47,351 nt of DNA from Sulfurimonas sp. Lineage in GTDB: Bacteria > Campylobacterota > Campylobacteria > Campylobacterales > Sulfurimonadaceae. Shown here piece by piece: positions 1 through 47,351 of this stretch. Below the pieces are notes generated by a model. It was given only the letters and a program-made list of their open reading frames with translations. It did no database searches and had not been told where the DNA came from. Made by a program: the position numbers and the translations under genes. Position 1 is the stretch's first letter, and the number at the start of each line of letters is the position of its first letter. Location of the stretch: contig JALUXP010000089.1 of NCBI GenBank assembly GCA_027013295.1, positions 1-47,351 on the forward strand, in the 5' to 3' direction.

Positions 1-61
1 TATCACCTTATTTTAGAAAAATTACCTTTATATATATGTAATATTATAGCTAAAAAGTGCT

Positions 62-295
62 TTAAACCCCTTGATATAGGGGGATTATGGAGAATTTTTC
101 TGTTGTGTTACTGTGCAGTGGTCTCTTAATAGCTTCTTTTATCGCTTTTGTAAATGCAATATCTGCTGAAAACTCCAGAACTTTCTTTTTTACTTTTCGT
201 TTTCCATCAACAAGTTTTGAAGCTCGTATTGATAACTTAAATGGATGCTCATGTATTATATTTGTAGAAATAATATTTTTGCCATCTTTGGACAA
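62..295 (-). pseudogene. Short basic reading frame, possible integrase N-terminal remnant
   Basis: I do not recognise this 77-residue frame. Its only start is a TTG with no good ribosome binding site. The frame stays open upstream to about position 385 without an ATG, which suggests a 5'-decayed gene. The middle is Lys-rich with an alternating pattern like a small beta sheet (KLSIRASKLVDGKRKVKKK) followed by a helix (FTKAIKEAIK). This layout resembles the arm-binding N-terminus of tyrosine recombinases, but no catalytic part follows. It could also be non-coding. The rest of 1-434 holds no other supported gene. Confidence 0.25.
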
Positions 296-386
296 TCTTG
301 ATTTTGTAATATTAGTTGTTTTTGTAATTATGTAAGTGATACCAGCTGTGTGGTATTTATAGTTATTTATAACGGTAGCATTTCAT

Positions 387-410
387 AAAATCCCGTAGTT
401 ATGGGCTTTT
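387..410. terminator. Weak bidirectional hairpin after ychF
   Basis: CCCGT (392-396) pairs with ATGGG (401-405), including one G-T pair, around the loop AGTT. The stem is flanked by AAAA on the left and TTTT on the right, so either strand would give a hairpin followed by U. It lies 25 bases past the ychF stop. Confidence 0.4.
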
Positions 411-434
411 ATAGCTACTTGTAGTATGCACAAA

Positions 435-1553
435 TTAGACATTAAATCTAAAGTGCATAATATCACCATCATTGACGATGTATTCTTTTCCCTCTAGTCG
501 CATCTTGCCAGCTTCTTTCGCTTTGGCTTCGCCACCAAATTCTACAAAGTCCTCATAGGCGATAACTTCAGCACGGATAAAACCTTTTTCAAAGTCATTG
601 TGGATCACTGCTGCTGCTTTTGGTGCTGTTGTATTTTTGTGAATAGTCCAAGCACGAACCTCTTTGACTCCAGCTGTGAAGTAGCTCATGAGACCAAGTT
701 TATCAAAACCTTTATGGATGATTTGATTAAGACCACTCTCTTCTATGCCGAGTTCTGCTAAAAAAGCTGCTGCTTCCTCATCCTCAAGTCCGATAAGCTC
801 CTCTTCAACTTTTGCACAAAGTGTTATCATCTCACAGTTATTGTCTTTGGCATGTTGTGCTAGTGTATGGATATACTCATTTTCATCTTCTGCACCACCT
901 TCATCTTCAAAACTCTCTTCATCAATGTTAGCACCATACATAATCTCTTTATTTGTTAAAAACCTAATCTCTTGGTTAAGTTGTTTATACTCATCAGAGT
1001 CTGCATGTTCAAAGTTTCGAGCCATATTACCATCTGCAAGGAACTCTAAGAGTTGTTCAGCCATCTCAAGAGTGGCTTTTGCCCCTTTGTCTGCTTTAGC
1101 TTGTTTTTTGAGTCTATCCATTCTGTTTTGAAGCACTTCAATATCTGCAAGTATTAGTTCAGTCTCTATGATCTCTACATCACGCAATGGGTCTATGCTT
1201 CCCTCTGTGTGAACGATGTTGTCATCATCAAAACATCGTACTATGTGTAAAATAACTTCAGTTTCACGGATATTGGATAAAAACTTATTTCCAAGACCTT
1301 CACCTTTAGAAGCACCCTTAACAAGACCTGCAATATCTACAAAATCTAAAGTAGAGTACTGGATTTTTTCAGGATTTACTATTTTAGCAAGCTCTGTCAG
1401 TCTTTTATCTGGAACAGGAACGATAGCTTTGTTTGGTTCTATTGTGCAAAACGGGTAGTTAGCCGCCTCTGCATTTTGCGCTTTTGTGAGGGCGTTAAAA
1501 GTTGTTGATTTACCTACATTTGGAAGTCCTACTAGACCTATTGCTAATCCCAT
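435..1553 (-). CDS. ychF: Ribosome-binding ATPase YchF (OLA1 family)
   Basis: Universal Obg-type P-loop NTPase that prefers ATP and binds ribosomes; linked to stress and translation control. The 372 residues are close to the usual ~365. Visible motifs are the P-loop GLPNVGKS near residue 8, the switch II DIAGLVKGAS around residue 70, a coiled-coil insertion near 130-200, and the C-terminal TGS-like domain ending in MHFRFNV, typical of the family. The ATG has AAAGG upstream. It is separated by 66 bases from the HD-GYP gene on its 5' side, so it may be read from its own promoter or through from the signalling operon. Confidence 0.96.
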   Translation of the reverse strand: MGLAIGLVGLPNVGKSTTFNALTKAQNAEAANYPFCTIEPNKAIVPVPDKRLTELAKIVNPEKIQYSTLDFVDIAGLVKGASKGEGLGNKFLSNIRETEVILHIVRCFDDDNIVHTEGSIDPLRDVEIIETELILADIEVLQNRMDRLKKQAKADKGAKATLEMAEQLLEFLADGNMARNFEHADSDEYKQLNQEIRFLTNKEIMYGANIDEESFEDEGGAEDENEYIHTLAQHAKDNNCEMITLCAKVEEELIGLEDEEAAAFLAELGIEESGLNQIIHKGFDKLGLMSYFTAGVKEVRAWTIHKNTTAPKAAAVIHNDFEKGFIRAEVIAYEDFVEFGGEAKAKEAGKMRLEGKEYIVNDGDIMHFRFNV

Positions 1554-1619
1554 AATTTACCTTTATATTTCATGTTCGTAATATTAACCAAATTTTACTT
1601 TTAGTAAGATTTAGTTCAC

Positions 1620-2390
1620 TCATATATCTTTCATACTATCTCGAATATGTAAAAATTCATCTAAATGATCAAAAAAAATATCTATAAGCACTGGATCAAA
1701 ATGCTCACCTCTCTCCTCTTTGAACATCTTAAAAATTCTTTCATCATCCCATGCTGATTTGTATACTCTTGAAGAGCCTAAAGCATCAAAAACATCTGCT
1801 AAGGCTGTGATACGACCATATATATGTATATCTTCACCTTTGAGCTTATTTGGATAACCTGTGCCATTGTATTTTTCATGATGTTCATAAGCAACAATAG
1901 CTGCCATTTTGATGAGTTCACGCTTAGAGTATTGTAGTATATCATAACCTAATTGTGCATGAGTTTCTACAATAGCTCTCTCTTCATCATTAAAACGCCC
2001 AGGTTTGTTTAAAATAGCATCTGGGATAGCAATCTTACCAATATCGTGCATAGGAGAAGCTTGCTCTAGCATTTTGCACTCTTTATCAGATAAACCATAA
2101 TGTTTTGCTAGAAGATAAGAGTATTGAGCAACTCTTTTAACATGATTGCCTGTTTCTTTTGAACGACTTTCACCAATAGCACCCATAGTGAAGACAACCT
2201 CTTTTTGGGTCTCTTCTATCTCGATTTTTAAAGCCATCAACTCATCATATTCTTGTTTTTGTCGTTTATCACTTCTTGCCATAATTTTATCTTGTCGCTT
2301 GACATCTTTGATCAGTTTATCGGTGGTGTTGATAAACTCCTCTTTCAAGGCTTTGATTTCAGCAATAAGTTTATTTTCATGAGTTTGCAT
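1620..2390 (-). CDS. HD-GYP c-di-GMP phosphodiesterase with N-terminal coiled coil
   Basis: Last gene of the signalling operon. Residues ~1-65 are a highly charged coiled coil containing VKRQDKIMARSDKRQ near residue 30. Residues ~66-256 are a complete HD-GYP domain: His83, His115-Asp116 in MHDIGK, HHE at 170-172 and the GYP triad at 178-180, then IYGRITALADVFDAL. HD-GYP enzymes hydrolyse c-di-GMP to GMP or pGpG; all metal-binding signature residues appear intact. There is no receiver or membrane segment, so the protein is cytoplasmic and probably controlled through the coiled coil. Eight bases follow the siaC-like stop. In Pseudomonas siaABCD this position is held by the diguanylate cyclase SiaD. 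Activity is inferred from motifs only. Confidence 0.9.
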   Translation of the reverse strand: MQTHENKLIAEIKALKEEFINTTDKLIKDVKRQDKIMARSDKRQKQEYDELMALKIEIEETQKEVVFTMGAIGESRSKETGNHVKRVAQYSYLLAKHYGLSDKECKMLEQASPMHDIGKIAIPDAILNKPGRFNDEERAIVETHAQLGYDILQYSKRELIKMAAIVAYEHHEKYNGTGYPNKLKGEDIHIYGRITALADVFDALGSSRVYKSAWDDERIFKMFKEERGEHFDPVLIDIFFDHLDEFLHIRDSMKDI

Positions 2391-2398
2391 CTCTTTAG

Positions 2399-2773
2399 CT
2401 ACTTTGTTACAAGTTTTATGTCTAACTTTTCAAAATCTTCGATAAAATCTTCTCCTGCTTCCTCTGCACTCTCATTTTCTTCATCGTAAATCCAGTTGAT
2501 CTCTATCTCGTGTTCATTTGCATTCTCTTCTAAGAGATCAAAAAAATCAAAAAAAAGTTTTGAACTACTTGAGTTAAAGTAGATGATCTCCATATTGACA
2601 ACCGTCTTCTTTGCAGGTTCATTTTTAAAATACTCCTCTATCCATTGCATCAGTGGAGCATAAAACTCAAATGTATTTTCTGGATAAGATTTCCCAACAA
2701 GTGAAATGATCCCTTTTAGATCAAGAGCTATCTCTGGTGTGTATTTTGTCGCTTGTATTTGTAAATTTTCCAT
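2399..2773 (-). CDS. SiaC-family regulatory phosphoprotein (DUF1987)
   Basis: Small single-domain protein of 124 residues, the usual size. It carries the family hallmarks ATKYTPEI near residue 8, VGKSYPEN at 26-33, and YFNSSSSK at 65-72. In Pseudomonas SiaC the phosphorylated residue is Thr68 in the equivalent loop; here position 68 is Ser, so the switch residue appears kept as a different phosphoacceptor. The acidic C-terminal part (residues ~95-118) is unusually rich in Glu/Asp. The stop of the siaB-like gene directly abuts the start codon, so the two are translationally linked. In the known system unphosphorylated SiaC binds and activates a c-di-GMP enzyme; the natural partner here is the HD-GYP protein encoded next. 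Confidence 0.85.
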   Translation of the reverse strand: MENLQIQATKYTPEIALDLKGIISLVGKSYPENTFEFYAPLMQWIEEYFKNEPAKKTVVNMEIIYFNSSSSKLFFDFFDLLEENANEHEIEINWIYDEENESAEEAGEDFIEDFEKLDIKLVTK

Positions 2774-3325
2774 CTAATTTTCTCTCTTTTTAGTTATTGT
2801 TGTAGTTTTTATATGAAAGTAGTATCTGTCTTCATTTATTTTTGTAAAATCATACTCAATAGCATCACATTTTTTTGCTATCTCGTAAAAACCAATGCCA
2901 CCACCTTTGTCGTGAGTATTGTGCCCACTTCTTCGTAACTCTCTATATCTTTTTTTGATGCCATCTCTATCTAAAGATTGTATCTCCAATAATTTTGGTT
3001 CTATTTTCTCTTTATCTTCTGATGAAATGATATTTTGACTATCGATGTAATAGTTATAGTCACTATCTTTGGAAACAACAATAAGCCCTTGAGGTCTTTT
3101 GGCATCACTCTCAACAGCTTTAGAATAATTCATAATATTTTGAGAAAGTTCAATAAAAATAGTAAATAGATTATTTGAAACATTCATCGTTATCCCATAC
3201 TCCTTAGCTTCTAGCTCAAGAGCCTCTGTCATACCGCTAATAAGTGTTTGTGATAGATAGCCACCATAACTTAAAAATACAATCCCATCGCTATCGACTA
3301 ATTGTTGTATCTTAATTATATTCAT
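2774..3325 (-). CDS. SiaB-family protein kinase (GHKL-like, DUF6272)
   Basis: About 183 residues from the ATG at 3325, which has AAGGAAAC upstream; a longer frame begins at 3382 but would overlap the receiver gene. An N-box-like stretch (ELSQNIMNYS) and a glycine-rich GGGIGFYEIAKK lid/G-box mark a GHKL ATPase fold. There is no phospho-acceptor histidine domain, so this is a protein serine/threonine kinase in the style of SiaB or anti-sigma kinases. The expected target is the SiaC-like protein made from the adjoining gene, counteracted by the PP2C phosphatase of the SiaA-like protein. Confidence 0.8.
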   Translation of the reverse strand: MNIIKIQQLVDSDGIVFLSYGGYLSQTLISGMTEALELEAKEYGITMNVSNNLFTIFIELSQNIMNYSKAVESDAKRPQGLIVVSKDSDYNYYIDSQNIISSEDKEKIEPKLLEIQSLDRDGIKKRYRELRRSGHNTHDKGGGIGFYEIAKKCDAIEYDFTKINEDRYYFHIKTTTITKKREN

Positions 3326-3347
3326 AAATAAGTTTCCTTTTTCTGTT

Positions 3348-3704
3348 TTATCTAAAGCTTTTGATTGCCTGAAGTAGGTCACCTTCTTTGAAAGGTTTTT
3401 TAACTATTGAGGTTTTTAACTTTTTTATGTCCTGAAGCAAATGTTGATTTGCCACCGATGTAACCATAACTATCTTAACATCATTACTAAGAATCCTTAT
3501 CCTTTTAATCATCTCTAAACCGTTAAGATTTGGCATCTCCATATCTGCTACAATAAGATCTGGTTGCAAAGTTTCGTATTGCTCCACTCCGTCTACCCCA
3601 TCTATAGCCTCACCAACTACTTCATAACCACCTATACTTTCTAAAGCTTTTTTAATAGTGGTTCTAGAAAACTTTGAGTCATCAACAATTAAAACTTTTT
3701 CCAT
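3348..3704 (-). CDS. CheY-like single-domain response regulator
   Basis: Stand-alone receiver of 118 residues. The acidic pair is in IVDDS near residue 8, the phospho-acceptor Asp54 is in VADMEMP, the conserved Thr/Ser is in MVTSV and the Lys is in VKKPF. No output domain follows. I use the ATG at 3704 with AAAGGAAT upstream; an in-frame TTG precedes it by one codon. It sits between the phosphatase and kinase genes, a place that classical siaABCD does not have. It may feed a histidine-kinase signal into the SiaB/SiaC switch, or act as a phosphate sink; no histidine kinase gene is nearby. Confidence 0.9.
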   Translation of the reverse strand: MEKVLIVDDSKFSRTTIKKALESIGGYEVVGEAIDGVDGVEQYETLQPDLIVADMEMPNLNGLEMIKRIRILSNDVKIVMVTSVANQHLLQDIKKLKTSIVKKPFKEGDLLQAIKSFR

Positions 3705-3716
3705 CAATTTATTCCT

Positions 3717-5264
3717 TTAAATTCTTAGCCCAATAACTGTCTTGTCGTCATTAGTTTCTTCCTCATCTTGGTATTCCATCATGATACCTAAAAATACCTC
3801 TTGTTGATTTGCCATAGATTCTTTATGATACTCTTTAATTATCTCTTTAAATCTTTTTTTACCAAATGGAAAACCTTTAGTTCCACCATTTTGGTCAAAA
3901 TATCCATCAGTAGATATGTAAAATTCCATCCCATTTTTTGTCTCTACGGTATGTTCTTTGTATTTGTGATTTGTATCACATTTTTTATACCCTACCGAGT
4001 ATCTATCACCTTTGATAATTTTTATTTCATCATCTTCTGTGTAATATAGTGGTGTTTCCGCCCCAGCAAATCGTATTATATTCTCTTTTTTATTATAATA
4101 CAATACTGCACCATCAAATCCTGCATTTGAAATACTATCTGCATCTTCTTGTTTTAAAAGATGTTTCATGTTAGTGTTAAAAATACTTAAAATTGTGGCT
4201 GGGCTTACTATCTCCTCATCGTGATGCATTATATGAGATATGATTTGACTCTCTATTGCTTTTACTAGCATTGTTACAAAAGCACCAGGGACACCATGCC
4301 CTGTGCAATCTATTGCCATTAATAGACATTCATCTTCATGTCTAAGCTCTTCAAAAAAGTATATATCTCCACCCACAGTATCTTTTGGATGCCAAATCAC
4401 AAAAAACTCTTTAAAGTAATCTCTAAATATATTGTTGTCAGGGAGTAAAGCTCCTTGTATAAGCGATGCATACTCTATGGACTCCCTTGTATGTTTGTGA
4501 ATATACTCAATGCTTTGTTTTGTTTTTTCAAGTTCTTGTGTTTGTTGCGTGATCTGCTGCATCGTGGAGTTAAACCCCTCAAACAAGGTATAAAACTCAT
4601 CGTCATTCTCATTTACTAAAGTAGAAAAGGGTCTGTTGTTTGCGATGTCATTCATCTTCTCTTCCAACATAAATATAGGACTCGTAAATTTTTTCTGTAG
4701 CTTTAACGCAAGTACAATAACGATAGTAAGAGAGAAGAGAAAAGAAAGAACAGATACTATGAGCTGTTTATAGATCGTATTGTACAAGGCGTTTGTATTG
4801 CGAACAAGAGATAGATTTCCCAAATAATCTTCCCCGCTAAAAATTGCCACATTTGCAAAAACATATTTTTTGGTTATTGATGTGAAACTATCTTTTTTTG
4901 TATGTTTGTTATAGTTTTGCTCTATCTCTTTGAGTAATTGTGAAGAACTATCCTTATTTTCTATGTACTTGACAAACAACTGCTTGTCTTTAGTAAAAAC
5001 AAATGCACCCTCTATATTTTTATTTGCTTGAAGTGTATTTAAAAGGATGGTTGCACTTTGTTTGTCATCAAATTCCATAGAAGCAGATAGGTTTTTTGAA
5101 AGTATATTTGCAGTATTGAAAAGTGAGCTTTTTGCCTGTTCTTGGTACTCTACGAAGGTGTGAATAAATATGGCAATAGAGGAGATGGTTACTGCTATGG
5201 CCGCACTTGATCCTAAAAGAACGAGAAGTTTTGTTTTTATCGATCTTAGTTTTTTTCTTTGCAT
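3717..5264 (-). CDS. SiaA-like membrane sensor phosphatase (CHASE8-like, HAMP, PP2C/SpoIIE)
   Basis: 515 residues. Membrane segments at ~12-37 and ~168-188 enclose a periplasmic domain whose core (LSASMEFDDKQSATILL, then GAFVFTKDKQLF) looks like CHASE8, the sensor type found in YfiN. A HAMP domain (~190-245) and a coiled coil (~235-270) lead to a SpoIIE-type PP2C phosphatase: Asp300 in VGGD, Asp319 in AIDCTGHGVPGAF, Asp in ISTDGYFDQ and the C-terminal DDKTVIGLRI supply the metal-binding aspartates. It should dephosphorylate the SiaC-like protein. The ATG has AAGGAAAG and lies nine bases after the receptor gene. Combining a YfiN-type sensor with a SiaA-type output beside a yfiR-like gene is the notable point. 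Confidence 0.85.
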   Translation of the reverse strand: MQRKKLRSIKTKLLVLLGSSAAIAVTISSIAIFIHTFVEYQEQAKSSLFNTANILSKNLSASMEFDDKQSATILLNTLQANKNIEGAFVFTKDKQLFVKYIENKDSSSQLLKEIEQNYNKHTKKDSFTSITKKYVFANVAIFSGEDYLGNLSLVRNTNALYNTIYKQLIVSVLSFLFSLTIVIVLALKLQKKFTSPIFMLEEKMNDIANNRPFSTLVNENDDEFYTLFEGFNSTMQQITQQTQELEKTKQSIEYIHKHTRESIEYASLIQGALLPDNNIFRDYFKEFFVIWHPKDTVGGDIYFFEELRHEDECLLMAIDCTGHGVPGAFVTMLVKAIESQIISHIMHHDEEIVSPATILSIFNTNMKHLLKQEDADSISNAGFDGAVLYYNKKENIIRFAGAETPLYYTEDDEIKIIKGDRYSVGYKKCDTNHKYKEHTVETKNGMEFYISTDGYFDQNGGTKGFPFGKKRFKEIIKEYHKESMANQQEVFLGIMMEYQDEEETNDDKTVIGLRI

Positions 5265-5273
5265 CTGCTTTCC

Positions 5274-7535
5274 TTAAAACCTCATAGTTGCTTTAACATA
5301 GTAAAACGCTCCACTAAAACCGATCGGTGAATAGTTTGAGTAAGGCAAGATACCATTATATCCTTTAAACTTACCAGAGTTTTTCCACTTGTTTGGTCTA
5401 GTGTTAAAAATATTGTTACCACCTAAGCTAAGGTTTGTTCTTTTTGTTATCTTGTAGCTTAGTTGTGCATCAGAGATCATAACAGGATCAAATCTTTGCG
5501 ATACACCAGAAACAACTTGAGAGTAAGAGCCGAAGCGACTAAAGTTGTAAGTGACATTGTATTTTACAGTTTTGTAGTTAAGTAGCAATCTTTGTGAATT
5601 TTTTGGTTGCCCATTTTCAATCCTATCTAATGCAGTTAAAGAGTTTGCTTGTGTTATGTATGGGGTGTTTATTTGTAAAATAGTGTTTTTGTTATAGTTG
5701 TACCATAGAGTGATGTCTAACTGTTTGTCATCATCCATCTTGTAGTTATAGACACCTTTTAGATCTACACCTTCTGTTTTTGTGTCGATCGCATTTGTAA
5801 AAAAACGCATATCAGTAATATTTCCAATATTTATTGGAATATCACCTGAAAGCATCACTTTGTTATTTACCCTAGTGTAAAAATAATCAGCCATAAAGTA
5901 ATAGTTTTCACCTTTGTAAACGCCCCCTAGTGAAAGATGCTGCGACTTTTCTGGTTTTAATGCTCTAGCACCATGTTTTATAGCGATAGGATTTGTTGTT
6001 TTAAAAGTTCCCTTAGTTTTAATTGTGTTCCCACTAGAATATGTGGATGTTAAAGAATAGTTCGACTGAGCAAGGGAGGGTGCTCTAAAGCCTGTGCTTG
6101 CAGAAGTTCTCAGCCGAAATGATTCTGTAACTTTATATGTCCCAGCTAATTTAATATTTCTTGTTGAGCCAAAATCACTATATTTTTCGTATCTTCCAGC
6201 TAACTCAGTAGATAATTTTGGTGTAAAATTAAATGTAGTATCTACATAGAGTGCATAATTTTCTCTTCTACTATTTGTCTCATTAGCTGGTTGGAAACCA
6301 GCAAACCCTTGTGAGCCACTATCTATATAAGATGCTTTGTCTCCAGCATAGATGTTGTACTTTTCAACTCTATATTCCGCCCCAAGTGCAAGTGCAATAG
6401 TATCATTTATCTGTTTTTTCATATCAAGATTTGTGGTGTATTGAGAAAATACAAGTTTGCCATTGTTAAAAGATGTAGGGGAACTACTGTTGAGATCATA
6501 GTTCATACTATTTGTTACGCCAAAAGCAAAACTATTTTGACCTATAACCTGACTTAGATCCCACTTGATGCCGTTAAAAATCTCACCTTTCATCCCAACA
6601 GTAGCAGAATAGTCCATAATGTTTGCATGAATCATAGGGAGAAACCCATTTGGGAAGATGGCTCTTGATGGATCTGGTGTTCTAAAATAGGCACTTGCTT
6701 GACTAGCTCTTTTGTTGAGCAAAATATTTGAATAGAGTAAAGAACCGCTCTCTAATGGTATCTCGGCATTCATAAGTAGGTGGTAATTTGTTGCTTTTGG
6801 TAAACCATAGTGAGTTGATACTACAGGGGGAGTTAACCGTCTATCTAGCCCTGCATTTTGTGTTTTATCTGACTTTATGGTATCTACTGTAAAGTTGATG
6901 AAGCCATCATATTTTAAAGGGATAGAGATAAATCCAGAGATAAATTTTCTTTTGCCTTGACCTTTTTGGCGTTCACCACCTTGGATAATGACCTTGTTTT
7001 TGTTTCCATAACCTTTAAGCACAATATTGATAACACCAGCAATAGCATCACTCCCGTATTGCGAAGCAGCACCATCACGCAAAACTTCAACCCTCTGTAT
7101 CGCATCAACAGCAATGGTGTCGAGATCAACATTGCTAGAACCCTTTCCTATAGTTCCATTTACATGCAAAAGAGCTGATGTGTGTAGGCGTTTTCCGTTG
7201 ATCAGTACGAGCACTTGATCTGGACTCATCCCTCGGAGTGTAAATGCACGGACATGATCACTCCCATCAGATATAGAGGGGTTAGGAGCATTAAATCCAG
7301 CAACAAAATAACGCAATATGTTTGTTAAAGAGCTCATCCCTGTTTGTTCTATCTGTTGTGCTGTGATAACATCTACCGCTGACTTGGCATCAAAATAGTT
7401 TTTTGCACCATCACGAGATCCGATGTCTACTTTTGCTTCACTCTCTACATTCATCAAATCTTCCAAGCTTTCATCAGCAAAGAGATCGATACTAAAGAGG
7501 GGTATGAATAACAACATAAAATATCTACTTATCAA
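5274..7535 (-). CDS. TonB-dependent outer-membrane receptor
   Basis: 753 residues with a hydrophobic signal peptide (~1-20), an N-terminal plug domain (LRGMSPDQVLVLINGKRL, then VEVLRDGAASQYGSDAIAGVINIV) and a long beta barrel ending in FYYVKATMRF with the terminal Phe expected for outer-membrane insertion. Motifs resemble vitamin or siderophore-type receptors; the ligand cannot be read from sequence. The start is TTG, overlapping the yfiR-like stop as TTGA, with AAAGGAT six bases upstream. There is no transport operon around it. Its placement ahead of the signalling genes suggests it senses or imports the signal. The only tonB-like gene in the window is at 16681-17559. Confidence 0.93.
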   Translation of the reverse strand: MISRYFMLLFIPLFSIDLFADESLEDLMNVESEAKVDIGSRDGAKNYFDAKSAVDVITAQQIEQTGMSSLTNILRYFVAGFNAPNPSISDGSDHVRAFTLRGMSPDQVLVLINGKRLHTSALLHVNGTIGKGSSNVDLDTIAVDAIQRVEVLRDGAASQYGSDAIAGVINIVLKGYGNKNKVIIQGGERQKGQGKRKFISGFISIPLKYDGFINFTVDTIKSDKTQNAGLDRRLTPPVVSTHYGLPKATNYHLLMNAEIPLESGSLLYSNILLNKRASQASAYFRTPDPSRAIFPNGFLPMIHANIMDYSATVGMKGEIFNGIKWDLSQVIGQNSFAFGVTNSMNYDLNSSSPTSFNNGKLVFSQYTTNLDMKKQINDTIALALGAEYRVEKYNIYAGDKASYIDSGSQGFAGFQPANETNSRRENYALYVDTTFNFTPKLSTELAGRYEKYSDFGSTRNIKLAGTYKVTESFRLRTSASTGFRAPSLAQSNYSLTSTYSSGNTIKTKGTFKTTNPIAIKHGARALKPEKSQHLSLGGVYKGENYYFMADYFYTRVNNKVMLSGDIPINIGNITDMRFFTNAIDTKTEGVDLKGVYNYKMDDDKQLDITLWYNYNKNTILQINTPYITQANSLTALDRIENGQPKNSQRLLLNYKTVKYNVTYNFSRFGSYSQVVSGVSQRFDPVMISDAQLSYKITKRTNLSLGGNNIFNTRPNKWKNSGKFKGYNGILPYSNYSPIGFSGAFYYVKATMRF

Positions 7536-8056
7536 GATTCATCCTTTACTATTTTTACTATACGCAATAAAACTGAACGAATTTGTAGATCATTCTTCTT
7601 TGCTACACCTAGGTTGATCTTAAGTCTCAGTTTTCTTGATAAAAAATAGAGTTGTAAAATACCTTTTTTTTGTGCAAATCCACGAATATCACTGATGGTT
7701 AAAATGTTTTTGCTGGAAATACTTTGTAATATAGTTGTTAGCTTATAGGAATCTTTTTTGGGAATATATAAAATTTTTGTATCTTGAGGTAGATCTTTTA
7801 TGTTGTTTATGTAAATGATTTTGATCTTTTTTCCATCTATCTTTTTACCTTTGTAGGCAATATCAACTTTTTTGCCAAAAGGGTTATCTAAGATAGTTAT
7901 CGTGAAAGAGGAAGTCTCGTTAGGCCATGAGATATACTTTGCTATTTTTCCCATAACAGCTACTTTTAAAGCATCTTCTGATTGGTATGCAAAAAGAGAG
8001 TTTACACTCAGTAAAAAGATTAAAATACTTCTTATTATCACCAAATATAACCTCAT
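7532..8056 (-). CDS. YfiR-family periplasmic protein (DUF4154)
   Basis: 174 residues with a signal peptide (~1-23, cleavage after LFA). The mature start (ALKVAVMGKIAKYISWP) and the later ILTISDIRGFAQKKGILQLYF segment are characteristic of YfiR/DUF4154. In Pseudomonas YfiR is a periplasmic repressor that holds the CHASE8 domain of the diguanylate cyclase YfiN inactive. Here there is no YfiN; instead the operon encodes a phosphatase with a CHASE8-like sensor, which is the obvious partner. First gene of the seven-gene operon. Its ATG lacks a clear Shine-Dalgarno, and a possible -10 (TAAAAT) lies about 25 bases upstream. Confidence 0.85.
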   Translation of the reverse strand: MRLYLVIIRSILIFLLSVNSLFAYQSEDALKVAVMGKIAKYISWPNETSSFTITILDNPFGKKVDIAYKGKKIDGKKIKIIYINNIKDLPQDTKILYIPKKDSYKLTTILQSISSKNILTISDIRGFAQKKGILQLYFLSRKLRLKINLGVAKKNDLQIRSVLLRIVKIVKDES

Positions 8057-8142
8057 TTGAATTTTTTGTAGGGAATTTTAGCATATGTTTCTTAAATTTT
8101 GGTATAGTTAGAAAGCTTTAATCTTTATGGGTAGGTAACTAT

Positions 8143-9063
8143 ATGTTTCAAGAACTATATGAGAATAATGACCTCACTAACATTTCAAAAATTAACTATG
8201 ATACTCTCTATGAAGAGTATAAAACCATCCTAGATGCTCACAAAAAATTAGAAAAACGACTCAATAAAATCATTAAAATGAGTGATAAAACTTTGTTCCA
8301 AAAACTAGGTTCTATAGAGAACTATGCAAAACAAGAAAGAAGATATGGATATATTATCAAGCAAGGTGATGCTCAGGGTAAAGCACTTTTGGATGACACA
8401 TATGATTTGGAAGGGCTTTTAAATGTAGAGCTTGAGAACGAACGACTTTTGATGAAAGAGATAGAAGAGACCCAAAAAGAGGTTGTTTTTACCATGGGTG
8501 CTATTGCCGAGAGCCGTTCTAAAGAGACAGCAAATCATGTAAAACGGGTTTCAGAATACTCAAAACTTTTTGCACGGCACTATGGGCTTAGCGAAGAAGA
8601 ATCAGAAATGCTCAAACAGGCAAGTCCTATGCACGATATTGGTAAAGTAGCTATTGCAGATGCTATCTTAAACAAACCAGCTCGATTAACTCAAGATGAG
8701 TTTGAGATTATGAAAAAGCATACTAACATAGGTTGTGAGATGCTCAAGCACTCCCAAAGAACTTTGATGAAGGCTGCAACAATTGTAGCATATGAGCATC
8801 ATGAACATTTTAATGGCAAGGGATACCCTCGAGGGCTACAAGGGTATGAGATACACATCTATGGGCGTATCACAGCTATTGCAGATGTATTTGATGCACT
8901 TGGAAGTAAAAGAGTTTACAAAGATGCATGGCCAGATAAAAAAATATTTAACTACATGAGGGAGGGATCTGAAACTCAGTTCGATCCAAAACTTGTTGAG
9001 ATATTTTTTGAGCATTTAGATGAATTTTTAGCGGTTCGTGATGCCTTTAAAGATGAGATATAA
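8143..9063 (+). CDS. Second HD-GYP c-di-GMP phosphodiesterase, paralogue of the 1620 gene
   Basis: 306 residues, divergent from the signalling operon. Residues ~15-115 form a charged helical/coiled-coil region with RLNKIIKMSDK near residue 40, reminiscent of the stalk in the 1620-2390 protein. From EIEETQKEVVFTMGAI (residue ~106) to the C-terminus the two proteins are strikingly alike, pointing to duplication. The catalytic set is present: HD at 164-165 in MHDIGK, then AYEHHEHFNGKGYP. A candidate -10 (TATAGT, 8103-8108) precedes the ATG. A strong terminator closes the gene. It probably acts in the same c-di-GMP circuit, perhaps bound by the same SiaC-like protein. Confidence 0.9.
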   Translation: MFQELYENNDLTNISKINYDTLYEEYKTILDAHKKLEKRLNKIIKMSDKTLFQKLGSIENYAKQERRYGYIIKQGDAQGKALLDDTYDLEGLLNVELENERLLMKEIEETQKEVVFTMGAIAESRSKETANHVKRVSEYSKLFARHYGLSEEESEMLKQASPMHDIGKVAIADAILNKPARLTQDEFEIMKKHTNIGCEMLKHSQRTLMKAATIVAYEHHEHFNGKGYPRGLQGYEIHIYGRITAIADVFDALGSKRVYKDAWPDKKIFNYMREGSETQFDPKLVEIFFEHLDEFLAVRDAFKDEI

Positions 9064-9088
9064 AAAAGGGTAATTAATGCCCTTTTTT
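9062..9088. terminator. Bidirectional intrinsic terminator
   Basis: AAAAAAGGG (9062-9070) pairs with CCCTTTTTT (9080-9088) around a nine-base loop. It overlaps the stop codon of the second HD-GYP gene and sits 11 bases beyond the convergent pepA stop, so it can serve both strands. Confidence 0.85.
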
Positions 9089-9099
9089 ACATAAGAAGT

Positions 9100-10518
9100 C
9101 TATTTTATATTTTGTAAAAAACTACTCATAAAACGCACACCTGCACCAGTTCCACCATATACATTGCAGTCCCAAGGGGTTTCAGTATAAGCAGATCCAG
9201 CTATGTCAAAATGAAGCCATTTGTCTTTGTTCTCATCTTTTATGAAATTATCTAAAAACATCCCAGCAGTGATCGCCCCACCATAAGGTTTTGAAGCGGT
9301 GTTAGAGATGTCGGCTATCTCACTTTTAAGAAGTTTTTTAAGATGGCGGTTAAATGGAAGATGCCCTATGAGTTCACCAGAATCATTTGCTGCTTTCATC
9401 ATAAAATCATGTTTGAGTTTTGTTGAAAATCCCATAAGCCCTGTTGTGTATTGACCAAGAGCTACCATACAAGCACCTGTGAGTGTTGCAAAATCAAATA
9501 TATAGTCTGCTTGAACGCTCTCTTGAGCGTATGTGAGTACATCTGCTAAGACTAAACGACCCTCTGCATCTGTATTTCTCACCTCTATAGTTTTCTTACT
9601 TCTACTGACTAAAACATCATCTGGCTTGTAAGCATTACCCCCTATCATGTTTTCTACCGCACCAACAAAGGCATGTACTTCAATGTCAAGTTTTAGTTCA
9701 CTGATGGCTTTCATCACACCAAGAACAGCACAACCCCCAGCTTTATCCATCTTCATAGTTACCATAGATGTAGCAGGCTTAAGACTAAGTCCCCCACTAT
9801 CATAAGTTAAACCTTTACCTACAAGAGAGATGATTTTTTTAGGATTAGCGGGTTTATAAGAAAGGTGAATAAGTTTACTGTCATGAATGGAAGCACGACC
9901 AACAGCGAGCATTGCACCCATCTTTTCATCTCTTAATCTATCTTCACCTAAGATATCACATCCCAATGAGTTTTCATCTGCCAATTTTTCTGCAAGTTTT
10001 GCAAATGATGGGGGATTGAGTTCTTGTGGTGCAGTGTTGACAATATCTCTTGTAAAGCAGGTTGCGTTGGCAACAATGAGAGTATTTGTAAGAGTGTCTT
10101 TTGCTTTTTGTAAATCCTCGCCTATGTAAGAAAAGCTAATGTCCGTAAAAGATCTCTCTTTAACTTCAGATTTATACTCGTTGTACTCATAACCACCAAG
10201 GACAAAACCCTCTACAAAACCTTTTATGGTTTTAGTCGTTTTAAGTTCTAGCTTTGCAGCCGCATAGTTTGATGCTCTTAAAGCTTTGATGGCACTAGCA
10301 CTAGCACTTCTGAGAAAATCATTGTTATGTTTTTCAACACCACAGACTAAGAGAGAAGACTCATGCAAAAATAGTGTAGAGTCTTGTTCTGCTGTAAAAC
10401 CAGTTTTTTTCAACATGTGAGTGTTTTGATGTGCATCTAATTCCTCTTGAGTTAAAAACTCTATGGTTATATCTGCGTCTATTTTATTTAATTTATTGTT
10501 TGTTAATTTTATATTCAT
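9100..10518 (-). CDS. pepA: Leucyl aminopeptidase (M17)
   Basis: Cytosolic hexameric metalloprotease that removes N-terminal residues from peptides. 472 residues, normal for the family. The C-terminal catalytic half shows the metal-site motifs GKGLTYDSGG, MDKAGG and the family signature NTDAEGRLVLADVL, supplying the Lys, Asp and Glu ligands; the N-terminal domain is less conserved, as expected. The ATG has TAGGAT upstream. It ends a minus-strand run that starts at folD, 27 bases after trpB, and is followed by the shared terminator at 9062. Confidence 0.96.
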   Translation of the reverse strand: MNIKLTNNKLNKIDADITIEFLTQEELDAHQNTHMLKKTGFTAEQDSTLFLHESSLLVCGVEKHNNDFLRSASASAIKALRASNYAAAKLELKTTKTIKGFVEGFVLGGYEYNEYKSEVKERSFTDISFSYIGEDLQKAKDTLTNTLIVANATCFTRDIVNTAPQELNPPSFAKLAEKLADENSLGCDILGEDRLRDEKMGAMLAVGRASIHDSKLIHLSYKPANPKKIISLVGKGLTYDSGGLSLKPATSMVTMKMDKAGGCAVLGVMKAISELKLDIEVHAFVGAVENMIGGNAYKPDDVLVSRSKKTIEVRNTDAEGRLVLADVLTYAQESVQADYIFDFATLTGACMVALGQYTTGLMGFSTKLKHDFMMKAANDSGELIGHLPFNRHLKKLLKSEIADISNTASKPYGGAITAGMFLDNFIKDENKDKWLHFDIAGSAYTETPWDCNVYGGTGAGVRFMSSFLQNIK

Positions 10519-10545
10519 AATTAATCCTATTTTAGTGTATAAATC

Positions 10546-11745
10546 TTAGTCGAAATCTAATATCTCTTTAGCTTGAATCATATCTTTGTCTCCACGACCA
10601 GAGAGGTTGACAATGATAAGTTTATCTTTGATATCTGGCAATTTTTTAAGATAGGCTACTGCATGAGAGGACTCAAAAGCAGGGATAATTCCCTCTTTTT
10701 GTGAGAGCCATACAAAAGCATCTAGAGCTTCTTGATCTGTAATGTTGTCATAGCTCACCGAGTTGTTATCTTTGTGAAAAGCATGTTCAGGTCCTATCCC
10801 TGGGTAGTCAAGACCAGCACTGATGGAATGTGCTTCAAGGATTTGACCATCTTCATCTTGGAGGAGATAACTCATCTGACCATGAAGTACACCAGCGCGT
10901 CCTTTGTCAAGAGAACAACCATGTTTGTCTGTATTGACTCCAAGTCCACCAGCTTCTATGCCGATGCACTCCACTGCATCATCTTCTAAGAAGTGTTGAA
11001 ACATCCCAATAGCATTAGATCCACCACCGATGCAGGCAATAATATGGTCAGGGAGGCGATTTTCTTTTTCGAGTATCTGTTGTCTTGCTTCCCACCCAAT
11101 AATAGCTTGAAAATCTCTTACCATCATAGGGTAAGGGTGTGGACCAGCAACTGTACCTATGATATAAAAAGTATCTCTTGCGTTTGTCACCCAGTGACGG
11201 ATAGCATCATTCATAGCATCTTTGAGTGTTCGAGAGCCACTCTCTACTGCATTTACTTTTGCACCAAGGAGTTTCATGCGAAAGACATTAAGTTCTTGCC
11301 TTTGCACATCTTTAGCCCCCATAAACACCTCACACTCTAAGTCAAGTAAGGCACAGATAGTTGCTGTCGCAACACCATGTTGTCCAGCTCCAGTCTCAGC
11401 TATGATTTTTTTGTATCCAAGCCGTTTTGCCATAAGTCCTTGAGCTATAACATTATTGATTTTGTGTGCACCTGTATGATTTAAGTCTTCGCGTTTAAAA
11501 TAAATCTTTGCACCAAGTTCATCTGAAATGTTTTTTGCAAAGTACAAAGGGGAAGGGCGACCAACATAATCTTTAAGATAGTAGTCCACCTCTTCCCAAA
11601 ACTCTTTATCAAAACGGATTGTGTCATACTCCTCTTTGAGTTTAAGGAGGGCTGGCATGAGTGTTTCTGGTACATATCTTCCGCCATAGATGTCAAAGTG
11701 TCCGTTCTCATCTGGATCATATTTTGAAGCTTTTGGGATATACAT
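10546..11745 (-). CDS. trpB: Tryptophan synthase beta chain
   Basis: PLP enzyme joining indole and serine to make tryptophan. 399 residues from the ATG at 11745, which shares one base with the apt stop (TGATG) and has GAGG upstream. Seen: YGGRYVPE at the start, the PLP lysine in HTGAHKINN, the catalytic Glu in AETGAGQHG, and the phosphate-binding GGGSNAIG. It is the canonical TrpB1 type. No trpA or other trp gene lies here; instead it is embedded among apt and pepA, so the trp pathway genes are scattered in this genome or this is a second copy. Confidence 0.96.
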
Positions 11746-12296
11746 CAATCAACCTCTATGAGAGAGTAAACATTGGTTTTTTCTTGGAGTTTACTCATCC
11801 CATCTAAAAATGTCAACCCTAAAATAAAACATGCCTCTACGCACTCACCACCAGCTTGTTTGACGAGACTCGCGGCTGCGTTAGCCGTACCACCTGTAGC
11901 TATGAGGTCATCGATGAGAAGAACTTTTGGATTTTCTTTTGCACTAAAGGCATCTATGTGTACCTCTACTTCATCTATGCCATATTCAAGTGCATATTTT
12001 TCACTAATGGTGGTATGGGGGAGTTTGCCTTTTTTACGGATGGGAACGAACCCACAACCGAGCATCTGTGCTAGTGCTGCACCAAAGATAAATCCTCGTG
12101 CATCAATCCCTGCTACAAAGTCTAAGTTGTACTCTTTATATCTTTGGTAGAGATGATTCATGAGTACACCATAGGCTTCTGGATTATTTAAAAGTGTTGT
12201 GATGTCTTTAAAAACTATTCCCTCTTTTGGAAAATCTGGTATATCTCTGATTGAGGCTTCAATGATGGTTCTTTCTGTCTTGCTAAGTAGTATCAT
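11745..12296 (-). CDS. apt: Adenine phosphoribosyltransferase
   Basis: Salvages adenine to AMP using PRPP. 183 residues, typical. The PRPP-binding motif is [14 protein letters not shown]; the N-terminal [20 protein letters not shown] and the flexible loop after PIRKKGKLP are classic APRT features. Starts 21 bases after the small coiled-coil gene with AAGAAAGA upstream and overlaps the trpB start by one base, so the two are co-translated. Confidence 0.97.
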
Positions 12297-12317
12297 AATG
12301 TTGTCTTTCTTGTTAAA

Positions 12318-12650
12318 TTAGAGTAAGGCATCTATTCTATTTTCTAATGCTTTTATCTTACCGTTAAGGCGATCTGTTTCTTGCCTGTGTTTGGAGTTTC
12401 GAGTTTTTAGAACTTTAAGTTCACTTCTTAATTTTGTTAACTCTTCACTAAGGATATCTACATTTCCTAGTGCGCGTTGAAGTTGAATCTGGTATTTTCG
12501 TATGAGTATTTCAGCTTCTTGAAGTGTAAGTTTCATCAGCTCATTGCTTCTTTGCTCTTTGTTTGTGATGCTCTTAAAATAAAACATTTTCACAAACAAA
12601 AAGACTGAAAGTATCGAAAGTATTGTGAGTAATGACCATTCCCAAAACAT
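12318..12650 (-). CDS. Small single-pass membrane coiled-coil protein
   Basis: 110 residues of unknown function. Residues ~5-23 (LLTILSILSVFLFVKMFYF) are one membrane span; the rest, ~30-110, is a long charged helix with heptad character (LSEELTKLRSELKVLK and so on), predicted to be a cytoplasmic coiled coil. The architecture recalls division or envelope scaffold proteins such as FtsL/ZapB-like ones, but no specific family is recognised. The ATG has AAAAGGAT. It is tucked between rpiB and apt in the same operon. Confidence 0.8.
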   Translation of the reverse strand: MFWEWSLLTILSILSVFLFVKMFYFKSITNKEQRSNELMKLTLQEAEILIRKYQIQLQRALGNVDILSEELTKLRSELKVLKTRNSKHRQETDRLNGKIKALENRIDALL

Positions 12651-12672
12651 AATAATATCCTTTTAATTAATG

Positions 12673-13101
12673 CTAGAGTTCAATTTTTACTACTCTAGCC
12701 GTATGGCGACCACCATCAAAACTCCCATCTATCCATGCATCTAAGATAGACTCTGCAACACCTTTACCAATGATGCGTTCACCAAAACAAAGAACATTTG
12801 CATCGTTATGAGCACGAGCTACGGTTGCAGTATATGCATCATGACAGAGTGCAGCTCGGATACCTTCATGCCTGTTTGCAGCCATACTCATACCGATGCC
12901 AGAACCACAGATGAGGATACCTTGTGTTTGCAAATCTTCCAACACAGAGATGCAAAGCTTATGTGCATAGTCTGGATAATCAACTCTGTCGGTAGTAAAT
13001 GGACCCAGATCAATAACATCATGTCCTTTTTGCTTTAAAAGCTCAGCGGTATAGTTTTTAAGCTCAATTCCTGCATGATCCGTTGCTATAAAAAATTTCA
13101 T
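12673..13101 (-). CDS. rpiB: Ribose-5-phosphate isomerase B
   Basis: Interconverts ribose-5-phosphate and ribulose-5-phosphate in the pentose phosphate pathway. 142 residues. The N-terminal ATDHAG, the catalytic-cysteine loop GILICGSGIGMSMAANR with Cys near residue 65, and CHDAYTATVARAHNDANVL are diagnostic of the RpiB/LacAB fold. Position between the M50 protease and coiled-coil genes with short gaps (10 and 22 bases) indicates one transcript; with apt it supplies PRPP-related metabolism. Confidence 0.96.
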   Translation of the reverse strand: MKFFIATDHAGIELKNYTAELLKQKGHDVIDLGPFTTDRVDYPDYAHKLCISVLEDLQTQGILICGSGIGMSMAANRHEGIRAALCHDAYTATVARAHNDANVLCFGERIIGKGVAESILDAWIDGSFDGGRHTARVVKIEL

Positions 13102-13111
13102 TTTTGATTCC

Positions 13112-13792
13112 TTATGATGATAACAATAAGTGTAATATAGTTTGAACAGGTAAAAACAATAAGTAGTCTTTTAATGGTGTCATCAAGATTAATAAGACTA
13201 TAAATATACCATACCGTTCATTTTTATAGATAAATTCTGCTACCGAATTTACTTTATATTTTAGGGCTAGATGCATGATGAAGTGTGCCCCATCAAATTG
13301 AGGTATTGGGAGTAGGTTGAAAACTCCAAGAACAATATTTATGATGAGGAGTTGATAGATAAATACATAAGAAAAAAGATACAAAAAACCATCTGTAGTT
13401 GTTGGCGAACTCATTGCCATAAGAACTACTGAAGCTAAAGCTCCTAAAGTGAAGTTAAATACTATCCCAGCTAAGTCAACTTGCATAGCTGCGTTGTAGC
13501 CACCATTTCTGATAACTGTCGCAGTATTGATAGGAACTGGTTTCGCCCAACCAAACAACAATCCACTCTGTGCCCCTAAAAGAATAGGTATGAAGTACAT
13601 AGAAAGTGGGACTAAGATGGTTCCAACCAAATCAACATGCACAAGAGGATTTATGCTAAGGCGTCCTGCATTTTTTGCAGTGAGGTCTCCATACTTATAT
13701 GCAACCCATCCGTGCATTATCTCATGTCCAATAATAGCAATAGCTAAAGCTAATACAGCCGAAGCTATTTTTATAAAATCAATAGATTCCAT
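13112..13792 (-). CDS. Site-2 protease family (M50) membrane metalloprotease
   Basis: 226 residues from the ATG at 13792 (AAAGGTGACC upstream); an upstream frame to 13825 lies deeper in lepB and is less likely. The zinc site is GHEIMHGW (HExxH) in the first membrane helix, with the second motif NLLPIPQFDG near the C-terminus. Four to six hydrophobic spans are visible. Compact members like this lack PDZ or CBS domains and are common beside housekeeping genes; the substrate is unknown. The start overlaps the lepB stop by 14 bases, coupling it to signal peptidase. Confidence 0.9.
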   Translation of the reverse strand: MESIDFIKIASAVLALAIAIIGHEIMHGWVAYKYGDLTAKNAGRLSINPLVHVDLVGTILVPLSMYFIPILLGAQSGLLFGWAKPVPINTATVIRNGGYNAAMQVDLAGIVFNFTLGALASVVLMAMSSPTTTDGFLYLFSYVFIYQLLIINIVLGVFNLLPIPQFDGAHFIMHLALKYKVNSVAEFIYKNERYGIFIVLLILMTPLKDYLLFLPVQTILHLLLSS

Positions 13793-14591
13793 GGTCACCT
13801 TTATCGTGGTGTACTCTCTCAGCAATCGCTTTGTTGAGATGCTCTGGTTCTTCTAAATCTGTCGGCGTTTTACCCATTCTGTCCCATCGTATCTCCCAGT
13901 TTTCATCTATGGAAAAATACACAAACCAAGGTGTCCCCTCTATGTTGTCATAAGGCACAGTACCCCAAAATCTACTATCGTTGGAGTGGTCACGATTATC
14001 ACCCATCATGAAGTATTCACCCTTTGGTACTTGTATCGGTGCTAGATTGAAGAGTGGTTGCATAGTTGGATAACCAAGATTTACTATGCTTTTATCATGA
14101 TGAATACCAGGATGTTTTTTCATATAGGGGTTTTTTACCCAAGATTTTCCTGCAAAAATTTTCATTTCGCTATTAGGATAATTTTTTTTGATCCATGCAT
14201 CGCCCTCATGAAAATGTATGTAAAGATTTTTATCAAGTAAAAAAAGTTCATCATCTGGAAGTGCTACACATCTTTTTACAAAATGTTGCTTGATATTGTG
14301 AGGATATCTAAAGATAACTATATCTCCTCTTTTAGGGGTATCGCCATCTACAAGTCGAAGTGAATCGCTCCAAGGCATGATAGAGACTTCTAAAAATGGA
14401 ATATGTGGCATAGAGATACCATAAGCGAATTTTTTTGCAAAAAGATGGTCGCCAATAAGTAAGGAGTCTTTCATACTTCCTGAGGGTATTTTAAAAGCTT
14501 GAGCAATAAAAAATATGATAAAAAGAACAATAACAATTGTTCCTGTCCAAGAGTTTGAAAATTTATAAGCTTTGCGTAGTGTTTCTTTCAC
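13779..14591 (-). CDS. lepB: Signal peptidase I
   Basis: Cleaves signal peptides of exported proteins at the outer face of the inner membrane. 270 residues, one N-terminal membrane span (~16-33). The nucleophile is the second Ser of KIPSGSMKDSL near residue 40; the general-base Lys lies in QHFVKRCVALPDD; the C-terminal GDNRDHSNDSRFWG box is the family signature. The start is GTG, overlapping the folD stop as TAGTG with AAGGAGA upstream. A long insertion between the Lys box and the GDNRD box is typical of Campylobacterota enzymes. Confidence 0.96.
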   Translation of the reverse strand: MKETLRKAYKFSNSWTGTIVIVLFIIFFIAQAFKIPSGSMKDSLLIGDHLFAKKFAYGISMPHIPFLEVSIMPWSDSLRLVDGDTPKRGDIVIFRYPHNIKQHFVKRCVALPDDELFLLDKNLYIHFHEGDAWIKKNYPNSEMKIFAGKSWVKNPYMKKHPGIHHDKSIVNLGYPTMQPLFNLAPIQVPKGEYFMMGDNRDHSNDSRFWGTVPYDNIEGTPWFVYFSIDENWEIRWDRMGKTPTDLEEPEHLNKAIAERVHHDKGDHGIY

Positions 14592-15448
14592 TATTTTTTC
14601 TCCTTGGCATTTATTTTAGCTGCTTTTAAAGTATTTTTTAAAAGCATTGCGATTGTCATAGGACCAACTCCACCAGGGCTTGGTGTAATGAAAGAAGATT
14701 TTTTGCTAACGCTCTGGAAATCAACATCCCCAACAAGTTTCCCCTCTTTTGTTCTACTTACTCCAATATCTACGATAACAACATCATCCTTTATCATATC
14801 TTCTGTAATAAGATTGATAACACCAACACCAACTAACACAATATCAGCCTGAAGCGTATGCTTTTTTAGATCATCAGTAAATATATGACAAATCTCTACA
14901 GTTGCTCCAGCATTGAGTAGTAGTGATGCCATTGGTTTTCCTACAATATTTGAAGCACCAACGACGCAACAGTTTTTCCCTTTTACATCTATGTTGTACT
15001 CATTGAGAAGTTCCATAACTCCCAATGGCGTACAAGGAACAAAACCATCAAGTCCAGTAGTTAAACGACCAACATTGAATGGATGAAAGCCATCTACATC
15101 TTTTGCAGGGTCAACTAACTCTAAAAGTTTTGTCGTATCTATATGTTTTGGGAGTGGCAGTTGTATCAAGATGCCATCAACATTGGTATCGTTGTTAAGG
15201 AGCATAATGGTTTTTTCAATAGCATCTTGAGATATACTTTCAGGCATATCGTGTGTAATAGAATAAAAACCAACTCTATCGCAAGCTTTTTTTTTCATAT
15301 TGACATATGTAGCACTAGCAGGATCTTGTCCAACAAGGACCACGGCGAGACCTGGTGTGCATCCACAGCTCTCTTTTAACTTTTTTACTTCATCTTTTAC
15401 TTGTGTTTCTAGTTTTGTAGCGAGTGCTTTTCCATCAAGAAGTTGCAT
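14591..15448 (-). CDS. folD: Bifunctional methylenetetrahydrofolate dehydrogenase / cyclohydrolase
   Basis: Converts 5,10-methylene-THF to 10-formyl-THF in one-carbon metabolism. 285 residues. Seen: YVNMKKKACDRVGF carrying the catalytic Lys, QLPLPKHID, the PCTPLGVMELL motif, the NAD(P)-binding GASNIVGKP, and the C-terminal TPSPGGVGPMTIAMLL. First gene of the minus-strand run to pepA, divergent from cytochrome c. The product feeds purU (26334) on the folate side. Confidence 0.97.
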   Translation of the reverse strand: MQLLDGKALATKLETQVKDEVKKLKESCGCTPGLAVVLVGQDPASATYVNMKKKACDRVGFYSITHDMPESISQDAIEKTIMLLNNDTNVDGILIQLPLPKHIDTTKLLELVDPAKDVDGFHPFNVGRLTTGLDGFVPCTPLGVMELLNEYNIDVKGKNCCVVGASNIVGKPMASLLLNAGATVEICHIFTDDLKKHTLQADIVLVGVGVINLITEDMIKDDVVIVDIGVSRTKEGKLVGDVDFQSVSKKSSFITPSPGGVGPMTIAMLLKNTLKAAKINAKEKK

Positions 15449-15510
15449 TTAAACCCCATAAATTAAATAATTTTTGTTATTATATCGCTTTAATATTAAT
15501 AGGAAATTTT

Positions 15511-15852
15511 ATGAAATTTATTATAGTTTTTTTGTTACCATTTATTCTCTATGCTAAAAGCTCTTTTATTACACCTATGGAGTATGCTTCATCCTTGTAT
15601 AAAAATCCAAGAGGTATAGGGTGCGATAATTGTCATGGTCAAAAAGGGGAGGGGAGGCTTGTCGCAACTTACATACATAAAAAAAAGAAAAAAGAGTTTA
15701 GAGGACCTGCGATAAACAATATAATGTTTGATGAATTTAAAGATGCACTACAACATTCAAAAAGAGGAATGCCCCGTTATTATCTCACTATAGAGGAGGT
15801 TAAAGCATTGTTCTTTTACTTACAGGAGATAAAATTAGAAAATGATAAATGA
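15511..15852 (+). CDS. Small periplasmic c-type cytochrome
   Basis: 113 residues from the ATG at 15511 (AGGAAATTTT upstream); the open frame extends further 5' but without a signal peptide at its start. Signal peptide ~1-15 (cleavage near LYA). One heme site CDNCH near residue 41 and a candidate Met ligand in KRGMPRYYLT, followed by the helix EEVKALFFYLQEI, which is typical of class I cytochromes c. Probably an electron carrier in the periplasm. The end overlaps the CitE-like gene by 11 bases, an odd partner. Confidence 0.88.
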   Translation: MKFIIVFLLPFILYAKSSFITPMEYASSLYKNPRGIGCDNCHGQKGEGRLVATYIHKKKKKEFRGPAINNIMFDEFKDALQHSKRGMPRYYLTIEEVKALFFYLQEIKLENDK

Positions 15853-16672
15853 TTTCTCAGCATGCTTGATGCTCTCTTGTCACAATGAAAAGCATCTACA
15901 AAAAATTCCAACTTTAGATGCACAGTGCATCATGCTAAATCTCGAAGATGGTGTCTCCAAAGAAGCCAAGCCAAAAGCTTTAGAGTTGTGTTGCAAATAT
16001 TTAGAGCTATATAAAGAACTTGATATAATGTTTGTTGTGCGGGTAAATGCACTTGATGAAGGTGGTTTGGATGAGATACTAAAACTCAATCCTTATCATC
16101 CAGATGCAATTAGAGTTGCAAAAATAAAAACAAAAGAGGATGTTCAAACAGCATTAGATGCATTAAGCCCTCAAATAAAACTTCACCTCTCGATAGAGAC
16201 AGCACAAGCATGGAATAATTTAGCAACATTAAGGGTTCACCCTAGAGTAACAACTTTTTATCTTGGAGTGTTGGATCTTTTTGCAGAATTAAATTTACCA
16301 CAATCAATCATAAAACCAACAAATTCAACGATGCAATATATATTGAGTCATTTTTTAGTAACATCTTTAAGCATAGGCGTAAAACCTGTCTCTTTTGTTT
16401 TTCAGGAGTATAAAAATTTGGACATTTTTCAACAATGGCTTGAACTAGAAAAGCAGATGGGTTATAGAGCTAAAGGGTGCATATCTCCAACGCAAGTGAG
16501 TTTAGCTAATGCTGTATTTAAACAAGACAACGCTGAACTTAAAAAAGCTAAGAAGATAATAGAGTTATTTGAAAAGCAAAAAAGTCTAGGTATCACAGGA
16601 TTTAGTGATGAGGAATTTGGATTTATAGATGAGCCTATCTACAAAGGGGCATTAGCTATTCTTGATAGATAA
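15842..16672 (+). CDS. HpcH/HpaI aldolase / CitE-like lyase family protein
   Basis: 276 residues with a TIM-barrel layout of the citrate lyase beta-subunit superfamily: MLNLEDGV near residue 31, FVVRVNAL near 64, LSIETAQAW near 115 with the metal-ligand Glu, and LGVLDLFAEL near 141. Substrate is likely an acyl-CoA such as malyl-, citramalyl- or citryl-CoA, but this cannot be fixed from sequence. No citC, D, F or G genes are near, so it is not part of a citrate lyase complex. Overlaps the cytochrome gene, so co-expressed; convergent with tonB with only eight bases between. Confidence 0.8.
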   Translation: MINDFSACLMLSCHNEKHLQKIPTLDAQCIMLNLEDGVSKEAKPKALELCCKYLELYKELDIMFVVRVNALDEGGLDEILKLNPYHPDAIRVAKIKTKEDVQTALDALSPQIKLHLSIETAQAWNNLATLRVHPRVTTFYLGVLDLFAELNLPQSIIKPTNSTMQYILSHFLVTSLSIGVKPVSFVFQEYKNLDIFQQWLELEKQMGYRAKGCISPTQVSLANAVFKQDNAELKKAKKIIELFEKQKSLGITGFSDEEFGFIDEPIYKGALAILDR

Positions 16673-16680
16673 AATATCTC

Positions 16681-17559
16681 TTAATATCTTGCTAGATTAT
16701 AATAAACATTATATCTTATGAGTGTTGTTTCTGTTGGTCTTGGGTATCTGCTATATGCGTACCCTATCGTTTCTTTTGTGGTGTCATCTAATACATAATA
16801 GCCACTTTTTTCTAAAAATTTAAAGTCAGTCATATCTCCATTTGGGTGGAGATAAAACTCAATCACATTTGAACGATTGACATTGAGGTCTCTTGGTAAG
16901 TTAACACCTGCAACGCGTGTTAATACTTGTTGCGTGATTCTTCTCATAATCTCTTGGTTATCAAGTATATATTTTTGTTGACCAGGGCTTAGTTTGCCAA
17001 ACTCATCACCATAAAGCTCTTTAACATCAGAACGAATGCTACTACCACTTTGTCTTGTCTTTGTAAACTCTTTTTTTTCTTGAGATGACTCATCTTGTGA
17101 GAGCAGGGAGTAAAGAGATTTTTCTTTCTTTTTTGGTTTTGGCTTGCTTGTGATGTTGACATCATTCAGTAAAGGGATAAAAGGCTTTTGCTCTACTTGT
17201 TTTATCTTCGGTATTGGTTTTTGCTTTTGAACTGGTTTAATTTGCTTTGGTTTATTGAGCGTTGGTGTTATCTTTTTTTGTTTTGGTTTTAGTCTTATAT
17301 GCTGTTTTTTTGCTATCTTTTTTAGTTGCTTGCCTTTAGGCATAGGGGGTGCAATCTTTGGTCTTTTGATGATTTTCTTTTTTGTGGTGCCTGTTTTTTT
17401 GAATTTTTTAGGCAGTTCTTTCAGAGAAACTTTTATCTTAGTTTCTTTGGGAGCTTCTTTTTTTATCTGAGGTTCTAGCGAACCTAGCATCCAAAATAAA
17501 AGCAATAAAACGAGATGGATTAACAAAGCTACAAATAAAGCAAAAGTAGAACGGTTCAT
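16681..17559 (-). CDS. TonB-family energy transducer
   Basis: 292 residues from the ATG at 17559. One N-terminal membrane span (~8-28, ALFVALLIHLVLLLLFWML), then a long Lys/Pro-rich periplasmic linker (~35-150, with repeated KPKQ/KPIPK) and a C-terminal TonB-like domain (~200-292: NVIEFYLHPNGDMTDFKFLEKSGYYVLDDTTKETI). It transmits proton motive force from ExbBD to outer-membrane receptors, or may be a TonB-like cell-envelope protein, since exbB/exbD are not adjacent. Plausibly serves the receptor at 5274. Confidence 0.85.
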   Translation of the reverse strand: MNRSTFALFVALLIHLVLLLLFWMLGSLEPQIKKEAPKETKIKVSLKELPKKFKKTGTTKKKIIKRPKIAPPMPKGKQLKKIAKKQHIRLKPKQKKITPTLNKPKQIKPVQKQKPIPKIKQVEQKPFIPLLNDVNITSKPKPKKKEKSLYSLLSQDESSQEKKEFTKTRQSGSSIRSDVKELYGDEFGKLSPGQQKYILDNQEIMRRITQQVLTRVAGVNLPRDLNVNRSNVIEFYLHPNGDMTDFKFLEKSGYYVLDDTTKETIGYAYSRYPRPTETTLIRYNVYYNLARY

Positions 17560-17619
17560 GAGACTCAATTAATATATTTTTTATTGATTATAACCAAATA
17601 TAAATTAATAATTCTTGGA

Positions 17620-17625
17620 TATAAT
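17620..17625 (+). promoter_or_regulatory. -10 box for hemL
   Basis: A consensus TATAAT lies 26 bases before the hemL ATG within an AT-rich tract and without a recognisable -35, the usual form of vegetative promoters in Campylobacterota. Confidence 0.6.
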
Positions 17626-17651
17626 TGCATAAAAACAACAAAAGGCATATT

Positions 17652-18941
17652 ATGGGTACAAAATCATCACTAAAAGCATTTAAAGAAGCTCAAGAACTCA
17701 TTCCTGGAGGTGTTAACTCTCCAGTTCGAGCATTTTCAAGTGTTGGAGGTTCACCTTTGTTTATAAAAGAGGCTAAAGGAGCTTACCTAATAGATATAGA
17801 TGGAAATAATTATGTTGATTTTGTCCAATCTTGGGGTCCACTTCTTTTTGGTCATCGTGATGAGGGCATCGAGTCTGCAGTTTTAGAAGCTGTAAAACAT
17901 GGACTAAGTTTTGGTGCACCAACACTCGCTGAGACAGAGTTAGCAAAGCTTGTTGTGTCGATGTTTGACTCTATTGAGAAAGTAAGATTTGTAAGTAGTG
18001 GGACTGAAGCGGTTATGAGTGCTATCCGACTTGCTCGTGGTTATACTGGTCGGGATGATATTGTAAAATTTGTCGGATGTTATCATGGGCATAGTGACTC
18101 CTTGCTTGTAGAAGCGGGGAGTGGTGCTGCTACTTTTGGCAATCCCTCAAGCCCAGGTGTTCCAGCAGATTTTACAAAGCATACCCTCCTTGCTACCTAC
18201 AATGACATAGAGAGCGTAAAGAGATGCTTTAACGACTCAAACAATATTGCTTGTGTTATTATTGAGCCAATAGCAGGGAATATGGGTCTTGTCCCAGCCG
18301 ACAAAGAGTTTCTCCATGAACTTCGCAAACTTTGCGATCTAAATGGAACTTTACTTATCTTTGATGAAGTGATGAGTGGTTTTAGAGCATCAGTCAATGG
18401 AGCAGAGTCTCTTGTGGGTGTAAAACCAGATATTGTAACTTTGGGAAAAGTTATTGGTGGGGGTATGCCAGTTGGTGCATTTGGTGCATCTGCTAAGATT
18501 ATGTCTCAGCTCTCACCAGAAGGTCCAGTTTATCAGGCTGGAACACTAAGTGGAAATCCTATTGCTATGGCAGCTGGATATGCAGCACTTAGTAAACTAA
18601 AACAAAATTCACAAGTAATATCTGTCCTAGGTACAAGAGCTATACGCTTAGTCGAGGGGATGAAAAAGGAAGCTGCTAAGTTTTCAATACCAATGCAGGT
18701 AGATACGAGAGGGAGTATGTTTGGTTTCTTCTTTAACGATAAAGAGGTGAAAAACTTTTCAGATGCTGCTAAATCAGATGCTGTCTTGTTTGCTAAGTTT
18801 CATGCGGGAATGTTACAAGAGGGTTTTTATTTTGCATGTTCACTTTATGAAACTGGTTTTATCTCAACTGCGATTACCGATGCTATGATAGAAGATACCA
18901 TAGCAGCAAGTGCAAGAGTTTTTCAAGCGATAAAAAAATGA
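17652..18941 (+). CDS. hemL: Glutamate-1-semialdehyde 2,1-aminomutase
   Basis: PLP enzyme that makes 5-aminolevulinate in the C5 route to heme. 429 residues from the ATG at 17652 with AAAGG upstream; the longer frame from 17625 would start inside the promoter. Seen: [12 protein letters not shown] near the start, [26 protein letters not shown], the PLP Lys in [16 protein letters not shown], and GTLSGNP. Its end overlaps the AtpZ-like start (ATGATGA). Confidence 0.97.
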
Positions 18942-19264
18942 TGAAAGAGGAAGAACCTGAACATAAGCCACGAATAAAGCCAATTATTGAAGCTGCAGAT
19001 AGTCTTTCCCTTGGTATATCAATGGTTGTGGCTGTTGTTATGGGTGTTGGGATTGGTTTGCTTTTAAAGAGCTGGACTGAGGAGGCTTGGACACTTTGGA
19101 TAGGTGTTTTCATAGGTGTTGGTGCTGCGATTTTAAATGTATATAAAGCATATTCTAAACAACATAAGGAGATGTTAAAGTTAGCAAAAGAACCACGATA
19201 TGCTATAAAAAAACAACTTCTAGATGATGACGATGATGAGGAAGCTGGTTATAAAAACTATTAA
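18938..19264 (+). CDS. AtpZ/AtpI-family small membrane protein
   Basis: 108 residues with two hydrophobic helices (~25-46 and ~52-70) in the AtpZ/AtpI arrangement ([20 protein letters not shown], then [20 protein letters not shown]). Family members help assemble the ATP synthase c-ring or carry Mg2+/Ca2+. The C-terminus is very acidic (DDDDDEE). There are no atp genes nearby; linkage to hemL by a four-base overlap is recurrent in Campylobacterota from memory. Overlapped at its 3' end by the next gene. Confidence 0.75.
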
Positions 19265-19751
19265 ACTAATTATTATTGTTGAGATAGTTATCTTAAGTAG
19301 CTATTTTTTTATCTCCCATGTTTTTTATGCAAATTTGCAAATAGCATCATTGAGTAGTTTTTTAGTAATACTAGGCTCAGCTTATGCACATAAAAAAATG
19401 GTAAACTCTCAGGTATTGCAAAAAAACTTTATTGAAGATCGTGATGCTCTTGATGTTATTGATGATCCCTATGGTTTGTATGAGGAAAAAGAAGAAGATA
19501 AAATTCAAGATGTAGATTTTAAAGCAGTTATTAAAGAAGAGAGAGCCAAGATAAAAACTTTAGACCTCAAAACCATAAAAGAGGGTGCAGGAGCTAGTGC
19601 ATCATTGTTTCGGGTTGTTCCATATCTCTTTCTTGTCTTAGGTTTTATAGCTTTGAAAAATAATGAAATTTTAGAGATTGCTGTTTATCTACCATCTATC
19701 CTGCTCGGCATTGTAGTCGCTTCAATAAGTTCTAAGAGTCTAAGTGCCTGA
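19224..19751 (+). CDS. Conserved membrane protein, function unknown
   Basis: Up to 175 residues; in-frame ATGs at 19224, 19227, 19233 and 19236 all lie inside the end of the AtpZ-like gene, so the start is uncertain. Four hydrophobic segments form two hairpins: ~10-30 and ~38-55 at the N-terminus, and ~128-145 and ~150-168 at the C-terminus, separated by a charged cytoplasmic stretch (~60-120, rich in Asp, Glu and Lys). No family recognised. The 3' end overlaps the convergent PAS-like gene by 20 bases. Confidence 0.7.
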   Translation: MMTMMRKLVIKTIKLIIIVEIVILSSYFFISHVFYANLQIASLSSFLVILGSAYAHKKMVNSQVLQKNFIEDRDALDVIDDPYGLYEEKEEDKIQDVDFKAVIKEERAKIKTLDLKTIKEGAGASASLFRVVPYLFLVLGFIALKNNEILEIAVYLPSILLGIVVASISSKSLSA

Positions 19752-20424
19752 TTATAGGTAGGTTGATAGTTATTTTCTTTTGTATATCTACAAAAATCTC
19801 ATTATCTTTAGCAATGAGATGAAGCTCTTTTTCTTTTTGAATATCTCGTGAAGCTCCAAAAACTTCTACTGCAAATAAAGAATACTTTTTATCACCAAAC
19901 TTTACATGCTCACCAACCTTATAATAGATTTTTGTAAAAATTTTTTCATTGTTTATAAAACAAGCATAGACCTTGTTAAGCACTTTGATGAAATTGTTTG
20001 AATCTACTATGATCTCTGGTATAGTGGGATCAAGCTCTTTGATAAACTTTGCATTGGAGTTGATAGAGTTTGTAGAGATGCAAAGATCTACCAATGTATA
20101 GATGTTTACAAGCTCACCAGACAGGGTTGTTGGACTAAGTTGAAAAGATGGTGCTTGATAAAGTTTTATCCCAATTTCTTCTTCATTTTCATATCCAACT
20201 GTAAGCCCAAAAAATTTGTACCTACCAAATTCCAAATCAAGAAAAGTTGTTTTAAAGCCGAAAGAAACATTGGCATAGGTAGTTGCTAACTCAAAAATCT
20301 CTTTTGAATTAAAAGAGTTTATCAGAAATTGTGCCTCAGAGTTTAAAGATAAGATTTTACCATCACAAGAGAAGAGTATAAAGGGATTGTAATCATACTC
20401 TTGCCATTGTTGCTCAAAGGTCAT
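19732..20424 (-). CDS. PAS-like cytoplasmic protein downstream of rpoD, function unknown
   Basis: 230 residues, no signal or membrane segment. The N-terminal ~90 residues (PFILFSCDGKILSLNSEAQFLI and onward) resemble a PAS domain as seen at the front of sensor kinases. The remainder (ELVNIYTLVDLCISTN, then ILVDSNNF-like IIVDSNNFIKVLNKVYACFI) looks like a worn DHp/ATPase region with no phospho-acceptor His or glycine boxes. It may be a degenerate histidine kinase turned into a binding protein. Eight bases after rpoD; its Shine-Dalgarno GAGGAG is the last coding sequence of rpoD. Confidence 0.65.
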   Translation of the reverse strand: MTFEQQWQEYDYNPFILFSCDGKILSLNSEAQFLINSFNSKEIFELATTYANVSFGFKTTFLDLEFGRYKFFGLTVGYENEEEIGIKLYQAPSFQLSPTTLSGELVNIYTLVDLCISTNSINSNAKFIKELDPTIPEIIVDSNNFIKVLNKVYACFINNEKIFTKIYYKVGEHVKFGDKKYSLFAVEVFGASRDIQKEKELHLIAKDNEIFVDIQKKITINLPIIRHLDS

Positions 20425-20440
20425 AGGAGGTACTACTCCT
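20425..20440 (-). promoter_or_regulatory. Hairpin hiding the Shine-Dalgarno at the rpoD / PAS-like junction
   Basis: On the transcript AGGAG pairs with CCUCCU-side CUCCU around the six-base loop UAGUAC, which contains the rpoD stop codon UAG. The left arm is the ribosome binding site of the next gene. Ribosomes finishing rpoD would open it, giving translational coupling. Confidence 0.5.
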
Positions 20441-22286
20441 CAATGTAATTTTTTAGTTTTCGCCCAACTTTTGGATGTTTGAGTTTTTTAATCGCACTTG
20501 ATTCTATCTGCCTTACACGCTCACGAGTCACTGCAAGTTCTTTTCCAATCTCTTCAAGTGTCCTATCACTCTCATCATCCATGATACCAAAACGAAGTTT
20601 GATGACAGCCTTTTCTCTTTCATTGAGCTGTTCTAAAACAGACTCTATTTGAACTTTTAAGTCATCTTTTAAGATGGCATCTGAAGGTGAAAGTGAAGAT
20701 TTATCTTCGATAAAGTCTCCAAACCTTCCATCCTCTTCACTACCAATAGGTGCTTCAAGAGAGATTGGTTCTTTTGTGATTTTGATAACATTTTTAACTT
20801 TCTCAACAGAAAGACCTACCTCTTCAGAGATTGTATCTACATCTGGCTCTTTTCCATGTTCTTGAAGGTGCTTACGCATAATTTTATTGATGCGATTGAT
20901 AGTTTCTATCATGTGAATAGGGATACGAATAGTTCTTGCTTGATCAGCGATAGCACGAGATATAGCTTGACGAATCCACCATGTAGCATAGGTTGAAAAT
21001 TTGTAACCTTTTTTGTATTCAAACTTATCAACAGCTTTCATAAGACCAATATTTCCTTCTTGGATTAGATCGAGAAAAGGAAGTCCTCGGTTTGTATAGC
21101 GTTTAGCGATGGAGACAACAAGTCTAAGGTTAGATTTTGCCATCTTAGTTTTAGATATTTCAGAGATATTTTTACCACGCTTAATTTGCTCTAAAATATC
21201 AGCTAGTTTTTCAGGTTCCATATCAAAACTATTTTTTGAAGCCTCTTTTGTTTGAACAAGTTTTTTTATCTCCATATAGGTAGAAACCATAGTTGCTTCG
21301 GGAACCATACCAATGATATCTTCTTTTGTAAGAGAACAGATTTTATCTACAAGAATTTTGTGGTTTGCTTTGAGTGTAGCATTAAAAAGTGGAAGTTTGT
21401 ATTCAAGCCTCTTGAGCTCTTTGTCGTAGCCATCATCACTTTTGAGTGCAGTTTCCATTGACTTAACAAGTTCATTGATAAGTTTTGAGGTTGGTCCTAA
21501 TTCAAGTAGTTTTTCTTTAAGAATATGTTTTTTAAAGGTAGATCCTAAAAAGAACATAACTATCTCTTCATTAAGTTCGGATGAAGAGATATCTGGTACT
21601 TTAAGATTAAACTTTTCCCAATCTTTTTTTGTTTTTTCTAAAGCTTTAAAGCTTGTGCTTACCTTTTCAACTCGTGTTTTATCTTTTACACTTAATTTTT
21701 TTTCAGCAGAGTCTTCATTGGCGGAATCATCATTAGCATCATCAGTTTCCTCCTTTTCATCTTCAAAGCTTCTAAAGAGTTCTTTCACTCTTCTTTCACG
21801 GTTTATGAGTGGTTCTTTGTAGTCTAGGATAAATTCTATAAGATAAGGCACTGAACAAATAGCATCTATGATGATGCTCTCACCATTTTCTATTTTTTTG
21901 GAGATCTCTATCTCTTCCTCTTTTGTCAACAGAGGGATCTGTCCCATCTCTCTGAGGTACATTCGTACTGGAGAATCAGAGCGAGACCATTCTAAAAGTT
22001 CATGTTCTTTTAAGATATCAAATTTATCGGTGTCATTATTTTCAAGGAGTTTTCTTTGAGCACTTCTTCTCGCCTCGGCTTCTTTATCGTTAAGTTGTTT
22101 AGCATGTTCGGAAGCCAAATAGAGACAAACCTTGTGTTTAGTCGCTAGTTTTAATATATTTTTTGCTTGTCCAGCTGTTGGCTGCTTTTCAAAAAGTTCT
22201 ATTAGAGACTCGTATGTTGCACAATCTTTAGATTTATGCTCACTAAAAAATGTATCTATAGCTTTGTTGAGTTCTTTTGCTGTCAT
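20433..22286 (-). CDS. rpoD: Primary sigma factor RpoD (sigma-70)
   Basis: 617 residues. Region 1.2 begins with [17 protein letters not shown] near residue 108, a charged acidic non-conserved region spans ~180-360, region 2 contains [12 protein letters not shown] and the -10-reading [17 protein letters not shown], region 3 follows, and region 4.2 has the helix-turn-helix [19 protein letters not shown]. The non-conserved region is rich in Asp, Glu and Ser ([16 protein letters not shown]). Directs vegetative transcription. Divergent from flgF. Confidence 0.97.
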
Positions 22287-22376
22287 ATTGCAATATGCCT
22301 TAGTTATCGAAAGTTTTTAAAGAATGGATTATACCGAAATATTCTTAGTCAAGACTTAAAATTTAGAAAAAAATTA

Positions 22377-22394
22377 TTGGAACACTCATTGCTT
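22377..22394 (+). promoter_or_regulatory. Sigma-54 (RpoN) promoter for flgFG
   Basis: TTGGAACACTCATTGCTT contains GG at 22379-22380 and GC at 22391-22392 with exactly ten bases between, matching TGGCAC-N5-TTGCT in most positions. It lies 42 bases before the flgF ATG. RpoN control of middle flagellar genes is well established in Campylobacter and Helicobacter. Confidence 0.75.
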
Positions 22395-22435
22395 AAATCA
22401 ATCAATTCAATGCGATCAACAAAGAAAGGGATTTT

Positions 22436-23257
22436 ATGCAAGCAGGTTATTATAGCGCAGCCTCTGGGATGGTGGCACAATTTAATCGTTTAGACAATAT
22501 CGCTAATAATTTGGCAAATGTGAATACCAATGGCTTTAAAGAAGATGACTTGGTGATAGGTGACTTCACACGATTATACAAAGAGTCGAGAGATGAACTC
22601 TCAAATGCAAACCAGACAAAAGAGGCGGCAAAGTTTCTCAACAGAACATTAACAAAAGCACCTCAAGTTGTAGATGCATACACTGATTATAGTTTAGGAA
22701 GTATGCAAAGGACAGACAATACTTTTGACTTTGCTCTCTCTAAAGAAGGATTGTTTTTTTTGGTAAAAACACCTTCTGGGATTAGATTGACAAGAGACGG
22801 CTCTTTTACTAAAGATGATGAGGGCAACCTTGTAACAAATGAGGGCTATCCTGTTTTGCCAAATGATTATTTTAGTGCTGGCGGGAAGATAAACTTTAAT
22901 CAAGGGGACACTATTGTTGAAGTTGATAAAAATGGTCAACTCTATACCAATCTTCCAAATAGCACTTCACAAGTAAAAAATTCTAAGTTTTTTATAGCAA
23001 ATCCTGACAATCTATCTTCACTAAAAAAAGTTGGGGATAATCTCTATGAGTATCCATCTGTAAGTCAGTTAAAATCTCTTGACAAGAGTGCTGCCATCAG
23101 ACAAGGATTTATCGAAAAAAGTAATGTCAATGCAGTAAAAATGATGACTCAAATGATAGAAACAAATAGGCTCGTGGGGATGTACCAAAAGGTAATGGAT
23201 GCACAGATGAATGATATGAATAATGATGCGATCAATAAAATAGCATCAACTAAATAA
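22436..23257 (+). CDS. flgF: Flagellar basal-body rod protein (FlgF / FlgG2)
   Basis: 273 residues, exported through the flagellar type III apparatus. The N-terminal rod motif (AASGMVAQFNRLDNIANNLANVNTNGFK) and C-terminal helix (FIEKSNVNAVKMMTQMIETNR) pair into the rod coiled coil. The middle (DNTFDFALSKEGLFFLV, RDGSF) matches FlgF/FlgG. As the shorter-motif first member of an flgF-flgG pair it is called FlgF; in Campylobacter the equivalent is often named FlgG2. 18 bases before flgG. Confidence 0.9.
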   Translation: MQAGYYSAASGMVAQFNRLDNIANNLANVNTNGFKEDDLVIGDFTRLYKESRDELSNANQTKEAAKFLNRTLTKAPQVVDAYTDYSLGSMQRTDNTFDFALSKEGLFFLVKTPSGIRLTRDGSFTKDDEGNLVTNEGYPVLPNDYFSAGGKINFNQGDTIVEVDKNGQLYTNLPNSTSQVKNSKFFIANPDNLSSLKKVGDNLYEYPSVSQLKSLDKSAAIRQGFIEKSNVNAVKMMTQMIETNRLVGMYQKVMDAQMNDMNNDAINKIASTK

Positions 23258-23275
23258 GACTAAAGGACAAACAAT

Positions 23276-24064
23276 ATGATGCAATCACTCTATACTGCCT
23301 CAACAGGAATGTTGGGAATGCAGACACAAATTGATACAACTGCCAACAATATAGCCAATGTGAACACGATAGGTTTCAAAAAGTCTCGTGCAGAATTTGC
23401 TGACCTTATGTACCATGTGATGAAATATGCAGGAACTGCGACAAGTGATGTTACTAAAAGCCCAACAGGGATAGAAGTTGGTCTTGGTTCTCGTCCTACG
23501 GCTATCAATAAAATATTTTCAGAAGGAAGTCTAAAACAAACTGATAATCAACTAGATATTGCGGTTGCTGGAAAAGGTTTTTTTAAGCTGCAACTTCCAA
23601 ATGGTACACAGGTCTATTCAAGAAATGGTGCTTTTAAACTTAATGCAACTGGAACTATTGTTAACAGTGATGGGTATACACTTCTCCCTCAAATAAGTAT
23701 TCCCCCTAATGCTACTAATGTGAGTATTGGTACAGATGGAACTGTTGTCGCTGTAATACCTGGACAAGCACAAGCAACACAAATAGGGCAGATTGGTTTA
23801 ACTAGCTTTATTAACCCCGCTGGACTTCACTCTTTGGGGAATAATTTATTTGTAGAAACATATAGTTCTGGTCAAGCCGTCAATGGTATAGCGACACAAG
23901 ATGGTCTTGGCTCTATCAGACAAGGTTTTGTAGAATTGAGTAATGTTGAATTAGTTGTTGAACTTACCGATCTTATTACTGGTCAGAGAGCTTATGATTC
24001 TAACTCAAAAGTCATTACGACGAGTGATGAAATGTTGCAAACTACAAATAACCTCAAAAGATAA
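23276..24064 (+). CDS. flgG: Flagellar distal rod protein FlgG
   Basis: 262 residues, the usual FlgG length. N-terminal ASTGMLGMQTQIDTTANNIANVNTIGFKKSRAEF is the FlgG signature, with DLLYQ-like DLMYHVMKYAG following; the body has DNQLDIAVAGKGFFKLQLPNG and YSRNGAFKLN; the C-terminus LVVELTDLITGQRAYDSNSKVI is diagnostic. Two ATGs start the frame (23276, 23279) behind AAAGGAC. Forms the distal rod joining motor to hook. No other flagellar genes adjoin. Confidence 0.95.
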   Translation: MMQSLYTASTGMLGMQTQIDTTANNIANVNTIGFKKSRAEFADLMYHVMKYAGTATSDVTKSPTGIEVGLGSRPTAINKIFSEGSLKQTDNQLDIAVAGKGFFKLQLPNGTQVYSRNGAFKLNATGTIVNSDGYTLLPQISIPPNATNVSIGTDGTVVAVIPGQAQATQIGQIGLTSFINPAGLHSLGNNLFVETYSSGQAVNGIATQDGLGSIRQGFVELSNVELVVELTDLITGQRAYDSNSKVITTSDEMLQTTNNLKR

Positions 24065-24077
24065 TTTATCCCATAGA

Positions 24078-24107
24078 TAGCCATTATATTAGATAATATG
24101 ATGGCTA
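24078..24107. terminator. Hairpin after flgG
   Basis: TAGCCAT (24078-24084) and ATATTA pair with TAATAT and ATGGCTA (24101-24107), one T-G apposition in between, closing on a tiny loop. No T run follows on the plus strand, so it is a probable rather than certain terminator of flgFG. Confidence 0.45.
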
Positions 24108-24167
24108 AAACATTTAAAATAAAGTCAAATACAAGCTTTCCTTATCGCTTTAAAATCTCTTTTTCGC

Positions 24168-24173
24168 TATAAT
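24168..24173 (+). promoter_or_regulatory. -10 box for the leuD operon
   Basis: TATAAT preceded by GC (GCTATAAT) and T-rich DNA, 28 bases before the leuD ATG. No -35 is apparent. Confidence 0.6.
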
Positions 24174-24201
24174 CCCAAAAAAAGAAGATAGGAAATTTTA
24201 T

Positions 24202-24705
24202 ATGCAAAAAGCAAATATAAACGGAAAAGTTTGGAAATTTGGTAAAGATATTGATACTGACCTAATCATTGCAGCTCGCTATTTAAACACTTCTGTTGCG
24301 CAAGAACTTGCAAAACATGTGATGGAAGATGCAGACCCTGAATTTGTCAACAAGATGAGAGTGGGTGATCTCATAGTCGCTGGTGAGAACTTTGGTTGTG
24401 GAAGTTCTCGAGAGCATGCACCAATCGCTCTTAAAGCTGCTGGTGTTGCTGCCATTATCGCTCCAACCTTTGCAAGAATCTTTTATAGAAATGCTTTCAA
24501 TATGGGTTTACCTATTTTTGAACTAGAAGAAAGTGCTGAGATAAGTGAGGGAGATGATGTTACCGTAGATATGAACGAGGGTACAATCACCAACAACACA
24601 ACAAAAAAAAGTTATAACTTTACTCCTATCCCAGAATTTATGCAAGAACTTATCGATGCAGGTGGATTGATGAACTTTGCACAGAATGAAATTAAAGGTA
24701 AATAG
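24202..24705 (+). CDS. leuD: 3-isopropylmalate dehydratase small subunit
   Basis: Swivel-domain subunit that, with LeuC, isomerises isopropylmalate in leucine synthesis. 167 residues, the short archaeal-type length. Seen: [31 protein letters not shown] with the substrate-binding region, and [15 protein letters not shown]. The partner leuC is not in the window. One base before it would be needed to overlap leuB; the genes abut directly (TAG then ATG). Confidence 0.96.
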
Positions 24706-25773
24706 ATGAAATCATATAAAATAGCACTGATAAAAGGTGATGGAATTGGTCCAGAGATCATAGATGAAGCAACAAAGGTACTCGATGCTATTGCATCTGT
24801 GTGCGATCTTCATTTTGACTATGAAGAGGTATTGATGGGTGGTATTGCTTACGATATGACAGGAGATCCCCTTCCTCAAGAAACTATCAACAAATCTCTT
24901 AACAGTGATGCTGTACTTTTTGGTGCTATCGGTGGACAGAAGTGGGATGCACTGCCTCGTGAAAAAAGACCAGAAAGTGGACTTTTGAGATTTCGTAAAG
25001 AACTCGGTGTTTATGCAAATCTTCGTCCAGCAGTTGTATATGATGAACTTATCAATGCATCTTCTTTAAAACCAAAGATTATCAAGGGTGTTGACATAAT
25101 GGTCGTTCGGGAACTCATAGGTGGTATCTATTTTGGTGAACCAAAAGGTCGCACTCAAGAAAAGGGCTGGAACACTATGGTCTATACGAGAGAAGAGATT
25201 GTACGCATAGCACATCAAGCATTTAGAATTGCCCAAACAAGAGGAAAAAAAGTTTGCTCTATAGATAAAGCAAATGTTTTAGATGTGTCTCAACTTTGGC
25301 GTGATGTTGTGACAGAAATTTCAGAGCAGTATCCAGATGTTGCACTTACGCATATGTATGTAGATAACGCAGCGATGCAACTGGTACTCAACCCTAAACA
25401 ATTTGATGTTATGCTTACTGGAAATATCTTTGGTGATATTCTTAGTGATGAAGCATCTATGCTTTGTGGCTCAATTGGCTTATTGCCTTCTGCCTCGGTA
25501 GGTGAAAAGATAGGTGTGTATGAGCCTATTCATGGTTCAGCACCAGATATTGCAGGGCAAGGCATTGCAAATCCTATTGCCACTATAGCTTCTGCTTCAA
25601 TGATGCTTAGATATGCACTTGGCGAGAGTGAAGCAGCTGACAAGATAGATAGAGCTATAAAGAGAACCCTTAAAGAGGGTTATAGAACGCAAGATTTAGC
25701 ACAGTTTGATGCAAAAGAGGTCTGTTCTACAAGTGAGATGGGTTCAATCATAGCGAATTACGCTACAAAATAA
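24706..25773 (+). CDS. leuB: 3-isopropylmalate dehydrogenase
   Basis: NAD-dependent oxidative decarboxylation giving 2-ketoisocaproate. 355 residues. Seen: [10 protein letters not shown] at the N-terminus, [25 protein letters not shown] with substrate-binding arginines, the metal-ligand Asp residues in [14 protein letters not shown], and the NAD-binding [18 protein letters not shown]. Directly follows leuD; one base precedes the next start. Confidence 0.97.
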
Positions 25774-25774
25774 G

Positions 25775-26029
25775 ATGCAAACTCTAACTCTAGCAAATAT
25801 TTATGAACTTCAAGGTCTTAAAGTTGAAGCACTTGCTATCTATAAAGATATTCTTAAGCAAGATGCTAGCAATAGTGAAGCAAAAATCGCGATTCAAAGA
25901 CTCTCTGGCGTGAGAAAAGATTTTTTTGAAGTTAATGAGCAGATGAGAGATTTTTTTGTTAAGATGGAATCCCAAGTAGAAGTAAATGAATTTGAAAGAT
26001 GGCTATTAGGTGGTAATAGATGGAATTAG
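25775..26029 (+). CDS. Short TPR-like helical protein
   Basis: 84 residues. ANIYELQGLKVEALAIYKDILKQDASNSEAKIAI fits one tetratricopeptide-style helix pair (G at 8, A at 20, etc.). The C-terminal part is helical and ends in FERWLLGGNRWN. No enzyme motif. Begins one base after leuB and overlaps the next gene by ten bases, so it is part of the same transcript; possibly a partner of the CiaD-like protein. Confidence 0.75.
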   Translation: MQTLTLANIYELQGLKVEALAIYKDILKQDASNSEAKIAIQRLSGVRKDFFEVNEQMRDFFVKMESQVEVNEFERWLLGGNRWN

Positions 26030-26334
26030 AAGATGCAATACTCTCAACACTCAAAGAGATTGAAGACAAAGGCAAATCAACACTTTTGCGTACACAAGAA
26101 AGTTTTGAAGTAAAAGAAAAAAAAGTTGTACAGATAAAAAAAACTCCCACTGTCTCAAATGATGAAGAACAGTTTTTAGGTTCTATTCGAGAGCGAATGC
26201 TTGTACTTTTTGAAGGTTTTCAAGCACCCAACAACACTAATATTGAAGCAAAAGTTGATTTAACACTCAACTACTTAGAGTATGTACTTGCTTCTATTGA
26301 CTCAAGATTAATAAAAATAAAAGGGCGTAAGTAA
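26020..26334 (+). CDS. CiaD-like domain protein
   Basis: 104 residues, cytoplasmic. The charged N-terminus (~1-50) is followed by a compact conserved helical block: EEQFLGSIRERMLVLFEG near residue 50 and LTLNYLEYVLASIDSRL near 80. This block resembles, from memory, the C-terminal part of Campylobacter jejuni CiaD (Cj0788), whose gene also lies near purU. In a non-pathogen the function would not be host invasion. Overlaps the genes on both sides (ten bases and one base). Confidence 0.55.
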   Translation: MELEDAILSTLKEIEDKGKSTLLRTQESFEVKEKKVVQIKKTPTVSNDEEQFLGSIRERMLVLFEGFQAPNNTNIEAKVDLTLNYLEYVLASIDSRLIKIKGRK

Positions 26335-27170
26335 TGTCGCAGTACAGAGTTCTCATAGATGCGAATGATGAAAAAGGTTTAGTCTACAAAGTATCTACAG
26401 TTTTTTATGAACATGATTTAAATATACTCTCAAATAATGAGTTTGTAGATAAGGTCAACGGTAAATTTTTTATGCGAAGTGTTGTTGATGGAGATATAGA
26501 TATACAAATCCTCCATGATGCACTGAAAGCTATTCTTCCTAAAACAATAAATATTCAAGTAATAGCACCAAAGAAGAAAAATATTATCCTTATGGCAACA
26601 AAAGAGATGCATGCCTTGGGAGACATCCTTGTTCGCCATGAAGCAGGGGAGCTTGAAGCAAATATCTTAGCTGTCATCTCTAATTATGATGCACTAGAAT
26701 CTATTGTCAATAAATTTGGTATTCCATTTGTGAGTATTTCGCATGAAAATTTAGATAGAGCAGAGCATGAAGATAAAATTATGCAACACATTGATAATTA
26801 TGATGATGTAGATTATATAGTTTTAGCAAAATATATGCGTATCCTTACTCCTAGATTTATTGAAGCTTATGAAAACAAAATCATCAATATTCATCATTCA
26901 TTTCTACCAGCATTTATAGGTGCAAACCCATACAAACAGGCTTATGATAGAGGTGTGAAGATCATAGGTGCTACAGCTCACTTTGTTAACAATAATCTTG
27001 ATGAAGGACCAATTATCTCTCAAGAGATTATCCATGTTAATCATGCTTACGGTTGGAAGGATATGCAAAAAAGTGGTAGAGATGTTGAAAAAATAGTTCT
27101 CTCCCATGCACTTAAACTTGCCCTTGAAGATAGAATCTTTGTGTATGCCAATAAAAGTGTCATTTTCTAA
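26334..27170 (+). CDS. purU: Formyltetrahydrofolate deformylase
   Basis: Hydrolyses 10-formyl-THF to formate and THF, balancing the folate pools. 278 residues: an N-terminal ACT domain (~4-75; DEKGLVYKVSTVFYEHDLNI) and a C-terminal formyltransferase-type hydrolase (~85-270) with the catalytic region NIHHSFLPAFIGANPY, GATAHFVNNNLDEGPII. Starts on the last base of the preceding stop (TAATG). Confidence 0.95.
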   Translation: MSQYRVLIDANDEKGLVYKVSTVFYEHDLNILSNNEFVDKVNGKFFMRSVVDGDIDIQILHDALKAILPKTINIQVIAPKKKNIILMATKEMHALGDILVRHEAGELEANILAVISNYDALESIVNKFGIPFVSISHENLDRAEHEDKIMQHIDNYDDVDYIVLAKYMRILTPRFIEAYENKIINIHHSFLPAFIGANPYKQAYDRGVKIIGATAHFVNNNLDEGPIISQEIIHVNHAYGWKDMQKSGRDVEKIVLSHALKLALEDRIFVYANKSVIF

Positions 27171-27182
27171 TGAGGTCTAAAT

Positions 27183-27653
27183 ATGGCTTTTAATTTAGTC
27201 CTAGTAAATCCTCAAATACCTAACAATACAGGAGCAATAGGGAGATTATGCGTTAATGCTGGAGCAACTTTGCATATTATTAAACCTATAGCTTTTGATA
27301 TTGATGAAAAAGCTGTGAGGCGTGCAGGACTTGATTATTGGGATAAACTTGACTTACAAATTTGGGAATCAATAGATCAGTTTTTTGAACAAAATGACAT
27401 TACAGACAATGCGTATTTTGCAACAACTAAAACAGATACTCCCTATTTTGAAGCAAAATTTAAAGATGGGGATTTTATATTTTTTGGAAGTGAAACTGCA
27501 GGAATCCCAGAATATATTTTAGAAAAATACAAGAGTCAAAACATCACTATCCCAATGACAGATCAAGGAAGAAGTCTAAATCTAGCGATAAGCACTGGTA
27601 TAGTTCTTTATGATGCAATTAGACAAAATTTTAAATATTTTAAAGGAAGATAG
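27183..27653 (+). CDS. trmL: tRNA (cytidine/uridine(34)-2'-O)-methyltransferase
   Basis: SPOUT-fold methyltransferase modifying the wobble base ribose of tRNA-Leu in E. coli. 156 residues, family-typical. Seen: VNPQIPNNTGAIGRLCVNAGA, RRAGLDYWDKL, the knot motif FFGSETAGIP, and PMTDQGRSLNLAISTGIVLYD. Twelve bases after purU and directly abutting the small membrane protein. Confidence 0.93.
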   Translation: MAFNLVLVNPQIPNNTGAIGRLCVNAGATLHIIKPIAFDIDEKAVRRAGLDYWDKLDLQIWESIDQFFEQNDITDNAYFATTKTDTPYFEAKFKDGDFIFFGSETAGIPEYILEKYKSQNITIPMTDQGRSLNLAISTGIVLYDAIRQNFKYFKGR

Positions 27654-27806
27654 ATGGGTACAATAATGGATACTATAATGATGGTTTTATTTGTTTTGTT
27701 TATGGTTTTTATATTTGGTGGATACCACAAAAACAAATCAGCACAAAGAGAAGCACTGCGAGAAGAAAATGAAGCAAAAGAGAAAAGGTCTTCTAAAAAA
27801 TCTTAA
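27654..27806 (+). CDS. 50-residue single-pass membrane protein
   Basis: A frame of 50 codons begins at the ATG directly after the trmL stop and ends with TAA at 27804-27806. Its Shine-Dalgarno AAGGAAG is the end of trmL. Residues ~1-23 (MDTIMMVLFVLFMVFIFGG) are a membrane helix; the tail (~24-50) is a charged helix rich in Lys, Arg and Glu (REALREENEAKEKRSS). No family recognised. Start context, spacing and the clean hydrophobic/charged split make it likely real. Confidence 0.65.
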   Translation: MGTIMDTIMMVLFVLFMVFIFGGYHKNKSAQREALREENEAKEKRSSKKS

Positions 27807-27937
27807 TAGCCCATCTCTCAATACTGTTTTCAAATCTTTCAAAAAAAGTTTCTACATTTTTTATAATAATTGCCATTTTTAATCCTTTTTTCTTCTGTTA
27901 AATTACTGTATTTTAAGATAATTTGAAATTAAATCTT

Positions 27938-27964
27938 AAAAACATGACAAATTGTCATGTTTTT
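27938..27964. repeat. 27-bp palindrome, candidate S24-regulator operator
   Basis: AAAAACATGACAA and TTGTCATGTTTTT are perfect 13-base inverted arms around one central base. It directly abuts the -35 of the next promoter. A further half-site-like TTGACA follows. It could also act as a terminator for the upstream operon, because a T run is part of the right arm. Confidence 0.7.
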
Positions 27965-27993
27965 TTGACATTTTCTTCAAAAAGTAATATAAT
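27965..27993 (+). promoter_or_regulatory. Consensus sigma-70 promoter for the S24 regulator
   Basis: TTGACA (27965-27970), a 17-base spacer and TATAAT (27988-27993): a perfect match to the textbook promoter, rare in this window where other promoters lack a -35. Transcription would start near 28000, about 15 bases before the ATG, with AAAAGGGG as ribosome binding site. Confidence 0.85.
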
Positions 27994-28014
27994 CAAGTCA
28001 TAAAAGGGGATCTT

Positions 28015-28674
28015 ATGAATGATTTTACTCATATCGTAGAAGAGATAAAAACTATTGTTTCTGAAAATTTTAACGGCAGAAAAATATTTGATAAAGATGT
28101 TGCAGATGCTCTAGGTGTATCACATATGAATTTTGCTACGATGAAAAAAAGAAATAAAATTCCCTATAGTGAGCTTTTAGATTTTTGTGCTTTAAAATCC
28201 ATCTCTATCAACTGGATGCTTTACGGACAGTCTCCAGAAAGTTTAGTAGAAGCTACAAATAAATTTTATATGATTAAATTTTTTGATGGTGTTAATGCTT
28301 CTGCTGGAGGAGGTGGAGAAGTTGATGTTTTAAATGATAAAAGCATCAGTATACCTTATGAATTTGCCCAGATACTTGGTGGGGAAAAAGAGTTAAAAAA
28401 TATTGAAGCAATTAGAGTAACTGGTGACTCAATGGAGCCTACATTTAGTTACAATGACATAGTATTTATCAATAGAGCTAAAACAGATTTGCAAAGAGGG
28501 GGTGTATTTACTCTAAGAACTGAATCTGGGCTTTTTATCAAGAGAGTCCAAAAAAGAATTGATGGTAAACTAGATATAATATCAGACAATGATGTATATA
28601 TAGCTCTAACATTAGAACCACAAGAGATAGAAGTTGTTGGTCGTGTTGTTAGTAAATTTGGTGAAGTAGATTAA
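28015..28674 (+). CDS. LexA/CI-like S24-family transcriptional repressor
   Basis: 219 residues. The N-terminal ~70 residues are a helix-turn-helix (FDKDVADALGVSHMNFATMKKRNKIP). The C-terminal S24 peptidase domain carries Ser139 in VTGDSMEPT and Lys176 in LFIKRVQKR as the catalytic pair, and an Ala-Gly cleavage site at 97-98 in NASAGGGG. Such proteins self-cleave on RecA-ssDNA signals or simply bind DNA as stress repressors. Upstream lie a perfect promoter and the 27-bp palindrome, so autorepression is likely. Ten bases before the NlpC/P60 gene. It is not LexA itself by N-terminal type; no phage genes adjoin. Confidence 0.88.
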   Translation: MNDFTHIVEEIKTIVSENFNGRKIFDKDVADALGVSHMNFATMKKRNKIPYSELLDFCALKSISINWMLYGQSPESLVEATNKFYMIKFFDGVNASAGGGGEVDVLNDKSISIPYEFAQILGGEKELKNIEAIRVTGDSMEPTFSYNDIVFINRAKTDLQRGGVFTLRTESGLFIKRVQKRIDGKLDIISDNDVYIALTLEPQEIEVVGRVVSKFGEVD

Positions 28675-28684
28675 AAGAGAGAAA

Positions 28685-30013
28685 ATGAAATACATATTTA
28701 TAATATTGTTAAGTCTATGGTTGGGTGGCTGTAGCAGCAAAAAAACAGATCCTGCTAAAATGGTGCTAAAGCCAGAAAACTCAAATTTAGGTATATATGA
28801 TTTACAAAAAATACCTCAAAATGCACAAAGCTATCTGAAAAATATCATTGTCTCCCCTTTAAAAGTTACACAAGATAATTATGAAAAAAACTATTTCAGA
28901 GCTTGGTTAAAAATGCCCTCAGATACAAAAGAAACTGTTATGTGGCCTTTTCGTGCTTACAAAGTTGGGGGGAGTTATGGTGAAAATCTCCAACCTTTAA
29001 CTGAAAATTTCTTTATAGAAATGAAAGATAATGCGAATTTTGATCAATATAAAAGTATTCACAAAAATGCTTTAACCTTAGGACTTCTAAACATTAGAGC
29101 TTTCCCTACATCGAAACCTTTGCTTCATGATCCATCTCAGGCTGGGGAAGGTTTCCCTTTTGATTATATGCAAAATTCCACTGTCTGTGCAAACAAACCT
29201 ATCTTAATCTCTCATTATTCTAAAGACAAGGAGTGGGCTTATATCTTTACAAGTTTCACAGGTGGCTGGGTAAAAGTGAAAGAGATAGTTATTGTTAATA
29301 AAAAATATACAAAAATTTGGCAAAAAGCAAAGCAAATATTTCTTTTAAAAGATGGAGTACCCATCTATGATACAGATGGAGTGTTTTTATTTAAGTCCAG
29401 AATCGGCATGGTGTTGCCTCTTGTTGATGAGGATGAGGATGGTTATACTGTTCTTACTGTAACATCATATAAAGGGCTAAAACCCTTCTATCTAAAATCA
29501 AAAATATCCAAAAAAATTGCGAGTAAGGGTATTATCCCTTTTTCAAATAAAAATATCATCTCTATCATGGATCAAATATCAAAATCCAAATATGGCTGGG
29601 GTGGCATCTATGAGCAAAGGGATTGTTCCTCAACCCTAAGAGATTTCTATACCCCTTTTGGTTTATGGTTACCGAGAAACTCTTCTCAACAAGCAAAAAA
29701 AGGAAAAATAATAAAAGTAGGACATCTTAGTGAGGATGCAAAGATAAAACTTATAAAAAAACAAGCAGTACCCTTTAAAACACTCCTTCATAAAAAAGGG
29801 CATATCCTACTTTTCGTAGGCATACATAAAAATAAGATAGTGGCTTTTCATAATTTGTGGGGGATAAAGACTAAGAAAAATTTTAAAGAGGGTAGGTTTG
29901 TTATAGGTAAAGCTATCTTTAGCACACTTAAAGTAGGTTCACATCGAATTGACTACGATAAGGATGCAGAGATTTTGCGAAATATTCAAAGCATCAATAT
30001 ATTATCTCGTTAA
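28685..30013 (+). CDS. SH3-containing NlpC/P60 peptidoglycan hydrolase lipoprotein
   Basis: 442 residues. Lipoprotein signal with LWLGGC (lipid Cys16). An N-terminal N_NLPC_P60-like stabilising region (~35-130), SH3-like stretches (~135-275; KEWAYIFTSFTGGWVKVKEI) and a C-terminal C40 peptidase domain: Cys314 in EQRDCSSTLRDF and His373 in KKGHILLFVG, with a second His at ~389. Cleaves stem peptides in the murein. Follows the S24 repressor by ten bases, suggesting that wall remodelling is under its control. Confidence 0.88.
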   Translation: MKYIFIILLSLWLGGCSSKKTDPAKMVLKPENSNLGIYDLQKIPQNAQSYLKNIIVSPLKVTQDNYEKNYFRAWLKMPSDTKETVMWPFRAYKVGGSYGENLQPLTENFFIEMKDNANFDQYKSIHKNALTLGLLNIRAFPTSKPLLHDPSQAGEGFPFDYMQNSTVCANKPILISHYSKDKEWAYIFTSFTGGWVKVKEIVIVNKKYTKIWQKAKQIFLLKDGVPIYDTDGVFLFKSRIGMVLPLVDEDEDGYTVLTVTSYKGLKPFYLKSKISKKIASKGIIPFSNKNIISIMDQISKSKYGWGGIYEQRDCSSTLRDFYTPFGLWLPRNSSQQAKKGKIIKVGHLSEDAKIKLIKKQAVPFKTLLHKKGHILLFVGIHKNKIVAFHNLWGIKTKKNFKEGRFVIGKAIFSTLKVGSHRIDYDKDAEILRNIQSINILSR

Positions 30014-30014
30014 G

Positions 30015-30047
30015 TTTGCCTAAGTTGCATAAAACAACTTAGGCAAA
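30015..30047. terminator. Perfect 13-bp hairpin between convergent genes
   Basis: TTTGCCTAAGTTG (30015-30027) pairs with CAACTTAGGCAAA (30035-30047) around a seven-base loop. It lies between the NlpC/P60 and dapD stops and is too stable to be chance, but neither strand has a following T run, so it is an atypical terminator or an RNA 3'-end stabiliser. Confidence 0.65.
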
Positions 30048-30052
30048 GAAGT

Positions 30053-31252
30053 TTAATGTAGATCAGCGTTGAGTTTAATCTCTCTAGTTGAGCGAGAAGC
30101 TGTTATCTCCCCTGTTAAAGAGTTTTGTCTAAAATGGATACCGTTAAAAAAAGAAAGTTGTTTTCCTTTGAAGATTTCACCTTTCATATTGGCATTAGTA
30201 TTGACTTCCATGATTTTGACAAGTTGTTCTGGATAGATAGCGATCTTTGTCCCCTCTAAAATAGCAAGACCAGCATCAATAATACACCCATCGCCAAGAG
30301 GGATACCACAAGTTGAGTTAGCTCCTAAAAGTGAATTTTTTCCTATGGAGATAGGATTGCCATCAGTTCCACTTAAAACACCAAGTATAGAAGCACCACC
30401 GCCAACATCTGAGCCATCGCCTACGATAGCAGAAGAAGATATGCGACCCTCTACCATTACAGAGCCTGTTGTACCAGCATTGAAGTTGATGTATGAAGCA
30501 CCAGGCATAACAGTAGTTCCAGCTGCTAGTTGTGCTCCAAAACGAACTTTTGAAGTATCCAAAATACGGGTATTGTCTGCAGGAATAATATGCTGTAAGA
30601 ATCTCGGAAATTTATCTACAAAATCAATGTGTGGATATTCATTTGCAAGCTTTAACTCTATCTCAAACTCTCGTAGATACTCTAGTTCTATTGGTTGTCC
30701 ATTTGACCAAGCAACATTTGCAAGTGCACCAAAAGCACCATCTAAACAAATTTCACGAAGTCCTACTTTCGCTTGAGATAGAGCATAAAGTTTTAGATAA
30801 CTTGCTTCTACACTTTCAAGAGGAGCATCATTAAAGATAAAGACGACTTTAAATTCACCTTCTAGGGAGCCATTGTTCATGATCTGATTATAGAGTGCCG
30901 AGACAACTTGGATATTTTTATGTGCATCTCCATACGCTTCATTAGCATAAGGGCTAAATGCATTTAAACAGTTCTTTAAAAATTCTACATTAATTGTAAA
31001 TACAGCTTCGTTTTCACTAAAATCAATTTTTACTCCTTGTTCTTCAAGTGCTCTAACAAATATTGCAGCACTACCAAAATTTTCATCCCAGTTTATAAGT
31101 GGGTAGGTAGCTTGAAGGGTTTTTTCAATATTAAGCTGTCCTAAATCCACTCTACAAATACCAAAAGCCAAAGGATCAGTGTAGTCTTTAGTTGATGATT
31201 TAATATCTTCGATAAGTGCTTTAAAAGCATCTGCTGTTTGTATAATTTCCAT
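30053..31252 (-). CDS. dapD: Tetrahydrodipicolinate N-succinyltransferase (long form)
   Basis: Succinylates tetrahydrodipicolinate in lysine/diaminopimelate synthesis. 399 residues, the long type known from Campylobacterota rather than the ~275-residue proteobacterial form. An N-terminal alpha/beta domain (~1-225) precedes a left-handed beta helix with hexapeptide repeats (FGAQLAAGTTVMPGASYINF, VGDGSDVGGGASILGVLSG, IGKNSLLGANSTCGIPLGDG). The -10 is at 31282-31287 and AAAGAGAG precedes the ATG. Confidence 0.93.
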   Translation of the reverse strand: MEIIQTADAFKALIEDIKSSTKDYTDPLAFGICRVDLGQLNIEKTLQATYPLINWDENFGSAAIFVRALEEQGVKIDFSENEAVFTINVEFLKNCLNAFSPYANEAYGDAHKNIQVVSALYNQIMNNGSLEGEFKVVFIFNDAPLESVEASYLKLYALSQAKVGLREICLDGAFGALANVAWSNGQPIELEYLREFEIELKLANEYPHIDFVDKFPRFLQHIIPADNTRILDTSKVRFGAQLAAGTTVMPGASYINFNAGTTGSVMVEGRISSSAIVGDGSDVGGGASILGVLSGTDGNPISIGKNSLLGANSTCGIPLGDGCIIDAGLAILEGTKIAIYPEQLVKIMEVNTNANMKGEIFKGKQLSFFNGIHFRQNSLTGEITASRSTREIKLNADLH

Positions 31253-31281
31253 AAATTCTCTCTTTAATTTTTTAATAGCGA

Positions 31282-31287
31282 ATTATA
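31282..31287 (-). promoter_or_regulatory. -10 box for dapD
   Basis: On the minus strand TATAAT is followed by TCGC, 29 bases before the dapD ATG. No -35 is seen. Confidence 0.5.
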
Positions 31288-31314
31288 TTAAAAAATTACT
31301 AATAAGTCTTTGTA

Positions 31315-31320
31315 TATACT
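31315..31320 (+). promoter_or_regulatory. -10 box placed for a leaderless ankyrin-protein mRNA
   Basis: TATACT ends only six bases before the ankyrin ATG (31327), so the start codon falls where transcription should begin. No Shine-Dalgarno is present. Confidence 0.45.
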
Positions 31321-31326
31321 GTTGTT

Positions 31327-31830
31327 ATGAATAAAATACTTGAAATATTTAAAAACAACGACTATATCGCTGCAAAACTTTACATTAAAGAGGGAGCAGA
31401 CCTCAATGAAGAAACACAAAGCGGAGAATCAGTGCTTGCAAATGCATTAAGACATCATTGTGATTTTGATATGCTACAACTCCTTATTGAAAATGGTGCG
31501 GATATATATGATTTTGATAATGAGGGTGTAAGTATATTTGATATGGCTATCACATATAACAATATAGAGATGGTTCAATATATGATTGAACAAGGAATAG
31601 ATGTAGATGGAACTAAAAGAAAAAGTGGTTTTACACCTCTTATGTGTGCCTCAAGTTATGGAAGAGTAGAGATTGTAAAAATGCTTTTAGAAAAAGGTGC
31701 CAATAAAGACATAAAAGAGTCTAAAGGCTTTAATGCCACTGATTTTGCAAGAAAAATGAATAAAAAATCAGTGTTAGTTTTGTTAGACTTTGATGAAAAA
31801 CTTCCCAATAACAAGGCTTATATTAGATAA
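31327..31830 (+). CDS. Ankyrin-repeat protein
   Basis: 167 residues, no signal peptide. About four ankyrin repeats: IAAKLYIKEGADLNEET, MLQLLIENGADIYDFDNEG, MVQYMIEQGIDVDG and GFTPLMCASSYGRVEIVKMLLEKGANKDI, each with the helix-loop-helix consensus. Probably a cytoplasmic protein-binding module; in bacteria these often guard catalases or partner with effectors, but no partner gene adjoins. The gene lacks a ribosome binding site, with a -10 immediately upstream. Confidence 0.88.
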   Translation: MNKILEIFKNNDYIAAKLYIKEGADLNEETQSGESVLANALRHHCDFDMLQLLIENGADIYDFDNEGVSIFDMAITYNNIEMVQYMIEQGIDVDGTKRKSGFTPLMCASSYGRVEIVKMLLEKGANKDIKESKGFNATDFARKMNKKSVLVLLDFDEKLPNNKAYIR

Positions 31831-31842
31831 TATCAATAACAG

Positions 31843-32034
31843 TTAGTCAAAAAATTTACCCTGTTTTTCATTATCTAGTGGTTTTCTTTTTTCTTTTGTT
31901 AACCACTCTTTAAGCAATGATTCGATCACTTTGCTTAGGCTCATTTTATATCTATTCCTTGAATACAACATCGCATCCTCCCATGTGGTCTTATCTATTA
32001 GTAAACTGCGTGTTATCTCATCTTTAGGTTTCAT
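31843..32034 (-). CDS. Small ribbon-helix-helix-like DNA-binding protein
   Basis: 63 residues. DEITRSLLIDKTTWEDAMLYSRNRYKMSLSKVIESLLKEWL has the short strand, helix and SLSKVIESLL second helix expected of MetJ/Arc (RHH) proteins, many of which are antitoxins or plasmid-type repressors. The ATG has AGGAT. A palindrome overlaps its promoter (32044-32067), pointing to self-repression. No toxin gene is next to it: the ankyrin gene is convergent and queC divergent. The fold assignment is by pattern only. Confidence 0.6.
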   Translation of the reverse strand: MKPKDEITRSLLIDKTTWEDAMLYSRNRYKMSLSKVIESLLKEWLTKEKRKPLDNEKQGKFFD

Positions 32035-32043
32035 ACTAAATCC

Positions 32044-32067
32044 TACTATATAATTTACTATATAGTA
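32044..32067 (-). promoter_or_regulatory. Operator-like inverted repeat at the RHH-gene promoter
   Basis: TACTATATA (32044-32052) and TATATAGTA (32059-32067) are perfect nine-base inverted arms six bases apart. Each arm includes a -10-like TATAGT on the minus strand. ACTATATA also occurs as a direct repeat. It sits 10 bases before the ATG, placed for autorepression. Confidence 0.6.
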
Positions 32068-32168
32068 ATTAAAAATCTCTTTCTAACAGCTTAATAAATA
32101 AATTCAAGTGTTTTTAACGCACCAATCGCTATCATACAAACTATTTAATAAAGAGGTGATTGAGATCA

Positions 32169-32846
32169 ATGAATACAACGACTAAAAAAGCAGTATGCAT
32201 TATGAGTGGTGGAATGGACTCTACTTTGAGTGCTTATATGATGAAGCAAGATGGATATGAGATAATTGGTGTTCATTTCAATTATCATCAAAGGACACAA
32301 AAAAAAGAGCTTAAGTGTTTTGAAAGTGTATGCAATGCTCTTGATGTTAAAGAGCAATATGTTCTTGATTTGGACTTTTTTTCACAACTTGGGGCCTCTG
32401 CCTTAGTGGATAAAAACATAAATATTCCGACAGGAGGGATAGGAGAGGGAGTTCCTGTCACCTATGTCCCTTTTAGAAATGGTATCTTTTTAAGTATGGC
32501 AGCGGCTATTGCTGAAAAAGAGGGTGCTAATATCATAAGTATAGGTGTGGTGGAAGAGGATAGTAGTGGCTACCCTGACTGTAGGAAAAGCTATATACAA
32601 AGCATGCAAGAGAGCATCAATCTAGGGACAAAAGAGACAACAAACATCACTATCCATATGCCTTTAGTGGAGATGAAAAAATCACAAATTGTTCAAAAAT
32701 CACTTGATCTATATGTGCCGTTGCATCTTACATGGAGTTGTTACCAAGATGAAGAGGAAGCCTGTGGAGTTTGTGATAGTTGCAGACTTAGACTCAATGG
32801 TTTTAAACAAGCAGGGGTACAAGATCCGATCAAGTATAAACACTAA
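32169..32846 (+). CDS. queC: 7-cyano-7-deazaguanine synthase
   Basis: Makes preQ0 from carboxy-deazaguanine in queuosine synthesis. 225 residues from the ATG at 32169 with AGAGGT upstream; an in-frame TTG at 32160 is too near that site. Seen: the ATP pyrophosphatase P-loop MSGGMDST, VPFRNGIFLSMAAAIAE, and the C-terminal zinc-binding cysteines in WSCYQDEEEACGVCDSC. A -10-like TATCAT lies upstream. No other que genes are here. Confidence 0.95.
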   Translation: MNTTTKKAVCIMSGGMDSTLSAYMMKQDGYEIIGVHFNYHQRTQKKELKCFESVCNALDVKEQYVLDLDFFSQLGASALVDKNINIPTGGIGEGVPVTYVPFRNGIFLSMAAAIAEKEGANIISIGVVEEDSSGYPDCRKSYIQSMQESINLGTKETTNITIHMPLVEMKKSQIVQKSLDLYVPLHLTWSCYQDEEEACGVCDSCRLRLNGFKQAGVQDPIKYKH

Positions 32847-33375
32847 CCTCAATTTCAAAGAGTTACAAATAACACATATTTGTAAGCCTCAACTTAAAAA
32901 TAGTTATATTAGCATAGATAAAAAAGCAAACATAATTTTAAAAACACCCCAAGTCTCATCAACTTATATACATAATCTTTTACTCAAAAAAGAGGTTTGG
33001 ATAAGAAAAAAAATACAAAGCACTCTAAGTCATCCTCCTCTTATCTTTAATCTTGATGGCATTCACTCCCAAAAATCAAAAGATATATTAATCAAAAGAG
33101 TTGAACACTTTGCAAAAAAAATGGGATTACAATATAGTGAACTAAAATTTAGAAAAATGAAAAGTAGGTGGGGAAGTTGTAGCTCAACAAAAGTTATTAC
33201 TCTCAATAAAAAGCTGGTAAAAACACCTGATATATGCGTGGATTATGTTATTGCTCATGAGTTGGCACATCTTGTGCATATGAATCATTCAAAACAATTT
33301 CACACCCTTGTTCAAACTTACATACCTTATAGTGCCAAAGCTAAAGAGTTGCTATCTCGTATAGTATTTGAATGA
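32797..33375 (+). CDS. YgjP-like metallopeptidase (DUF45, WLM-related)
   Basis: About 193 residues from the ATG at 32797, which overlaps the queC end by 50 bases; the frame is open further upstream but only as a shadow of queC. The zinc site HELAHLVHMNHSKQF (HExxH plus downstream His) is preceded by the family block KMKSRWGSCSSTKVITLNKKL. The N-terminal strand-rich part (ISIDKKANIILKTP) fits DUF45. Cytoplasmic protease or SprT-like protein of unknown substrate. Only one base separates its stop from that of dctP on the other strand. Confidence 0.85.
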   Translation: MVLNKQGYKIRSSINTNLNFKELQITHICKPQLKNSYISIDKKANIILKTPQVSSTYIHNLLLKKEVWIRKKIQSTLSHPPLIFNLDGIHSQKSKDILIKRVEHFAKKMGLQYSELKFRKMKSRWGSCSSTKVITLNKKLVKTPDICVDYVIAHELAHLVHMNHSKQFHTLVQTYIPYSAKAKELLSRIVFE

Positions 33376-33376
33376 T

Positions 33377-34510
33377 TTATCTTACATTTAAAAATTGTTT
33401 TAAGCCGATCTCAGTCCACTGTTTTGAAAGGCGTAAAAACCTCGAAACCGATGCATTTACAACTTTAAAGTCTTCATTCTTAGCACTTAGCTCACGAAGC
33501 ACTTCTTGTAAAGCTAATTTCCCTTTAGCGACAACATCATCAGGAAAAATACTGAGTTTAACCCCAAGAGTTTGAAGCTTCTCTAAGGCTACAATATTTT
33601 TAGCATAAAACTCATAGGTCATGTTGGAGTTGAGTTCATTTGTAGCCATCTCTACCATAACTTGGTGTTCAAAGGAAAGTTTATTCCAAAATTGTTTATT
33701 GAAAGTTAGCTCTAAAATAGAACCAGGCTCATGCCATCCAGAATAATAATACGGTGCTACTTTGTAAAACCCCATCTTGATATCTAATGCTGGACCAACC
33801 CATTCTGTTGCATCTATCACACCTCTTTCAAGGGAAGTATATATCTCTCCCGCAGGTAAAAGAATAGGGTTGACACCAAGCTTTGAAAACACTTCTCCAC
33901 CAAGCCCAGGTATCCGCATCTTAAGACCTTGCAAATCTTTAAGAGATTTTATTGGTTTTGTAAACCATCCACCCATTTGAATATTAGTATTACCTCCCAT
34001 AAATGGGTAAAGATTGTATTTAGCGTATTGTTCACGCCATAGTTCGTATCCACCACCATAAAGCATCCAAGCGTTAATCTCCTCAGCTGTAAAACCAAAT
34101 GGGAAACCACTATAAAGAGAAAAGGCAGAATTTTTTCCTTTCCAATAATAAGGTCCTGAATGAAAAGCATCGATTTGACCACTTGAAGCCGCATCAAAAA
34201 CAGCCAAGGCAGGAATAAGAACATTCTTAGGATAAACCTTTACTTCCAAAGAACCTCCACTGACATCCTTGAGTCTTTGTGCAAACTGTTCTACCCCTGT
34301 TCCCATAATGGGAAAATGTGCAGGCCAACTTGTAGCAAGTTTAATCACTATTTTTTTATTTTTGTTTATATTGACATTTTTTGCATCTAAAGAGTGCTTC
34401 TGTGGATGTTTTGAATAGTCTATTGCCTGTCTATTGGAGTCGTTACAAGCACTGATGGCTAATGAGGATGTAGCTAAAGCTGTGGTTGTTAAAAATTTTC
34501 TACGGTTCAT
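33377..34510 (-). CDS. dctP: TRAP-transporter substrate-binding protein, Tat-type lipoprotein
   Basis: 377 residues. The signal MNRRKFLTTTALATSSLAISAC combines a twin-arginine-like RRKF motif with a lipobox ending at Cys22. The mature protein has the DctP pattern (IKLATSWPAHFPI, LKMRIPGLGGEVFSKLGVNPILLPAGEIYTSLERGVIDATEWVGP), with the conserved Arg in MRIPG that binds carboxylates. Ligand is probably an organic or keto acid. No dctQ or dctM gene adjoins; 11 bases upstream is a Mur-like gene. Confidence 0.92.
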   Translation of the reverse strand: MNRRKFLTTTALATSSLAISACNDSNRQAIDYSKHPQKHSLDAKNVNINKNKKIVIKLATSWPAHFPIMGTGVEQFAQRLKDVSGGSLEVKVYPKNVLIPALAVFDAASSGQIDAFHSGPYYWKGKNSAFSLYSGFPFGFTAEEINAWMLYGGGYELWREQYAKYNLYPFMGGNTNIQMGGWFTKPIKSLKDLQGLKMRIPGLGGEVFSKLGVNPILLPAGEIYTSLERGVIDATEWVGPALDIKMGFYKVAPYYYSGWHEPGSILELTFNKQFWNKLSFEHQVMVEMATNELNSNMTYEFYAKNIVALEKLQTLGVKLSIFPDDVVAKGKLALQEVLRELSAKNEDFKVVNASVSRFLRLSKQWTEIGLKQFLNVR

Positions 34511-34521
34511 TTTGTATCTCC

Positions 34522-35517
34522 TTAGATATCAAATAATGTTTTTACGCTATTGTTAGTTTTTTTGTTGAGTATAGACTTTGAAACACCTACTACGAGGGCA
34601 AAATGAAACTTGCTTTTTTTAAGAGTAGTTAAAATCTCATCACTATTTTCATATCTAATGACATTATTTTCATTTGGTACATAAATATTCTTTGGTAAGA
34701 GATATACAATATTTGCCCAAGAAGCTTTATTTTGTAAAAAATCTATCTCTTTTTGAATTAATGAACTATTTTTTTCAAAGATTAAGACTTTGTCGCTAGT
34801 TCCAAACTCTTTTATCTGTAACTTTTTGTTTGTAAACACTGCCTCAAAGTTGTCTATGGTATGAAATTTTCTTAATCTATAGTTTATATTTAAACTTTCA
34901 TATAGGTGAAACAGTTCTTCCAAATAAGGGATGAAAAATGGAGAGATCAACTCCCTCTCATAATATTTATCATTGTATATAAAAGAGGTTTCAAAAAGAG
35001 TTTGCTCAATAATCTCTATATTTTTATTGATTGTGCTGTTTAGTGATTTGATATTTGTAAATATATTTTCATTGTGAAGGGTAGGGCAAAAGAGTAAAAT
35101 TGTTCTGTTTTGTAATTGCCAAAGTTGTCTAAATACTTTTGAGTCATCCAAAGTTACCACAACAAAGTTATCATCTGTCGTGATTTGAGAAGCAAGTTTA
35201 AAGACAATCTCATCACACCTATACGCGATGATTTCATTTTCTATAAGTCTAAAACGCAGAAGTTTATCTAAGGCTTTTTGAAGGTTTTTAACATATATCC
35301 ATGCTATTTCATCATCTGTTATGGAAGTGGTTTGATCATATAATATCCCATACGCTCCATTTTTTACTGCTAGATCTATATCTAAGATAGAGTTAGCAAT
35401 AAAAAGGTCACCTCTTTTAACTCTATGTGCTTCAAAAACAATATTTTCAAAACTATTAACACAGGGCTCATTTGTCAGTCTTGCATCAATGAGAGCTAAA
35501 AGATTTTCAAGTCTCAT
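34522..35517 (-). CDS. Degenerate Mur-ligase-like protein
   Basis: 331 residues. The N-terminal ~65 residues (VFEAHRVKRGDLFIANSILDIDLAVKNGAYGILYD) match the UDP-sugar-binding domain of MurE/MurF ligases, where substrate-loading motifs read VxxGDLFVA. The central ATP site (GxxGKT) is missing: the corresponding part reads VVVTLDDSKVFRQLW. The rest is weakly conserved. It may be a pseudo-ligase with a binding role. Overlaps metG by four bases and precedes dctP by 11. Confidence 0.6.
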   Translation of the reverse strand: MRLENLLALIDARLTNEPCVNSFENIVFEAHRVKRGDLFIANSILDIDLAVKNGAYGILYDQTTSITDDEIAWIYVKNLQKALDKLLRFRLIENEIIAYRCDEIVFKLASQITTDDNFVVVTLDDSKVFRQLWQLQNRTILLFCPTLHNENIFTNIKSLNSTINKNIEIIEQTLFETSFIYNDKYYERELISPFFIPYLEELFHLYESLNINYRLRKFHTIDNFEAVFTNKKLQIKEFGTSDKVLIFEKNSSLIQKEIDFLQNKASWANIVYLLPKNIYVPNENNVIRYENSDEILTTLKKSKFHFALVVGVSKSILNKKTNNSVKTLFDI

Positions 35518-37439
35518 CCAATAGGCGTACCAGATTTTTTAGGTTTCTCTGGACGAACTAAACACAATCCATCCTCATCTTTGGCTGCTAAAAGCATACC
35601 TTCGCTCATCATCCCCATAAGTTTTGCAGGTTTGAGATTTGCAACGACACAAATTTGTGTATCTACAAGTTCCTCAGCAGAGTAAAATTCTTTGATACCA
35701 GCTATCACTTGCCTTGGTCTCTCTTCACCTAGATCAACTTGTAGTTTTAAAAGTTTTTTACTTTTTGGAACTTCCTCGGCTTCTATGATAGTTCCAACTT
35801 TCAAAGAGGTTTCAAAAAATTGACCTATCTCTATGAGATTGTCAGCCTCTTGAGCTGTTTCTTTAGATTCCTCTTTAGGTTTACTTGGCTCAGCTTTTGG
35901 TGCTTCTTGCATTAAAGGCTCCTCTATGCGAGGAAAAAGTGGTGGAACTTTTTTAATCACAAAAGAGCTTAAAAGTTGTTTCTCTAAAATAAATTTTTTG
36001 TAGCTTTCATTGTCTATCGTAAAACTAAGAGCATCTGCAATCGTACTTGTAGTGTTTGGCATAACAGGATGAAGCATAATAGAAGCACGAGCAAGGATGT
36101 TTGCTACTAAAGCAACAGTAGCTAAAGCTTCTTCCTTTTTCCCCTCTTTCATTTTAACCCATGGAGCATGCTCTTCTATTGCCTTGTTTCCAATAGAAAA
36201 GAGTTTCCACAACTCTTCCAAATAGCGATGCATTTGCATGTTTTGCATAAATATATCAAGAGAATCAAGAATTTTATTCATACTAGAGAGCTCTTTAGAG
36301 TGATACTCCTCAACATCTTTAGAATCAATATTAAAATCAGAATACTTACCACTCATACCGATGATGCGATTAAGAAGATTTCCTAGGTCGTTACTTAACT
36401 CAGAGTTGATTCTGTCAATAAATGCTTTTTGAGAAAAATCACCATCTTGACCAAAAGGAACTTCACGAAGCATAAAGTATCGTAGGTTTTCTACACCATA
36501 TAAGTCTGCAACCTCTTTTGGAGCGACAACATTTCCTTTTGATTTACTCATCTTTTCGCCATCCCTTGTCCACCAACCATGTGCACCAATATGCTTAGGA
36601 AGTGGGAGATCTAAACTCATTAAAAAAGCTGGCCAATAGATAGCGTGGAAACGAAGGATATCTTTACCTACAAACTGCGTTGAAGCAGGCCAAAAATCCA
36701 TATTTTTCCCATCTTTTCCATACCCTAAAGCTGTGATGTAGTTAAGTAGTGCATCTAACCAAACATACATAACATGCTTATCATCATTCATCGACTTTGG
36801 CATCTTGACACCCCAAGTAAAAGATGTTCGAGTTACTGAAAGGTCACGAAGTCCACCTGCGACGAAATTTTTTACCTCATTGATTCTTGAGCGAGGTAAA
36901 ACAAAATCTGGATGCTCTTCATAATATGCTAAAAGTTTATCTTCATAGTTAGAGAGTCTAAAAAAGTAACTTTCCTCTTTTACAATATTGGTAGTTCTTC
37001 CACAGTCTGGACAAAACTCACCATCAACAAGCTGAGTTTCAGGAAAAAATGTCTCACAACTTACGCAGTAGTGCCCCTCATAAAAATCCTTATAGATATC
37101 GCCTTTGGCATACATTGTCTCAAAAGCTTTTTGAACACCAACTTTATGTTCTTCATCTGTCGTACGGATAAATTTATCGTAACTTATTTCAAAATCATCC
37201 CAAAGATTTTTAAAAGTAGCACTTATCTCATTTGCAAATTCTTGAGTAGGTTTGCCATTTTTTTGTGCTGACTCTTCTATCTTTTGACCATGTTCATCAG
37301 TTCCTGTTAAAAAGAAAGTTTTCTCGCCCTTAAGCCGTTCATATCTAGCAACTGAATCTGCTATAAATGTTGTATAGGCATGCCCAATATGTGCCTCACC
37401 ATTAACATAATATATAGGTGTTGTTATGTATTTACTCAA
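35514..37439 (-). CDS. metG: Methionyl-tRNA synthetase
   Basis: 641 residues. Class I signatures HIGH (EAHIGHAYT near residue 17) and KMSKS (DGEKMSKSKGNVV near 300). The zinc knuckle is CVSCETFFPETQLVDGEFCPDCG with four Cys near 128-148. The C-terminal tRNA-binding (EMAP II/Arc1p) domain spans ~545-640 (LKVGTIIEAEEVPKSKKLLKLQVDLG, ICVVANLKPAKLMGMMSEGML), preceded by a Lys/Glu-rich linker. Charges initiator and elongator tRNA-Met. Confidence 0.97.
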   Translation of the reverse strand: MSKYITTPIYYVNGEAHIGHAYTTFIADSVARYERLKGEKTFFLTGTDEHGQKIEESAQKNGKPTQEFANEISATFKNLWDDFEISYDKFIRTTDEEHKVGVQKAFETMYAKGDIYKDFYEGHYCVSCETFFPETQLVDGEFCPDCGRTTNIVKEESYFFRLSNYEDKLLAYYEEHPDFVLPRSRINEVKNFVAGGLRDLSVTRTSFTWGVKMPKSMNDDKHVMYVWLDALLNYITALGYGKDGKNMDFWPASTQFVGKDILRFHAIYWPAFLMSLDLPLPKHIGAHGWWTRDGEKMSKSKGNVVAPKEVADLYGVENLRYFMLREVPFGQDGDFSQKAFIDRINSELSNDLGNLLNRIIGMSGKYSDFNIDSKDVEEYHSKELSSMNKILDSLDIFMQNMQMHRYLEELWKLFSIGNKAIEEHAPWVKMKEGKKEEALATVALVANILARASIMLHPVMPNTTSTIADALSFTIDNESYKKFILEKQLLSSFVIKKVPPLFPRIEEPLMQEAPKAEPSKPKEESKETAQEADNLIEIGQFFETSLKVGTIIEAEEVPKSKKLLKLQVDLGEERPRQVIAGIKEFYSAEELVDTQICVVANLKPAKLMGMMSEGMLLAAKDEDGLCLVRPEKPKKSGTPIG

Positions 37440-37463
37440 AATCTATTTCCTTGTTTTATAATT

Positions 37464-37670
37464 TTAAAATTCAAACCCGCCAGTATCGCCTTTAGACATA
37501 CTGTTATATACTGACTTTACATAGTCATTTCGTAATTGACATGAAAAGTAATGTTCACAGCTAGAACAACTTTTCATATTTTTTTCCTTTTGGCATGACT
37601 GCAGTTTTTGAATCATGCTTTGAAGATGGAGTTCAAACTTATCAAGTTCTACTTCACTAGCGATTTGCAT
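37464..37670 (-). CDS. Small cysteine-rich protein
   Basis: 68 residues, unknown function. A helical N-terminus (~1-28) leads to a compact cluster C-x8-C-x2-C-x5-C (residues [19 protein letters not shown]), spaced like a zinc ribbon or Fe-S site, then a short helix and a Gly-rich tail. The ATG has AAAGAAG; the frame overlaps the fbp stop by 14 bases. Likely a metal-binding accessory protein; not otherwise recognised. Confidence 0.7.
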
Positions 37671-38496
37671 AAACTTCTTTTACTCTTGCTATTTCATATT
37701 TAGACCCAAAAAAACAAGGGGAAGTATCATGGATATGACTACACCCTAAGCTCAATAAGTCTTGAGTCCCATCAATCGCTTCTCCTCCAGCTTTCATGTA
37801 TGCAAAAGCAAAAGGAAAAACCTCAAAAAGTTTACGAAGTTTGCCGTTTGGTTTGTCGCTTGTAGCTGGGTATGAAAAGAGTCCACCACCTTTGAGTAGA
37901 AGCTGATGCAGGTCAGGAACCATCCCCCCTGAGTATCTTAGGCGATAACCCTCAGCAAAAAAACTATCTACCATCTCTTTATGATATGGAGTCCAGTTTT
38001 GCTGTGTTCCACCAGGTGCATTAAGATTGCCTTTTTCGTTAAGATGGATCTCTTTAACAAACTCGAAAGTATCTCCCTGAAGCAAGTGCATTTTTGTTTT
38101 GTTGTGAGCAAAAACCATCTCTACTCGTGGACCAAATACGACATAACACGATGCTACCATCTTTTGTGCTTCAAAAGCCCCGTCATAGATCCCAAAAATT
38201 GATCCGACACTAAGATTTACATCAACCAAAGATGAGCCATCAAGAGGATCATAAGCAATGAAATATTTTCCATCTTCATGCAAGAGCATCGCATCCTCTT
38301 TCTCCTCACTTGCTATCGTATGGATAGAAGAAACCTTAGAAAACTCCTCCTCAACAATCATATCACACTTGATATCGAGTTGAAGTTGCGTTTCACCAGA
38401 ACTATTTTCTTGTGAAGAGTAACCAAAATCTTTAACATCTATCGCTTTTTTAATCCTTATAGCTGTTTTTTGTATCGCCTCAAATATATCTGTCAT
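37657..38496 (-). CDS. fbp: Fructose-1,6-bisphosphatase class 1
   Basis: Gluconeogenesis and Calvin-type phosphatase. 279 residues from the ATG at 38496 with AAGGAAG upstream; the frame is open to 38529 inside mobB. Metal and substrate motifs: ASEEKED near 70, [22 protein letters not shown] near 95, and YIGSLV-equivalent [18 protein letters not shown], then [13 protein letters not shown]. Two bases after mobB, a metabolic mismatch that is just operon packing. Confidence 0.94.
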
Positions 38497-38498
38497 TT

Positions 38499-39002
38499 TT
38501 AGACTTCCTTTGCATTTTTTAATATCCAAGATATTACATCTTCACAATTGTTCAAATCTAATATCTTTACTTTTTTTGGTAAATCATACTGCTTTAGATC
38601 TATGCTTTCATCTATTGCTAAAGCATCCATATAGTCGAAATAATCACTATCTAGCTCATCTCTAAAGATGCCAATACGAGGTAGAGGGAGATTTTTTAGT
38701 CCTTCAACAAGTAAGATGTCAAAGTCATTAAAAAGTTTAATCATCTCATCGAGTTCTTTTTGTCTTTGAGAAAAGTAAGTAGTCCGAGTAGGCGAGGTTA
38801 CAATAACCTCTGCACCTGTGTCACTAAACTTATAACTATCTTTTCCAGCTACATCGAAACGCGCTTTATCACCTGGATCGTGTTTTATAATAGCTACTTC
38901 AAGGTTTCTTTCATGAATTAGTTTTCGTGCAACTTTTAGTATAAGTGTAGTCTTACCACTATTTGAGGGGCCAGTGAAAGCCACTGCTAGTCTTTTTTTC
39001 AT
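38499..39002 (-). CDS. mobB: Molybdopterin-guanine dinucleotide biosynthesis adaptor MobB
   Basis: GTP-binding adaptor for molybdenum cofactor maturation. 167 residues. P-loop [10 protein letters not shown] near residue 10, [30 protein letters not shown] typical of MobB, and [15 protein letters not shown] as the Walker B region. First gene of a six-gene minus operon (mobB, fbp, Cys-rich, metG, Mur-like, dctP). No mobA in the window. Confidence 0.92.
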
Positions 39003-39063
39003 AGAACCTATCTTTTTTAAAGAGATTATACAAAATAGACACTTAAAAAGTTGTTTAATAAGT

Positions 39064-39069
39064 TATAAT
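39064..39069 (+). promoter_or_regulatory. -10 box placed for a leaderless lipoprotein mRNA
   Basis: TATAAT lies six bases before the ATG at 39076, so transcription would start at or next to the start codon. No Shine-Dalgarno is visible. Confidence 0.45.
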
Positions 39070-39075
39070 TTCGCT

Positions 39076-39561
39076 ATGAAAATCTTAATATCTTTATTTT
39101 TACTATTTTTTTTAAATGCTTGCTCCCATCAAAATGCTTTTTCTGAATTTTCAATGGATGAAGAACAGAAACGGAGTATCACATCTCTTAAACGAAGCAA
39201 AATTACTCAAGGGAAAAACACAGTAGGTGCTTTCAATGCTTTATATCTCAACAATATCTATCCTAAGCTTTATAACGGTAATGAGTACTTTTATATATAT
39301 ATGTATCTAAAAAAAGAGCAACCCCTCACTCAAAATAATGAAAATAACAATACCTTACATATAACACTTAATGGAAACCCCCCACTAGAATTAGAAAAAT
39401 TAAATCCAAAAAATAGATTTTCACACTTAAGTGCTTCTAAAAATAAATGGAATCAATATTATCTAGTATCATTCGATGCAGCGGGAGAAACACTTACTTT
39501 GAACCTCGAAAACAATCAGTTTGATTCGGCTTCATTAAAGTATCAAAAAGACGAACAATAG
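39076..39561 (+). CDS. Small outer-membrane-type lipoprotein
   Basis: 161 residues from the ATG at 39076; a longer frame begins inside mobB but the lipoprotein signal MKILISLFLLFFLNAC fixes this start, with lipobox ending at Cys16. The mature part is mostly beta (LHITLNGNPPLELEKL, YYLVSFDAAGETLTLNLEN) and has no recognised domain. Convergent with YggT. Confidence 0.8.
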   Translation: MKILISLFLLFFLNACSHQNAFSEFSMDEEQKRSITSLKRSKITQGKNTVGAFNALYLNNIYPKLYNGNEYFYIYMYLKKEQPLTQNNENNNTLHITLNGNPPLELEKLNPKNRFSHLSASKNKWNQYYLVSFDAAGETLTLNLENNQFDSASLKYQKDEQ

Positions 39562-39572
39562 TTAAGTGCAAT

Positions 39573-39860
39573 CTAATGAAGAGAGTAGAGGAGGGAGCTG
39601 AACACCACAGTAACTATTTGCAGGGCAATAATAATAATTAGTGGCGCTAAATCAAGACCACCAAAATCTGTACGGATATATCTTCTTACAAAGATATACG
39701 CAGGGTTAGTTATACGATATAAAAACTGAACAATAGGATTGTAAGGGTCAGGATTGATAAAACTCATAAGAGCAGTTGCAATGATAACCCAAATATACAC
39801 ATTGACTAAACTAAGCAAAATATTACCTAAACCTTGTACAATCTCCATAATAACACTCAT
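39573..39860 (-). CDS. YggT family membrane protein
   Basis: 95 residues with two to three membrane helices and the YggT core: LVNVYIWVIIATALMSFINPDPYNPIVQFLYRITNPAYIFVRRYI, then LDLAPLIIIIALQIV. Implicated in osmotic or ion tolerance and often linked to division genes; here linked by a four-base ATGA overlap to the degenerate GluRS gene. Confidence 0.9.
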   Translation of the reverse strand: MSVIMEIVQGLGNILLSLVNVYIWVIIATALMSFINPDPYNPIVQFLYRITNPAYIFVRRYIRTDFGGLDLAPLIIIIALQIVTVVFSSLLYSLH

Positions 39861-41050
39861 TTTACTATCTCCCCAATATAATTTTTGATATATTTATAAA
39901 TCTTTACAAGATCTACACCATTGCTACTGCCCGTCAACACTAAAGAAAGTGTTTTAAGCAACTCATCACCGTTGAGTCCAGACTTTTCCATAATATGATT
40001 TTGAAAACCATCGTACTGGTCAAAATAGGGTGCTTCTTTGATGATTTTTATAATAAGTTCTGATTGTTTGCTAAACTCTTCAGGGATATTTTTTGGAGCA
40101 AATATCAGTGCTATTTTAGCTTTAAGCTCTTTAGTCGTGCTTATATCTTCTAAGTATATTTTTGCTAGCTCACCAATCTCTTCATCGGCAAAACCAACAT
40201 ATCTTGAGAGCTCTTTTGCATTAAGCATTTTTAGATATTTTTGATTTATATTTTTTAACATCTCTATGTCAAAACGGAAAGGGAGGGGGGATAGGTCATT
40301 GATATCTAGATCTTTAATTGCTTCATCAAGCCCCATTGATATTAAATAATTTGAAATTGCTTCTGGTAAAAAACCCTCCTCTAAAAGCCACTTTACACTC
40401 ACAGCATCATCACTCATGATAGTTGGAAGATAGATATATTGTATTTGTTTATCGTATTGCAATGTAGTTCTAATGTAGTCTTGTTTTTCAATATTTTCTC
40501 TGTAGTTTTCTTTACAAACAATAATAGAGATGTCACTCAGCATATCATCAATAGCACAAGAAAAATCATAAGTTGGTCTTTTGTCTTGTTGCATAATAAT
40601 AAAGCTTTCAGTATCCTCAGTTGCTCTTCTCACTCTTACCGTAAAAGGGTTTGTGTTGTCTATAACAAGCTCTGCTGGAAGATTTGCACAGGCATCATCA
40701 TATTTATAAGGTTGGTTGTTTGTTTTAGCCTCAGCTTTTTTTGTTGCTAACCATTCAGGGGAGCAAAAGCAACTAAAAGCCTTTTTTTCATGGATAAGTT
40801 GGAGTGCCATAGCCGTATGAAAACGGATATTTTCACTTTGGTAGATAGTTTGGGAGTATTTAATTCCAAAGAGATCTAATATACCAAGATTCTCTTTGTC
40901 TTTATCATCTATACCTTTGTCTTTATCCATATCTTCAATTCTGACAATAAATTCTTCATTCTTTTGACAAGAGACAATATAATTTAAAAGGGCAACTCTT
41001 AAATCCCTAATGTCTATATCGCTAGTAGGGCTAAAAGCAAATCTTAGCAT
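39857..41050 (-). CDS. Degenerate glutamyl-tRNA synthetase paralogue
   Basis: 397 residues, shorter than the ~430-470 of true GluRS but with the same outline: MLRFAFSPTS at the front, VRIEDMDKDKG near residue 36, FCSPEWLATKKAEAK near 96, RPTYDFSCAIDDMLSDI near 158, and the helical C-terminal domain. The HIGH signature is replaced by DIDIRD (11-16) and the KMSKR loop is cut to IMSDDAVSVK (~211-220). Both ATP-handling motifs being lost makes aminoacylation unlikely. It probably descends from the GluRS2 that many Campylobacterota use for tRNA-Gln; here glnS lies divergent next door. AGGAAAA precedes the ATG. Confidence 0.8.
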   Translation of the reverse strand: MLRFAFSPTSDIDIRDLRVALLNYIVSCQKNEEFIVRIEDMDKDKGIDDKDKENLGILDLFGIKYSQTIYQSENIRFHTAMALQLIHEKKAFSCFCSPEWLATKKAEAKTNNQPYKYDDACANLPAELVIDNTNPFTVRVRRATEDTESFIIMQQDKRPTYDFSCAIDDMLSDISIIVCKENYRENIEKQDYIRTTLQYDKQIQYIYLPTIMSDDAVSVKWLLEEGFLPEAISNYLISMGLDEAIKDLDINDLSPLPFRFDIEMLKNINQKYLKMLNAKELSRYVGFADEEIGELAKIYLEDISTTKELKAKIALIFAPKNIPEEFSKQSELIIKIIKEAPYFDQYDGFQNHIMEKSGLNGDELLKTLSLVLTGSSNGVDLVKIYKYIKNYIGEIVK

Positions 41051-41166
41051 TCATTTTCCTGCATAATAATTTTTTTGAGATTTTATCAAGTTTTAGCTAA
41101 TAAACCCCATAAATATGATTACTAAAGCTCTAATTTGCTAAAATACATCAAAAAGGTTTAATCATA

Positions 41167-43419
41167 ATGAGTAAGAGCAAAGATTTTTTACGCACAATAG
41201 TTGAAAATGACTTAAAATCAGGCAAATATAAAGAAATTGTTACAAGGTTCCCCCCTGAGCCAAATGGATTTCCACACATTGGACATGCTAAGTCAATCGT
41301 TATAAATTTTGGAATCGCCAATGATTATCAAGGACACTGTAATCTTAGAATGGATGATACAAATCCAACTACAGAAGATACTAAGTATGTAGAAGCCTTA
41401 AAAGATGCTGTAGAGTGGCTCGGATTTAACTGGGGTAAGAGTGTGTGCTTTACCTCTGATTATTTTCCTAAGTTGTACGATTATGCTGTAGAGCTTATCA
41501 AAATGGACAAAGCTTATGTTGATAGCCTTGGCGAAGATGAGATTCGTGAGTATAGAGGTAGTGTCACAGAGGATGGAAAGCGAAGTAAGTATGCTAAGCG
41601 TTCCATTGAAGAAAATCTTGACCTTTTTGAAAGGATGAAAAAGGGAGAGTTTGCAGAGGGTGAGCATGTTCTTCGAGCCAAGATTGATATGTGTGCTGAC
41701 AACATGAAGATGAGAGATCCACTTTTATACCGTATCAAACATGCCCATCATTTTAGGGCAGGGGATGAGTGGTCTGTTTATCCTATGTATGATTTTGCCC
41801 ACTGTTTATCCGACTACATTGAGGGGGTTTCTCACTCCATCTGCACACTAGAATTTGAAAATAATCGTGATGTTTACAATTGGGTATTAGAGACTCTTGG
41901 GGTTGAATTGCCACGCCCTAATCAACATGAATTTGCACGACTCAATATCAACTATACAGTTATGAGCAAAAGAAAGCTTTTAGAATTAGTTGAAAGTGGG
42001 CAAGTAAGCGGCTGGGATGACCCTCGTCTTCCAACTATTGCTGGATACAAAAGGAGAGGTTATACTCCAGAATCTATCTTAACTTTCTGTAGTCAAATAG
42101 GTGTAGCAAAAGCTAACTCTATGGTCGATGTCTCACAGCTTGAATTTTGCATTAGAGATGATTTGAACAAAAAAGCACCTCGTGTTATGTGTATCCTTGA
42201 TCCACTCAAGATAACAATAGAAAATTATGAGGGTAGGGAGACCATTAATGCACCATATTACCCAGATGATATAGCTAAGGATGGTTTAAGAGAGATACCT
42301 TTTTCAAAAGAGATTTATATTGATCGTGGTGATTTTATGGAGCAACCCCCAAAAGGCTATTATCGTTTAACACCTGAGCAACCAGTAAGGCTCAAACATG
42401 CTTATATCATTAGTTGCAAGGAGATTATAAAAGATGCTAATGGCAATATTAGTGAGATAAAAGCAGAGTATTATCCAGAGTCAAAAAGTGGATTTGATAC
42501 CAGTGACATCAAAGTTAAAAGTGCTATCCAGTGGGTAGATGCAACACAAGCTAAAACAATAGAGGTAAGACTTTATGACAGATTATTTAAAGATGAAGCC
42601 CCAGATGGGTTAAAAGATATAAATCCTAATTCTTTGCAAGTTATCAAAAATGCTCTTATTGAGCCTGCTGTAATAACTGAAAAATTTGATGAGAGATTTC
42701 AGTTTGAAAGAGAAGGGTACTTTTATGCTGATCCTATTGATTATACAGATGAAAACCCCGTGTTCAATAAAATAGTAGGTCTTAAAGATTCTTGGAACAA
42801 AAAGAAAAAAACCATTAGCAACACATCTAATAAGCCTCAAACTAAAAAAGTACAGATAGATGGTGAAGTGGTAGCTATGAGCAATAAACAACAAGCATTG
42901 TTCAATAGATATACTGTCAACTTAGGATTAAACAATGAAGTAGCCAACACCCTTGCTCGTGATGAAAAATTATCCAATTTTTACGAAGAAACTCTAACTA
43001 CACTTAACAGTCCCGTTGCTTTAGCTAATATTGTAGCAAACGAAGTTGCAAGAGAGTTAAAACAGATACAAAAAGATACGCTAAAATTCAACGCCAAGCA
43101 AATATCTGAGCTTGTTAAAATGATTGATAATGAGATCGTTTCAAATAAAATTGCTAAACAGATATTTGAGCAAATGGCTAAAACAGGAGAAAATCCCACA
43201 AAGATAGTTGAAGATAAAGGGCTTATCCAGATAAGTGACCCAGCTAAAATTTTACCAATAATTGATGAAATTATTGCAAATAATCCAGATAATGTTGCTA
43301 AGTTTAAAGCAGGGAACAAGAAACTTCTAGGGTTTTTTGTTGGGCAAGTACTCAAAACTACAGATGGTAAAGCAAATCCAAAAGTGGTAAACTCTCTTGT
43401 AACTAAAAAGTTGAAATGA
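41167..43419 (+). CDS. glnS: Glutaminyl-tRNA synthetase with C-terminal YqeY/GatB-like domain
   Basis: 750 residues, against ~550 for the usual enzyme. The catalytic core has FPPEPNGFPHIGHAK near residue 29 and KMSKS as VMSKRKLL near 265; GEWSVYPMYDFAHCLSD-like EWSVYPMYDF near 200; then the beta-barrel anticodon domains. Residues ~570-750 form a helical GatB/YqeY tail (LARDEKLSNFYEE, ANIVANEVARELKQ, GFFVGQVLKTTDGKANPKVVNSLV), as known in Deinococcus GlnRS, where it helps bind tRNA. Its presence means direct tRNA-Gln charging rather than the transamidation route common in this phylum. Confidence 0.95.
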   Translation: MSKSKDFLRTIVENDLKSGKYKEIVTRFPPEPNGFPHIGHAKSIVINFGIANDYQGHCNLRMDDTNPTTEDTKYVEALKDAVEWLGFNWGKSVCFTSDYFPKLYDYAVELIKMDKAYVDSLGEDEIREYRGSVTEDGKRSKYAKRSIEENLDLFERMKKGEFAEGEHVLRAKIDMCADNMKMRDPLLYRIKHAHHFRAGDEWSVYPMYDFAHCLSDYIEGVSHSICTLEFENNRDVYNWVLETLGVELPRPNQHEFARLNINYTVMSKRKLLELVESGQVSGWDDPRLPTIAGYKRRGYTPESILTFCSQIGVAKANSMVDVSQLEFCIRDDLNKKAPRVMCILDPLKITIENYEGRETINAPYYPDDIAKDGLREIPFSKEIYIDRGDFMEQPPKGYYRLTPEQPVRLKHAYIISCKEIIKDANGNISEIKAEYYPESKSGFDTSDIKVKSAIQWVDATQAKTIEVRLYDRLFKDEAPDGLKDINPNSLQVIKNALIEPAVITEKFDERFQFEREGYFYADPIDYTDENPVFNKIVGLKDSWNKKKKTISNTSNKPQTKKVQIDGEVVAMSNKQQALFNRYTVNLGLNNEVANTLARDEKLSNFYEETLTTLNSPVALANIVANEVARELKQIQKDTLKFNAKQISELVKMIDNEIVSNKIAKQIFEQMAKTGENPTKIVEDKGLIQISDPAKILPIIDEIIANNPDNVAKFKAGNKKLLGFFVGQVLKTTDGKANPKVVNSLVTKKLK

Positions 43420-43444
43420 AAAATAGGACTTGTGAAAAAAGAAG

Positions 43445-43470
43445 TGGTGACCCCGAGGAGAATTGAACTC
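43445..43470 (-). repeat. Left attachment repeat (tRNA-Glu 3' fragment)
   Basis: A 26-base copy of the terminal part of tRNA-Glu, including the CCA end, T arm and 3' acceptor strand. It matches 46477-46502 exactly and stops abruptly; the upstream tRNA parts are absent. It lies 25 bases after glnS. Confidence 0.85.
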
Positions 43471-43539
43471 TACTTGATTCTATATCTTAAAGTATTTATC
43501 TATATCTAAGCCCTATATTACTATAATTTTTAGATTAGC

Positions 43540-43617
43540 TAGTTAGACAGTTAGACAACCACTCTATGAGAGAATTAAATATTTTTCACGGGGTGGGTGT
43601 GTCTAATTGTCTAACTA
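43540..43617. repeat. 18-bp inverted repeat built of TTAGACA direct repeats
   Basis: TAGTTAGACAGTTAGACA (43540-43557) and TGTCTAATTGTCTAACTA (43600-43617) pair with one mismatch. Each arm is itself a tandem of (G)TTAGACA, so four copies sit symmetrically around a 42-base centre containing a G-rich GGGGTGGGTGTGT. Placed ~100 bases inside the left attachment repeat. Remaining DNA from 43618 to 43828 has small hairpins (CTATCA/TGATAG near 43777, CCAGT/ACTGG near 43812) but no gene. Confidence 0.7.
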
Positions 43618-43828
43618 AGAAACTTAAGATGTACAAGTATCAGTAATGATATAAGAACAAAGCAAATATTTTTATGCTACAATACCTTTACATAACTAAG
43701 AGGTGGAGATTGACCTTCCATACGCTTACAACTTTAAAAGCAGATCGCAGTTAAAGTCAATAGTGATAGATACCCACTATCAGGGATGATAGCGATAAGG
43801 TTAAGAGATTCCAGTTTGGTCACTGGAC

Positions 43829-44239
43829 TTAGTTTATATACTCTTCAATTATTTTTTTATACTCATTTCTCATTAACACAAAATCAACACCACCATAATA
43901 CTTCTTTAGAGTACTCTTACGAAGTTTAAATATAGTTATACAGCTATTATGATGTTTTTCACTTTTGAGAGCATAGAGGACAAATATAGCACTCTCAGGC
44001 ATATATGCTATGAAGTTAAATGTATCGCTACTCTTTGGGTAGGGTAGATAAGCTATAGTATATTCTTGTAGTTGCGAGAAAGTGACTCTATCTGTATAGC
44101 AGAAGCTATCAGGGTGTTTCACTTGTATCTTTGTCTGTATGCGTTTACTCATGTAGATAGGCTTTTGGAAAGTATTACGAAGATGGTGCAGTATCATAGC
44201 TGTTACTACACCGAGATAGATTCTGTTTTTACTTCCCAA
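43829..44239 (-). CDS. Unknown island protein
   Basis: 136 residues from a TTG at 44239; an internal ATG at 44197 is the alternative. Basic, with no membrane span or signal. It contains a mixed alpha/beta core (DRVTFSQLQEYTIAYLPYP, FNFIAYMPESAIFVLYALKSEKH, ITIFKLRKSTLKKYYGG) and a helical end. The family is not recognised. First gene inside the left end of the island. Confidence 0.55.
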   Translation of the reverse strand: MGSKNRIYLGVVTAMILHHLRNTFQKPIYMSKRIQTKIQVKHPDSFCYTDRVTFSQLQEYTIAYLPYPKSSDTFNFIAYMPESAIFVLYALKSEKHHNSCITIFKLRKSTLKKYYGGVDFVLMRNEYKKIIEEYIN

Positions 44240-44298
44240 GTTTAACCCTACTTACTATTTTTGATATTATAGCTTGTAGAGGTTAAATTTAAGATATT

Positions 44299-44781
44299 TT
44301 ATTGATTTGGACTACTCTTACTACATGTTCCATTTTTTGCCATACCTAATTCAGAAATAGCTTTTTTAGCAGTTTCGGCATCTACAACCTCTAAATTCGC
44401 TCCACCAACAAATACACCCATTTTAATATATTGTCGTACAAAGTAATTTTTTCCACTTTCTGTTTTTAAACTAAGCTTATTTGGAGAAAATTCTGATTGA
44501 GTTGCAATTACATGTTCTTGATTACCTTTTACAGGTTGATAGAAAAATACTTTTGTAGCAGATTCACCAAGACATTTATTATCTATCCAAATATCTTTTT
44601 TTAGAGCTGCTCCAAATATTGAATCTCTATAAACATATATTCCTGCATCACCTTTAGGTGGAGGATTAAAAGCTTTCGCACTTTCTGCAACATTTTTTGG
44701 TTCCAATGGAACCGTACTACATCCACTAAATAATGTTATAGAAAATGCTAATAGTATTAATGTGATTTTACTTTTATTCAC
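44299..44781 (-). CDS. DUF2846 lipoprotein
   Basis: 160 residues from the GTG at 44781, which has AAAAGGAATC upstream; the frame is open to 44844 without a signal. Lipobox LFSGC with the lipid Cys near residue 20. The mature part follows DUF2846: GIYVYRDSIFGAALKKDIWIDNKCLGE, VFFYQPVKGNQEHVIAT, ESGKNYFVRQYIKMGVFVGG. Family function is unknown; members are surface-exposed or periplasmic. Cargo of the island. Confidence 0.8.
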   Translation of the reverse strand: MNKSKITLILLAFSITLFSGCSTVPLEPKNVAESAKAFNPPPKGDAGIYVYRDSIFGAALKKDIWIDNKCLGESATKVFFYQPVKGNQEHVIATQSEFSPNKLSLKTESGKNYFVRQYIKMGVFVGGANLEVVDAETAKKAISELGMAKNGTCSKSSPNQ

Positions 44782-44810
44782 GATGTGATTCCTTTTGAAG
44801 TTTAAAAATA

Positions 44811-44848
44811 TAAAGTGATTTACATAACAAAATATACAAATCACTTTA
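44811..44848 (-). terminator. Terminator of the island outer-membrane protein gene
   Basis: TAAAGTGATTT (44811-44821) and AAATCACTTTA (44838-44848) are perfect 11-base arms with a 16-base loop. On the minus strand the stem is followed by TATTTTT. It separates the beta-barrel gene from the lipoprotein gene. Confidence 0.65.
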
Positions 44849-44896
44849 ATGTGGTTACTAATCTATAGACAAGGAGAATTTATTATAGATTAGACC

Positions 44897-45469
44897 TTAA
44901 AATGCGTAATTTACACCAATATAAGGCTGAGCTCCACCATCCGTTACAGATACTGTATCACCAGCTAAATCAACTTGAATATCTTGCCATTTTCGACCAA
45001 CATAATCTACACCACCAATAATATAAAGATGGTCAATTGCTTTATACGATACACCTACACCAGCATTAAAAGAAACTTCTGCAATTGACGATTTACTATA
45101 GCCATCAACACTCATAGAACCAAAACCTAGACCAATCTTAACATAAGGATATAAATTTTTTACGCTATCAATTGTAAATTCTTTAATTACATCGCCACCA
45201 AACTCAATTAATGTTTTGTGTGTAGCATCAAATATTGGTTTATCATAAGATATGCTTGAAATTCTGAATTGACTTTTCCAATCGCCATCAGTACCACTGC
45301 CTACTTTGAAAGAGAAATCACTGTATTTGTTTGATCTAGAGACTGTAGAACCTCCACTTGCTTTTTGTGTATTTGCATTCGCTCCATAATCAACACCAAC
45401 ATATGTATCTGCCATTGCACTTGTAGTGCCTATAGCTAATAAACTTACAAAAACTAAACTTTTCTTCAT
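44897..45469 (-). CDS. Outer-membrane beta-barrel protein (porin-like)
   Basis: 190 residues. Signal peptide ~1-20 (cleavage after AMA). The mature part is a small barrel of about eight amphipathic strands ending in GVNYAF with the terminal Phe: TYVGVDYGANANT, SDFSFKVGSG, QFRISSISY, LIEFGGDVIKEF, YPYVKIGLGFGSMSV and so on. Resembles OmpA-barrel/opacity-family proteins. AAAGGT precedes the ATG. A 7-bp inverted repeat TCAACTA/TAGTTGA (45490-45510) lies just upstream on the minus strand and may be an operator for the adjoining XRE regulator. Confidence 0.8.
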   Translation of the reverse strand: MKKSLVFVSLLAIGTTSAMADTYVGVDYGANANTQKASGGSTVSRSNKYSDFSFKVGSGTDGDWKSQFRISSISYDKPIFDATHKTLIEFGGDVIKEFTIDSVKNLYPYVKIGLGFGSMSVDGYSKSSIAEVSFNAGVGVSYKAIDHLYIIGGVDYVGRKWQDIQVDLAGDTVSVTDGGAQPYIGVNYAF

Positions 45470-45669
45470 TTTTTACCTTTAAATAAAATTCAACTAAAAT
45501 CATTAGTTGATAGAATAATAATATAGTTTTAAACTTAAATAAATAGCAAAATGTAGTAATTAAAATTAAAATAACCACAATTGTATAAAAGTGTAACTAG
45601 CTATTACTATTTGAACTAATTACTCCAACATCCTAAAATGCATCAACTACTATAAAGAGGTGCAGTTAC

Positions 45670-45927
45670 TTGAAAAATGCTGATGAGTTACCAAGTGAAG
45701 CCATAGATAACTTTTACAAACAAATCGGTATGAATGTTAAAAAGTATCGTGAGCTCAAAGGCTACACACAACTACAACTCTCACAAGCACTAGGGCATAA
45801 GTCAGTAGGTTTAGTATCACAAGCAGAACTCTATCTAAAGAAGCAACACTTCAACTTAGAACATCTCTATAAAATAGCTTATATCCTTGAGTGCAGTATC
45901 ACTGATTTAATATCTTCAAGTAATTAA
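45670..45927 (+). CDS. XRE-family helix-turn-helix regulator
   Basis: 85 residues from the TTG at 45670 (AGAGGT nine bases upstream); an internal ATG at 45730 would cut into helix 1. The Cro/CI helix-turn-helix runs from IGMNVKKYRELKGYTQLQLSQALGHKSVGLVSQAEL to the C-terminal helices HLYKIAYILECSITDLI. Divergent from the beta-barrel gene across 200 bases, so likely its regulator or an island maintenance repressor. Confidence 0.85.
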   Translation: MKNADELPSEAIDNFYKQIGMNVKKYRELKGYTQLQLSQALGHKSVGLVSQAELYLKKQHFNLEHLYKIAYILECSITDLISSSN

Positions 45928-46476
45928 AAATCTCAATTAAGAGTATTTAAAAATACCTCAAGACTAACTCAATACTAATAATTTTATAAGCATATATTTT
46001 TTTCTTGTGTGATGGTACTATTACAACTACTTACATAGAACAGAAAAGGACACACCCCCCCCCTCATCATAATATATAGATAATATTACTAATATAATTG
46101 AAGATGACTTTTTTTCTTACTCCTCCGTGAGCCACGGTCTCACTCTGTTAATAAACACACACGGTTGCGTTTATAATACTCCGTAACCTCTGTATAAGTG
46201 ACATCTAGTCACTCACACAAAGTTTATTCCATAAGATTATCAGCCTGATGGATTCATTCGTTGCTCTCTGAACCCACCCACCCAGAACCCCCGTAGCATA
46301 GCTACATCGGGACTGCCATTACCCCAGTAATTTGGCAGGCATAATGTTTAAAAGAGTAGGGCAGTGATATACGGAAAAAGTAGAAAAAATGAATAAGAAA
46401 TGTGACCCAAAGTGTGACCCAGAGAAAACTTAAAGTTTGAAGTGCCATAAAATAGGGAGTTAAAAGGTGTAAGTGT
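45928..46476. other. Gene-free right flank of the island
   Basis: No convincing coding frame. Seen: a run of nine C (46055-46063); hairpins CCGTG/CACGG near 46126 and AGTGAC/GTCACT (46197-46213); and a tandem TGTGACCCA at 46401-46409 and 46413-46421, spaced 12 bases, 56 bases inside the right attachment repeat, where recombinase arm sites are expected. A frame at 46302-46511 overlaps the tRNA and is not credible. Confidence 0.5.
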
Positions 46477-46502
46477 TGGTGACCCCGAGGAGAATTGAAC
46501 TC
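46477..46502 (-). repeat. Right attachment repeat inside tRNA-Glu
   Basis: The 26-base sequence identical to 43445-43470; it covers the CCA end, 3' acceptor strand and most of the T arm. The island restores the tRNA 3' end at this side. Confidence 0.85.
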
Positions 46503-46551
46503 CTGTGACATGGATGAAAACCATGGATCCTAACCGCTAGACGACGGGGCC
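46477..46551 (-). tRNA. tRNA-Glu (anticodon TTC)
   Basis: A complete cloverleaf on the minus strand, 75 bases with encoded CCA. The acceptor stem pairs GGCCCCG with CGGGGTC (one G-U). The anticodon stem CATGG/CCATG closes the loop TTTTCAT with anticodon TTC. The T arm is GGAG-TTCAATT-CTCC. Intact despite hosting the island. Confidence 0.95.
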
Positions 46552-46617
46552 ATTCATTTGTTGAGCCGAAATTATAGTGATGCTTTACTTAAAGCATCAT
46601 AAATTTGACTCATTCAA

Positions 46618-47172
46618 TTATGTTCTTGACTCGTAAAAACTACGAAGTGCTCTAATAATAACAGCATTCTTAGAGATACTTTCCTCTTTAGCATTTTCAT
46701 TTACTAAGTCATATAGATCTAGAGGTAAAGAGATAGAAAATGTTTTTGTTTCAATTTTACGCTTTTTAGAGATCATAGCAGTAATTCCACTGAGAAGCTC
46801 TATGATCTTTTTTGTATCTATCGGTTTTTGGATAAAGCTATTGACCCCAACCTCGATAGATTCAGAAATCTTTTCAATATCATTACTTGCGGAGATAACA
46901 ATGATTATTTGAGAAGGGTTGATAGCACGAATCTTACGAGAGAGTTCGATTCCATCCATACCAGGCATGATGATATCAACAAAAACAATATCCGGATTAT
47001 GCTTATTGTATTGAGCCAATGCTTCATCTCCATCAAAACATGATGTGACATCAGAAAAAAAGTTTTTAAAAGTAGAACTTAAAAGTTCATTTGTAACTTT
47101 TTCGTCTTCAACTACCATAGCAGTTAATTTTTTAGTGAGTTGAGTGAGTTGTACAAGATCTATATTGCCCAT
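46618..47172 (-). CDS. Response regulator with receiver and ribbon-helix-helix output
   Basis: 184 residues. The receiver domain (~16-135) has VVEDE with Glu22/Asp23, phospho-Asp66 in FVDIIMPGMDG, Ser in VISAS and Lys116 in IQKPID. The C-terminal ~45 residues (TKTFSISLPLDLYDLVNENAKEESISKNAVIIRALRSFYES) have the strand-helix-helix pattern of CopG/Arc ribbon-helix-helix DNA-binding domains. This fusion is uncommon; typical outputs are OmpR or NarL types. AGGAAC precedes the ATG. Just outside the island, beyond the tRNA. Confidence 0.85.
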   Translation of the reverse strand: MGNIDLVQLTQLTKKLTAMVVEDEKVTNELLSSTFKNFFSDVTSCFDGDEALAQYNKHNPDIVFVDIIMPGMDGIELSRKIRAINPSQIIIVISASNDIEKISESIEVGVNSFIQKPIDTKKIIELLSGITAMISKKRKIETKTFSISLPLDLYDLVNENAKEESISKNAVIIRALRSFYESRT

Positions 47173-47228
47173 AATTAGTTCCTATTGTTTTTTATTTGTA
47201 AAATTATACAATAGATTTAGTAAACTAA

Positions 47229-47251
47229 TAATAAACAAGACTTGTTTATTA
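47229..47251. repeat. 11-bp inverted repeat before the receiver-RHH gene
   Basis: TAATAAACAAG and CTTGTTTATTA are perfect arms around one central base; the right arm ends in the stop codon of the upstream minus-strand gene. It lies 57 bases before the receiver-RHH start, so it may be that regulator's operator or a terminator. Confidence 0.55.
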
Positions 47252-47351
47252 AGCCCTATAGTCTTTAAAAGTTTCTAACCATTGAAGATCAGTTTCCTTA
47301 GAGGACTCTTTTTGTGTAAGTAGGGTATCTATGATGTGAAGGAGTGTCTCT
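47249..47351 (-). CDS. C-terminal end of an unidentified protein (partial)
   Basis: An open frame enters from the right edge of the window and ends with TAA at 47249-47251, giving the last 33 residues (ending in WLETFKDYRA). It is helical and charged. Too short to assign a family. It may be the upstream partner of the receiver-RHH gene, on the same strand, 76 bases apart. Confidence 0.5.
   Translation of the reverse strand, partial: ETLLHIIDTLLTQKESSKETDLQWLETFKDYRA

Follow-up and report, generated by a model that had tools for sequence, protein, structure and literature searches.

What does a SiaA/SiaB/SiaC switch control when its operon ends in an HD-GYP enzyme, and what feeds it when that operon opens with a YfiR-like gene? 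In Pseudomonas, SiaA and SiaB set the phosphorylation of SiaC, which turns on the c-di-GMP-making enzyme SiaD, and the CHASE8 cyclase YfiN is restrained by YfiR. Parts of both systems meet in the window, the whole stretch of 47,351 nt analysed here (Sulfurimonas sp. GCA_027013295.1, contig JALUXP010000089.1, positions 1 to 47,351, forward strand). Its minus-strand operon (8056-1620) encodes, in order, a YfiR-like protein, a TonB receptor, a CHASE8/PP2C SiaA-like protein, a CheY, SiaB, SiaC and an HD-GYP protein, with intergenic distances, from the YfiR end, of -4, 9, 9, 22, 0 and 8 bases, negative values being overlaps. We are fairly confident that this operon is a SiaA/SiaB/SiaC partner switch with a c-di-GMP phosphodiesterase as output and a YfiR-TonB receptor-CHASE8 cassette as input.

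The first-pass annotation had described positions 1620-9063 as seven close-packed minus-strand genes. The seven genes are all open as it stated, but the range also holds a second HD-GYP gene on the plus strand (8143-9063, 306 aa), divergent from the operon, and thus comprises eight genes in two directions. In an insertion comparison, pepA and ychF were adjacent in one genome of the same genus (L187) and lay close together in three others; pepA was not beside ychF in most of the loci examined (1.5 kb compared per locus).

On the input side, the first gene (7532-8056, minus strand, 174 aa) encodes a periplasmic protein of the YfiR/HmsC type, scoring 108.3 bits against Pfam DUF4154 (cut-off 24.9), with a signal-peptide-like hydrophobic stretch at its N-terminus and TOL_0243 as its best NCBIfam YfiR model. 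No cysteine occurs in this protein or in five related YfiR-like proteins, so the disulfide/redox behaviour of P. aeruginosa YfiR cannot apply. The next product (5274-7535, minus strand, 753 aa) is a TonB-dependent outer-membrane receptor in which Pfam matched both plug and barrel domains. The SiaA-like membrane phosphatase (3717-5264, minus strand) joins CHASE8 (49.3 bits, cut-off 27) and SpoIIE/PP2C (59.3 bits, cut-off 25) in a single chain, with the periplasmic CHASE8 domain between two hydrophobic segments and the PP2C/SpoIIE domain, carrying the motifs GGD, DCTGHG, TDG and DDKT, C-terminal to them. It matches PDB 6k4e (E = 3e-51), and the top NCBIfam match of its PP2C half is SiaA.

The pairing of a YfiR/HmsC-like periplasmic protein with a CHASE8-bearing inner-membrane sensor is shared with YfiBNR and HmsCDE, where, however, CHASE8 leads to a GGDEF cyclase (CHASE8-HAMP-GGDEF in YfiN) and not to a PP2C phosphatase; in addition, the operon has no counterpart of the OmpA-like lipoprotein YfiB, with a TonB receptor in its place, and its YfiR-like protein lacks the cysteines that form disulfides in YfiR. 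The TOL_0243/TOL_0244 cassette (NCBIfam NF053590-NF053592) is similar in combining a YfiR-like protein, a TonB receptor and a YfiR-associated sensor, but there the sensor output is a histidine kinase, and the window proteins score below the cut-offs of those models. Six loci (that of the window, L030, L127, L150, L160 and L164) combine siaC with the YfiR-TonB receptor-CHASE8/PP2C cassette, in varying gene order, indicating that the merger of Yfi and Sia systems proposed in the first-pass annotation is real.

By analogy with YfiN, YfiR may restrain the phosphatase until the YfiR/TonB input senses its signal: an event in the outer membrane, at the TonB receptor, would pull YfiR off CHASE8, altering PP2C activity. 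It is quite possible, if somewhat short of probable, that YfiR instead senses a periplasmic ligand that the TonB receptor merely imports, without sequestering YfiR, since small-molecule binding is known for YfiR of P. aeruginosa (PMC4887326) and import is the default role of a TonB receptor. However, the sequence does not separate the two routes, and the conserved three-gene grouping suits both.

The switch itself is readily recognised. SiaB (2774-3325, minus strand) scores 111.6 bits against Pfam DUF6272 (cut-off 26.6) and passes the NCBIfam SiaB_fam_kinase model (131.6, cut-off 85). Its open reading frame opens with GTG at 3382, and the distance of 22 bases from the CheY gene counts from the likelier start, ATG at 3325 (-35 if counted from the GTG). 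SiaC (2399-2773, minus strand; PF09345/DUF1987, 130.8 bits, cut-off 24.5) retains the phosphosite YxN[TS]S as Y65, N67, S68 and S69, and Y65, N67, S69, D79 and D114 are kept at positions that contact SiaD; Ser68 is the predicted phospho-acceptor, corresponding to Thr68 of P. aeruginosa. All three proteins fall short of the NCBI equivalog cut-offs (SiaA 260/700, SiaB 74/225 and SiaC 103/150 bits). The operon thus shares with SiaABCD of P. aeruginosa (PDB 6kko, 6k4e, 7e6g) a PP2C phosphatase, a SiaB-family kinase, a SiaC with YxN(T/S)S, their location in one operon and an output enzyme bearing a SiaC-binding stalk motif. It differs in its output, HD-GYP instead of the GGDEF enzyme SiaD, in a CHASE8 sensor tied to YfiR and a TonB receptor, in one docking motif instead of two, in Ser68 for Thr68, and in an added CheY gene (3348-3707, minus strand; Pfam Response_reg), which encodes a single-domain receiver that keeps D9, D10, D55 and T83 and is present in about twenty related loci.

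The link from SiaC to the enzyme lies in the N-terminal helix of the HD-GYP protein (1620-2390, minus strand, 256 aa), which AlphaFold2 models as one unbroken helix (residues 2-74) running into the HD-GYP domain. Residues 32-44 (RQDKIMARSDKRQ; 2259-2297, minus strand) align, in the same register, with the motif through which SiaD binds SiaC in the P. aeruginosa structure, and read R-x-x-K-I-x3-S-D-K-x-Q. A profile of siaC-linked helices also aligned in register with the SiaD motifs in 7e6g, non-significantly (E = 0.36); because SiaD ranked only fifth in this search of the PDB, below designed coiled coils and KIF21A, the profile match alone is no evidence, and it is the register of contact residues and the gene linkage that are. 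At the SiaD positions in contact with SiaC in the crystal (PMC8457831), the 100 docked proteins conserve R74 (95%), K77 as K/R (97%), V78 as Ile (94%), S82 (87%), D83 (100%) and Q86 (94%). Conversely, the SiaC residue in contact with R74, D79, is Asp in all 83 distinct SiaCs from docked loci vs 11/17 elsewhere, kinship uncorrected. The distance from dock to HD domain is 74, 81, 88 or 116 residues, all 7n+4, so that spacing varies by multiples of seven residues only, and at least four changes must be placed on the tree to account for the 74-residue class. The second HD-GYP protein carries a motif at residues 39-51 (RLNKIIKMSDKTL; 8257-8295, plus strand) with Leu at the Gln86 position; its docking region is modelled with low confidence and a helix break at 74-76, and we therefore treated it as a weaker case. 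A docking match (E = 2e-4) in G390, a SiaC-free genome, lies in a frame resembling a membrane sensor; we took it for a chance coiled coil.

The first-pass annotation presented the arrangement as a single merged oddity; a survey of gene neighbourhoods, which it had proposed, revealed a widespread module. Of the 106 siaC open reading frames surveyed, 50, in Campylobacterota and Pseudomonadota, are followed immediately by the gene for a docked HD-GYP, mostly with a gap under 20 bases. As this order recurs dozens of times, the arrangement at our locus is not due to chance. Cultured carriers of the operon or its core include Sulfurospirillum cavolei UCH003 (L142, with a siaABC-HD-GYP core) and Marinobacterium (L105, L107 and L110). 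HD-GYP proteins are not the only bearers of the motif: it also sits on proteins of the tandem-HD, histidine-kinase, GGDEF and class III cyclase types, and the [SG]D..Q site recurs in SiaC-GGDEF operons of Gammaproteobacteria. At a minority of the loci no recognisable docking partner lies near siaC, and at locus L157 an HD-GYP gene adjoins siaC without a clear motif. Among 397 genomes of the home phylum, SiaC was found in 17 of the 18 with a docking helix and in 22 overall, kinship uncorrected; as the profile was built from siaC-linked proteins, the positive half of this co-occurrence is partly by construction, and the informative half is the absence of the helix from SiaC-free genomes. The home genome contains 16 HD-GYP domains, and the only docked proteins found in it are the two at the locus. 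In the loci inspected we noticed no natural fusion of SiaC to HD-GYP; the SiaC open reading frames there reach at most about 160 aa. Together, the SiaD contact residues in the helix, the retention of D79 and the operon linkage across phyla support, at residue level, the earlier proposal that SiaC phosphorylation gates the HD-GYP enzyme, and strongly support, at the sequence level, the predicted docking of unphosphorylated SiaC on the helix motif, as on the SiaD stalk.

From homology, SiaA would remove the phosphate from Ser68 of SiaC through its PP2C domain and SiaB would add it. Docking of unphosphorylated SiaC would steady a parallel dimeric coiled coil and switch the HD-GYP domain, most likely on, in which case c-di-GMP falls and the same SiaC state would have the opposite outcome to that in P. 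aeruginosa. It is rather unlikely that docked SiaC inhibits the enzyme, SiaA activation then raising c-di-GMP with the ancestral sign kept, although the docking evidence would be identical, nothing computed fixes the sign of regulation, and inhibition is what would be needed if the physiological output of SiaA stays while the enzyme is swapped. Against this, SiaC keeps the SiaD stalk as an extended parallel dimer (PMC8457831), and PmGH dimerises via its GAF domain and a long helix entering the HD-GYP domain (PMC4159591), so that the SiaC-clamped state resembles the competent one; moreover, docked enzymes both make and break down c-di-GMP, which argues that SiaC sets coiled-coil geometry and not a fixed physiological outcome. 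By this analogy, unphosphorylated SiaC clamping the coiled coil probably activates c-di-GMP breakdown. The HsbA-HsbD and Bgr partner switches likewise place a STAS-type phosphoprotein on a c-di-GMP enzyme, but use another STAS family and target a cyclase (PMC8457831).

The output enzyme scores 112.2 bits against Pfam HD_5 (cut-off 27.2) and contains all eight metal ligands listed for PmGH (PMC4159591), as E79, H83, H115, D116, H144, H170, H171 and D199. The HD motif, E-T-G (79-81), GYP (178-180) and the equivalents of Lys225 and Asp308 of PmGH are also intact. The activity of PmGH requires D183; this position is Ser77 in our protein, and V-cGAP3, specific for 3'3'-cGAMP, also aligns Ser there. 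Some HD-GYP proteins are receptors, and DvhD, linked to c-di-GMP receptor regulation in the abstract of its paper (PMC13090378), is among the fold matches. Nevertheless, activity on a different cyclic dinucleotide, or a role as a receptor that binds c-di-GMP, is improbable given the intact metal ligands, Lys225 and Asp308 equivalents and GYP motif and the closest match by sequence and fold, the c-di-GMP enzyme PmGH (PDB 4mcw), which shares the catalytic domain, the metal ligands and a long helix from dimer interface into domain, and differs in having a GAF domain and D183 where our protein has the docking helix and Ser. The protein is thus a putative c-di-GMP phosphodiesterase of the PmGH type. 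That its gene is just co-transcribed, with the SiaABC target elsewhere and the helix an ordinary coiled coil, would fit a SiaC-HD-GYP contact read from sequence and the other docked proteins open to SiaC in related genomes, but is very improbable, since the contact residues are conserved, the helix is strictly tied to SiaC-bearing genomes, both docked proteins of the home genome lie at the locus and D79 is retained.

A literature search, with subscription papers and preprints outside its scope, yielded no earlier account of SiaC with HD-GYP, of a partner switch with HD-GYP or of YfiR with a TonB receptor, and no role for SiaC in the searchable literature beyond activating one P. aeruginosa cyclase. 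The eLife authors, in the portion of their article available, suggested that DUF1987 proteins modulate neighbouring proteins, naming no other target there. We consider it likely that SiaC is a general phosphorylation-gated adaptor for a coiled-coil docking helix that is short and transplantable, R-x-x-[KR]-I-x3-[SAG]-D-[KR]-x-Q, and that in evolution this helix has come to precede enzymes of five or more classes (GGDEF, HD-GYP, tandem-HD, histidine kinase and class III nucleotide cyclase), so that one Ser/Thr switch could drive c-di-GMP synthesis or breakdown, phosphorelay and cAMP/cGMP synthesis. If SiaC is such an adaptor, the Sulfurimonas-type operon would represent the HD-GYP version, with TonB and YfiR as its input. 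With the helix, the suggestion about DUF1987 neighbours becomes a rule by which targets can be predicted from sequence, and the heptad-locked spacing offers a testable mechanism for possible control of HD-GYP enzymes by a small phosphoprotein. From the helix we also predict that the switch is used for c-di-GMP destruction in Campylobacterota and several lineages of Pseudomonadota, and drives kinases and nucleotide cyclases elsewhere.

The operon occupies positions 8056 to 1620 on the minus strand and encodes, in this order, YfiR-like, TonB receptor, CHASE8-PP2C (SiaA-like), CheY-like, SiaB, SiaC and HD-GYP proteins, each with an unambiguous domain assignment by Pfam and NCBIfam models. The seven genes are as tightly packed as the first-pass annotation had described, with intergenic spacings of -4, 9, 9, 22 (-35 if siaB starts at a GTG), 0 and 8 bases. 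The only terminator-like pattern found in the operon lies inside the siaA-like gene, and matches were fewer than the shuffled expectation, so the operon is likely a single transcript. The block is flanked by ychF (435-1553) at its HD-GYP end and by pepA (9100), beyond a second, divergent HD-GYP gene, at the other. Both flanking genes are direct neighbours in a same-genus genome (L187), so an acquisition of the block between them is suggested, although this neighbourhood varies. The home assembly comprises 134 contigs (2.06 Mb). When named genomes were scanned, Sulfurimonas supplied several of the closest SiaC relatives. Elsewhere in the window (39857-43419), a 397-aa ORF resembling Glu/Gln-tRNA synthetases adjoins a 750-aa class Ic tRNA synthetase with a C-terminal GatB/YqeY domain.

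In the P. aeruginosa complex, SiaC is positioned on the stalk of SiaD; its D79 touches R74 and its T68 touches S82 and Q86, with K77, V78, D83 and R84 as further contacted residues, and T68 phosphorylation blocks binding (PMC8457831). Residues 32-44 of the operon's HD-GYP protein (1620-2390, minus strand, 256 aa), within its N-terminal helix, read RQDKIMARSDKRQ, aligned with RLEKVARISDRYQ in SiaD (7e6g). R74, K77, S82, D83 and Q86 are identical, and V78 and R84 are replaced by Ile and Lys. A profile of siaC-linked helices aligned the second SiaD motif in the same register and the first weakly; this match proves nothing alone, because SiaD ranked fifth in the PDB (E 0.36). The second HD-GYP protein (8143-9063, plus strand) has a weaker motif, with Leu at the Gln86 position, and its docking region was modelled with low confidence.

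To examine the linkage of the dock to SiaC, we compared their distribution across genomes. Within the phylum SiaC is uncommon, being encoded by 22 of 397 genomes, and 17 of the 18 genomes matched by the docking profile contain it (Fisher p ~1e-24 when counted by genome and 4e-13 by genus, uncorrected for phylogeny). This co-occurrence is partly built in, because the profile derives from siaC-linked proteins; the independent evidence is the near-absence of the dock from the 375 SiaC-free genomes, in which numerous HD-GYP proteins are to be expected, and the fact that the profile also recovered docked proteins not used to build it. The home genome contains 16 HD-GYP domains, a large count for its size, and dock matches were restricted to the two at the operon locus.

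The named-genome scan yielded 80 siaC loci which, combined with those of the phylum, gave 106 siaC ORFs, some of which represent one locus counted twice. siaC (DUF1987) recurred beside HD-GYP genes: the next gene encodes a docked HD-GYP in 50 of these ORFs, a docked tandem-HD protein in 10, a docked histidine kinase in nine and a docked GGDEF in two. The strict motif R..[KR][IVLM]...[SAG]D..Q occurred in 94 of 4048 ORFs of siaC loci; one match, deep within a 1537-aa protein, is clearly not related. The same [SG]D..Q site also lies next to siaC in Gammaproteobacteria whose GGDEF proteins are of the SiaD type, and the Campylobacterota-trained profile strongly matched only 2 of 274 gammaproteobacterial genomes, both SiaC-positive. 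No docked protein was found near the siaB-siaC pairs of Desulfonema (L169) and a Desulfococcaceae (L173), or in a genome-wide dock search of the former.

Other output classes also carry the dock. Two class III adenylate/guanylate cyclases (PF00211; L038:1926-2927 and L048:682-1683, both minus) share the docking helix QLSKIVKISDRQQ and adjoin siaABC, and L035 encodes a docked HATPase-CheX protein. Soluble histidine kinases start with the dock in L044, L045, L050, L051, L119, L121, L127-L129, L133, L143, L148 and L150, through which SiaC may gate a phosphorelay. A 77-aa protein scarcely longer than the dock (L041:12601-12834, plus), flanked by docked GGDEF and histidine kinase genes, is possibly a decoy or connector. 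Proteins of ~300 aa with a docking-like helix lie between siaC and an HD-GYP gene in L046 (8558-9460, minus), L122 (5202-6116, plus) and L132 (7802-8704, plus); the L046 protein contains a weak GGDEF domain that is probably degenerate.

Among 100 distinct SiaC sequences, Y65 and N67 never vary, and the phospho-acceptor is Ser in every one, against Thr in P. aeruginosa; D114 is acidic throughout and position 110 in all except one. D79, which pairs with R74, is kept as Asp in all 83 SiaCs from docked loci versus 11 of 17 elsewhere (uncorrected for phylogeny). The SiaCs of L032, L033, L034 and L043 lost D79, three of them also S69, and have no recognisable docked partner nearby, hinting at a possible change of target.

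The operon's HD-GYP retains the eight metal ligands of PmGH (E79, H83, H115, D116, H144, H170, H171 and D199), together with GYP, K119 (Lys225) and D202 (Asp308), all invariant in 39 aligned HD-GYPs. With these residues intact, it likely hydrolyses c-di-GMP. PmGH D183 is replaced by Ser77, a position that is also Ser in V-cGAP3. The docking Asp lies 81 residues from the HD-motif His in 45 proteins, 74 in six, including the operon's HD-GYP, 88 in one and 116 in the second HD-GYP of the window, all equal to 7n+4; the sole exception (77, L157) was a pattern match to a stretch without a real motif. The 74-residue class requires at least four changes on the catalytic-domain tree, indicating several independent length changes, each of whole heptads. 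AlphaFold2 (39 sequences, mean pLDDT 88) predicted one helix, residues 2-74, running into the HD-GYP domain, with PmGH as closest PDB match; the PmGH dimer is held together by the GAF domain and by the corresponding long helix (PMC4159591). Spacing and modelled helix fit what would be expected of a coiled coil relaying docking to the enzyme.

The merger of Yfi and Sia components proposed from the first-pass annotation recurs: YfiR-like, TonB receptor and CHASE8-PP2C genes accompany siaC, in differing orders, in six loci, the window among them; the other five are L030 from the same genus, L127 from a gammaproteobacterial MAG, L150 and L160 from cave MAGs, and L164 from Thiovulum. L150, L160 and L168 are SulCav-series MAG contigs under the name Helicobacter cetorum, which looks doubtful for their source. 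Since L150 and L160 carry an additional siaA-like gene, one SiaC may be fed there by two phosphatases. In L100 and L104, ORFs matching both PP2C and SiaB queries possibly fuse a phosphatase with its opposing kinase. A similar trio named by NCBI models has a histidine kinase output, instead of PP2C. None of the six YfiR-like proteins has a cysteine past the signal region, which rules out the disulfide chemistry known from P. aeruginosa YfiR (PMC4887326). A CheY-like gene occurs in the operon at ~20 loci, frequently directly before siaB, and sometimes adjoins a docked histidine kinase (L044, L127, L128); the dock profile search found no such kinase in the home genome.

By analogy with YfiBNR, YfiR would restrain the phosphatase and the TonB receptor relieve this restraint, a signal there altering CHASE8-PP2C activity. 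SiaC Ser68 would then be dephosphorylated, with SiaB opposing, as homology and conserved sites suggest. Dephosphorylated SiaC would, on strong sequence grounds, dock onto the HD-GYP helix, and the state of the putative coiled coil would set the catalytic domain, as heptad spacing and helix model suggest. Most likely, c-di-GMP breakdown would thereby be switched on; that docking instead inhibits the enzyme is a distinctly less probable outcome, albeit one we take seriously.

The system is not SiaABCD proper, since it scores below the NCBI equivalog cut-offs and its output lacks GGDEF. The searchable literature yielded no description of SiaC paired with an HD-GYP or with any target other than GGDEF, or of a YfiR-TonB-PP2C cassette. 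In the catalytic-domain tree, Pseudomonadota sequences, including those of isolate Marinobacterium strains, nest among Campylobacterota, so the module has likely spread horizontally, although some MAG contigs may be misbinned. The individual parts are known, and what appears new is how they are combined, together with the portable docking rule and the range of enzyme classes over which it has spread.
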